Of a stretch of DNA of 60,000 nt, positions 1-60,000 are shown piece by piece; positions within the stretch are counted from its first letter, which is position 1, and each line of letters starts with the position of its first letter. The position numbers and the translations under genes were made by a program. The notes below the pieces were generated by a model, which did no database searches, had not been told where the DNA came from, and saw only the letters and a list, made by a program, of their open reading frames with translations. The DNA is from Bolinopsis microptera (taxonomy: Eukaryota > Ctenophora > Tentaculata > Lobata > Bolinopsidae): assembly GCF_026151205.1 (NCBI RefSeq), contig NC_087081.1:13290340-13350339 (forward strand). The letters run 5' to 3'.

Positions 1-622
1 AAGCTTACATGTATTTAATGTATAAGCTTACATGTATTTAATGTATAGCTTACATGTATGTAATGTATAAGTTTACATGTATTTAATGTATAAGCTTACA
101 TGTATATAATGTATAAGCTTACATGTATTTAATGTATAAGCTTACATGTATTTAATGTATAGCTTACATGTATGTAATGTATAGCTTACATGTATGTAAT
201 GTATACGCTTACATGTATTTAATGTATAAGCTTACATGTATATAATGTATAAGCTTACATGTATTTAATGTATTATAAGCTTACATGTATGTTATGTATA
301 CGCTTACATGTATTTAATGTATAAGCTTACATGTATGTAATGTATAGCTTACATGTATGTAATGTATACGCTTACATGTATTTAATGTATAAGCTTACAT
401 GTATATAATGTATAAGCTTACATGTATGTAATGTATAAGCTTACATGTATGTAATGTATAAGCTTACATGTATATAATGTATAAGCTTACATGTTTATAA
501 TGTATAAGCTACCATGTATTTAATGTATAAGCTTACATGTATGTAATGTATAAGCTTACATATATGTAATGTATGTATAAGCTTACATGTATGTAATGTA
601 TAAGCTTACATGTATGTAATGT
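1..622. repeat. Minisatellite, about 22-23 bp unit
   Basis: About 27 tandem copies of a unit close to AAGCTTACATGTATTTAATG plus TAT. Copies vary between TTTAATG, TGTAATG and TATAATG in the middle and between AAGCTT and AGCTT at the join. Each copy carries ACATGT, and most carry a HindIII site. The array runs off the left edge of the window and stops about 50 bases before the splice acceptor of the exon at 671, so it lies in an intron of gene 1. No coding content is seen. Confidence 0.93.
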
Positions 623-670
623 ATAATCTTACAAATTTCCCATCTGATTCATCTGTGCCCTCATTTTCAG

Positions 671-852
671 GAACAAAGAAAGACGCGAACAAGAAAGTCC
701 TACTGTAAGAGAAGTCGAAGCGTTGAATCTCAAATCTAGACAGCGGGTGCCAACCCCTGAAATTAAATCAGCCGTTCCTGCAAAGCCTAAAACTAAGCCT
801 TCAAAAAAGAACAAAGCGCCTAAACCTCCTCCTTCTCCTCCTAAAAAAGAAG
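671..852 (+). CDS. Gene 1, first visible exon (Lys/Pro-rich)
   Basis: The exon is bounded by a good acceptor (TCATTTTCAG) and donor (GAAG|GTATCT). It reads open for 60 codons in the frame that enters after two codon bases and leaves after one. The product begins NKERREQESPTVREVE and ends in a Lys/Pro-rich stretch, PKPPPSPPKKE. The next exon that fits in phase and composition is at 31227. Joining there gives a codon for Glu (g+aa) and continues with ETSAEKSPTRPPRTPKS, again rich in SP and PP. Upstream exons lie outside the window. That this is an exon is well supported; the join across 30 kb is inference from phase and composition. Confidence 0.65.
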
Positions 853-1699
853 GTATCTTATACAATTGTTTGATAAAATAATAATCACTTTATAATGTTT
901 TACTTAAAACTCTAAAAGAATAAAGACGGATAGAATACAAAAAAGTTTGTTCTTTGGACGTTGTTTGAATAGTCAATCAACAGTTTTTCGTATACTTTTT
1001 TGTGTATCTATAATAGAACGAATCCAATATCCATTGTAAACAGTGGAACATGGATCATTAAACCTCGATCGTCAAGTATAAATCTGCGCTGCTCAAGGGT
1101 TGTTTCAACAAATAATTAAAACGAACAGCTCAGCAGCTTCTAATAAATGAAAAAGGAATTTATATCATCTTAAAGTACTCTACATTAAAAACTTGCTACG
1201 TTTTGTTGTACAAAACACAGTAAAACAATCAAAACAGTGAATTTTTCTACATTGTATAAATTACATTGTCACAATACGTATGATCGTGTGATTAGGAGCA
1301 GAATTAAGGAATACTCTGGCAGATTATATTTGTAATAATGTAGTTTAAAATAAACACTTCTTCGCGCCTTATTTGGCTCTTATACCAATGCTAAGACAAT
1401 GTCTGAAAAATTTAAGACGATGCAAAATGCAATTGAAGATTGATAACTATTAATTTTCGTGTTCATGACATTGTCTTGGCGGGGCCTTATAATCGTTCAG
1501 CATTTAAAATTCTTCCGAGAATATATATCTTTCAAATAGAATAGTTCTTTATGATACTTTGAGGAATTTTCTAAGTCCGTCCATCATCGATTCGTGACAA
1601 TAATGCTTATATACAGTTTATATATAATATATAGTTTAATTAGATTTCTAAAATAGTACACAGGAAAAACCCTACTACCATTGCCACGACAATAACTGA

Positions 1700-3240
1700 A
1701 ATGATTTTGACCGATCTAGATGATGCTAAATGTTTTTGCATGTTCATGATATTGTCTTATTCTTATATTTGAGAGTTCCTCCAAGACTTTGTTTCTTTCA
1801 AATTAGAAGAGATCTGTGAACTACTTAAAGGAATTTCCTAAGTCCGACAGTCATTGCAACACACATCACCACAACCATAGCTCCCGTGGTATAGCAGTAA
1901 GAGTGAAGGTCAAACAGGGACGGTGCAAACATCGAGAAGATGTAGAAAATGTAAAACACGTTATTTACAACTGCGTAACCCAAAGAAGTTCCCTCCCCGA
2001 AGATGATGCCAGAGACGGTGTAGAAGGTGATGCTTATCCCACTGTCAGCTAATCCAATCAAAGCACAGATCACGACAACAAAGATGGAGTCAGGTGTTAT
2101 GTAGGTCTCACCTGATATGTCTATACCAGACGCAGCACCCTTTGGGAAGATCAGTATGGATATAGCCAGCGATGCCAGCAGCATGAGCGACTGCAGGACG
2201 ATGCAGAAGGTGCTGTTCAACCATTTTGAGAGAAAATTCCAAGATGCTGATCCTATAAGATATGAGGCTCCAATGGTAACTGTAGTCAGAGGAATGAGGC
2301 CTCTTTCGTCGGAGATGGAGGCTGTTGCTGTTGGTAAGATTTTGTAAAAGTAACCCCAAATGAACGCCCAGTATACTAAAGGAAGCAAAAGCACCCAGAA
2401 TTCTAATCGTTGAACCATGATGTTGAACCAATTTTTAGTATACTCAAAAGAATGGTTAAATTTAGAAATATCAAATTCAAAAACAGATTTAGCAGATTCT
2501 TTGTCATCAAGGGAACCTTCTTTTACCGTAAGTGGATCTGTTGTTCCGCCATTTTCTGCAGATATATCTCCATTCGTCTCTTTTATATCACCCTCATTTT
2601 CTAGTGGCTGATGTCGGTATTTATCATTTTTAATCTCAGACAGACCAACAGCAGCAAGGACACCAGCGAAGCACGTGACCCCACCACACATCCCATAAAC
2701 TACAAATCTGTTGGTTTCAGAGATAACAGTGATATTATCAAAGTAGATATAGCCACATAATCCTCCTATCATATCGCCCAGTGACTTTGCAATCCAAAAG
2801 TAGGCCATGTTTCGTATTCCTTCGCCCTCTTGTGAGTTATCCATCACGACCATGGGGCAAATAATCCACAATCCTCCCCAGCCCAGACCAGCCAGGAACC
2901 CTCCCAGATAAATGAGATATTGATTCACAACCCAGATCATACTCCAATAGTAGGCAGTAGTGATGATTATGGTAAGGGTTATTGTGATCTTTATTCCAAG
3001 GAACCTGTAAACTACAGGGAATATAAAACCCATGATTATTGACCCAATCACCCCCACAATCTCCGAGTAATATCCGACCTGTAGGGCTAAATCTGTACTC
3101 TCCGCCAAGGTAATGTTCTGGACTGCAGCTGCAGGGGTCCCAGCCATGACGCAGATCATCATTGTTAAGCTGGCTATCAGGAGATTCTGCGTTCTCGCGT
3201 CACAACAGGATATCATATTCATTGTTATCGAGTTAACGTG
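1700..3240. repeat. Left arm of inverted duplication carrying UNC-93 copy A
   Basis: The segment is the reverse complement of about 17590-19115. Homology starts about 20 bases upstream of the start codons (GTTAACTCGATAACAATGAA) and continues through the whole ORF and about 110 bases of 3' flank, including TTCCTCCAAGACTTTG. The arms are separated by about 14.3 kb. Confidence 0.9.
1825..3222 (-). CDS. UNC-93-like membrane transporter, copy A
   Basis: The 465-residue ORF is intronless and close in length to animal UNC93A. UNC-93 proteins are multi-pass major-facilitator-type proteins; some regulate K+ channels or receptor trafficking. About 11-12 hydrophobic segments are visible. A short N-terminus ending SCCDARTQN precedes TM1, TM2 holds YYSEIVGVIGSIIMGF, a glycine-rich helix reads GGFLAGLGWGGLWI, and the late family motif reads GLADSGISITFYTVSGIIFG. 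A charged cytosolic loop (about residues 197-258) separates the two halves. The Met chosen gives MNMISCCDAR; 20 bases upstream are shared with copy B. Copy A is nested in an intron of gene 1 on the opposite strand. The transported substrate is unknown. Confidence 0.85.
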   Translation of the reverse strand: MNMISCCDARTQNLLIASLTMMICVMAGTPAAAVQNITLAESTDLALQVGYYSEIVGVIGSIIMGFIFPVVYRFLGIKITITLTIIITTAYYWSMIWVVNQYLIYLGGFLAGLGWGGLWIICPMVVMDNSQEGEGIRNMAYFWIAKSLGDMIGGLCGYIYFDNITVISETNRFVVYGMCGGVTCFAGVLAAVGLSEIKNDKYRHQPLENEGDIKETNGDISAENGGTTDPLTVKEGSLDDKESAKSVFEFDISKFNHSFEYTKNWFNIMVQRLEFWVLLLPLVYWAFIWGYFYKILPTATASISDERGLIPLTTVTIGASYLIGSASWNFLSKWLNSTFCIVLQSLMLLASLAISILIFPKGAASGIDISGETYITPDSIFVVVICALIGLADSGISITFYTVSGIIFGEGTSLGYAVVNNVFYIFYIFSMFAPSLFDLHSYCYTTGAMVVVMCVAMTVGLRKFL

Positions 3241-3689
3241 AGTACTGTGGTAAAGATATTAAGAAACTGTTTACACCATTAAAATATTCAAAACCCCTAA
3301 AAGAAATCAAGTCATCCTAAAATGGTGATCAGTACAGATCAAGACAGCTAGAGTTAAAATTTGTTTCTCCAAGCAACTCTATCATCGGCTAATATCTATG
3401 GTAAAGATAGAAGATCAGATTAAGGGTATAAATTCTCTAATCTTTATTCTATGTGGATAATGATTCGTTCATCCAGTTCTTGAGTTCTGATCTAGTTAGA
3501 GTAATTAAGAATTATGTTTTAACCAAAGGTGTGTAGGAAGGCCTGATCAATTTAAGGCCTGATCAATTTAATTCCGCTGTTCCTGATACTACACCAAATT
3601 AATTGTCTAGCCCAGAGAGGTGATAACTCAATCATTTGTTGTGATATCGAGCCTGAAATTTTGAATGAAAGTTTTTTAAATCTTTTTGT

Positions 3690-3860
3690 TGATTTTTTTG
3701 GACCTCAAAGTAACAAAATAAATTTATTTAGGCATAATTTTCGTTATTCGTATTAACAGAAATTCGTATTAACAGAATTTTCTAAAATTTCGATAGGAAT
3801 GTGCTAGAAACTTTTGAAAGAGTGCAAAATAACCACAACCAGCACAAATATTTGATATGC
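3690..3860. repeat. Dispersed noncoding repeat, copy 1
   Basis: The sequence around GATAGGAATGTGCTAG and GCAAAATAACCACAAC recurs in direct orientation at 5325-5455, with the same order of motifs (TTGGACCTCAAAG, then a T-rich stretch, then the shared core). No ORF and no clear terminal repeats are seen. It is probably a fragment of an old element. The second copy lies just outside the fold-back element that starts near 5660. Confidence 0.6.
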
Positions 3861-3991
3861 CCCATCAATTAATGGGGCGATGTCCGTTATCAAAGTACCA
3901 AGGTTGGATCTCACTACACAGTTATAATTAGAGGTTTTATGTTCTGTTCTGAGCTGTTAATTTAAATTCCTGAATCTTCTCTACCTAGATA

Positions 3992-4258
3992 TCTTGGTTC
4001 TTTTGCGATAGTGTAAGCGCGACAGCTAGCGCCATCAAGCGAAAACTAACGCTGGATAGCGCTAGTTGTCGCCATCCAGCGCTTGTAGTTGTGGCTAACT
4101 AGCGCCAGTGCAAACTATAAATTTGCGATAACTAGCGCTAGCTAGAGCTAGTTATCGCTGGATCGCGCTGAATGGCGCTGGATCGCGACAACCAGCACTA
4201 TCCAGCGCTAGTTGCCGTCCGGCGTCCAGCTATGCGAAATTGTCGAACCCGATAGTTT
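3992..4258. mobile_element. GGTTCTTTTGCGATAGT-family palindromic MITE, degenerate copy
   Basis: The element starts with GGTTCTTTTGCGATAGT and holds many alternating copies of AGCGCTAGTTGTCGC and its complement, so the whole length can fold. The right end is decayed and ends in TTTGCGATAGCT. ATATCTT flanks both sides and may be the remains of a target duplication. A shorter, cleaner copy with an exact 8-bp duplication is at 49435-49577. Confidence 0.7.
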
Positions 4259-7200
4259 GCGATAGCTATATCTTGATATTTTGATACAGCCGTCATGACC
4301 AAATGTCAGAAAAGAAAAATAATTAAAAGGAAATATTCTTGGTGCTCTATTATAACAATAAGTATATTCAGTTCAAATTTTTTATGGGAAGCGACTACCA
4401 TGAGCTACCTGATCAGTCAAAATATTTTAATCAAATTTAATTACGAGATCAAGACGTCGTTGAATGTGCTGATGAATTGTTTTTTGATCAGCAGCCAATT
4501 AAAAACTGCAAAGAACTTACAAATTTAAGTAAAAATAAAGCAACTTTCAGCTGAAAACATTAACGCGATAAATACGGAAAGAATACAAAAAGGTTTCTTC
4601 TTAGAACATTGTTTTAATTATTAGGAAACGGATTTTCATTTAATATTTTTGTGTATCTAAGAGAAACAATACAAATACAATAACAATTTTATCCTTATGC
4701 AAAGTATAAATAGTATAGCTGCTTGGAAGTCTAATGAGTAAGATTTGATTCGTGATCCGGATCCCTAGCAAAATGAAGGTATGAGTGCAGTTAGGATACA
4801 TTTTATACCTTAATTAAATAAAAATATCTTACAATCATCTCCAAAAGTATTCTTAGAGTGTAGTCTTAAAGGGGCATACACCAAATCTGTCCAGACCAAA
4901 TGACCTCATAGGCAGTTCAGTGACCTTCTAGCGCACCGTTTCCACACCAAACAAAATAATTTTGAGAATACCTATTTTTGTAATCGAGTATTTCCTGGTT
5001 AAGAGTGCAATTTTCGGAAAAACAATTTTTTGGTCGAGACGCTACAAGTTAATCATTTCTTGCGGTATCAGGTTGAAATTGTGCTCGCCGTTTATTCACA
5101 TCTATTTCAAGGTGTGTGTAAAATCTTGATATCGTATCTAAAAAGCCTGGTGTGTTATAAATTTTTAAAGTCAAAAAGCTAAAATTGTCCTTTTCAGGCT
5201 TATTTTAACAAAAGGTCAGTCAGGGAAGATCGGATTGATTTGATGGTCGACATCAAATTGTTCTCTGAATTCTAGCGCAGTTTTTGATGCCCTCAAAAAT
5301 TTTTTACTCATTTATCTTCAGATCTATTGGACCTCAAAGCCAAACAACAAATTTAGGCACATTTTTCGTTTTTAATATTTACGGATTTTTCTAAAATTTT
5401 GATAGGAATGTGCTAGTGACTTTTTGAAGGGCGCAAAATAACCACAACTAGCACATTTATACATGAGTTATGAACAGCAAAACACCCTAAAATGCTTTCC
5501 TTTGAAGTTATGGGAAAAAATGTGATTTTTTATCTGCAAAGCCAAAAAATCACATTGTTGAACAACACTGACATGAACAACACTGAGAGTGAAAAAGCAA
5601 CTCATACTTGAGGAGGGGGGGGGTTCACCCTGATTTTTTTGTGAAACTTGATTTCGAGATAGCTGCTTACGGGGCAGCCACGTCCATATTTGGTCCAAAT
5701 TAGGCCCAATTTAGCCAAATACCCTGAACATGCCCAAAAACCAGATTTTATGTGCTCTTCTTGTAGCTAGTGGTCCCCTAAACTCGTATATGAATTTTCA
5801 TCAAGATTGGACAAAAATGACTAAGTTATGAGCCAAAAACCATATGACTATATTTGGGCATACGCACCAAATTTGATCGATTTTGGCCCATAAATTGGTC
5901 AAGTATCAATATTTTTGAATAGAACTAACTTTATATGGAAGGTAAGCCTATACTTCACATTCTCTATGATTATCAGCTCAGTATCTAACTAACTGTGGAT
6001 TATGTGTTTAAATAATCGCAAATGAACAAAACCGCCCATATCTCAGTTCGCGATATTTGCAAAACTGATTTCGCTCAAAACAATAGAACTCAATAGGGTT
6101 TCAATATTTTTACATGAAATTTTCAGAATCAACGTAGAATTAGGGTTGCCAACCGATATTATCGGCCGATAATTATCGGCGATAATTTGCCCAAAATCGT
6201 TTGCCGTATCATTTGCCGTATCGATTATCGCGATAATTCTCAAGAATTATCGCGATAATCAACCAATTTTTATTAGGGGGAAATAGTCTAAATTTAACAT
6301 ATTTTTATAGTCTGTTTTTTTTTTGTTAAACCCGACTGCTACCATAATTCGCAGTGTGATGGTATGCTGACGTGCTACTTGTAGTGTGTAGTGTTTATGA
6401 AGTTGCGGCAGTGAAAATTGAAAAGGCGTGTTATATTATCGCATCTAGTTAGTTATGAGTTAAGTAGGTAGCTTGGAGGCTGTATGATCAGACGCAGACT
6501 GAGTTAGTTAAAGACATTATCAAGACTGTGTTAAAGAGACAACAATCTCCCTCAAGCAGAAGTGAATATTCAGTTTATTGATAGCAAGCTGGAAGAGTCA
6601 AGAGATAGACTCGCCTACTTTATCAAACCCTTTTAATAGGCTACGTACACGATATGTCAAGAGAAATACGTTCTACTCGGACCCCGGTATTCTAGATGCA
6701 GATGTATATGAAGAATACATAATGATCACGAAGTAAACCTTGATACGTAATTATAATTCTCTGCAGAGAAACAATAGGCCTAAGAGAACATTTGTCGATA
6801 AAATATGGGCTTGTTAAAGGGCAATGCCAATATTGCAATAGATTCTATAACAAAGCATTAACCCATTAGGGACGATAGGGTCGTTTACGACCCACCTTTT
6901 CTAGAGGCTATAGAGGACAAACCATAATACTAAACGCCACGAATCTTTCGCACATATGCTCAAAATTTATTGGGCTACACTATTGACTTTCCAGTCGAGA
7001 CCCAATTAATTACTAACAACTAAATAATTAGGTTAATTAGTCGTCATAATTGGAAAATATTTCACTTTACTTCTTGCCTTGATTGGGACATTAAAACTTT
7101 ATGTAGGCTTATTTTGTTGAGGACAAAATAGTTGCGGGCAACGATTTTCTTGAGACATATGAAAAGCCCGTGATAATCAGATGTTCACAAACAGAGCTAG

Positions 7201-7549
7201 ACGCTGTTTACTAACTGCGGTCGCATACGACCCACTCGTCCGGGTCAGGGACAAAAGGATTTCGCGGCATGTACGAAACCGCGAAATTTCCCATTCTCCG
7301 CGACAAATCGCGATTTTTTACGTTTTCCGCGACAGATCGCGAAATTTCCCATTCTCCGCGACAAATCGCGATTTTTTCAGTCCTCCGCGAAAAATAGCGC
7401 ATTTTCCTTTAAATCTGAAGACCAAATTTGCGCATTTTCCTTTAAATCTGAGGATTAAGTTTGCGTATTTTCCATAAAATCTGCGGGCCAAATGTCACGT
7501 TTTCTACAAGTATTAAGTATATGAAACTATTCACATTTACAGCCTTCCG

Positions 7550-8660
7550 TGAGTTTCGATTGTAGGTACATTCTCGATACGTACCTCTGAAGGCGGAGCT
7601 TCCGAGCTCGTATTGCAAAGGGAAGGCCTGCCTTCTGAGATCGCATTACAAGGGGAGCCCTTGAGTCCAAAATCGTGTATCGAAGCGTATGTGACCTTTG
7701 AAAACCGAAAAAAATATTTTCGGCTCATAATGATCAGGGTAGCATGAAACATGAACAAAAGTAGTTTCCAGAAAAACTTTGAAAAATTTTGACTTTGAAG
7801 ATTTTCGGTCCGAGTCATTCTTGATACGTACCTCTGAAGGCGGAGCTCCCGCTTCCGAGCTCGTATTGCGAAGGGAAGGCCTGCCTTCTGAGATCGCATT
7901 ACAAGGGGAGCCCTCGAGTCCAAAATCGTGTATCGAAGCGTATGTGACCTTTGAAAACCGAAAAAAATATTTTCGGCTCATAATGATCAGGGTAGCATGA
8001 AACATGAACAAAAGTAGTTTCCAGAAAAACTTTGAAAAATTTTGACTTAGAAGATTTTCGGTCCGAGTCATTCTTGATACGTACCTCTGAAGGCGGAGCT
8101 CCCGCTTCCGAGCTCGTATTGCGAAGGGAAGGCCTGCCTTCTGAGATCGCATTACAAGGGGAGCCCTCGAGTCCAAAATCGTGTATCGAAGCGTATGTGA
8201 CCTTTGAAAACCGAAAAAAATATTTTCGGCTCATAATGATCAGGGTAGCATGAAACATGAACAAAAGTAGTTTCCAGAAAAACTTTGAAAAATTTTGACT
8301 TAGAAGATTTTCGGTCCGAGTCATTCTTGATACGTACCTCTGAAGGCGGAGCTCCCGCTTCCGAGCTCGTATGGCGAAGGGGAGGCCTGCCTTCCGAGAT
8401 CGCATTACAAGGGGAGCCCTCGAGTCCAAAATCGTGTATCGAAGGGTATGTGTGAACTTTGAAAACCGAAAAAATATTTTCGGCTCATAATGATCAGGGT
8501 AGCATGAAACATGAACAAAAGTAGTTTCCAGAAAAACTTTGAAAAATTTTGAGTTAGAAAATTTTCTGTCCGAGTCATTCTCGATACGTACCTCTGAAGG
8601 CGGAGCTCCCGCTTCCGAGCTCGTATTGCGAAGGGGAGGTCTGCCTTCCGAGATCGTATA
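7550..8660. repeat. 253-bp tandem repeat, about 4.4 copies
   Basis: Units repeat every 253 bases. Shared marks include GATACGTACCTCTGAAGGCG, GAGCTCGTATTGCGAAGGGA, TCGGCTCATAATGATCAGGG and AACATGAACAAAAGTAGTTT. Copies differ by few substitutions, so the array is young. Long minus-strand open frames (up to 321 codons) run through it only because 253 is not a multiple of three and stops happen to be missing. They have no coding character. The array lies wholly inside hAT element B. Confidence 0.92.
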
Positions 8661-8663
8661 TGG

Positions 8664-8866
8664 AAGTTGACCAGTAGACATATAAAACTTGACCAGACGA
8701 CATAAAGTTGACCAGTAGACATATAAAACTTGACCAGACGACATAAAGTTGACCAAACGACATATAAAACTTGACCAAACGACATAAAGTTGACCAGACG
8801 ACATAAAGTTGACCAGTAGACATAAAAAACTTGACCAAACGACATAAAGTTGACCAGAAGACATAG
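8664..8866. repeat. Short tandem repeat, about 20 bp, paired variants
   Basis: Alternating units of the form GTTGACCAGTAGACATA and ACTTGACCAGACGACATA, with GTTGACCAAACGACAT variants, fill the segment for about ten copies. It abuts the 253-bp satellite and precedes the BED-finger exon. It has no coding potential and may be part of the 5' region of hAT element B. Confidence 0.85.
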
Positions 8867-8986
8867 AATGGATTAAGAAATCGAACAGTATGTTAAATCA
8901 GTGTTGTTATTGAATCGTCACTTGTCAGATATTTCGTCATCGATAACGTCATCGTTATTCGCTTGGTATTGTATTCGCTTGTTATA

Positions 8987-9259
8987 ATGGACCGCTTTGT
9001 CAAACGGCCTGCCGACAAACCGGCTGGACCTTCGTCTAGCAAACGATCGAAACAGGCCAATGTAACAGCTTCCACGAGAGTGGCTGAATTTGGCAAATCA
9101 TCGTTTTATGCTGACAATGGGAAGCTATTTTGTAGAGCATGTAATCTCGTCGTAGACCAAATAAGGAACAATCATGGGCTTCCCTCGGATGTGGTTAGAA
9201 CTTCTAAAGGGGGCCGGGGTAAGAATGTCGTCCAGGTTGATGTAAGCTTCAAGGGGTAG
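8987..9259 (+). CDS. N-terminal exon of a hAT-type transposase, BED-like zinc finger (partial)
   Basis: From the ATG at 8987 the frame reads MDRFVKRPADKPAG, a basic Ser/Lys stretch, then FGKSSFYADNGKLFCRACN. The block YxDxGKLFCxxCNxVVD is typical of the start of the BED-type zinc finger in hAT transposases and CGG-binding-protein-1-like domesticated relatives. The following Lys/Arg-rich helix and His pair are missing: the frame passes into unrelated sequence and stops at 9259. Either a splice donor ends the exon near 9165 or the gene is truncated. The location inside hAT element B fits its being that element's own transposase remnant. Confidence 0.65.
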   Translation: MDRFVKRPADKPAGPSSSKRSKQANVTASTRVAEFGKSSFYADNGKLFCRACNLVVDQIRNNHGLPSDVVRTSKGGRGKNVVQVDVSFKG

Positions 9260-9769
9260 ATGTTGGATACTAGATGGGGATAGACTAGGTAGGGATATGG
9301 GAATTGGATTGAAAAGTTCGTAGTATTCCATTGCTATAGTTGTGAAGTGTAGATGGTCGAATGATGATGTCTCCTGTCGTCTGTTGAAAGTTATATAGTA
9401 TCGATAACGAGATATGTCATACAGTACGTATGACATTGCAACATTTGAGATCATGTCAAAAGTTATGGCAGCTCTTGTTGTTATGGACCCCCATCAGCCT
9501 GTATCAGATCATATGATGAGATCACATCCTCATGGGACATGAGCCGATCAAATAGAATAGTCAAAGAATATGTGAACTCTAACTAAGCACTGGAAATACA
9601 TTATTATTTTTTGCCGCGAATTCGCCGCGATTTTTCGATTATTTGCCGCGAATATGCCGCGATTTTCGAAATTCCCGCCGCGAATTAGCCGCGAATTAGC
9701 CTAGTTTGGCTTGTCGCGGTGCCGCGATTTTTGGCCAAAATAACCGCGAAATCCTTTTGTCCCTGGTCC

Positions 9770-10215
9770 GGGTCGCAAACGACCCATCACGGTTTTTCGG
9801 CTTTAACTTCTGAAACAAAGACGTTAGGATAAAATAGAAACTGTAGCATAAGTTAAAAACATATGGTCAATACTGTGTGACTCTAAATTTTAAAAAATAA
9901 AGAATTTGGGTCATTAACGACCCACTCGGCTCACTTGCTTATTACTATATATGTCCATGTAACCTCTTGAATTCAGCCTAAAGCATGACATCATAAGTTT
10001 AAAAAATCGCCTCTCAGCAAGTGATAATCATCATAAACTGCGAAAAATCGGTTAAATGGGTCATTAGCGACCCACTAGGACCACAAAATCGATTAATTAA
10101 ATATAATGTTGTCAAACTTTTACAAATATTAGTATAAAAACATGTTATATCTTGGTCATTACTCCTGTACGTTGATTTAACTTCTTAAATCGATCAACTG
10201 GGTCAATAACGACCC
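9770..10215. repeat. Left array of GGGTCG-N4-CGACCC palindromes
   Basis: Palindromic 16-mers lie at 9770-9785, 9908-9923, 10058-10073 and 10200-10215, with earlier members at 6878-6893 and 7218-7233. The half site CGACCC is constant, the other half is GGGTCG or GGGTCA, and the 4-bp spacer varies (CAAA, TTAA, TTAG, ATAA). Start-to-start spacings are 138, 150 and 142 bases. These are good candidates for transposase-binding sites of the piggyBac-like element. Confidence 0.85.
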
Positions 10216-11216
10216 ACTCGGAAGTTGAACCACCTCATCAATTATGATCAGTATCATGCTGTTCCACCATCAAGAAAGACACTCGTAGGTCTTAATTCCA
10301 TGCAAACCACGGGTGGCTGACTACTAGCCCTTCTGAGATCCAGGGCCAACTGAAGGGCCGTCATCACTCATCAAAGAGCTGCTAGAATAACACTACTGCA
10401 TATGCCTGGAGTTGCGTCCTGACTAATACTATGGTGCGTGGAAATCTGTACCGAAAGGACCGTGGCCGGGCCGGGCCGCAAAAGAAAAGGAATCGGCCCT
10501 CGTTCCTAACTTGCTAGGTAATAGCCATACTGTTGTTGTTGCTTATTAGATTCTGTTACCTTTTTCGTCAATTTCGAATCTTGGTAAACGACCTGCTTCA
10601 ACCCACCGCTTGAGACCCAGGGTCCCACGGTGATCTTCTTCTTCTTCGTAGGGGCAGTGGTCTTTACTACTAAGGAATAGATCAAAACCACTATAAGATA
10701 GAGCATTGAAGCCCTGTGCTTACCCCGGTAAAGTTAGTCTGTGAAGAAAGCAAGGTTAAGCCTTGTCCTCTCCACATTTGGTAAAACGTTTTGTTGCTTG
10801 TATGAAGCCGATGATCCTTGGTAATGAGAACTTGTCCACTATATCTGTCACACTGAGGTAGAAGGCTTATACTTATTGATGTGGTAGTTTAGTTCACAAT
10901 GTCCCGTGAGGAATTGTGTTGCTGTTCTTGTGCTCTCTTTGCCAAGTTTCGGGATTGATCTGGCGAACTTTTGTCTCCATTTGTCTCCCACGGAGATCAG
11001 ACCATGTCACTCAAGAAAAATCCCCTGAACGAAGTATACGAAATATCAGCTGTAACCTTGGGTAAATACTGAAAGACGAGTGGTCAAATTGCATATTCTA
11101 ATCCAACATGCCAATCCGTTTTTTTTCTTCATTCCTAGAAAGTACGAGAATAACTAAACAACTGCTGCATTCAGATGGCTACAGCTCTGTGAATAAGGAC
11201 AAGGAAAAAATTAAAG

Positions 11217-11253
<37 letters not shown>
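11217..11253. repeat. Poly-C tract, 37 bases
   Basis: An uninterrupted run of 37 C gives a spurious poly-proline frame on the plus strand. It lies in the unique middle of the piggyBac-like element, next to a MITE of the TTACGTAATC family (about 11346-11503), which itself carries an 18-G run. Confidence 0.9.
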
Positions 11254-11345
11254 ATTTGGCTGGCGGTGCTGCAACCTGCAATCTCTCAGACAACTACCTT
11301 GTTGTGGGTAACAAACCCCGCAACAACGAGGCAGCTTTCAAAACA

Positions 11346-11503
11346 AAAAAAAGTATTACGTAATCGGCCGAGAGGGAGGGGAGTTTCCAAATGATTACGC
11401 TTGTGTAATTTTGACATAATAGCTATGTGGTGGGGGGGGGGGGGGGGGGCTAAAAATTGTCCAATAAGTGATTACGTAATATATGAACGGCCCCTAAGAA
11501 GTC
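11346..11503. mobile_element. TTACGTAATC-family MITE, copy 1
   Basis: The right end reads GATTACGTAATATATGAACG then GCCCCTAA, and the left side has TATTACGTAATCGGCC. Related copies with the same GAACG(A/G)CCCCT end lie at about 12526-12590 and 33886-34218. Each contains a long G or C run between the inverted TTACGTAAT motifs. No protein is encoded. Confidence 0.6.
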
Positions 11504-11859
11504 AAGAAAGGAAGCTGCGAAGAGAGTAGATGCAGCCATCTGAAATCTGAATCCAGCAGTTGTATAGTTCTTCTTGGACGTTCTAGGAATCGGGAAAAGA
11601 TAGGCATATTGTTTTCTGTCTCACGACATTACGGTCGTGTACTAACAGCTAATTAACTCGCCTACCTATCAATCCAATTCTGCATATTATTCGTCAGTCA
11701 TTGGGTGACGTGATCTGCAGATTACCGTGAGACTCCAGATCTCAGGAGGGCTAGTAGTCAGCCACCCGTGGTTTGCGTGGAATTAAGACCTACGAGTGTC
11801 TTTCTTGATGGTGGAACAGCATGATACTGATAATTAATGACGTGGTTCAACTTCCGAGT

Positions 11860-12327
11860 GGGTCGTTATTGACCCAGTTGATCGATTTAAGAAGTTAAAT
11901 CAACGTACAGGAGTAATGACCAAGATATAACATGTTTTTATACTAATATTTGTAAAAGTTTGACAACATTATATTTAATTAATCGATTTTGTGGTCCTAG
12001 TGGGTCGCTAATGACCCATTTAACCGATTTTTCGCAGTTTATGATGATTATCACTTGCTGAGAGGCGATTTCGAACTTATGATGTCATGCTTTAGGCTGA
12101 ATTCAAGAAGTTACATGGACATATGTAGTAATAAGCGAGTGAGCCGAGTGGGTCGTTAATGACCCAAATTCTTTATTTTTTAAAAGTTAGAGTCACACAG
12201 TATTGACCAAATGTTTTTAACTTATGCTACAGTTTTTATTTTATCCTAACGTCTTTGTTTCAGAAGTTAAAGCCGAAAAACCGTGATGGGTCGTTTGCGA
12301 CCCGGACGAGTGGGTCGTATGCGACCA
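11860..12327. repeat. Right array of GGGTCG-N4-CGACCC palindromes (mirror copy)
   Basis: Palindromes lie at 11860-11875, 12002-12017, 12150-12165, 12288-12303 and about 12312-12327. Spacings of 142, 148 and 138 bases mirror those of the left array. The surrounding DNA is the inverted copy of 9766-10345, with only scattered differences, for example a small indel near 10008 and 12071. Confidence 0.85.
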
Positions 12328-13448
12328 TAGCTGTATCTTTTAAAGTAAACGAGATACACATTAGCTTTTCTGGATATCTTATTTTTGCTGTAAAGTGACC
12401 CAGTGTGTTAAACGGCATCAAAATCGGCAAACTTTAAAACTCGTCGTCCCTAATGGGTTAACTAATAAAGCACACGATAATGCTATCAAAGTTTTCTATT
12501 TTCATCTTCGATGTGTAAAACTGATTACGGAGGGGGGGGGGGGGTAAAAATGTTCCAAAAAATGATTACGTAATACGTGAACGACCCCTAACTATATAAT
12601 GATGATGTAACAAGGTTACATAGCATAAGAGCATAGTTCAAGTATACAGAGTGCAGACAAATATTACTTTTATTATCTTGCCAAATTTATCGCCGATAAC
12701 CGATATTATCGCGATAATTTTGAAAAAGTTATCGATTATCGCGATAAAATAAATTGTACCGATAATGAAAACCCTACGTAGAATCGCATTTCGACCTTAA
12801 GTTTTGTATTGAAATTTTGAGTTAGGCCTTTAAAAAAATTTGGCGGCCAAATTCCAAAATTTTCCTGGCATTTTTCAGAATTTGACTGAGCTGATAATCA
12901 TAGAGAATGTGTAGTATAGGCTTACCTTCCATATAAAGTTAGTTTCGTTCAAAAAATCGATCAAATTTGGTGCGTATGCCCAAATATGGTCATATGGTTT
13001 TTGGCTCATAACTCAGTCATTTTTTGTCCAATCTTGATGAAAATTCTTATACGAGTTTAGGGGACCACTAGCTACAAGTAAAGCACCTGAAATCTGGTTT
13101 TTGGGCATGTTCAGGGTATTTGGCTAAATTGGGCCTAATTTGGACCAAATATGGGCGTGGCTGCCCCGCAAGCACCGTTTGGCGGTTGGGGTCCCCCCCC
13201 CTTAAGACACAAAATTTCGAAATAGAATTTTATAATGTTTATTTTTTCCGTTCACCCTTTTGTAAAAAGGCAGTAGTGAAAGGTTACGAATGGACGTTTT
13301 TGCAGAAAAACGTGGATTTTGGAGATAGCAGTAGCTGGTGGGTTTTAAATATGGTGTCATTCCTTACTTACTTCCGTCCGTTACCATGACAACTAGCACG
13401 CAGTGCAGCGCGCGTGTATTGCTTGCGGAGATGTGATGTATATACTTA

Positions 13449-14358
13449 CCTTATCGGACCTTATTTGGACGGACATTACATGAACGGACATAATTATGAA
13501 CGGACATTAATATGAACGCTCGAAGGCATTCAAAACCATCAAAAATCCGAATTTTTTTCAATTGTTTTGACGTTTTTTTAATTTCAGCAAATGATTTTTA
13601 AATCCATTTTTTATACAGTAAGTAAGAAAAGCAGTCATTAAGCAGTAAAAATGTTAAAATATGTGTACACGATCAGTTTCTAATATCACATATCATCTTC
13701 ATCAAATGGGTTTTCGTGCATGAAATAGTCCATGCTTAAAGCATCAGTGATTTCTAGCTTTATGGAAACCTTTTTTTATCAAACTACCCCGGTCCTGCAT
13801 TTCAGTGTTAACTTTTACAAGCCATTCGTCGTGAAGTGGTTTTATCTTAGACAACTTAAGGTTAACCTTAACATCACGTGGAGCTTTCCTAGCACTGTTT
13901 CATTACCGCCCCTGAGTAATATGAGCTATAACAACGTCGGACAATGTCCTTTGCAACACGATTTACCGTACTATCTAGAGGCTGGAACAAGTTTGTCATG
14001 TTGGCGGGGACTAGTTCATGAACTATGTTGTTGAGTGCCATGAATATAATTTCGTTGAATTTTTTCCGCCAAGTACAAGTGACCCTTGAAAACATCATAT
14101 ACTAGTAAAGTTTTCTGTGCCTCCGGCAGACCAAGGAGAACCTTTCCGTCGTTAACTTACGGCACAATAAAGTTCTCAAACATCAAAGTTGTCATATTCT
14201 GGACAAAATGTTCGAAATGGAAAAATGTTTGAAAAAATTTCAACGGACTTTAACTTGGACGGACATTAATTGAACGGACTTTATTTGAACGGACATTAAG
14301 ATGAACGCTAGGACCTCCAGCGTTCAAGTAATGTCCGTCCAAATAAGGTCCGATAAGG
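13449..14358. mobile_element. Pogo/Tc1-like element with TA duplication
   Basis: The inverted ends read CCTTATCGGACCTTATTTGG and its complement, followed inward by tandem GGACGGACATTA/GAACGGACATAA motifs. TA flanks both sides (13447-13448, 14359-14360). A minus-strand transposase remnant lies inside. Another copy of the same end, in reverse, is at 27300-27440. Confidence 0.8.
13889..14098 (-). pseudogene. DDE-superfamily (pogo/Tigger-like) transposase fragment
   Basis: The 69-residue frame contains HELVPANMTNLFQPLDSTVN, which matches the conserved block after the second catalytic Asp in pogo/Tigger DDE endonucleases (pattern PxxxTxxxQPLDxxV). The upstream catalytic Asp motifs are not in frame, and the frame ends early, so this is a decayed remnant. 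Its place inside a TA-flanked element agrees with the assignment. Confidence 0.7.
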
Positions 14359-15325
14359 TATAGCTAGCCTGTTAATGAATGCGTGGCGCAAGTGTATTTT
14401 AATGTATACTATGCAATGTATATTGTAAAGTATTAGGTTATAAGCCCAATTTGTACGTGGCATGCGTAGTAATATAGTGTAATGATGTGATTCAATATTA
14501 TTATTATGAAGTGAGCTGATTGGAGCTTATATTTATAGTTATAGTGAACGGAAATCTAGCGTCCGCCAAAACGAAACAACGGGCGCAAATTTTGTTAAGT
14601 GTTAAGTGAAAGAGGTTTAAATATTCGATTATAAATTTATACAACCACTTAAAGTATTCTTACGAGATACTTTCTGCGATTTTTTCAACCGTTACATTTT
14701 AGCCATGCAAATTTACATGTTACGATTTCAGTTTATTTATATATTATATTGTCAATAAACCGGTTTCAAAGCCCTTAAGGGTGGCCCTCGGGTCTTTAAA
14801 ACAGGATGCCTCACTCGCTATCTTTAGGAGGGGGTGGGGGAAATTATGGGTGTTAAAAATATGGACTGTCATAATTATAGAATACCAAAAACATTTCTTT
14901 TAAAATTTTCGTACTTGACATTTGGGCCTAACATAGCTGTACCAAAATATTCATTATCCAGGAATCGATGATCCACTAATTTAAATTAAACGCTCGGAAT
15001 AAAACATGAAAATTAAACCAAACTGTGCATGTGTACTGTGTAGTGACATTTAAGCAACTATTTTTCAGTTCGAAAAATATGAGGAACACGTTTAAAACTG
15101 TTTTGTTGTTCCGTCGCATTTTTGATACAATCTCATTGAATATTATCATAATAGCTGTCTTTTGATATTGATTAATATATTAATCGCTTAAAAACCTTGC
15201 TGTTGGGATCAATTTATACCTTATCGTGAGCAATTTAATTGAAACCGCCAGTCATACTGACTGGGGAGGCCGACAAAGGGGGGCCCCCGATTATTAGGGG
15301 TCACATCATATGACGTATAATTAGT

Positions 15326-16243
15326 TATGTGACGTAAACAGGATTAAACAGGATTAAACATGAAATTACCAGAGAGAACACTAACGGACTCGTCTTGGCT
15401 ATACAAGAATGAATAAATCAATAAATAAAATTATCAAAACTGAATCATTTAAAAAAGTAAAATTTAACCGTTTACAATTTCACGAAAATAAAAGAAGATC
15501 GCCTATAATAATTTAAGGTAATACAGTAAATTAAGTTCGAGTACTACATCTGTTGGCGAGGGTTAAGGGACGTTTTAGGAGGATTACGTAGATTTGAGGA
15601 GTCTGTAAGGTACTTCCCGAACTCTTTAATATGGGGTGAGTTCATTATTGCTCCATATTCTTTTAGCATCAACAGGCTTTTGAGGTTGTCAGAGAGGTTG
15701 GACCTGAGTTGATGGTAGTAGGGGCACTCAGTTAAGACGTGGTCTTCAGTTTCTAGAATAGGAGTTTCAAAGAAGGGGAGCTCTTCTAAAAAACGTATGA
15801 CATCCGTTTCTGAGGAGCAGCAGAAGCGACACGTTTTAAGAGCTGTGTTGAGTTGATCTTTGGTGTAGCGACCTTTTTCTATCCTAAGATCGTGACTGCT
15901 AGATCGGAGTTTAGCAATATTGACCCTTTTAAGCCGGCAGGGGAGCTGTAAATAGGGTTCTTCGCCAAACTCGAATTTAACCGCTGTGTAGAAAGACATT
16001 TTGGGCTGGTTGAGGAGATCTCTCTTCCAGTGGTCAACAAATGTCTCATGTATGTACTCGCAAGCGTCTAGGGTGGGTGATGACTGCGGCTTGGAGACTG
16101 TACTCATCTTGGCAATAGTTGACCACGAATCATACCAGGTTAGATTCAGTAGCTTTTGCTCTTGAAAGGTGTGGTGCAAAAGAGTGTTCACGTTACCTTC
16201 TACCGCCAGGGATGCCCGATGGAAGTAAGCTAAACATTGGGGA
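15326..16243 (-). mobile_element. 5'-truncated LINE (jockey/CR1-like), copy 1, with 16-bp target duplication
   Basis: The duplicated target ATGACGTATAATTAGT occurs at 15310-15325 and 16244-16259. Reading on the minus strand, the copy begins in the reverse transcriptase C-terminus and ends in a tail of TTTAATCCTG repeats (15337-15360). Related 3' ends lie at 16260, 17050 and 33236. Confidence 0.85.
15544..16191 (-). pseudogene. C-terminal domain of a non-LTR reverse transcriptase (truncated)
   Basis: The 215-residue frame has the post-RT zinc-binding domain of jockey/CR1-type LINEs: LKTCRFCCSSETDV gives the first Cys pair and ETEDHVLTECPYYHQLR the His and last Cys. Upstream it has LRSSSHDLRIEKGRY, the usual helix before the finger. 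The polymerase core is missing through 5' truncation. The start Met is simply the first in frame. Confidence 0.85.
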
Positions 16244-16259
16244 ATGACGTATAATTAGT

Positions 16260-16975
16260 GATGGAATTAAACGGAATTAAACGGAATTAAACGTAAAGTT
16301 GTCGGAGATGGCACTAACACCATCGTCTCGACTATACATGAATGAATAACATATGTAGAGTAAGTAAAATTCGAATTTCAAGAATCATGAAAATTTAAAA
16401 CAAAATCACTTAAAATTTAACTCCCGTACAAACAACCGAAATAGAAATAATTGCTGAAATAATAATTTAACATAAAAGGAAGTAGTAAAAGGCAACTTCA
16501 ATGATCACTAAACTGCGATATCAGTATTCGAGTCCACAAAAGACACATTCATACTCAAACAGTCCTCCCACTCACACTCACAACGTACTGGAAACAGTAA
16601 TCACTAGTGTTCCATGCTCGTACAACAGATCGTGAAATCTGCATAATGATGGTTGATCTGTATTATGTCTGTTGAGTTGGTAGTCCTGATGGGGTGACAG
16701 GCAGTATTGGCGTCTTTTTCGGGTTCCTGATGCGGTGACAGTTGCAAAGGAATTTGCCCAGTTCTTGCACATGGGCAGAATTCATGATAGCTCCGTATTC
16801 CTTGAGCAGCAAAAGACTCTTAAGGTTTTCCGACAGTGAGAGTCTCGCTGAGTGGTACATTGGACATTCAGTGAGGCAGTGTTCTTCATTTTCAATGATT
16901 GTTCCTTCGAAAAAGGGGAGATATTCTAAGCCTTGAACGTTCTCCTTGTTGCAGCAGAATGTGATCCATCAGTAG
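16260..16975 (-). mobile_element. 5'-truncated LINE (jockey/CR1-like), copy 2
   Basis: This is a diverged sibling of the copy at 15326. Frames read MYHSARLSLSENLKSLLLLK and YGAIMNSAHVQELGKF, against NLSDNLKSLLMLKEYGAIMN in copy 1. It starts within the zinc finger and ends in three units of GTTTAATTCC (16262-16291). Copy 1 inserted directly beside its 3' end. Confidence 0.8.
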
Positions 16976-17039
16976 AATTTAATTGACCCAGAAATGAGCT
17001 AGATATAGGGTTCACATGACAATTCTGTAAATCATAGCT

Positions 17040-17090
17040 GTACATTAAGAAGTAAACAGGATTACACAGGATTACACAGGATTAAAATTA
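17040..17090 (-). repeat. LINE tail fragment (GTGTAATCCT repeats)
   Basis: Three units of ACAGGATTAC on the plus strand correspond to the 3' tail of the LINE family at 15326. No coding part remains. It lies inside the right part of the inverted-repeat element at 15257-17412. Confidence 0.6.
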
Positions 17091-17589
17091 AATTATAGAT
17101 CCATTATCATGGACCGTCATAATTGTACAGAAATTAATGAAAACATTCATCTTTCCTTGAAGTCAGGGCCAGGGTTATCCTTAAATCTTAATTATGACTA
17201 ATTCGCGAGGTTCTCACCAAATTGATAGTAAAGTTGTTTAAGTTTCGTGCATTTGAATTACGTTGACGCATATCTTCGGTGAAGCTATTTCGCTCTTCGG
17301 AGCAGCGAAGGAAATAAGTGCACACACAATTGACAGCATAGGAGCTGATTATACGTCATATGATCTGACCCCTAATAATCGGGGGGCCCCCCTTCGTCGT
17401 GCAGCCTACTGACTGTAGGCGCGAAATATCAGGTAGAACGGGATTTAACTGCCTTCAGATAACACAATTTGTCTGTGGATAACTTTGCTTGAACCTATAA
17501 ATTCTTAAAGTTTACTACCCTAGCCTACATCAGAACCGGATGTACGAATAATACTCAACAAACAAAGAGAACATACCCTGTACTTTAAC

Positions 17590-19115
17590 CACTGTTAACT
17601 CGATAACAATGAAGAGGATATCCTGTTGTGACGCGAGAACGCAGAATTTCCTGATAGCCAGCTTAACAATGATGATCTGCGTCATGGCTGGGACCCCTGC
17701 AGCTGCAGTCCAGAACATTACCTTGGCGGAGAGTACAGATTTAGCCCTACAGGTCGGATATTACTCGGAGATTGTGGGGGTGATTGGGTCAATAATCATG
17801 GGTTTTATATTCCCTGTAGTTTACAGGTTCCTTGGAATAAAGATCACAATAACCCTTACCATAATCATCACTACTGCCTACTATTGGAGTATGATCTGGG
17901 TTGTGAATCAATATCTCATTTATCTGGGAGGGTTCCTGGCTGGTCTGGGCTGGGGAGGATTGTGGATTATTTGCCCCATGGTCGTGACGGATAACTCACA
18001 AGAGGGCAAGGGAATACGAAACATGGCCTACTTTTGGATTGCAAAGTCACTGGGCGATATGATAGGAGGATTATGTGGCTATATCTACTTTGATAATATC
18101 ACTGTTATCTCTGAAACCAACAGGTTCGTTGTAAACGGGGTGTGCGTTGGGGCCACGTGCTTTGCAGCTGTACTGGCTGCGGTTGGTCTGTCTGAGATTA
18201 AAGATGATATATACCGAGTTGAGGGTGATGTGATAATGACGAATAGGGCATCTGCAGAAAATGGCGGAACAACAGATTTACCAACGGTAAAAGAAGTTTC
18301 CCTTGATGACAAAGAATCTGCTAAATCTGTTTCTGAATTCGATATTTCTAAATTTAACCATTCTTTTGAGTATACTAAAAATTGGTTCAACATCATGGTT
18401 CAACGATTAGAATTCTGGGTGCTTTTGCTTCCTTTAGTATACTGGGCGTTCATTTGGGGTTACTTTTACAAAATCTTACCAACAGCAGCAGCCTCCATCT
18501 CCGACGAAAGAGGCCTCATTCCTCTGACTACAGTTACCATTGGAGCCTCATATCTTATAGGATCAGCATCTTGGAATTTTCTCTCAAAATGGTTGAACAG
18601 CACCTTCTGCATCGTCCTGCAGTCGCTCATGCTGCTGGCATCGCTGGCTATATCCATACTGATCTTCCCAAAGGGTGCTGCGTCTGGTATAGACATATCA
18701 GGTGAGACCTACATAACACCTGACTCCATCTTTGTTGTCGTGATCTGTGCTCTGATTGGATTAGCTGACAGTGGGATAAGCATCACCTTCTACACCGTCT
18801 CTGGCATCATCTTCGGGGAGGGAACTTCTTTGGGTTACGCAGTTGTAAATAACGTGTTTTACATTTTCTACATCTTCTCGATGTTTGCACCGTCCCTGTT
18901 TGACCTTCACTCTTACTGCTATACCACGGGAGCTATGGTTGTGGTGATGTGTGTTGCAATGACTGTCGGACTTAGGAAATTCCTTTAAGTAGTTCACAGA
19001 TCCCTTCTAATTTGAAAGAAACAAAGTCTTGGAGGAACTCTCAAATAAGAAGAAGACAATATTATGAACATGCAAAAACATTTAGCATCATCTAGATCAG
19101 TCAAACTCATTCCTG
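17590..19115. repeat. Right arm of inverted duplication carrying UNC-93 copy B
   Basis: Reverse complement of about 1700-3240. Homology ends sharply 20 bases upstream of the start codon and about 110 bases after the stop. The 3' flank has small indels relative to the left arm. Confidence 0.9.
17609..18988 (+). CDS. UNC-93-like membrane transporter, copy B
   Basis: The intronless ORF of 459 residues is nearly identical to copy A at 1825-3222. The first ~170 residues differ at only a few sites (for example KR for NM after the start Met). From residue ~300 to the end the two proteins look identical apart from one Ala/Thr. Differences cluster in residues ~172-255, the cytosolic loop between the two halves, where B is shorter by six residues and several stretches are unrelated. 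The family motif GLADSGISITFY is intact. Both copies appear functional. Confidence 0.85.
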   Translation: MKRISCCDARTQNFLIASLTMMICVMAGTPAAAVQNITLAESTDLALQVGYYSEIVGVIGSIIMGFIFPVVYRFLGIKITITLTIIITTAYYWSMIWVVNQYLIYLGGFLAGLGWGGLWIICPMVVTDNSQEGKGIRNMAYFWIAKSLGDMIGGLCGYIYFDNITVISETNRFVVNGVCVGATCFAAVLAAVGLSEIKDDIYRVEGDVIMTNRASAENGGTTDLPTVKEVSLDDKESAKSVSEFDISKFNHSFEYTKNWFNIMVQRLEFWVLLLPLVYWAFIWGYFYKILPTAAASISDERGLIPLTTVTIGASYLIGSASWNFLSKWLNSTFCIVLQSLMLLASLAISILIFPKGAASGIDISGETYITPDSIFVVVICALIGLADSGISITFYTVSGIIFGEGTSLGYAVVNNVFYIFYIFSMFAPSLFDLHSYCYTTGAMVVVMCVAMTVGLRKFL

Positions 19116-19436
19116 CCATTGTCTGGACACAGACAATGTTAGGACAGTGGAGCCTTTCTAATGTATTATTTTGAAAATATATTTAATTTCTTAAGGGCAA
19201 TATTGTTACAAAAACGATGACGGTCGGAATTAGAAAATTGTTTTAAAATTGTTTATTTTAAACTCTTATCTATATTCTATACGAATTCAACGAACTGTAT
19301 AAAAAACAATACCGAACTGACCCACTGGTTTTCAAACGACCTGCATATTGTTAGTGACTAAAATTGGGTGGAATCTTACTTACTAAAGTAAGTTTCAATC
19401 TGTTACAATCCATTCCACCCAATAAGCGCATCACTT

Positions 19437-20998
19437 TCAGCATTGATCTTCACCAACTGATGGTGGTCCGTTAACTAAAACTAAATTGCCATCCTCGTTA
19501 ACATCTGCATCATGGTAACTGAAAACATTGTGGACATTTAACCTCCCTGAGGTTAGCTTCACGAACCTCCCCGGGGCTCCGTGCCTCTTTTTATCGTAGC
19601 CCTTAACCTGCCTTTAATCTTAGGTTTGTCGTGATTAAGATATATTCCCGTACAAGTAACTAGTTTGAAACCTGCTGCTTTCATTCTAATAAAAACGTCT
19701 TTGTGCTCAAAAACCTTGAGCTCAGGATCCCATCCCCCGATTTGTAGGATCGGTTCAGTCCTTGCCATCCAAATGTTTGAATTAAGTTCACATCTAAAGC
19801 ACTGTGGAAGTTCGGAACGATATGGTTTAGTTTCTTACAAGTTCCAGGAAAATACCCCAATTTTCTGAGGGATCCACCGAAATATCCAAATTTCAGTGAA
19901 GCTGCATAATTTGTCCTTCCAGCGAGCTGACCACCAACAAGTGTGGCATCGGTCGTGTCCAAAATTTCGATCATGGTTTGCATGTCTGTTGTGTTCATAA
20001 ACAACACGTCGTCATCTAAAAGAAAGAAATATTTTGTTTCAACCATTTTGAGGGCTTGGTTTCTTCCCTCTGCTATTCCCAGATCCTCAACGTCACTGAC
20101 AACGTACGTCAGTAACGGATACTGAGCTAACCGATCTCTGATATCTTGAGAGTAATTATCTGGCCCGTCGTCGTAGCAAGCTATCGGCAAGTCATAACCA
20201 TAACTATCTCTGACTGACTGAGCTAAGCGAGCAACTTAATGGGGCCTACGGTCAGTCTTTACTACCAGAGTTACACATTCCCAAGGTTTTGTACACCTTT
20301 GTATTTGATCCGCAGGCAGTGTTTCTATCGGAGATATTCGTCTGTTGAACTCACAAGCTTTGAAGTCACAGCACTCATCGCTGCGTGGTATTATCGCTGA
20401 ATTTTTCAGTAATTTTCTGTCCTCTTGGAAATACGACTCCTCTGATAGAATAACTCGAGATCTATCCTTGTCAAAGTTGGTAATACCAGGACCGTTGATA
20501 CAGACAAATTTCTGGTGTCTCAGTTTGACCAATTTTGGATCAACTCTAAATAAAGGGGTGATGAAGTGTGGTACTGATTCTGAGTGCGAGTTCCATAATG
20601 ACCTGAGCCGTATATAGGAACCATTGACTAAATCAAAGTAACCAATGCCATCGCTAAGGTCACATTCTTGCAGATGGAGAGGTTGATTCGTGATAGATCC
20701 CTCTTCAGATTTAGAATAACCAACACACCCACCAGTTCTCTCATAGATCAACTTGTGGTCACTATCCAGGCTAAAAGTTTGCTCCACATCAGGGTCACAA
20801 AAGTAAACTTCCAATCGTCTACCATCTGGGGAATCAATACAACGACCTTCATTCCATAGCCGTATCTGGTGTTGATAAAAATGATAGTCGGTGGTTCGGA
20901 ACCGGATCTCTGTATTTGTTTGGTAGTTATGTAGGGTGATGATTACGATAATGACCCATACGAGAAGTAGAGTAACAATTTTTGTATTTCCAGTACAT
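19437..20998 (-). pseudogene. B4GALNT-like glycosyltransferase pseudogene (GT12/GT2 fold)
   Basis: Reading on the minus strand, a type II anchor (KIVTLLLVWVIIVIITL) is followed by a stem with a ricin-like patch (YERTGGCVGYSK). The transferase domain begins ECVTLVVKTDRRPH, has the metal-binding triad in FFLLDDDVLF, then LVGGQLAG and IWMARTEPILQIGGWDPEL, and ends near DVNEDGNLVLVNGPP. This order matches beta-1,4-N-acetylgalactosaminyltransferases of the Golgi. It is broken by an in-frame TAA at 20236-20238, a frameshift near 19795 and another near 19590. No good start Met is in frame at the N-terminus. It could be a recent pseudogene or suffer from assembly errors. Confidence 0.8.
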
Positions 20999-21278
20999 CT
21001 GAATCGTCTTCTTAACTGCCTTCATCTAAAAATATCGAGTAAAAACATGAAAGAAGTAAAAACGAAGACTGAAATTGACATATCTTAATTTTTAAAACGG
21101 TATTAGTCGTTATAGTGCAGTGGTCGTTTTAAATTGTGTTGCAATAGCCAATAAATTAGCTTTCTTGTCAACTTTTGTAAGTGTAACTTGTTCGGTTATT
21201 GTACAGGGTGTTTTAAAAGTCTTGCAATGATGTTCTTTTTGGATAACTTTTACTACTACTACTACTACTATGTCGGAG

Positions 21279-21698
21279 CTAAGTCCGATCTACGCCAGAA
21301 AACCCCCTCCATATATCCCTGTCCCGCATCAGGGTTTGCAGTTCCTCTTTAGAGTTCGTCCCAACTTCCTTCAGTAACATAGACATGTAGCTTTGTCTTG
21401 GTGGGCCTTGCTGTGCTCTACCGTGCGTAGGTTCCCATAAGACTAAATCACTGGCAAGTAGCTCAGGATGTCGGATGCAGTGTCCCGCCATTTTTAATCT
21501 TCTGCTTCGTAACTTGTTTGAAAGCCTTGGTAGGCTACCATACAAAGTTATATTGCTGACCTTGTCCTTCCATGAGATACCCAGCACCATACGCAACATC
21601 TTTGTGTATGTCCCGTCCAAACGTTTCTCTTGAGCCTTTGTCAGTGTCCAGGTTTGTGATCCGTAGAGCAGTACTGATTCACAAGCCGCTATGAACAA
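21279..21698 (-). pseudogene. LINE Pol C-terminal domain
   Basis: The frame opens LLYGSQTWTLTKAQEKRL, a block found after the RT domain in RTE-like Pol proteins, and continues with RRLKMAGHCIRHPE and WEPTHGRAQQGPPRQSYMSM. It follows the RT frame with only a stop between them. It ends at the true Pol stop, just before the 3' tail. Confidence 0.85.
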
Positions 21699-21704
21699 TC
21701 TAAT

Positions 21705-22646
21705 CTAGAGGCTCTTTGAGAGTTTGGATTTCCAGATATCCTTCAGTCTATGTAGGGCATCCCACGCTTTTCCCTTTCTAACCCTTATCTCCCTATCTGT
21801 GCTCTCAATCCAGTAGCCTAAGTAGATGAAATCATCTACATTTTCTATGGCTTCCCCGGATCGACTTTGTATGTCGCTTATAGATCGATCCTCCATATTC
21901 AGTGTCATGACCTTGGTCTTGCCTTCGTTTATGTGTAGTCCCACGCTTGCTGCCGCCGATTCTACTCTGAGCAGGAACTCGTTAGCCTTGTCCATGTCCT
22001 CAGATATAAGTGCTATATCATCTGCAAAGTCCACATCGGTGATGATCTTGGGCTCCACTCTTCTGCTTTTTCTACGTTCGAGAGTGAGTCCAAGCCGCTC
22101 CGCATCATCGCCTATGGCTTGCCTCATACAGTAGTCGATGACTATTGCAAAGAGGTAAGGTGCTAAGGTATCACCCTGTAACACACCTGCAAGTATCTCG
22201 AACAATTCAGTTTCTCCGTCTGGAGTTAGGACTTTGGCCATTGTCTTCTCGTACATGAGCCGTATAAGCTGCACGATTTTGACTGGAATGCCGTAAGCTT
22301 CTAGAATCTTTAGCATTTTCCCACGATGTACACTGTCGAAAGCCTTCTTAAAGTCTATAAATGTCAGAACAGCTGGCAGTTTCCAACTCTTGACACCCTC
22401 TATAAGACGTCTCAGTACCAATATCTGCTGAGTTGTTGACCTTCCTGGTCTGAATCTATTCTGGTTTCTGCGCAGACTTGTCTCGATTTCTGGCTTCAAC
22501 CGGTTTAGAACCATCTTGTTTAGAGACTTGGCAACTAGGGATGACAAGCTTATTCCCCAATAGTTCATTGGTTCGCTAAGGTCGCCCTTCTTTGGAATTG
22601 GTATGATGTTGGCAGTTGACCATTGGTCTGGTTTCTCACCTTTCAA
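21705..22646 (-). pseudogene. Reverse transcriptase domain of the RTE-like LINE
   Basis: The 313-residue frame has the RT blocks in order: IIPIPKKGD, WGISLSSLVAKSLNKMVLNR, NRFRPGRSTTQQ, LTFIDFKKAFDSVHR (first Asp), GVLQGDTLAPYLF and the catalytic DFADDIALIS, with FADD as the active-site box. The finger, palm and thumb are complete. The following stop and the frameshift before it suggest the element is dead, although the active-site residues are intact. Confidence 0.92.
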
Positions 22647-22680
22647 TAGAGCATTGTTACAGAAGTCTAAGACAATTTGA

Positions 22681-23345
22681 TCATGGTCGCATCGTTTTAA
22701 GACTTCTGAGTTCTGGGGCTATGTTGTCGTCACCCCATGCTTTCCTTTCCTTTATGCTGGACTTTGTTTTCCTGTAATCATCCAACGTAAAAGGTTCTGT
22801 TCCGATATTCAGAGGTGGGTGGACTGGATTAATATCCTCTTCCGCGTTCTCTACCGTCGGTGGTGAGCCGAGAAGAGTAGCAAAATAGTCCTTCCATTTC
22901 TGAACCCTTTCCGTTGGTGAGTTTTCCTTGATTTTGCCAGTATAATATGATGGAGCTTTACCCGTGATCTTGTTGATCATGGTCCAGCTTTTAGCATGTC
23001 TGCCCTGCCAACTTGCTTCCTCCAGTTCCCGGACCTGCCCCTCCAGCAGTTGCTCTTTTGACTGCTTGATAATCATCGCCTGGCTTCTGTTTGCCTTCTT
23101 GAACAGCTATTCGGTTGTCTTCTGTAGCATCTGAGTGTTATTTTATGCTACATTCCCTCAGCTTCAGCCTGGCAATCTCAACACTTGGAGTCGCTGAGAT
23201 TTTACATCTTTTCTTTTTCTCCTTTTCAGGTAGTAAAAGTCGAGAAGTTGTCCTATTCGCATCAATAAAGCATTGGTACCTTTCTGTTGCCGTCTGACCA
23301 TCCTTTTCAAGTATGGAAAAGCGGTTTTTAACTTCCACTGTGTAC
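22681..23345 (-). pseudogene. LINE Pol linker between endonuclease and reverse transcriptase
   Basis: Two overlapping frames read RYTVEVKNRFSILEKD... KISATPSVEIARLKLRE and EASWQGRHAKSWTMINKITG. These are typical of the region between endonuclease and RT in RTE-like Pol. The first residues fit directly onto the endonuclease C-terminus (IALQE|RYTVEV), which marks the insertion point of the ORF1-only retroelement. Confidence 0.8.
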
Positions 23346-23696
23346 CTCTCTGATTTGATTTGATTTGAAACTTTTACAAAATAGCAAATATACAAATGTA
23401 CAGCAAATCGAACAAACATATAAAATGGGCCGAAATGTATAAATGCTATAAAGCGTGGGTCAGTGAAACAAGTACAGAGGACAACTTTCAAAACAGGAGT
23501 TTTATGGCCGCCCAAAGTCTCAATAACATCACCTCCACCTAGTAATAAAATTATGAAATATGAAAAGTGTGAAACAATCAAATAATAAAATATTCAAATT
23601 ATATAGTTGTCTCTTAAATACAGATAACGTCCGAAAATTCTTAAAATAATCATCACTCCTTCATATACTGATCAGTGTCCGAGAGACATGAATAAC

Positions 23697-24609
23697 TCAT
23701 GATGACTTCTTATCACGGCTACATACCTTCCCGTACCGGATGTAGTGGTCGAGATGAGTCTGTTCAGCCCTCTTCTTCTTCAGGTCAGTGACCAGATGCT
23801 TCCTTGTTGCTCGTTCTTCGCTGGATCTGTCTGGACATATCCATACATCTTTGTGCGTCTCCCTCAGTCTCCCTGTTTTCATCAGAATCTGATGAACCGC
23901 TGTTGAGCTTGGGACGGTGATCTTGACTGGTCGGATAGCCGTACTACCTGGCCTCTTCCAACCGACTCTAGTCGCTTCGAAGTGAGGTTTCTCCCCGATC
24001 TCCTCCAAAACTGCGGTAACTAGCGCTGGAAGCTGTTCTTCCTCCTCTTCTTTCAGCCCAAACACGATCAGGTTCTTGCTCCTATCCTCCTCTGCAGCGA
24101 CACTCTTCATCACCTTCTTCAGGATTTTAATGTTGCAGACCGTACCACATGCACTGTTCTGTTGAACAGCTGCACTATAGTTCTGAATCCCTGACTCCAC
24201 CGTTGTTTGCACTGTCTCCTCAACAGACGTATTAAGCAACTGTAGTTGTTCGTCCTTCTGCATCAGCAGCTGGCCCTGCAGTCTGATCACCTTTTCTTTG
24301 TCTGCTAGTGCTTCCGTCTTGAAGCACTCGATGATCTCCTTCAAGAGATACTTCAAGAGATCTCCTTCAAGAGATACTTTGCCGACGAACAAGGTCCACT
24401 GCATTCACAATCCAGCCAGACAGAGTCTGTTTATCCTTAGTCTTGATCTTTTCACGACTTTCGTAATCAATATCTCTGTAGTCCATATGCAGGTCTTTTC
24501 CTAACTGAATAGACCAGCGTGCAACACAGCCTTCCACATCTTCCTGTTGATCATAGTTGAACTCCTTAATCAACTCTTGGGATCGGGTCAAAGTTGGGTC
24601 ATCCGCCAT
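23697..24609 (-). pseudogene. ORF1 of the ORF1-only retroelement, frameshifted copy
   Basis: Two overlapping frames (24609-24367 and 24404-23697) correspond end to end to the intact protein at 24771-25691. The N-terminus reads MADDPTLTRSQELIKEFNYD, and the C-terminal part has RSKNLIVFGLKEEEEEQ and PDRSSEERATRKHLV. A small tandem duplication of CTCCTTCAAGAGATAC at about 24337-24380 shifts the frame. Confidence 0.8.
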
Positions 24610-24770
24610 AGTGTACTTGTATAGTAATGTAGTGTGTGTAGTGTGTGTAGTGTGTGTAGCTTACGTTGCAATTATCGAGCTCTCTTATCTTTTGTAACTT
24701 TGCGATAAGTTCAGTTTGCTGCTACCGCGTAGTAAGCCTTTGCGTGTGTATACTTGTACATTACCATACA

Positions 24771-25691
24771 ATGTACACCACGGAGGATGATTTACATTTG
24801 ACCCGATCTCAGAAGAAACTCAAGGATTTCAACTATGAAGAAAAGGAAGATGTAGAGGGCTGTGCTGATAGATGGTTCACTTCGATGGCAAGACAACTGA
24901 AATTAGAAAACTTCGAACTTCGTGGAGATATGGACCAAGAAATACTCATGTCTCCGTCTATCTATAAAAGGTATATGGCAGAATGGGTTATGCAAGCAGC
25001 AGACCTCGTACGACGGCAGAGTAGTCAGATGAGCGCTATGATGGAAATCGTTGAGTGCCTCAAGACGGAAGCACTAGCAGACAAGGAAAAGATGGTCAGG
25101 TTGCAGGACCAGTTGCTAGTGCAGAAGGACGAACAACTACAGTTGTTTAAGACGTCAGTTGAAGAGACAGTACAAACAACGGTGGAGACAGGGATTAAGA
25201 GCTACAGTGCCGCTGTACAAAAGAACAGCACAAATGGCGCGGTCTGCAACAGTAAAATTCTGAAGAATGTAATGAAGAGTGTGGCTGCAGAGGAGGACAG
25301 GAGCAAGAATCTGATAGTGTTTGGACTGAAAGAAGAGGATGGAGAACAGCTTCCAGCTCTGGTAACCGCAGTATTGGAGGAGATCGGGGAGAAACCTCAT
25401 TTTGAAGCGACTAGAGTCGGCTGGAAGAGGCCAGGTATCACGGCTATCCGACCAGTCAAGATCACCGTCCCAAGCTCAACAGCAGTTCATCAGATTCTGA
25501 TGAAAACAGGGAGACTGAGGATGGCTGATGCACACAAAGATGTATGGATCTGTCCTAATAGATCCAGTGAAGAGCGTGCAGCAAGGAAGAACGTGGTAAC
25601 TGACCTGAAGAAGAAGAGGGCTGAACAGACTCATCTCGACCACTACATCCGTAACGGGAAGGTCTGTAGCCGGGTTAAGAAGGCACCATGA
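24771..25691 (+). CDS. LINE ORF1-type protein (coiled coil plus RRM-like domain), intact
   Basis: The 306-residue frame starts at MYTTEDDLHLTRSQKKLKDF. A longer frame upstream is 5' leader. Residues ~85-140 are a coiled coil (ALADKEKMVRLQDQLLVQKD). An RRM-like domain follows, with RSKNLIVFGLKEEDGE, ATRVGWKR, IRPVKITVPSS and PNRSSEERAARKNVV, the pattern of ORF1 nucleic-acid-binding proteins of CR1/L2-type and related LINEs. It ends in a basic tail. No endonuclease or RT follows, so this is a half-LINE. The lack of stops suggests a recent copy. Confidence 0.85.
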   Translation: MYTTEDDLHLTRSQKKLKDFNYEEKEDVEGCADRWFTSMARQLKLENFELRGDMDQEILMSPSIYKRYMAEWVMQAADLVRRQSSQMSAMMEIVECLKTEALADKEKMVRLQDQLLVQKDEQLQLFKTSVEETVQTTVETGIKSYSAAVQKNSTNGAVCNSKILKNVMKSVAAEEDRSKNLIVFGLKEEDGEQLPALVTAVLEEIGEKPHFEATRVGWKRPGITAIRPVKITVPSSTAVHQILMKTGRLRMADAHKDVWICPNRSSEERAARKNVVTDLKKKRAEQTHLDHYIRNGKVCSRVKKAP

Positions 25692-26070
25692 TGACGTAAT
25701 TCATGTTTCTTGGACACCGATCAGTATAATATGTACTTGTAGGAGTATTTTAAGAGTTTACGGACGTTATCTGTATTTGAGAGACAATTATATTATATAA
25801 ATACATTATTATTTGATTGTTTCACACTTTTCACGTTTCATAATTTTATTACTAGGTGGAGGTGATGTTATTGAGACTTTGGGCGGCCAAAAAACTCCTG
25901 TTCTGAAAGTTGTCCTCTGTACTTGTTTCACTGACCCACGCTTTTTAGCATTTATACATTTCGGCCCATTTTATATGTTTGTTCGAATTGCTGTACATTT
26001 GTATACCTGCTATTTTGTAAAAGTTTCAAATCAAATCATCTCCTTCAAGAGATACTTCAAGAGATCTCCT

Positions 26071-26313
26071 TCAAGAGATACTTTGCCGACGAACAAGGTC
26101 CACTGCATTCACAATCCAGCCAGACAGAGTCTGTTTATCCTTAGTCTTGATCTTTTCACGACTTTCGTAATCAATATCTCTGTAGTCCATATGCAGGTCT
26201 TTTCCTAACTGAATAGACCAGCGTGCAACACAGCCTTCCACATCTTCCTGTTGATCATAGTTGAACTCCTTAATCAACTCTTGGGATCGGGTCAAAGTTG
26301 GGTCATCCGCCAT
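26071..26313 (-). pseudogene. ORF1 N-terminal fragment, third copy
   Basis: This encodes the same 80 residues as the N-terminal piece at 24367-24609, with no visible difference, then stops where the plus-strand copy begins. It includes about 110 bases of the 5' leader (26320-26430). It is best read as the 5' half of the minus copy that the plus copy split, with the overlap duplicated. Confidence 0.8.
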
Positions 26314-26439
26314 AGTGTACTTGTATAGTAATGTACAAGTACACACGCAAAGGTAAACTACGCGGTAGCAGCAAACTGAACTTATTGCAAATTTACAAAA
26401 GATAAGAGAGCTCGATATTTGCAACACAAGCTACACTGA

Positions 26440-27245
26440 TTACACACACTGATGCTCTTGTAGAGCGATATCAGTTTTAAGTTTAGACCAGTCCAGAACC
26501 GGAGCCCTCTTCTCCGTCTTGCTTATCCGTAGACTAAGCTTTACCCTTGCTACGACTACTCTGTGATCCGAGCCAATACTGTGGAAACTACCATATGCTT
26601 CGGATTTCTTGACGGAGTTCCGCCATTTCTTCCGGCAAATGATGAAGTCGATTTGAGATTTACTTTGACGCATATCTGAGAGATATGTCCAGAGTTTACC
26701 TCTTCGCTTCTGAAATCTGGTGTTTGTGATTTCTAGCTGTCGCTCCAACAGCATATCCTCTAGCAGTCTACCATTTCGGTTTGCTGGACCCTTGTGGAAG
26801 GATGTCCAGTTTCCTGATGATGAGACATGCGCATTGAGGTCTCCTACAACGAATAGTAAGTTGTGTGCTGGTATCTGATCTATGGCACCACCAAGACTGT
26901 CATAGTAGCTTCATCGACAGTCTGCATCGGGCTATAAGTCACAATAACAGTTGTGACTGGGTTCCCTGCAAAGTTGGCTACCATCGTCCTCCTGTCATGT
27001 GAGTATACACTAATCAATGAGTTGAATACTGTCGTTTTGTCCAAGACAATACCAACCCCACCAGCAGCCGCCCCATTGCTGGTTCTCCATGCCGAAATTG
27101 TTATGAGGTGAGAGCTGCCAAGATCGACACCTTCTACCATACCACCCATCTCGATAAAGTAGAAGACAAACCGGGTTATCTCCCTAGGTATGTGACCGAC
27201 GGTATCTAATATAGTCTTGTAGGTACCTTCGTACCTTATCTGCAC
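26440..27245 (-). pseudogene. Apurinic-type endonuclease domain of the RTE-like LINE
   Basis: Frames 27245-26880 and about 26870-26440 give an N-terminal part with FVFYFIEMGGMVEGVDL and TVIVTYSPMQ, the catalytic GDLNAHVSSSGNW block, SQIDFIICRKKWRN, and the final SDHRVVVARV box. These are the D/N and SDH motifs of APE endonucleases. A frameshift lies near 26880, and the very N-terminus is missing. Confidence 0.85.
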
Positions 27246-27249
27246 AGCG

Positions 27250-27442
27250 CAGATAAGCTTACTGTATGAAAAATGGATTTAAAAATTATTTGCTAAAATT
27301 ATAAAAACTTCAAAAAAAGATGAAAAAATTCGGATTTTTTATGGTTTTGATTGCCTTTTAGCGTTCATATTAAAGTATTAATGTCCGTTCATAATTATGT
27401 CCGTTCAAGTAATGTCCGTCCAAATAAGGTCCGATAAGGTGG
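27250..27442. mobile_element. Truncated end of the pogo/Tc1-like element family
   Basis: The segment ends GTAATGTCCGTCCAAATAAG, GTCCGATAAGG, matching the end of the element at 13449-14358. Inside it keeps ATTATGTCCGTTC repeats and the TCAAAACCATCAAAAATCCG block in reverse orientation. The other end is absent; the DNA next to it is the truncated LINE. Confidence 0.75.
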
Positions 27443-28187
27443 TCATCTTGTGAATTATTATACATGACCTGACTGCCTGAGCTTAAATGCCTAATTCCGA
27501 TAATGCCCAACGAATCCATTATGTTGATACCAAGTTATACATGTAGTCTATTGTGATGAAGGGGGCAGATGTTTATTACACCCAGCTATCAATGATGGAT
27601 CGTTGTACACTGTTGCGCGGGCTTACTCCATTTAATTTCACCATTGTTTGGGTTGGGTAATCCCTGAGCAAAGTGTTTCGCCCAGCTTTCAATGATGAAT
27701 TGTACACTGTTGAGCTGACTCCGAATCTCTCAGTGGCTATTTTTCACAGTACGCACCATGCCAATAAGTGCAATTATGCCGTACAGTACCGTAAAATGGG
27801 GGAACTTCGCCATGTTTTACAGCTATTTCATGTTATATTTAGAAAATGCGACACGAGTACTTGAAAAAGTTTATAGCTCATATCAACAGGATTGGTAAAG
27901 CAAATGTTTTCGTATGAACCACATCAGCCACGCATAAATAGTCAGCTAGATTCATGGTGCCACTGGAATCAGAGTCACTTCGCCCGGGATGAACTACAAA
28001 TGTAGTAGTCGAACTTCGCCAATACTCGAAATTGGAGTGCAATCCACATAAAGTGACATCCAAGTCATCTTCATCACCTCAGTTGACGTTTCTGTAATAT
28101 GAATGTGAAAATGTGTTTCTAGATCAAAACACGCAGTTTTTCTAGTAATTCTAAATCATGACTCAATGTAAAACTAAATTGTAAATA

Positions 28188-29067
28188 TAGGGCCTGTCAT
28201 GATATCATGGATCGCTTAGGTTCCACACTTCCACCAGGATCTGGTATTCCTCATAATTGTGCGGCCTCTATGTATCGTCATCATCGTCGACATTAAATTA
28301 TTTATTGCACCTTGCATACACCCCGACACACATCATTATTCCTATTTATACCCGCTGCATACCATGTATTTCATGTTCATTTCATGTGTTCAATTGGACA
28401 CAAATTGCTAATAAATGCAACTATATCATGTTTAAACTAGCAAACTAGCTGAAGACGATTTAAACATGTATTTTGATAGCTCTGTTACCTGTTACTAATT
28501 AATCGATAGGATCATAATGTTGATTGTATCGATAAAACATTGATTTAAAGGCATAAGAAAGCTTTGTTGAGTTCTGAAACCAAGTTTAATCGATTTCTCG
28601 TGCAATTTTAGGTCAGGAATGGTATCAAAATAAGTTTATAACAACGTCGATATTTTGGTAAATTTCTAGCTTTCTGCCAGAAAATATTCGGTTTCTATCT
28701 AGGAGGTAATTAGGTATAAACTACAGTACATTGAATGTGACTGTATTTACACCCACATTCACAAGCATGCAAGCTCACCTGGTCCAATGAGCGGGAAACG
28801 GACAAAAACCTCTGGTGACGTCATAGTCACGTGACCTCAGGCTCATAATCACGTGACCTCAGACCCGATCAATTGGGTTCTGGCCTGGTCAGACCTGTGT
28901 CACCCGATCTTGATCAATGTCTGGAAGGCTGCAAATTTTCACATGCCAAATTCACAAGATTCTTAAAGAGTTGAGCGAGATGACGATACATAGAGGCCGC
29001 AAAATTATGAGGACTACCAGATCCTGGTGGAACCTTTAAGCGATCCATTATATCACGATAGGCCCTA
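28188..29067. mobile_element. Inverted-repeat MITE with about 90-bp ends
   Basis: The left end reads TAGGGCCTGTCATGATATCA and TGGATCGCTTAGG, and the right end is its reverse complement with few changes. Homology continues inward through CCAGGATCTGGTATTCCTCA and GCGGCCTCTATGTATCGTCA. The middle has repeated CACGTGACCTCAG and no coding frame. No flanking duplication is evident. Confidence 0.75.
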
Positions 29068-29584
29068 CGGTGCGTGTGATAGGAATGAGGATCATATGCT
29101 GCTTACAAGTTACCCAGTGGATCCACACACTGCATACGTGGCTTGAACTAACCCGAAGGAATTATGATCAGTGGATCACTTCGAAACACGTGATGTGAAC
29201 CGACGAATCGTATTCGCAAGATCACTTCGAAATAGGTGACGTGAACCGACCCGACGAATCACTTAGCCAACGCTTGAAAAATCTCAAAGATAACTCCCTT
29301 GTCTCCTTAGCTTTCAAAGAACAGATGAACATGAAATTGGACTAGTACAGGGGTTTGGAGCCTGTTCTCGCGCTAGACCCTTGTTTCTCTACCGATCATG
29401 TCACAGCCTACCGCACACTCAAAAACAATCACTCCAACTTTAATTTTCGAAAGAAACCCGAGTATCGCAAAACCACCAAAAGAGGACTTTCTTATTCACA
29501 ACGGTTTCAAAAAACGAATTCCTCCGCAATCAACACAACCCATCGGGAGTAAAATATTCACATGACACCACACGTCATTACTAA

Positions 29585-30127
29585 AACTTTAGAGAATATT
29601 GGGGGTCCTGTATCAACACTTCTCGGAAATTAGAATTCTATCGTGACCTAAAATCCAAATTTAACAAAGAGTATTACCTAGACAGTGTCATTAAATATGC
29701 AGACCGTGCTAATATCACAAGACTGCGGATCAGTGCACATCGACTCGAAATTGAACTTGACCGATATAATCAAACTCCTCGTGATAAGCAAATATGCTCC
29801 TGGTGCAATATAGTCTTAGGTTCTGGTATTATTGAGAATGAAGATCATTTCCTTAACCATTGTGATCTTAACGCTGCATCGAGGCGAAAAGTCCTAGACA
29901 AGATCCAGCCACTCATATCAAATCCAATCAAACCATCTGCGACATCTTATTCTGTCCACACTGTCATCCCTGGAGCAAACGTCCTCAAATTCATCAGCAA
30001 CAACAGTGAAATCATTGAATTAATCACGAACGAAAGTCAAGTCCACCTCACGAGAGTCGTTGCTAGATTTGCCACTATGTGTTTTAACAACCACAAGAAA
30101 TTCATCGACTCTCTGGCCAGTACATGA
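29585..30127 (+). pseudogene. C-terminal part of a non-LTR reverse transcriptase (5'-truncated LINE)
   Basis: No Met starts the frame. It reads FYRDLKSKFNKEYYLDSVI, then RLRISAHRLEIELDRYN, then the zinc-binding pattern ICSWCN ... IENEDHFLNHC, and ends KKFIDSLAST before a TGA. This is the domain after the polymerase in many jockey/L2/CR1-type LINEs. The 3' region ends in a tail of TTGTATTCC repeats at 30352-30381. It is a different family from the element at 15326. The 5' limit is unclear. Confidence 0.8.
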
Positions 30128-30351
30128 ACACTGAAAATCACTGTACCAGCGCTTTTGTTTCTTTTCGCGCAACAACGAGTGCAAAGTGGCCTGGCTCAAG
30201 CATTACAGCATTACAAAGGCGACTGTAAACAAAATATTTTTTGTCAAAATCTTTATTTTTACTTTAGTTTAAGTTATATTAATATAATAAATTCAAATCT
30301 TATGATATTGTTATTATCTTAACAGTTACTATTGTAGCTCAAGATTTTAAA

Positions 30352-30384
30352 TTTGTATTCCTTGTATTCCTTGTATTCCTTAAT
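30352..30384. repeat. LINE 3' tail, TTGTATTCC repeats
   Basis: Three exact tandem copies of TTGTATTCC occur about 225 bases after the stop of the plus-strand LINE fragment. Short tandem tails of this kind end many non-LTR elements that lack poly-A. The LINEs nearby use other units (TAG, TTTAATCCTG, AATC). Confidence 0.65.
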
Positions 30385-30469
30385 CATCATTGTTAATGGT
30401 CCATAAAAAGGATCTGGATAGGATGTGACCTGAACTTGGAAATATTAAATAAGTCAGGATATTTTGTCG

Positions 30470-30580
30470 CACTAGAGTACGCTACCTGGATCGAAGTGCG
30501 ACACGTACTGTAGTACTAGTGCGACAGAGGGTGTTTTTGTCGTACTTCGCACAAGAGTACGTGTCGCACTACAGTACGAT
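30470..30580. repeat. Self-complementary segment with GTCGCAC and AGTACG repeats
   Basis: Copies of GTCGCACTA, TAGTGCGAC, AGAGTACG and CGTACT alternate on both strands, so the segment can fold into several hairpins. A short TTAGGGTTAGGG run follows at about 30593. No element ends or genes were found here. Confidence 0.6.
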
Positions 30581-31226
30581 TACCAATTTATCGTTAGGGT
30601 TAGGGTTTCAGCATATGAGTTTGTTAAGAATCGGGTTAGGGTTATGATTGTGATCAGATAAGAGGGTTACCGTTAAGGTTTCGATAATCGTTCAGGGCCA
30701 GCTGGCAGCTAGAGAACGGGTTAAAAAAGTCACGTGACAGTCGAGTGTAGAGTGATTAATCATCATCCCACCACTCTTGACAATCAACATACCATGTTAT
30801 TGTTATGATGTTGTATATGTTTCCACATGGTATAGGGCAACATTTATATGTATACATAAGTTTGAAAAAATGTACTACTACTAGCTATTATGTTTTGTAC
30901 TCTAATCTATTTTGTGTATATAAAACAATAATACCAATTGGCTCATGCCTGTTGAGTGCCCGGGGCGATAATACCCGACGCTTAGCCTTTATAAGCGGGA
31001 AAAAAAGCGGGATGATCAGAATCGATTATTCTATCCCGACTGATTGTTCTATCCCGGAGCTGTTTATAATATGATAAATCCTTATCTAACTACATGGGGA
31101 TTGGGGCTTGTTACAGTTGCAGGGCAACTAGGTTTTATTAAACAAAATTTAGTTCTCTCGACATGAGACTAATATCTCCATGAATAAAAATCTAACCGAC
31201 TATAGCTAAAATATTTGTAATCTCAG

Positions 31227-34200
31227 AAACATCTGCAGAGAAATCACCTACCCGTCCTCCTAGAACACCCAAGTCGTCTGGTAGCGGCTTCTTCAACTTC
31301 TTCAGTGGCTCAAAGAAGCCAGATGAGGAAGAGGATGCAGTCAAAAAGGAAGTGAAGCACGATGAGCCGGAAATAGAGGGAGGGCCTAAATCAAAAGGTT
31401 TGCCTCGAGGGATCATCTCAGTATGTGTCAAGTTAACGATAGCATCTTATTCTTAAAACATCTTCCATATTTTAGCCAATTGAATCAATGTAAATGCGCA
31501 CAATTCGATTCTGTGCAAAATTGTAAAGTTTCAAAAAGGAAACAGGAGCTTGATACAAACTTATGTTGAAATGAAAATTATTAAATGTATGCTCAACACA
31601 AACAGGTATTTTAGAAAGGATATTTGGGAGTAGTGATGAGCCGAAGCCGAGTCCAACCCCTCCACCTAAACATATAGGACATCTAAAAAAGAAAAGATTG
31701 GCACCAGAACCTCCAACTAAAGGCCATGATAGGGTAATTATGTCTATGATAGTGCTATTTATAAAGCGAATGAATGCTACGACCAATTAACTGCTTTAAA
31801 AACAATTTTGCTTAAATTTTATAATTTTCTAAAGGAAGTCGTTAACAGTTTTAATGGTTAAAACTCATAAATTATTAAAATTCAAAAGCATTATGTCATT
31901 AAACTATCGATATAAATAGTTTATAAATAACTTTGATTAACTGAACCGAAAATCACACTATAGTAGAGGCTCTTACGGGCAAAAAGACGTGTTTTCTGCT
32001 ACGAGTTTAGAGACCTAACCGCTAATTGGACACAATAGTATGATGTCTAAGGATCGATAATATGTTAAGAAGTATAAATTTGGCCTTATTAGTCACGTGC
32101 TATACCAATGCGCGTTTTAAACTTTGACAGTCTATTACTCTAAGGCAAATAAAGTAATTATATCCATATTTTGTCAGCAATAAGATCACATTATTTTCTA
32201 TTTAGTGTGAAAATATGAGCTAGAACGGACATAATCTCGCTGAGTTATAGCTGTTTGAAATTTATGATGAACGCGCGGGTGCCAATTGATAACAACTAAA
32301 TGCTTTTGCGCGTAGTGCGCGTCGAAAATTTGGCAAAAACGCTTGCGGAGTGACAATATTCAAACTTCGATTAAGTATATGAAGTGGGTACTTCTCGGAA
32401 AGGAAAAATTTAGGCAAACACGATGTGACTATTTTTGGGTTGATTTAATACAACTGCAAAAAATTATTCAAACTTAAAGCAAAAAAGTCAAAATTTTTAC
32501 CACTTTTTTGGATTTTTACCTCAGAACAAATAGAGGGATTTGTTTTATTTTTATACAATCTTGTGCGGCTGTCTTTTAGCTATCTTTATGCAAGTTTTGC
32601 CGACATGCCAACAAAATTAACTTGCTCAAAATATCAAAAAACATGGTTTTTTGGCCTATTTTTGGCCCAAAAATCGGTTTTTTTGCGATTTTACCCCAGA
32701 ACAATCAGTCCAATCATCTTGAAACCACTTTCAATCGATTCTACGGTCAAAAATACGTCTAGTAAGGTGTATCTGGGGTCCCTAACGTATCGAGCAGACA
32801 ATGCCCGTAAGAGCCTCTACTACTATCCAAGTAAAGTAATAAATTGTTTTGAGTATACGTTGCTCGCATGAGTGGCAGTTCTGCAGTTTTGTCATACCTA
32901 TAATGAATGTTTCAACAAGAACCCAGTTGGGGGCTATCTTTCTATATATAAAGCGAGACGATATATATATGGATCCGTGCCATTTTACTGACACCAAAGC
33001 ATCAACGTTAACGCGACATTTCCCCAAGAACCGTAAAAGATATACAACTGAAACTTTTTTGACTGGGTCAAATGCTTTAATGGCCTTCAAATCAGCATGA
33101 AAAAAATAAAAAATTGGCCAAGGAATAAGAATTTTATTGCCCAAAATTTGGACCCCCAAGTGGTGTCAAAAACGCGAATTAAATAGGTATTATTATTTTA
33201 GTCTCTTGAGTCTTGACACGACTTTATAGTAGCTATAAACAGGATTAAACAGGATTAAACAAGATTAAACACAAATTTGTCAATGAGAGCCCTAACACTC
33301 ACGTCTTGACTATACATCAATAGAGAAATAAATAAATAAATAATGTGCAAGAGTGTTCTTTAGATTAAATTTTGTTTAAATCATACAAATTTAACTTCGT
33401 CAAATCTTTGTCGAAAAAGAAACAAGTGCGAATAAAACAATTTAATTCCCATGAGCATGTTCCAAAATGATATGATATGATGATATGAATTAGTAACCGA
33501 ATATATATAATTATAGGAGCAAAATAAAATTTCTGTACGGTGTGAACCGGGAATTTATTTATTTAACATCTGACCAGTCTATATTTTTCAGAAACAATCT
33601 GGACGTTATGAAAACGTCACACCCTCTGAAGAGGATAGAAAACCTATGGTTTGTGTTTTGCTAAACTTCGTCCTTTTATTTTATTTACATATTTTATCTT
33701 ATTTAATTTTATCTTATTTACATATTGTATTTTATTTGCATATTTTATTTTATTTACATATTTTATTTTATTTACATATTTATAAACTACGCAAACCCTT
33801 CACTTTGGAAATAGATATTGAATGGATTCTTTAATTACTTTTCTCGCCCTATTTTACAAACATTTTATGCATTATTGATAATTATCAGGGCCGGTCGTTC
33901 ACATATTACGTAATCAATATTTTAGCATTAATCAAGACCCAACCCCCCCCCCCCCCCCCCCCCTCTTAACAGCAATATTACGTAATCATCAATCATGACT
34001 TGACCCCCCCACTCTTGACTTTTTTCCCTAGAAAACGCTTTTCAATTTCTTTACGTTTCATGTTACCCTGATAATGCTATCATGATGAGCCGAAATCAAT
34101 GTTATGGTAATAAACGACCAAACAGACCCCCCCCCCCCCCCCCCCCCGTTATCAATCGTAAGCATTTGGAAACCAGCCCCCGCCCCATCGACTGATTACG

Positions 34201-36890
34201 TAATATGTGAACGACCCCTTAGGAGAGATTGGATATATCAAAAATAAGCGTGGAGAGAGGAGCAATTGCTGAGGAGAAATCACGAAAAGAAATAGAAAGT
34301 GAAAATAAGCTTAGAGCCCTAAGGGATCAAGAAATAGCTGACAGAGAGTTTATAGAAAAAGAAACTGAGGCTAGGAGGAAGGAAGAGGATAAGCGAAAAC
34401 GACGAGGTTTCTTGAAGCACGATCTTTATTTAATTCAAATAACACCCAGATTTATTTAAAATGATAATCAGACAGAATTGAATGATTGAACTTTTATATT
34501 TATCAAGTTGTTTTACATGAAATTAAATCACAAATACTAAGTGCTCAATTTATGATTTAAGCGAGTATAGACGCTAAGTCAGAACGAGAGAGACGACTAG
34601 TTGATGCTACTGATCGAGCCAGGGAAGCAAGAGCCAATGACAAGGTCATTAAGGGGGAACTTCCGACTATGGAAAGGTATTACTATTAGATAATAGATAT
34701 ACCCTCGATTATTTAAATGAAAGTGTCATACGAATATAATTTATGTTGGGGAAGTTGAATCTTGCTGTTTAGTGTTTACGATATAACCAACTATAGCCAA
34801 GTCAGTAGCAGAATAATTGGAAATAAGTTGTTTATTAAATAAGTTCAAATTAATGACCATCTTGTGACATTTAAATCGGCAACATAATTAAATTGAAATG
34901 TAGCTCATAACCTCATGCTAAACCAGCATTTTATAACATTAACATTAACATAGCTTATAAAGTTAACGCTGGTTTGATCACTTGCTGAGCGATAAATACA
35001 ATTTTCTATTTTACAGTTGGAAGGAGGAAGAGCGACTGAGGAAGCAAAGCTATGAAAAAAGGAAAAAGTACCAAGAAGAACAGGTTCGAACTATATTATG
35101 ACAATTTCTTTTCTCGTACCTTAATGTGTCTTACCGCATGACCGAAAGGGAAACTTGAAGCAACTATAATGACGGCGCGAATATAGCAAACCCAATAACC
35201 AAACTGTATCACTTCTTGACATCATGACTTCACGCTCAGACACACTTAAAGCGAGAGTTCGCGGTACAAGAAGCTCGGGAAGCTCGCGAGAAACTGGAAC
35301 GAGAAGAAGCTGCGCGACGAGCTGCCCAAGAAAAAGATCAAATAGATTCACTGGAACAAGAGCTGGCAACTCCCCGACACGTGTCTGGGGAAAGAGGGTT
35401 ATTTGCGGAGGTGTCACCTGACACTGCTGATGCTCAAAGACAGGGTGAGTCTGACATGAGATTTAGAATTAGCGTCAAGTAATAGTATTTGACCTCGCTC
35501 TCCATGACAAAGATGAAGTTGTTATCCACGTCTAAAATTTTATCAGGTTACGCCAAACAGCGTCAGGGTCCATAAATAACAATTTAACGGACACATAATT
35601 TAAGAAAGGAGAGGTCTCCCATTAAGGTCATTATCCCTTTTTTGGTGGGCAGCACTGTTCCTCTCCACAGGTCTATCATCACGGGAAAGGAAAGCAAGTG
35701 GTGAGGTATTCAGGAAGCAACACGATAGTCTTGATCACGTCAGAGAAGATTTATTGAGACAGGAGGGGTTCGCTTTGGAGGTTGCTCCACAAGGTTTATA
35801 TTTAAGTTGCTCCACCACCTCCGGTCCTGCATCTTAGCCTACGTCAGTTATGTATTTTCATTTGTCTCCCCACTGGCAATTTCAGATAATTGAAACTGCA
35901 ATTCTAATTCTATAAGTCATGTCATCAATATTCAAGGATACACTATTTATATTCATACCAATACTGCTGTTGACGGACCTCGTGACCGGCCTTTTGTTCT
36001 GAAGATAGAGACTATAAGAATCCCTCTTTCACCATGAAGCTGAATTCTCTGAGTCTCTATTTTCAGGAGAATTGGACGAGGCAGCAACAAAAATTCAATC
36101 TGCAATAAGGGCAGCACAAATCAGACAAGCTCTCAAACAGCAAGGTTCTAAATTATTAAATTAGATGACAGTAACTATTGCAAGATGAATAACATATTTG
36201 TGCTCACAATTCGTCAGAAATGTTCATCAAATCTACAATATATTCACTAATAAATAATGGCATTTCATTGCTCCTATTAGTATTTCTTTTTTGAAATATA
36301 GATAGGAGAGTGCATGACCGTCATATAAATATTAACAAATCAAACTCTAGTAGAGGAAACGGAGGAAGAAGACGATGAAGAATCAGAGGAATCAGAAGAC
36401 GAGGAATCTGAGTATGAAGAAGCTGAAGAAGATGCAACTGAAGCGGCGGAAGAGGTGGAGGAGGCGGCGGAGATGGAGGAGGCGGCAGTGCTGGCCGCCC
36501 CAGAGCCTCCTGTTCACGGTTAGTACGATACGTTTGAATATAAACTACCGGTCTACCCTGTAGGTGCCTAACCCTTTACTCATTTAGTCGATTTAAATTT
36601 AATGATTTATCCGATGATACTCCCAGACATTTTTTTCACAGAATATATCATCTTGATAATTATATAATAATAATAATGTATCATCTTAGACTTAACATTC
36701 CTAACATGCTTTATATTCTACAGAAACTATGTATATCAATATGTAACTCTTTAAACACAATTTCACTACAGAGCCCGAGGAGCAACATAACCCATGGGAG
36801 TTTGATATAGAAGAGCGATCACAGAGGTCCTCCAGACAAAACTCAGTCTCTTCAAGGAAAAAGAGGACCAGCGTCTTCAAACGGAAATAA
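31227..36890 (+). CDS. Gene 1: acidic/basic coiled-coil protein with an IQ motif (11 exons to stop)
   Basis: Exons, all joined in phase by GT-AG introns: 31227-31397, 31606-31733, 33592-33648, 34223-34406, 34562-34676, 35017-35083, 35252-35444, 35671-35793, 36067-36144, 36351-36518 and 36772-36890 (TAA). With the exon at 671-852 they encode about 525 residues. Order: Ser/Pro/Lys-rich N-part (PTRPPRTPKSSGSG, PKPSPTPPPKHIGH); a highly charged helical middle (EARRKEEDKRKRR, REARANDKVIKGE, QEAREAREKLEREEAAR); an IQ motif; a long Glu run; and a basic C-tail ending TSVFKRK. I do not recognise the family. A calmodulin- or light-chain-binding cytoskeletal role is an inference from the IQ motif. An AATAAA at about 37436 may end the transcript. 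Confidence 0.78.
31963..32820. mobile_element. TA-flanked inverted-repeat element in a gene 1 intron
   Basis: The ends read GTAGAGGCTCTTACGGGCA and the exact complement TGCCCGTAAGAGCCTCTAC, flanked by TA on both sides. The interior is AT-rich, with no transposase frame. It is probably a mariner/Tc1-type MITE. It sits between the exons at 31606 and 33592. Confidence 0.8.
33236..33350 (-). mobile_element. LINE 3' end fragment, third copy of the TTTAATCCTG family
   Basis: The tail reads as AAACAGGATT repeats on the plus strand, followed by TCTTGACTATACATCAATAG and then AAATAAATAAATAA. The same order of motifs is found at 15337-15425 and 16262-16370. Only about 115 bases of the 3' end are present. 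Confidence 0.75.
33886..34218. mobile_element. TTACGTAATC-family MITE abutting a splice acceptor
   Basis: The left end reads CAGGGCCGGTCGTTCACATA with TTACGTAATC, and the right end is GATTACGTAATATGTGAACG then ACCCCT. Two C runs (about 19 and 24 bases) lie inside. The right end is followed within four bases by the AG of the acceptor for the exon at 34223, so the tract before that acceptor (ACGACCCCTTAG) comes largely from the MITE. Confidence 0.7.
36067..36144 (+). CDS. Gene 1 exon encoding the IQ motif
   Basis: The exon (phase 1 in and out) reads GELDEAATKIQSAIRAAQIR and then QALKQQ. IQSAIRAAQIR fits the IQ consensus IQxxxRxxxxR, with the usual AAxKIQ lead-in. IQ motifs bind calmodulin or myosin light chains, often without calcium. 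The next exon (36351-36518) is almost pure Glu/Asp/Ala/Ser. Confidence 0.8.
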
Positions 36891-37950
36891 GAATTAAAAT
36901 GCACTCTTGGACTGAAGTTTAGTCTATCTCAGATGTAGCAGGCGATCGCCCAAATGACATTTTAAAAGCATCAATGTTCTCCTAGAAATAGAACTCCTAA
37001 ATAGACAATATTAAATCCCTAGTGAAAGTGGAATGATCGACTGTGCTGCGATGGAATCGCTCAACCCCTTGGCGTTAAATGAGATGAAATGAGATAATGT
37101 TATATACATGGCACCATGGACGAACCAGTACCATGTCAGAATCAGTCAGACGAACAATGTTTGTTAATATGAAACTTTCGTAGATGTTTTGATCACGCCT
37201 ATAGTTCCCCGCTCCCCAATTCTTCTAATGAAGTTGGTGCTTTTTGCGTGGCCATATTACTAGAAATGTTATTGGAAATGTCACGTGATTCTGGATACAC
37301 ATCATTTTGAAAGTAATTACTACATTTTTGTTGGACCAGTTTTTGCAACTTTGTTAAATGAAAAATTAAAAAGACTTTCTTCATCATGTGCCAGGAGCAA
37401 AAGTGGGCAAATATATACATTATACATGAACTTCAAATAAAAAAAGTTATTTACAATATCTTATAAAATTCATGACATCAGTGTATTACATGAACATCTG
37501 TCCTTGTATCCTTTTTCTGGGTTATCAATCTGATTCTGAGTTGTATTTACATGAGTAATAAGTGCAGATCTCCTTTTGCAAAATGTGGATATTGCTGACC
37601 ATGAGCTCCCTCTTTAAAACAGGGATAACACAATTTTTATCGCGTTTTTTTTGGGATCCAATCCTAATCACTAACTGACAATCGCTCTGAAAAAATCCAA
37701 ACGGATTGGCTGATTTAACTGACCGTGTCTTTGATCACGAGGTATACTACTACATCACATAAAGTATACTGTGACGTGGGAATGTGACGACGTGACGTCA
37801 CGGACTCACGTGAAGTAGTGTGTGACGTCACGTGAGGGAATGTGACGTCACGTGAGGAATTCAAATGTGACGTCACGCTAGGTAGGTTTTGATTTGTTAC
37901 GTCACGAGAGAAAATGTGACGCCGAGTAGCATCTCGCAAAGTTCTTTTCA
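36891..37950. other. Interval between convergent genes 1 and 2
   Basis: The interval holds the presumed 3' untranslated regions of both genes, a possible poly-A signal for gene 1 at about 37436, and the TGACGTCA cluster at 37793-37914. I see no coding exon. Confidence 0.6.
37793..37914. repeat. Cluster of TGACGTCA (CRE-type) palindromes
   Basis: Perfect TGACGTCA octamers occur at 37793, 37823, 37843 and 37868, with a near match (TTACGTCA) at 37907. Several are followed by CGTGAG. TGACGTCA is the classical CREB/ATF site. The cluster lies between the 3' ends of two convergent genes, within the likely 3' untranslated region of gene 2, so a promoter role is doubtful. It may be a short tandem repeat or an enhancer. 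Confidence 0.7.
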
Positions 37951-40900
37951 TCATGTAACACTTGCCACCTTTTCAACCTGAAATATATAAAATTATGAAC
38001 AACAAATTTATAAACGGTTTCAAGAATAACAACTGTCTTAACGTTTCCGGATTTCCGTACTTAAAAAGCAAAATGGATTTCATTTCCAAAACCTGATAGG
38101 TTTTCACACGAGAAAATAAAACCTTGCGTTTGAACAAAGACAATTAAAAACTAACCTTACTGACTTTAATACTACTTGGAGGCGACACAATAGGAGCAAG
38201 ACGTTGTCTCGAGTTGGAGGTTGAGACAAACCCGCTAGTGTACCCAGATCGGAGCGGGGGCAGGTTGTCGCTGGTCGTCAAACTTATCTCCTCACTCTGC
38301 GAGGTGGTGAGTTAGTTGTTGTAAACGTGGTATTATACTATACTATAGGTGGTTGCTAAGAGTAAGGATTATAGCAACTGTCTAAGCAATTATTGGTCTT
38401 AAGATAGAATGATATGTTTTTGGATTGATGATGGTGTATTAACATTATTTTGTGCATTACAATGAGAATAAATAAAATTTGCAGTTGTATTTTAAATTAG
38501 TTTAGAGTAGTTAAATTGGCAGAAGAAAACACAAACAGTCAAGAACAGGGACAAATATAATTTATGTTGTCAAAATTGTAATTTGTATCACACAACTGTT
38601 AATTTTACCACTTGCACCCACCTTATAATCACTGTTGATGGACAAGAACTCCGCAGTACTTGTAGCATTAGACTTAGGACGGAAGCTACCATTACTTTTA
38701 GAGGGTCTCACCACGACAAAGGATTTGATTGTTTTGCTGGAGTTTCTGGAGTCGGCAGGCTGGGAGACTGTGTTGCGAGCTACTGTTATCCTGGAAGTAC
38801 GGGGGTGAGTGACGTAAAAGTACGGTAAGTTTAAATGTCGCATTTTAATGAATTTATGAGGCTTAAATTTTGGAGAAATAACTTTCAATGACAATATCCG
38901 ACAAAAAGTAATTTTCGAACATAATTCAACGTCTGGAGTCCAGACGTTGAATTATGTTCGAAAATTACTTTTTCTGGACAAAGATTATGAGCAAAGTTCA
39001 AATAGACAATCGTAGAAAGATTCGTGGAACAGTAGGTTGAAACGAGCAAGATCTATTATAGTGAAGTTTAACCTGTTGCAGTCCATCTCCAATAGTTTAG
39101 GGATATCAGGAGTCCAGTCCTGAAGAGGAGCTGTCCTAGAGGCTCCAACCGACCAAGTGGACCCAGCATCAGGGTCCTGAGGTTGCTCCATGTTCTCCAG
39201 GTCCATACTTCCCTCAGTGGGCCGGGTTTGCTGGACAAAGGTTGGGGTTTTCCTTGTTTGGTTCTTGTTGAGAGTGTGGGCTTTGTAGGCTATGTAGGGT
39301 TTTATCAGGAAGATACCGGACTGATGTTCCAATCTGTCCAATTGTTTAGTCAGTAGGTATGCCAAGTCTTCTCTTTCTACAGCTAGATCGTCCATCTCAA
39401 CTCCGTATCTAAGTGAGAGCAAAATAATGAAAAACAATTATATCTATTGTCTACTCATAACATGACAAAGTTTTGAGAGAGATAACATTTGAGCTGTGAA
39501 CGTTTTGAAATTTGCATATCCATCTTCAGTTATATGAGCAGATACCTGTTCTTTCTCAGCAGGAACAGTTCGTCAAGTCTGGTGAGAACATCGTCTATAT
39601 CCTCGTTAACTGGCCTGTTCATCTGTATATTCTCTGTGAAGAAGTGAACAAGTTATTCTCGGCTTAGCCTTGCTCTTTGAAATTTCAAACAGGAGTTCTC
39701 CATTCTCCAAGTTAGGTACACTAACATTATTCAAGTCTAAGTTAATCTTTTGTTGTGCATGAACCGGAACATTATGCTGTTAAATTAAGAGCGTGCATTA
39801 ATAATAATAGCTCATAAGTGACATGACAAAAATGTTGATCATAAGGACAGTAGTCACTAGTCACTTCGCTACACGTGATTCCAAATTTGTCACTAATTGA
39901 CTAATTGGTCATTAATGTAGTTACTTATTAATTCAATGTTAGATCCGACGTACCCTCCATGATCTGCATCCTAGCATGAGATATGTAATGTTTAGCAAGG
40001 TGTTGTAACCTCTTCTGTGGTATGTTCGTGTAATCGTTCATCATTGCGACCACCTCCTGCAAAAACGAGCATATTATAAATACGATAACGTCATACAATA
40101 AATGACTTCGTAAGTAATGCCACTATGTTCGTTCTTAGAATGTTATACATCGCTGGTGGCGTTATTGGTATGATTTCTTTTCGATAAAGTTAAACAGACG
40201 AATAATGCTCTCTATATAAATTATAATCAAAATTCACCCAAGTACTATGATATAATACTGTTATATCGTTATACTATTACATCGTTACACTTTAAGTAAA
40301 TCTATTCAATCGAGTTTGACCTCATCACTAGTAGCTCTGATTTGACTTTTCTTCTTTGTCATTCTTTAGTTACAAATTTTAAGCTAACTTCACAATGAAC
40401 GAGTATTAAAACTTAACACTGTCTTATGAAACAAAAGCCAGAACTACAAAAAGACAAGCAATCGACCTCAACACTTTACCTGAATGAGATCCCCACTTAA
40501 AGCTAGCACGATATATTATAACGGATAAATATTTAATAAAGAAATTAAATATCGTGAGAAATCTCGAGAACTTCACGACACAATACTACAATATGTTTGT
40601 CTTGAAGCTGAGTGATGACACAGCTTATCGATATTTGTTGGTCGTGCAGCTGTGTTCAGGATAAATATCTTTTTCGATAAGCTGTGCTATTAACAAATAA
40701 ATGAAGATGCATGATGAAAAATAAAAATGGTGTTAAAAGCTATCGGCAGTTTATCGACATAAACACAGTCGGGCCCTGATATGGATATTAAAATATCCAA
40801 GAGATGAATTTTAATATCTGTTCTGCAGAAGATGGTTAAGACTTAGGCGCAGGTGCACTGAAGCTTAGCCATAAGTGATACGAGCGGTTAAGATGGTCAG

Positions 40901-43900
40901 GTTAACATGGTCGGGTGCCGTGAAAACCACCATTCTTATTAAACCTCATTCTTATCAAACCTCATTCTTATTAAACCTCATCCATACTATATACTCTTAT
41001 ACCAATAAAATGTAAATGTCGCATGGTTTGGCATCTGATTTGTGATGCAATAGATTAATAAGATTTGTACATGTATCAACTTAAGCGAGACGAAACATTT
41101 AGGAACGGCCATACAATCGTTAGAGTAATAAACCCAATCACAATATATAATAATGGTATTTTGTGAATTAACACTTAATCACAGACTTGTTGGAGATACT
41201 AGATATCTTGGACTGAGCGATCGCCGATCTTGCTCGAAGCCTACCCAAGGTAACCATTACTTAACCAAGGTAGGTACTTACAAAACAATCAGTTCAGCTG
41301 ATAAAACGGGCCATGCTAAACCTGAAGGGAGGGTATTACCTCGTTAGTGTTTAAATATCGAGTATTTACCTCGTATTGTTTTGGTGTTATCTTGTGGTTG
41401 AGAACAGCCTGTTTAAGAGATCTCTTGTTGTGTTCCAGATCTGTGAAGGCAAACATTGCTGTGTACTGGGCTGGAGGTCTCCGCATCTTGCCCTGCAACA
41501 ACACGTGTCAAACAAAGCACACCAACCAAGTGAGAGTCTCCACTTAGTGTAGATTCTCACTTCGTCCCCGACAATCAAATATTATCGACCCACTCACAAT
41601 TGTGAAAAAATATACCTATTAAATCACATGAACGTACAAAGAGGCGGCGCTAATATTTGCACAAGCATGAGACAAACAATAAGGACAAACAAATAAGAGG
41701 TGATTTATTAAAATAGATCAAAGATACTATTAGTATCAGTGACACTAGAAGTCACTATTATTAGTGACACTAGTAGTCACTAGTATTAGTATAAGTGACA
41801 CTAGCTGCAGTCACTAGTATATTTAGTGACAGGACGGGAAGTTACCTGAACAGGCTCAGCGGGAGGTTTGAAGGGTTTGAACTTGTTTATTGGAGAAGTG
41901 GCGCGGTCACACTGGGCAACTGATCTGCGGGGATTGGAGTTGGAAGTTAGAAAATAGGTTGGGTTGTAAAATGTTTTATTCTGTGCAAAAAAATTGAAAA
42001 CTGTGATTATCTGTATGTTGTTAAAATCTAGCTTTATTTAAATAGAAAGAAAGCTGAATTATTAGCGCTTGTTACAATGAATCTGACTAAAATAGATAAG
42101 CTCACCTCTGCCTTGATTTGGGCGGTGATCTGTTCACTGGTGACCAGGTTAGTTGTTCTATCTTGCCACGTTCCTGTTTTATAATTATATCATTACTAAA
42201 GTTGAGAAAGTTATTTTTCATCATTTTAATGTTCGCCAATATTTGTAGTGTCGGATTGATCAAATTCGATTTAGGCTTCATCAGGTTTTAAATCGTCTAG
42301 TAACAAAAGTTGTAACAAAAGTTGGGGACTGCGTTGTTTAAAACAGGGCTACTCTAAGTCATTCTCATGGCTATTCAAAATTATCAACAAATTTAATTTG
42401 AAAAGAAAAACCACAAACACCGAGCTTGCTAAAAAATTGACAAATTAAACAAATTGAAATGGTCAAATGTCACAAAACCACAGAAAACCTTGCTGAGCTT
42501 TTTGAAAATCTTGTGAACCGTTTTCTCCGAACTATGCATAACTGAAAATGCAGATATGTATGTTAAAACATTCAAATTATTCAAAGCACACGTACTGTTA
42601 GTTTAAAACATACCTACCATCCGAAATCAAAATCCTGCTTGTTCCCAAAACAGCAACATCTGCTTTACGATATAATTAACTGCAAAACAATAAGCAAATT
42701 GATATGGATGTGGACGATACCTATACTTATAGAGACTGCTAAAAATAAAATGGTCAACGAAATGTAATACGATATCAGGTGAATTTGAACCTGTTCAAAT
42801 TTACAGGCCTGTAAACGAGATGATATATTATGTGTAGTGTAGAAGCACACTTTTGATCGGTCTAATTAAATAATTAATTAAACAAATCGATCTCGTTACA
42901 TAATTTATTCATTCAAGAGTAAAATAACCGGTGAAAGTAAGCTAATCTTAACTTTTGTGACATTCGAAAATTCTCTCTAAAATTGTTACTGAAATCACCG
43001 TTATAAATTTCCTCAGCCTATTAGTGTCTATTTAGTGTTGCCGCCTATCAAAGTACATGTAAATGTTTATATAGTGATGCTCTGTGCTTTTATCTTTTTA
43101 TCATCGAAAACATCTTAAGTTGCCGAAATTCAAATAAATTTGCCGATCAATTGTGTTTAAACCATACGAAGGTCTTTCGAATCCATCCATCGATAATATC
43201 GATGGATTCGAAAGACCTTCGTATCGGGGTGGCCAGCCACACCTGTTTTTCTAAATTACTCTGAATCTCTAAAACAACAGAAAAAAAAGATAAGAACAGT
43301 TTGATAGTTGGATCGCTTGCACTCTTGCAGGCAAAAAGCCAAATTTTTGATACTCTGACACTTGTGGTCATAGCAAAACATAATTTGTTGTGCCAATCTT
43401 CGGGGGCTAAAGCGATTCCAGAAGCAAAGTTTCGCCGCGAATCAAATGTTTACCATCCATATGGTCCAGACTCCAGATTTCAATACTGTACGGTATTTTG
43501 TTGATTGCGAGTGTCTCAATACAGTGTCCGTAAGCCGCCTAGGTTAAGAAACAGTGGTTTACGAAGGGGGAGGGGTTCAAAATGGTAAAAACTCAAAATT
43601 CGCCTTAAGTATAATTAATATAATTGGTAGACCAAAAATTATCTGAAAAAAAAATCAGCAGTAAAAGGAAAAAGGAAAGAGTTCAAAGAACTTCAAATAA
43701 TGAACAAAATTTAAAGTAAATCTAAAGTTTAAAATGTGTTGTGTGCTCCTTAGCCTTTGACGGACGGACGGTTTAGCCACAGCTGGCGTAAAATGCCTCA
43801 AAACCATCTTGCCTCCTCGCATATTTTATATCAGTCATATCTAAACAATCATTATGATTGAAAATTCCTGACATGCAGAGGAGCTGACGATTTGACCAGA

Positions 43901-46900
43901 TTTAAATAATGGACCGTTCACGTTCATCACAACACGCTTTGTTGGAGCAAGACCGCGTTTGTTTACAGTCAATAAAGTTATTGATGGCTGTAAATTTATA
44001 GACTATATTCAAAGGGAATTTGCATCTGAAAAGTTTATTGATAATCATGAATTGAGGCGATGCACGTGATGACTATAAACAAATCAGTGCCTGACACAAA
44101 TACTTGAAAATGGGTCACGTGTGCGAGAATCGTCCAGTTGGTAAGTTACCGGTGCAACATCAATAGGGAATTTTATCGTGTTATGATAACAGGAAGGAGG
44201 TATTTAAATAGCAGTTATCAATAACGATCTGATTTTATGAATCATTTGTAATCCTGACCGTTCCAGAGCTTTTTGTCGTTCAGTTTGCAAAATATCTGTT
44301 TATTTTGAAATTTACTGTTTTAAGTATGAGTAGTAAAATCCAAAGAAATTTGTATCACAGAAAATTCCAAAATTGAAGTGTACCTTGTGCGATACTGTTC
44401 TGGATGCCCTCGATTTGCTCGTGTATATTACCATCTTTTGCAAAATCTACAGTGTTTATCTGCTCCAGCGACCTCATCATCAACATGGTTTCTAGAAATA
44501 GGGTAAATAATGAGTATTCCTCAATGATCAAAACTAATTCAACAACAATATCAACTCCTAAAAGAAATGACATGCAGTAAAAAGTAATGTCATTATGTAA
44601 AGGGGTGCACTTACCCGTCTCATCAATAACCCCCATACCCTGTATCTCTACCAGTATCTCAACAAGCTTCTCTTTGAAGTCGGTCACGTGATCATACATT
44701 GTGATTACCTGCATTTTAAGGAAGCTTTGAACAAAACTGAGTCAAAATTCATATTTTCTATAATATACTTTGTTGTAACTTGTATGGAAAGCATTAATAC
44801 AGTCGCTAAATTTCTGGAGGAAATAAATACAAATTCAGTTAGAAATTAATTAGTTTCCTATACCTGAGTAATGACAGGGTTGTCAGGTCCAGGAGTGAGG
44901 GTGTTTCTGTAGGCAGTGGTAGGTCTCCCTGGTACCTTTACCTGTACTGCCTCTATACCACCGTCCTGGGGGGGGTGCAGGAGTGTTTAACACATACGTC
45001 TCAGAGTCTATGTAGTGCAATTTGGTTTGAAGTCTAAGTTGAGAAATTTGCCACAATGATCTCATAGTGACAATATGATGATTGATTCAAATTTGTAAAT
45101 AAAATAACTTCATCAAGCAACACCTTAATTCTTTAATTCCCTTCCACACACATACCTTTAAAAGTTTAAAGATGTATCATTGTTAATGAACTTGAAGAAT
45201 GGTGTATGTACAATCAATGATCACTAAGATGTAGTATTTGATGATTCAATGTTTTATTTCGACATTATAAAATATGATAAGGTGACCTTTGACTCAAAGA
45301 AAAATCTCATATTCAATTATATTAACCGATATTCATTTATCATATTAACCGATGGATTGGTGAGTAATGGTGGAGTGGTAGGAGAGTTAGAATTAACCCA
45401 AGTATCAGGGACACGAATGACTACTCCAGGATTTAAGAATGGTGGAGTGGTATATGTTGAATTGGTGGTTGGTGATGTGGGAGATAAAGATGTTGTACTA
45501 CAAATGGGTGAAAGAGCGAGACTCCAGAATGACGCCGTTTTTGGAATACCCTGAAATCAGAGACTTTTTGATGAATCAATGATTGTATTTCCTTCGTTTT
45601 GTCATACAAACCAGTGGGTAAAGTACATTAAACTTCAATTTACTATCTAATTATCTTATTTATTATCTAATTAATTATCTAATTAAAACTATAACATCTA
45701 CCTTCTCTTCCTCAGACTCCTGGCTGCCAATAAGAGAGGGTGTATCCAGGATCACCTCCTCCTTCAGCACCCCTGAGTCCCGTTTCTTCAGCATCTCGTT
45801 CAACTTGTGGGTCTGCTCTAGAGCATCTGATTCCATTTCAGCTACCATCTTACGGAAACTCTCCACCTGAACGAACACGTGATATAAATTTAACTATAGG
45901 TTATAGGATCACGGGATTAAAGTGGTTCAGACTCTCAGCCCAATACATACCATAATGTTTACCAATGCTCTCCGCATAAAAAAACAGGTTGAATGAAAAT
46001 TTTGAATGCTCTGATCAGTGATAAATTTGTAAAGTGGATTAGAATTTCAATAGGAAGATAGTTACAGCTGTTACATCTATTCCAACTCAGACAACTTTAA
46101 CCTGACTTTATGAAGGTTCTAACCTTATCCTCAAGGGAAGTTTTCTCGTGTAACCACTCATCTTTAGCTTGCATCAACTCGTTGGTCAGCTCTTCTATCT
46201 TCCACGAGTTCTGGGTATACTGGGTAGTCAGTGTGAGTCCTGGGGTTTTATGTAAGTATGTAGTGCATATTCACGTGTTGTAGTGCATATTCACGTGTTG
46301 TAGTGCATATTCACGTCTTGTAGTACATATTCACGTGTTGTAGTGCATATTCACGTGTTGTAATACATATTCACGTGTTGTAGTGCATATTCACGTGTTG
46401 TAGTACATATTCACGTGTTGTAGTAGATATTCACGTGTTGTAGTGCATATTCACGTGTTGTAGTGCATATTCACGTGTTGTAGTACATATTCACGTGTTG
46501 TAGTGCATATTCACGTGTTGTAGTACATATTCACGTGTTGTAGTACATATTCACGTGTTGTAGTGCATATTCACGTGTTGTAGTACATATTCACGTGTTG
46601 TAGTGCATATTCACGTGTTGTAGTACATATTCACGTGTTGTAGTGCATATTCACGTGTTGTAGTACATATTCACGTGTTGTAGTACATATTCACGTGTTG
46701 TAGTGCATATTCACGTGTTGTAGTACATATTCACGTGCTGTACTAGTGCATATTTTCACGTGAAGTGAAAGTACAAAACCTTCTCTCAAGCTACTGTGAT
46801 CCTAATTTAATCATTATCTAATCATTGTCCTAATATAATTCTGAACCTCTTCATCGTTTCTAGCCATCTCCTCCTCTACAGCAATCCTCTTCTTCTCATA

Positions 46901-49900
46901 CTCATCCTCAAGTTCCTTGTACTTCTTGTTCAGTGCTTCTGTTGGGTCCACTGACACTGCTGAGGTGGTCTGAAAAACACAATCTGTCAGTGATAGGTCA
47001 AGCATGTTGCATGTTAGGCATGTGGCATGTTAAGCAACAGAGACTAATGAGTCTATACTAGTAGCATATTATATAGAGGCTGCAGGAGCCTTTACATGAT
47101 TAAATGAGAGTAGAGTACGTGTGGCGATGACTAGAATCCATAAAGACACTCTGTCAGTCGTCACGCTAGCGATTTAACAAATGCTACCTCTAACTTCTAG
47201 AGGAATAAAAAATATTTTATTATATTCAGTTCGCTATAAAATTCCCTATAATAAGTTGTGACATTTTGGCACTTGTCATCACTTCAAGTCTTAACTTAAA
47301 GTTAAACAATTTTATTAATGATACATATCTGCAGCAGTTGTTGCGCGATCTTTTAAGTTTTATATAGCTATTGTTTGATCGTGCCGTGAAAGAACTGTTT
47401 CATTCAATGCAGATAAATTCGTACCAACTACCAACGTATGATACAAACTGAACATGCACACACATTTTTCTAAAGAAAGTTGCGGGAACAGAAAATTATA
47501 AGCGCCGTCTTAAACTCGAATTTCCAGTTTTAATTTTTGGGGCTGTTAAGTTCGCCCAAAAATTTTAAAACAATACGTCAATTTCAAAGGTATGGGGCAT
47601 GGGCACGCACAGAACTAGCACGTATTTATGGCGAATTCAACAGCAAAAAAAAAGCTGAAAGCGGAAATTGGCAAACTACACTAGTATTTTTTGTTTAAAC
47701 CAGGAATACGACTTTTTTTATAAAAATGTAGCGCATTTAACAACACTGGTTTTATAAATAGTCACACTCACAATAAAAAGATCTGTCCCCATATCAAGCT
47801 TGTATATAAGCCCATCCCGAGGCCGGGTAACTTGCATTTTGCTGTCAGGAGCTATACTCGGGAGCGACATCCCACTGTCGGTACCCAATGTCTACCAATC
47901 TTACAGATTCCTTGATTAATTGACTTATAATCAGGGGAGTCTTCAGAAACGTAAAAAGAATTACCGAACAATGAAAACAGGCCATTGATCGTAAATCATC
48001 CCAGAGATTTGGATGCCAAGGGAGATTTAACTCTAAAGAGTTCTTGAATATATAAAACTGTTAACATATTTTTATCGATACAACGAAACGTGGAACCTGG
48101 CCTCGAAAGATTTTAAGAGGTTTTACAACGTTTCGTGACGATTTATCCTTCGCCGTTTTATATAACAACGTTTTTCACCCAACAATCTATGTTTTAAACG
48201 TGATTTTACATCCAAAACTAACCGTAACCTTAACTTTATTCCGATCTCTTACCCAAACCAAAAGCCTGGCTCAATCTGAAACCCAAAACCCAACCATGAC
48301 TCTATTCTCATCGCCGCTAACCATCGCCGCTAACCATCGCCGCTAACCAGAAGCCAAACCGATCTCCAAACCTAATCCTTACCACAACCCTAACACAATC
48401 CTAAACCCAAACCTTAACATCATGACGTTTAAAATGACAGATGCTAAAGTGTCGAGGTAGGGTATGTACAGACTAATAGATCATATCAGAAGATATCATA
48501 ATGTTCAAGTACAAACTATTACAGCGAACTGATAATATTACTCGAGCTAAGAATGCCAATCTTCAGTACTGCTCTCTCGACATGCAGTTTTTTCTTTTCC
48601 AATCTCAATGATTATAAACAGTGTTAATCATACAATTTAACAAGAAGCAAGGAAAACCAACGATAACATTAAATACATCCACTGCAAATGTGAACCACCA
48701 CAAACAGAGGCACAGAGCGGACAGATCAGCAAGTTGTGAGAATATTTAAAGTTTTTAACTTGTCCCGAGTTGTAACCACACTAATTGTAAGAGCGGCAGT
48801 AAACGAGAGTTTCGGAGAGTAGATGATAAAGTATCTCTCAATCCTGCAGCTTGTGCCAGCACACGTGTGTCATCTTCTGATATCTATCTAGTTTCTGGAA
48901 GTCACATGACAGATGATGGACCGATATATTTGTCACGTGCGGGGTGTGAACCGATTAAATGCGAGCACGTGGTCGACCACAGCCAATCAAGAAGAAGCTT
49001 GCCTGAAGGTGTCATCAAGTCATCTGTAAAAGTGAATGCTTGCTATCAAGAGAGATTTGAACACTAAGTCACGTTTGAGAGTGTTAGCTGTGGTTTCGTC
49101 GAGATTTTGTTATGGCTCACCGCTCAAGAACCATTATTGAAAACGTTTTGTTGTGGCTGAAAAACCACGATTCACGACGATGAAAACCTGATTGTTACAT
49201 TAAAAACGCATCAGGTAATTCGTTGCCATCGCCCTCCGCTGTTAGATTTTTTTAAAAGATGTTTTTTATTCTACTTTTTCCGAAAAGACTTTGATTATTT
49301 TTTTTTAAGAAAAGCGTTTGATAAGCTATGAAGTTGCATTTGCAGATATTAAAAATACTGCAGTTGTTGGCCAAATACCGACAAACTGCGAAAGAAGTAT
49401 GCATGTTGCAGAGTTGTACCTGGCTAAAACATACGGTTCTTTGCGATAGTCAAAATTGTGCGCGACAACTAGCGCTGGATACGACAACTAGCGCTGGATG
49501 GCGACATCTAGCGCTGGATAGCGCTAGTTGTCGCCATCCAGCGCTAGTTGTCGCGTTTTGACTATCGCAAAAGAACCAAACATACTGCGTACCAAGCTAA
49601 AAAGTATTACGTACATTAGTTGACTATTTAATACATAGCTTTGTCTAAACGGCTGTTGCTATGTGATACTGAATATCTTACTATAACATATTACGTACAA
49701 CATAGTTGATTATTAAATATATTGCTTTATCTTCTCTAAGAATCACATAATTATTAATGTTGAAAGCCTGCATATTATAGAATGCCAATGTAATTGGTGC
49801 ACCTAAGTTTCTTTTCAGAGCTATGATTATTATCAATAATAATCAAACTATATTCAAGTTAGTTATATTAACTTAATATTAACTTAAAGCATTCACAAAT

Positions 49901-51914
49901 AGTTATCAAAAGGTAAAATTGGGGAACAAACAATTTAAGAGTCCGGTACAATATTTAATTGGGTGTTTCATAAATAATTTCCCGATTTAAAAAACAATAC
50001 AAAAATGTATAAAGGAGCAATAAATGAGTATACTTACACGTTCAGATATAGTTGCTGGTACCACCGTCTCAGGAGAGGGTTCAGGTGTAGGTGTGGGTAC
50101 GGGAGTGGGCTCCACAATCGGCCTGTTTAGATAATTCATATTCAATTAATAAATTATTGATAAATTGTTTTTCAATAATTAGGAGGATGAATAGATAGAT
50201 TTGTGGTTGATGCTATCTTTATTATTATCTATGGATAATTTAAATTGGCCGACTGATTTTCATTACACGTTTTTAAACATAAAAATAAGTTCATGCAAAT
50301 CTTTCATTGTAACTACAGGCGAGTCTACTCCCTTGGTGTTTGTGATCATGACGACAGGTTAGATTGTATGGGTAACGACATAAACTAAAAAACTATTTTA
50401 ATCTTATCTCTTAAAATGTAGCAGATAATCATGCTGTTCAGCCTACTGACTCGTGTTCGGAGCTGCAGCTCGCCACCGAGTCTGCACTGTATTTTAAATA
50501 AACATATTTTTATATTTTTATACATATTTATATATTTTTTTGAATATTTTAAATAAATATTATACGGGTACCATACGTTAAATCATTTTACTACAATTAA
50601 GTTATTCATTAACAGATCTTCATGCTAACTTACAAAAACATTTTACTTCGCTTCATCAGGAGTTTCTCGTACGAACTAAATGTTTGCAGATAAAAAGCCA
50701 AGTATTGTTCGAGTTTTAATACTTTCAACACTACTATACAACAAATAATTTGAGAACATGAACATGATGTAGTTACATTGAAAAGTTTTCTTTACCTGAA
50801 AAGAGCATTTTTCCTTGGTCGCATATACGGAATTATCAGAAATTTTCATCAGAAACAAACCAAATAGTAATGCCATTAAGATAAAATGACTTTATAATAT
50901 ACAGGTCATGTGACTGTTGTATTCAAGTTGTTATGACGTGATGATTTGATTAGAATTTTTCATCAAATGTGGTATTTTCTGATCACGTGACACATATCTA
51001 GCGATTAGACGATGATAACGTAAATGTAAATAGTGATGCTCAGTCATTCTTTCGAATTGCTTCTTAAAATCAGCGTCTTTTTTCTGATGTTAATCAATCT
51101 CCAAAATAAGAAGTTATCTGATTTAGCAGTATTGAGTTTAGTTAAGAACACTCAAGATAAACCAAATTTATCCGGTAACTTGCAACTTTCTTTATCTTTA
51201 GTGAATCATCATTGTGTTTCACACTTACAAGAAGCTAAAAATAGATTGTAAAGAATGTCACGTACCGTGTTGTCTCCGATAACCTGCTCTCCAGATCCTC
51301 TATCTGAAATATCAAGATAAAGTCTACTTTCAGGATGACAAGAATCAATCCCAGGTATTAATCTAGTGGTGAAACTGTGGACTAAATGGGAGGGGGAGGG
51401 GATAAAATTGTAAACCAGCATCCCCGCGCCCTTTATCAATGTCGGATCAGTATCAAGATTTTAAGTGAACAATTCTACGAGAACACCAAACTTTTCACTA
51501 ACATATTATCACTGTAACTTATGAAGTTTAAAATAGCTCACCGTCTCCTCCTGTACTACGAGTTTCTCCTGTAATTCCCCAAGCTGCTGCTCAAACTCTT
51601 CGTTCTTTCGCTCCATCGTCTCCTCGAACTCGTCTTCTAGCCCTGCTCTTGCAACTGAAACACCCAGTTTAGAAATGGACAGTGAAAGTGATAGGGAGTA
51701 GGGATTTAACTCTTTAGCTACACTAAAATGTGGGAGCTGTTTAAAGATGGATAAAAATATAATTCACAATAATATCTCAAATGAAAGAAAGAGGGATATC
51801 CTTGTTTACACACTATTACAAACAGTAAATATTTCACAGAAAATGTTATCCATATCCTCATTTCTTTATTTTTCTTTTCTTACTCCATAATGATAGTTCT
51901 TCTAATCGAGCCAG
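37951..51914 (-). CDS. Gene 2: long coiled-coil protein, 21 exons, 5' end not found
   Basis: Exons in transcription order: 51914-51884, 51654-51542, 51303-51266, 50122-50038, 46969-46847, 46219-46124, 45866-45702, 45550-45350, 44965-44864, 44708-44615, 44491-44384, 42659-42618, 42173-42106, 41911-41846, 41492-41370, 40056-39954, 39633-39546, 39408-39073, 38790-38622, 38296-38156, 37977-37951 (TGA). All join in phase, giving about 770 residues. The N-part is coiled coil (DEFEETMERKNEEFEQQLGE, KKYKELEDEYEKKRIAVEEE). A Thr/Ser/Pro-rich exon follows (45350). A helical second half has VTDFKEKLVEILVEIQ and NEDIDDVLTRLDELFLLRKN, then a Ser-rich tail. The family is not recognised; a cytoskeletal or ciliary role is only a guess. 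The acceptors at 46219 and 41911 are the least certain. Confidence 0.75.
38903..38973. repeat. Perfect 71-bp palindrome
   Basis: Two 35-base arms (38903-38937 and 38939-38973) are exact reverse complements around a single G at 38938. The arm includes TTCGAACATAATTCAACGTC. It lies 11 bases beyond a TAA (38985-38987) that ends the read-through frame of the gene 2 exon at 39073-39408. It is therefore in the intron to the exon at 38790, or in an alternative 3' untranslated region if that intron is retained. Confidence 0.97.
38985..39072 (-). other. Alternative 3' extension of gene 2 exon (read-through to TAA)
   Basis: If the donor CAACAG|GTTAAAC at 39072 is not used, the frame continues for 28 more codons (LNFTIIDLARFNLLFHESFY...) to TAA at 38985-38987. 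The donor is weak (GTTAAA). The spliced form continues in phase to 38790-38622. Both forms are possible. Confidence 0.5.
41734..41822. repeat. AGTGACACTAG/CTAGTGTCACT repeat
   Basis: Three to four copies of AGTGACACTAG followed by AGTCACTA(G/T)TAT fill the segment. The units are partly self-complementary. It lies in a gene 2 intron. Confidence 0.65.
43164..43224. repeat. Hairpin with perfect 24-bp arms
   Basis: ATACGAAGGTCTTTCGAATC then CATC is exactly complementary to 43201-43224, with a 13-base loop that is itself mostly self-complementary (CATCGAT/ATCGATG). It lies in the gene 2 intron between 42659 and 44384. No element boundary is seen on either side. Confidence 0.95.
46261..46740. repeat. 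20-bp minisatellite, 24 copies, each with an E-box
   Basis: The unit is TAGTGCATATTCACGTGTTG. Two main variants, TAGTGC and TAGTAC, are interspersed along the array, with single variants TAGTAG, TAATAC and one CACGTC. Nearly every unit carries the palindrome CACGTG. It sits in the gene 2 intron directly upstream (in transcription order) of the exon at 46219-46124, within about 40 bases of its acceptor. Confidence 0.97.
47020..50037. other. Large gene 2 intron with little recognisable content
   Basis: Between the exons at 50122-50038 and 46969-46847 I found no in-phase exon. It holds a MITE at 49435, a triplicated CCGCTAACCATCG at about 48311-48350, and degenerate CCCTAAAC-like sequence at 48330-48420. 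The remainder is AT-rich without frames of note. Confidence 0.55.
49435..49577. mobile_element. GGTTCTTTTGCGATAGT-family MITE with 8-bp target duplication
   Basis: The ends are GGTTCTTTGCGATAGTCAAA and its complement (one T different in length). The octamer AAACATAC is duplicated exactly at 49427-49434 and 49578-49585, as in hAT insertions. The middle consists of ACAACTAGCGCTGGAT units in both orientations, so the whole element is close to a palindrome. The exact duplication and clean ends indicate a recent insertion in a gene 2 intron. Confidence 0.93.
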
Positions 51915-52166
51915 CTGCAAAGATGACAAACGATCTCAGAAGACAAGCGCGAGTCCCATAATTATTCCGCTGTATTATCACTCCTTCTACACTTACTTAC
52001 TAAATACTAACGATATTTACCAGTTACCTTACTAACGATATTTACCAATATGTTGAGCTTGGTAGTTGGTATGTGTCACCTAGCTACACTAATGTTCGGG
52101 CACTAATGATCCATGAGATGTCAAGCTTAGGCTGGTTTTCTGTACCATTATCACGTTGAAGCAGAG

Positions 52167-53300
<1,134 letters not shown>

Positions 53301-54062
53301 TGTTGTTTGTGTGGCTCCTTTCACTCCCGCCAACGCTTTCTTGTAGCATACTAGTCAGCGAGTTGTCTTCCTGACTAATGAACCAGTCCGACATTTCACC
53401 AAGCTAACGATTCTCGTCGTGCACTGCAAGGGGCCCCTTTTATTTGATGTGTTTGCATTCGAATAGGGAGGTTCAACGATCAATGACCATTGTCCATAAT
53501 GGTCGTTCTCGAGGAAATTCGGGCAGGTTATCGTAAAGCCTAAAGGGCTGTACCTGCAGCCGTTTTGTCCAGTTACTTTCCACTTGAAAGTTAAAGGTTT
53601 TATACTATATGCTTGTTTAATGTTTATAAATGATGTAATTTGCTCATCACAGTTGTTCTGCACCTGTCTGGGAGTCTCTTAAATAAATGACCTTAGCCCA
53701 ATATTTGACCACAATTCAAGCGAAAAACGGAATTTTCTTTAAAATTAAAGATTTAAATCTATAGATTCATAAATTTAATCATACACCTTCATATCAAATG
53801 TGCTTATTCTGTTTTATGTACAAGCGTGTCAGCGAGTCTCTGTGACTAAGACAGGCCAATTTTATAAAATTGTTTAATTAACCAACACAACTACCACCAT
53901 CATTCACATTTCACAGGAAGATTAGGATCACGCGGTCTGATTATTGCTCGAACCTACCCTCCATTAACAACTTCCCATTTCCACAATTCACTGTAGAATT
54001 GTTACTGTGCAACTTTGATATTAACTTTGATTTTCAATTTAATAGGAGGTGATATTGAGAAA

Positions 54063-57000
54063 ATGACTGACAAGATTTTGATGTTTCTTGTTTTTCTTTC
54101 CTCTGTAAACCTATCGAGAACCGAGAATAAAGGTAAGAGCTTCTTAAACTTCATTTCATAAAATATAATCTTATACTTGGAGATTTTGGGTTTTGGGCAT
54201 ATTGAGGTGATCTGGCATAATTGAGCCAAGAAGGGCTTTCTCGGAAACAAGTTTCTCAAAAAATTCAGGCTGGTCCCCCCTGTAGCAGAAGGGTTTTTGA
54301 TTAACATTTTAAAATACCATATCTTCGTCGCCCGAAACTACGTTGCAAATATAGAGTTACAAATTAAATTCTTAAAGCAAGGATTTCTAAAAATTCTGTA
54401 CAAATCTCAGTGACCGCCTAACTGTTGTAAGAAACCAAACACCTTCCAATTGGTAAACAATATTGGTAAGATGTGAAATTACATTTCCCTTAAATAGTAT
54501 GAATCCTTCAGATTGGGCACAGGTGGTATTCGAACAACAAATACCCTTCCAACAAGGAATAACAAAGCTTCTGGTAAAGACTGATTCGATACTGGGAAGC
54601 AATGAGGAAATAAGGTTGCAATTTGTAGAAGAGAACAACAGTCCCAGTGGGGGAATTAGGATAATGTTCTATCCAGCCGGGCTAAAGTATATCATTGGAG
54701 GTTGCACCACAGCGTGGGAAAGATTCGCAAGCGAGCCGCCAACTGAGACGGCCAAAATTTGGGAGTTTGTTCTAAATCCTCGAAGGATTAATGTCAAGTG
54801 TAACGAGAAGGAGGTTCTTGATTTTGTGTTGTCGAATATTGACTGTCCGAACTTGAATTGGGTGAGCGGAGAAACAGAACTGAAAGCTGTAATGTTTCAT
54901 GATATCGACAAAGCCTCTGACTTCTTCGTCGTTAAGCAAGGTTTGCTGGAATTCGATTGTTTCTGAGTTAAATTCCACTATTTGATGGTTGATATTTTGA
55001 TTTTAAACTCTGTTATGTAATTAAGAGTTGTCATTGCCAGTAACTTCTTCTTAACCAAATTGTTTTTGAATGGTAGTGTTAACAGAGCGTTTAGACTGTT
55101 GTTTTTTCGATAATCCTCTTCGTTGGATGCATTAACATGATAAAGTAAATTTTGATAAAATAAATTTTGTTTAACAATTAACATAGAGACTGTCTCAGAT
55201 TGGAGTTGGACTGAAGTTAAACGGGACATGAATTTTCCTTTTGACCAAGAAACAACATCACTCCAGATCCAGACAAACTCTTTGTCTGGAAGTGGGAGTG
55301 TGATAAGAATCAAATTCTTTAACAAAAACGAAGTTGGTGAAGAGAAGCTTGTCGGCTCAATACGGATTAGTCTATCTGATGAGCCGACATATACTGTTAT
55401 GAGATGTCTAAAAAGAGAAACAGAGATGAAGCCCTTTACAGAGGAGCTTCCTGCAGAGAAATACAAAATCTGGAACATCACTAGAATAGCTGACAAACTG
55501 ATTGTGGAGTGCAATGGAGTGATGGTTTTAGATTTCAAGTTCTCAGATGAAAAATGTGAACTGTATGGTCCTAAATGGAAAGAATTGTGGAATCAGAAAA
55601 TAACATACGCAGCTTTCATAACAGATACGTTCTCTTATGGACAGTATGGTGATACTGGTTCAGAGTATTATAAAACCACGCCAATATCAGGTTGGATTAA
55701 GATAAGATATTTTAATGAAAGTTATGTAGACAATTATTTAGTACTAATTCATTGTCATGTTAATATAGTAAAGCAATTTTTTAAACTTATGGCGCAAAAT
55801 ATAACCAATGTAATATAGAATTAGTTCACCAGCTCATGGCACAAACATTTGCAGGTTGGAAAGCGGTTGAACGTGCAGTGGACCTAGACCTCAACTGGAA
55901 ACAAACCTACCTTGAGATCAGAACCTCAGCTTCATTGGGTAGCGACAAGAAACTATATGTCCACTTTCATGACGAAAATATGGCGTTAGCAGGAGCAGTG
56001 GTGATAACGTTCAGTTCCCCGATAAGGTATCACATAGGATGGTGCAAAAGTAACACATTTTCAAGTGCCATACCACCAGGACCTGAGCAAACCTGGACCC
56101 TGATCAGAACTCTAGCAGGCGTGAAGATGCTGTGCAATGATACCGAGGTCCTGGACTTTGAGGTATCTGGTGGTACTTGTGGTGTGACTACAACTTGGGA
56201 AGATTATTGGAGTAAGAATGTCAAGAAAATGGTTTTTACGCAAAGTGATACAGCATCGACCTATTATAGGATAAAGCTGAAGCCAGGTATGTTTTATTTT
56301 TCAAATTTTGGAAAATTTCTCGAGAAGGTGAATATTTTGGGTGAATATTTCAGGCTTAATTTAAGGATGAACAATTATTTTTCTTTAAAAACAGTGCTAT
56401 ATTAATCTTCCTGTTCAGTTGATGGAGGATACAAAATGTATCGGAAAAATTTGAAATAAACTGAAAACATTTTATGGCATACTATAATAGTTGTATAATG
56501 TATAAGTTGTATAAGTTGTATAAGTTGTATAAGTTGTATAAGTTGTATAAGTTGTATAAGTTGCTTCATAAGTTGTTATTTATAAATAAATTTAATGTCT
56601 TCAGTTAGTCTTGAGTTGGTCTCCGCTAGTCAAAGTAGTGAACATAACAGTGGCAGTGCCGCAGACAAGGCCATCGATGGTAATACTAATGGCAACATGA
56701 ACAATGGGGACGGGTAAGTTAATATCCAAGTCTTTGCTTCTTGTTGGGCAAAGGAAAACAAATCAGTAAACAGACCACAGCCCGGGATTTAAGATAGTAA
56801 TCTGAATACATTCAGCATTTAGGCAATGAAAATACAAAAATATATATCCTAAGATCATGTACGCACACGGCTGAAAACACTGGAAACACTGATAACGAAT
56901 TGTGGTGGATGGCTGAATTTAGAGAGGCTACAGTGACCAAGGTCGTTCTACACAACAGGATCGACTGCTGCTCAGAAAGGATCGATGACAATATGGTTAG

Positions 57001-59530
57001 ACTACTGAAACTTTTTTATCTTCTTAGAATAAACATTCCAAAATAATGAGATAATACGAATGGTTCAACGTTATTTAGATCTTAAACAATTTTACAGTCC
57101 ATGATATTGTTTCTGCGTCATTAGTGAACGTCGCATTATATAGTGAGGAAACAATAAAATGCCAATGTGCGAAAAGTATTTGATTTATTCCAACGACATT
57201 CTAATCATTGTCAAATGTGTCCATTAAACTTACCTGATGCCGAATTTCATCTCTGCAGGTTTACATTGGGAACGGGTACTGTAATAAAGTCGTGTACGTA
57301 GTAGGGCAGAGTATTTACGAGCTCATCTGTGAAGGAGCTTTGACAGGAACGAGTGTCAAAGTAATGAAGAATAGCGGTGTGCTGACTCTTTGTGAGGTTG
57401 AGGTTTTTGGAGTCCCAACGCCTCCAGGTGATGCACATTTTATGATAAACTTTAATATTTTTAACAAAGAAGTTTTCAGAGTATCATTATATGGACTATC
57501 ACGTGACTTAGTTGAACACGTTTTCTATATGGATCTGACAAACAAGCCAACCTCTTACTAGTAACTCTGACCCCACCCTAACCCTAACCCAATCCCAAAC
57601 TCAAGCATGAAAACAAAGTCAGGGTTAGGGGGATTCGAAGCCAGCGTCCAAAAATGCAATGATTTAAGCTAATTTCAAATAGCAAAGATCCTTTTAAAAA
57701 GTGCCAGTGTAGAGCGATTTAAATTTAGCATGTTCTTCGTGATAATGTACTATATTAAATAATAAGCTACCTAACTATCAGTTAACTAGCCTCCTGATAA
57801 AATGTGTTCCTCGTAAAAACTCGCACACACTAGATTGCTATAATAATCTTCCTGTTTAGTTGATGGAGGATACAGTGCCTTTGGAGAGTGGTCTGGGTGC
57901 TCTGCTGAATGTGACGGAGGAACACAAACCAGAACCAGACAATGTAACAACCCTGCTCCCGCTAATGGTGGTAACGAATGTGCAGGAGTAAACTCAGAAA
58001 CTCAAAATTGTAACACAGAATCTTGCCCAGGTGGTTATATAATATTATGTCATTAAAGGGTATCTACACGTTTTTAGGATAGACACTGGTTTATTTTAAT
58101 ATTTTTTTATTCAATACTTGGCTTGTTTAATTTTAAGGAGGAACAATCTTTTCTTTTTTTTAACAGTGCTATAATAATCTTCCTGTTTAGTTGATGGAGG
58201 ATACAGTGCCTTTGGGGAGTGGTCTGGGTGCTCTGCTGAATGTGACGGGGGAACACAAACCAGAACCAGACAATGTAACAACCCTGCTCCCGCTAATGGT
58301 GGTAACGAATGTGAAGGAGTAAACTCAGTAACTCAAAATTGTAACACAGAATCTTGCCCAGGTGGTTATATAATATTATGTCATTAAAGGGTATCTACAT
58401 GTTTTTAGGATAGACACTGGTTTATTTTATTATTTTTTAATTCAATACTTGGCTTGTTTAATTTTAAGGATGAATAATCTTTTCTTTTTTTAACAGTGCC
58501 ATAATAATCTTCCTGTTTAGTTAATGGAGGATACAGTGCCTTTGGGGAGTGGTCTGGGTGCTCTGCTGAATGTGATGGAGGAACACAAACCAGAACCAGA
58601 CAATGTAACAACCCTGCTCCCGCTAACGGTGGTAACGAATGTGAAGGAGTAAACTCAGTAACTCAAAATTGTAACACAGAATCTTGCCCAGGTGGTTATA
58701 TAATATTATGTCATTAAAGGGTATCTACATGTTTTTAGGATAGACACTGGTTTATTTTATTATTTTTTAATTCAATACTTGGCTTGTTTAATTTTAAGGA
58801 TGAATAATCTTTTCTTTTTTTAAGAGTGCTATAATAATCTTCCTGTTCAGTTGATGGAGGATACAGTGCCTTTGGGGACTGGTCTGGGTGCTCTGCTGAA
58901 TGTGATGGAGGAACACAAACCAGAACCAGACAATGTAACAACCCTGCTCCCGCTAATGGTGGTAACGAATGTGAAGGAGCAAACTCAGTAACTCAAAATT
59001 GTAACCCAGAATCTTGCTCTAGCTCAGGTGGTTACATATGTCATTAAAGGGTATCTACATGTTTTTAGGATATATACTGGAATATTATACTGGTTTATTT
59101 TAGTAAACATTTTAATTCAATACTTTGGTATCGACGTAGTGGATGGTTGAGCTGGTTTCAAGCTCGCGTTTTACTCGATCCCCCCTATAAGTATAACCAC
59201 ATAAGCCAAATTTGGTCAAATTAGGACCGGACAAACAACAGCAGGACAAATTGGGGCCGAAAACAACCACTGGTTAAACTTAAATACAACAAAACCACGA
59301 TCCATAACCGATCACAATTTTACTAAAAACCATTTCAGCGCCACAACAATGCTCCACTCCGGATATACCTCACCTCAGCTACCCTCCCCCAGACGCAGCC
59401 ACTTATCCTCAAGGAACTGAGCTGACCCTGCAGTGTGCGGCGGCCGGTCACGTGATCATGGGAACGCGCACGATCACGTGCCAGAACGACGGACAGTGGT
59501 CTAGTCAGCTTGCTACCTGCTCTACCACAG
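54063..59530 (+). CDS. Gene 3: secreted modular protein (new domain x3, F-type lectin, TSP1 x4, CCP)
   Basis: Exons: 54063-54132, 54512-54940, 55199-55690 (or from 55187), 55855-56286, 56605-56713, 56854-56995, 57259-57427, 57860-58030, 58191-58361, 58521-58691, 58851-59027, 59339-59530, continuing right. The first exon is a signal peptide ([18 protein letters not shown]). Every module is bounded by phase-1 introns; only the two introns inside the lectin domain are phase 2 and 0. This is the classic layout of exon-shuffled extracellular proteins. No transmembrane segment is seen so far. A carbohydrate-binding role in adhesion or immunity is inferred from the lectin, TSP1 and CCP domains. A possible next exon starts at about 59924 but stops after 22 codons unless spliced. 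Confidence 0.82.
54512..54940 (+). CDS. Gene 3 unrecognised domain, repeat 1
   Basis: 143 residues in one exon (phase 1-1). Key residues are [13 protein letters not shown] at the start, then [55 protein letters not shown] and [12 protein letters not shown] at the end. Repeats 2 and 3 align throughout. The two invariant Cys (after YxIG and before the final third), the CN pair and the VLDF strand suggest a small beta-sandwich. It recalls a galectin-like jelly roll in its V-x-CN pattern, but I cannot assign it to a known family. Confidence 0.78.
55199..55690 (+). CDS. Gene 3 unrecognised domain, repeat 2
   Basis: About 164 residues. It shares [62 protein letters not shown] and an extended C-terminal part ending EYYKTTPIS. 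It is the longest of the three, with an insertion containing YGQYGDTGS near the end. The donor (TCAG|GTTGGA) is weak but fits in phase. The acceptor could also be at 55186, adding ETVS. Confidence 0.72.
55855..56286 (+). CDS. Gene 3 unrecognised domain, repeat 3
   Basis: 144 residues: [87 protein letters not shown] and ASTYYRIKL. The conserved core is W, I/L-x-F, Y-x-I, C, W, V/M-x-CN, VLDF, S-x-x-x-C, W, F, D-x-x-S-x-YY. The frame is open upstream of the acceptor, but the conserved region begins at the splice site. Confidence 0.78.
56490..56562. repeat. 9-bp minisatellite (TTGTATAAG)
   Basis: About eight tandem copies of TTGTATAAG lie in the gene 3 intron before the lectin exons. A related ATAATG variant begins the array. 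Confidence 0.9.
56605..57427 (+). CDS. Gene 3 F-type lectin (fucolectin/F5-8C-like) domain, three exons
   Basis: The exons at 56605-56713, 56854-56995 and 57259-57427 together encode about 140 residues: [20 protein letters not shown], then [41 protein letters not shown], and [29 protein letters not shown], the R-x-D-C-C-x-x-R sugar-binding patch with vicinal cysteines and the terminal LCEVEVFG are hallmarks of F-type lectins. The His expected 27 positions before the first Arg of that patch appears to be Asn here, so fucose binding may be altered. Confidence 0.88.
57860..58030 (+). CDS. Gene 3 TSP1 repeat 1
   Basis: 57 residues, phase 1-1. It has six Cys and the pattern [19 protein letters not shown], the WSxCSxxC...G...R.R.C signature of thrombospondin type 1 repeats, which mediate matrix and glycan binding. 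The Trp and the alternating Arg that stack in the fold are present. It differs from the next repeat at only three residues (DGG spacing kept, Ala for Glu before GVNS, Glu for Val). Confidence 0.92.
58191..58361 (+). CDS. Gene 3 TSP1 repeat 2
   Basis: 57 residues with the same six-Cys TSP1 pattern. Exon and intron are part of a 330-bp tandem duplication. The flanking intron, including GGTGGTTATATAATATTATG and TATCTACATGTTTTTAGGAT, is nearly the same in all copies. Confidence 0.92.
58521..58691 (+). CDS. Gene 3 TSP1 repeat 3
   Basis: 57 residues. It begins [14 protein letters not shown] where the other copies have VDGG, and is otherwise the same as repeat 2. Confidence 0.92.
58851..59027 (+). 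CDS. Gene 3 TSP1 repeat 4
   Basis: 59 residues. It has FGDWSGC in place of FGEWSGC and a C-terminus of NPESCSSS instead of NTESCP, caused by a two-codon insertion. The copy at the edge of the array is the most diverged, as expected when unequal crossing-over homogenises the inner copies. Confidence 0.92.
59339..59530 (+). CDS. Gene 3 CCP/sushi module
   Basis: 64 residues, phase 1-1: [46 protein letters not shown] and LATC. Four Cys, the G-x-x-x-x-x-C, the ITC and the G-x-W are the sushi/complement control protein pattern. The gene continues past this exon. Confidence 0.9.
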
Positions 59531-60000
59531 GTTGGTTTATTAACCATTATCTGAGAAAATTAACCACTATCTGTTTCTGTTAACCACGGTTATCGGAGAT
59601 CTGCGTTTCAAGTGACCACGACGGGACCAAGACATTTGACTTTGTATTTCGATAATCAAAATAACGAGTCTAACACAGTTTAAGTAAAGATTTAGAGGCA
59701 CAATGAATGAGGGAACATTCCTTGTGTGATCTAATATAGTAATATCTACTGATTAGTTTTAGACAGTTTAACTTAATCCTACTTCCAGTTTGATATATTT
59801 ACAACTAATTTTTTAAATGTCATGTGACCTGTCACGCACCCCCACGAATAGAATAATTACAGGTGAATTGTGCGTATCCTAAAATCACCATGGTATCTTT
59901 TAACTTTTTAATGAGTTTCCAGACGTTGTTGCTGGTAGGGGAAAGAAATCGAGTGTTCCTGATTCTCTGCTTTGTTGGTTTAAAGACTAGCAGTTTAACG

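Follow-up and report, generated by a model that had tools for sequence, protein, structure and literature searches.

A multicopy exon-encoded domain of the ctenophore Bolinopsis microptera as a candidate recognition family

In the variable lymphocyte receptors of lampreys, the hypervariable residues lie on an exposed face formed by beta-strands. Among invertebrates, sponges and sea urchins have multigene families of SRCR/scavenger receptors that are reported to be large lineage-specific expansions (PMC10855680). The SpTransformer (Sp185/333) genes of sea urchins form a diversified multigene family that is reported to interact with pathogens (PMC8634487). For ctenophores, a survey of immune genes reports the use of 20 Pfam domains and the detection in Mnemiopsis of 55 SRCR, 42 C-type lectin, 38 NACHT and 15 TIR2 genes, together with novel architectures (PMC11797021). 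A survey limited in this way could not see a domain that has no Pfam model. Judged by titles and the opening lines of abstracts, with preprints and most subscription papers outside the scope of the search, no published account of the domain family described here was found, and on the same basis the literature on ctenophore allorecognition and on diversified invertebrate families gave no description of the domain. On balance, we think it slightly more likely than not that this domain, which the libraries searched do not recognise, defines a large, fast-diversifying family of extracellular recognition proteins, most likely used in immunity or in self/non-self discrimination.

The DNA analysed, called the window throughout, is a 60,000-nucleotide stretch of the genome of Bolinopsis microptera. 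It contains a predicted gene, whose exon model was read from the DNA rather than from transcripts, with the following features:

54063..54132, forward strand: first exon, with the start codon and a signal peptide of 23 residues judged by eye; GT donor, phase 1, in-frame splice
54512..54940, forward strand: domain copy R1, a single exon of 429 nt, phase 1-1, AG/GT borders
55187..55690, forward strand: domain copy R2, a single exon of 504 nt, phase 1-1, AG/GT borders
55855..56286, forward strand: domain copy R3, a single exon of 432 nt, phase 1-1, AG/GT borders
56605..56713, forward strand: exon 1 of an F5/8-type (F-lectin-like) domain, from PF22633 on the joined exons and from frame
56854..56995, forward strand: exon 2 of the F5/8-type domain, acceptor picked to preserve frame
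57259..57427, forward strand: exon 3 of the F5/8-type domain, from PF22633 on the joined exons and from frame
57860..58030, forward strand: TSP1 repeat exon 1, from borders read, frame and unit repeat
58191..58361, forward strand: TSP1 repeat exon 2, PF00090 E 1.2e-10, passing the Pfam cut-off
58521..58691, forward strand: TSP1 repeat exon 3, from borders read, frame and unit repeat
58851..59027, forward strand: TSP1 repeat exon 4, from borders read, frame and unit repeat
59339..59530, forward strand: CCP (sushi) exon, PF00084 E 4.8e-9, passing the Pfam cut-off

Joined by in-frame splicing, the signal-peptide exon, R1-R3 and the three F5/8 exons make up a single open frame of 618 residues. An earlier note on this DNA had placed the repeats ahead of lectin-like, TSP1 and CCP modules, and that order holds: the F5/8-type domain matches PF22633 (NedA-like galactose-binding) above cut-off, with an E value of 5.2e-8 (PF00754 falls below cut-off), and in Pfam the CCP exon and one of the TSP1 exons score above their cut-offs too. 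An R-x-D-C-C stretch in the F5/8-type domain may resemble that of F-type lectins. The domain next to the repeats is of the F-type lectin or F5/8 type C class, to which R1-R3 themselves are unmatched. Downstream of the CCP exon, where the rest of the gene would lie, no clear exon was found. The four TSP1 exons stand in tandem with their introns as units of ~330 nt each (window 57819-59109); introns included, the units are 86-98% identical to a reference unit, pointing to recent exon duplication. A run of CT repeats of >500 nt lies upstream of the gene (window 52171-52704).

Evidence that R1, R2 and R3 are copies of one domain came from pairwise comparison. Local alignment scores are 132-137, where the maxima from 500 shuffles each are 46-49, and BLASTP E values range from 1.6e-15 to 3.3e-14. 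The copies are 26-30% identical, and 28 columns do not vary among the three. R2 carries additional residues at two or three points, and relatives of R2 were found elsewhere in the genome; the family profile gives R3 a higher score than R1 or R2. The proposal that 54512..56286 holds three exon-sized tandem copies of a domain of ~140 residues stands in detail, given that the outer coordinates coincide exactly with the first and last splice sites and that each copy is one exon with AG/GT borders, phase 1-1 and in frame. The core motif proposed for the repeats fared less evenly. VLDF, CN and S-x-x-x-C are present in all three copies, and elsewhere the motif was drawn a little too strictly: the copies depart from it in R2 (Y-T-V-x-x-C), in R3 (no K in K-x-W, and M-L-CN) and in R1 (a final F-F where the motif has Y-Y). 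An alignment of 92 copies from across the genome has three invariant or nearly invariant cysteines per domain (C64, C94 and C109 of R3); as the number is odd, one cysteine could stay unpaired or bond with a cysteine of another domain.

The repeats had been said to match no known family, and the profile searches proposed at the time bear this out: neither R1-R3, nor the 92 nonredundant copies, nor consensus sequences gave a Pfam match above cut-off, and no strong Pfam match appeared. Searched against Pfam-A, R1-R3 yielded nothing above the gathering cut-off. The 92 copies, searched singly, gave only scattered weak matches (with cut-offs shown for the first copy only). Among the matches listed, which cover 25 of 37 families, the lowest E value is 4.8e-4, to a Pom152 Ig-like domain in two members, and the commonest family is CUB, in 4 of the 92, with no family in more. 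NCBIfam gave no match. In the PDB, a profile of the 92 copies matched 0 chains at E <= 10, and single sequences showed no real similarity, the best E values being 0.056 and 0.48. A single copy from clade A, one of two recent clades considered below, had no relative in IMG/VR viral contigs or in phages. The 92-copy alignment held no segment sufficiently conserved to seed a search for related loci.

Absence of sequence similarity does not imply a new fold, and a known jelly-roll or sandwich fold stays compatible with these results. The domain could descend, too far diverged for profile searches to detect, from a known family of lectins or sandwich domains, such as galectin, LamG, the farnesoic acid O-methyltransferase domain, CUB or F5/8, and a recognition function would still be possible in that case. 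A length of ~140 residues and the strand-like alternation of variable positions described below fit a beta-sandwich, and the weak, inconsistent matches can be read the same way: one of two consensus sequences gives CUB at 0.027 (the other gives nothing), and one of the 92 copies weakly matches Laminin_G_3. The CUB match of the consensus, on the other side, spans just 39 of 110 profile positions. Moreover, galectin (PF00337) occurs at 30 places in the genome and laminin G (PF02210) at 9, none of them, compared by eye, among the places that code for the domain. The farnesoic acid O-methyltransferase domain (PF12248) was found at 0 places, a result that shows non-matching only, since the control genomes also gave 0. 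We take descent from such a known family seriously, while leaning slightly against it.

The genome searched is that of one animal (264,652,675 bases in 232 contigs). Four protein queries, each with its best ~150 scored places, yielded 150 places and then 23, 31 and 23 new ones. The domain is therefore coded at at least 227 distinct places, forming 165 clusters, 120 of them singletons, spread over each of the 13 large contigs and two small contigs; R1 is absent from the match lists and hence outside this count. A shuffled query gave 0 places in the same genome. Large genomic expansion, a hallmark of diversified immune-type recognition families, is thus present here, and the domain is a genome-wide family with several architectures, not an oddity of one protein. 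As a rough comparison of places with genes, the domain outnumbers the Mnemiopsis genes of each of the four immune-domain classes counted in the ctenophore survey (PMC11797021). Among the matches listed, copies on different chromosomes have similar introns and flanks for kilobases, in most cases ~71-97% alike within a clade, which indicates that genes were copied as DNA, introns included.

Such flanks would also be expected if the copies had been spread by mobile elements or were mostly decaying pseudogene exons whose variation reflects relaxed constraint. A few places do carry stop codons, namely 3 of 150 from the first query and additional ones among the matches of the other three queries. 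The remaining 147 of the 150 are stop-free, which argues against decay. A transposon origin of the copies was judged unlikely, and a signal-peptide exon keeps company with the domain. This exon, that of clade A, was located 31 times, in a few cases as a fragment, and at 27 of the 31 places a domain lies on the same strand within 20 kb downstream, where chance would give 0.9% per place.

As a rule, the copies read outside the window share the exon structure of R1-R3. Splice flanks were read for 22 further copies at 18 loci (L011-L028), each 10 kb long and taken from the top-scoring matches to R3; all 22 are phase 1-1. An exception to the rule of one exon per domain is found at one other locus (L054), where one open frame, 463 residues long, holds two copies. 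At three of the 18 loci (L012, L016 and L017), phase 1-1 domain exons lie next to one another on the same strand, so that splicing of an alternative or mutually exclusive kind would be possible.

Recurrent partner modules lie near the domain exons. A CCP-like exon with four cysteines, named by eye as it falls below Pfam, is present at 14 of the 18 loci, in 15 exons. A GCC2/GCC3-like exon was found at 7 of the 18 loci by one query and at 7 of the 18 by a second; it matches Ephrin_rec_like just over the cut-off and NCD3G under it. LDLa exons (PF00057 E 1.7e-9) lie downstream of the two-copy locus L054 (in L096), and an SRCR exon (PF00530 E 1.3e-9) lies directly downstream of one more distant copy (L076/L095). 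Downstream of the copies at L097 and L098, no module was recognised by eye. The family resembles the SRCR multigene families (PMC10855680) in being a large expansion of a recognition-type domain, and one copy adjoins an SRCR exon. Unlike in those families, the domain that varies here differs from SRCR and has no Pfam match.

Selection was assessed in two neighbouring, recent clades set by sequence motifs, A (39 copies) and B (18 copies); the other 35 of the 92 copies, R1-R3 included, fall outside the tests. Values of pN/pS come from simple counting of changes between paralogues, not from codon models, on copies taken from search lists rather than at random, and alignment error at gapped columns could inflate pN. 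With all pairs counted, clade A has a pN/pS of 1.21 and clade B one of 1.19 (136 of 153 pairs used in B). The excess is concentrated in one part of the domain: sliding windows give 1.1 to 4.2 in columns 31-75 and 0.27 to 0.84 in columns 76-105; clade B, unlike A, shows another peak, of ~2.9-3.1, in columns 101-120. For clade A, 19 non-overlapping nearest pairs give 2.00 in columns 31-75 (bootstrap 1.64-2.50, P 2e-8) and the core columns 77-105 give 0.56. The same stretch taken alone in clade B gives 1.26 (0.76-2.26) from 9 independent pairs, which is not significant.

Columns 31-75 were picked after the sliding windows had been seen, and a cross-clade test served as a guard for that reason. 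The 30% most variable sites of clade A have a pN/pS of 1.75 in clade B (1.05-3.02, P 1.8e-4), and those of clade B have 1.60 in clade A (1.40-1.90, P 6e-6); the remaining sites give 0.61 in B and 0.91 in A. With the top 20% of sites, the values are 1.77 for A sites in B and 1.70 for B sites in A. Column entropy is also correlated between the two clades (rho 0.67).

The variable columns alternate. Within columns 31-75, the middle third of the domain, entropy has a period of 2, with lag 1 values of -0.33 in both A and B and lag 2 values of +0.31 (A) and +0.42 (B); as strong an alternation arose in 29 of 10000 permutations for A and in 6 of 10000 for B. The alternating columns run from about 31 to 65. 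Neither columns 1-30 nor those from 76 onwards have a significant alternation of entropy. Variation at every second residue with conserved residues between is what an exposed face of putative beta-strands would be expected to produce, so positive selection in clades A and B appears to act on a putative binding face. A recognition function, suggested for the repeats in the earlier note, is made more likely by this diversifying selection at exposed-looking positions of related copies. The pattern may be analogous to the hypervariable strand face of lamprey variable lymphocyte receptors, with no LRR match here. The family is multigene and diversified, as is SpTransformer, for which interaction with pathogens is reported (PMC8634487); unlike in SpTransformer, variability is concentrated here at every second residue within one part of a single domain.

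Companion exons at the same loci give lower values. For CCP-like exons, pN/pS is 0.49 (0.34-0.77; 7 pairs) and 0.43 over all pairs; for GCC exons, it is 0.57 (0.24-0.65; 7 pairs) and 0.47 over all pairs; and for the GCCb companion motif, it is 0.72 (0.40-1.36; 9 independent pairs) and 0.58 over all pairs. Relaxation alone does not yield pN/pS >1, and both the domain core and the companion exons are under constraint; together with the stop-free frames and the signal-peptide exon that accompanies the domain, these data make spread by mobile elements or pseudogene decay barely credible as the source of the variation. Flanking introns provide a further reference. The hypervariable stretch differs by 0.226 among 9 copies of clade A, against 0.096 and 0.154 in the two flanking introns, and by 0.246 among 7 copies of clade B, against 0.077 and 0.334, the downstream intron being the higher. 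In clade B, then, one intron outpaces the hypervariable stretch.

A high copy number, modular stalks, partners under constraint and a putative face driven to change make up the pattern of a recognition repertoire. Under the recognition model, the coding of each domain, as a rule, by a single phase 1-1 exon would allow duplication and shuffling without breaking the frame. The predicted proteins would begin with a signal peptide and carry one to a few domain copies, followed by stalk or adaptor modules, which in the family may be GCC2/GCC3-like, CCP-like, TSP1, SRCR, LDLa or F5/8. The middle of the domain would form beta-strands whose outward residues make up a putative ligand-contact face. Copying of genes together with their introns, combined with selection that favours change on this face, could then generate a repertoire of binding specificities, the likeliest use of which would be to recognise microbes, or to tell self from non-self. 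A further step, held tentatively as possible but a little short of probable, is that a hypervariable receptor system arose within ctenophores, built on a domain so far undescribed. Hundreds of secreted or surface proteins would present a beta-sheet face with outward residues under pressure to differ, and would form a germline repertoire for pathogen or self/non-self recognition, invisible to surveys based on Pfam.

The main rival use is prey capture, given that sushi and lectin terms appear among colloblast candidates in one report (PMC6278862). The proteins would be adhesive or toxic secretions, for example of colloblasts, with a binding face evolving against prey surfaces in a predator-prey arms race. 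Secreted multigene families under positive selection fit this use too, although less diversity would presumably suffice for a generalist predator. Stalk modules are equally common in receptors, which also counts against prey capture, and we consider it unlikely. Gamete or other reproductive recognition proteins, diversifying under sexual conflict, offer another use. Reproductive proteins commonly have pN/pS >1, as the two clades do, and otherwise nothing specific points to them. Gamete recognition systems usually have fewer copies and fewer kinds of partner module, and at least 227 places with six kinds of partner exceed what is usual, making a reproductive role highly improbable. Read as a recognition family, the domain is a concrete candidate, with a list of residues, for how ctenophores recognise microbes or each other.

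Several other features were observed in the window and the genome. An open frame of 120 residues occurs nearly identically at 2840-3199 (reverse strand) and 17632-17991 (forward strand), ~15 kb apart, as an inverted duplicate differing at 2 of 360 nt and in 1 residue. By eye, open frames at 21282-24404 and 26443-27278 (both reverse strand) resemble LINE-type reverse transcriptase and endonuclease, and those at 19684-21021 (reverse strand) resemble a glycosyltransferase with a ricin-type lectin stretch. Five loci elsewhere in the genome (L029, L030 and L032-L034) hold ionotropic glutamate receptor genes that each lie in one open frame, 923-970 residues from stop to stop, and seem to have few introns or none.
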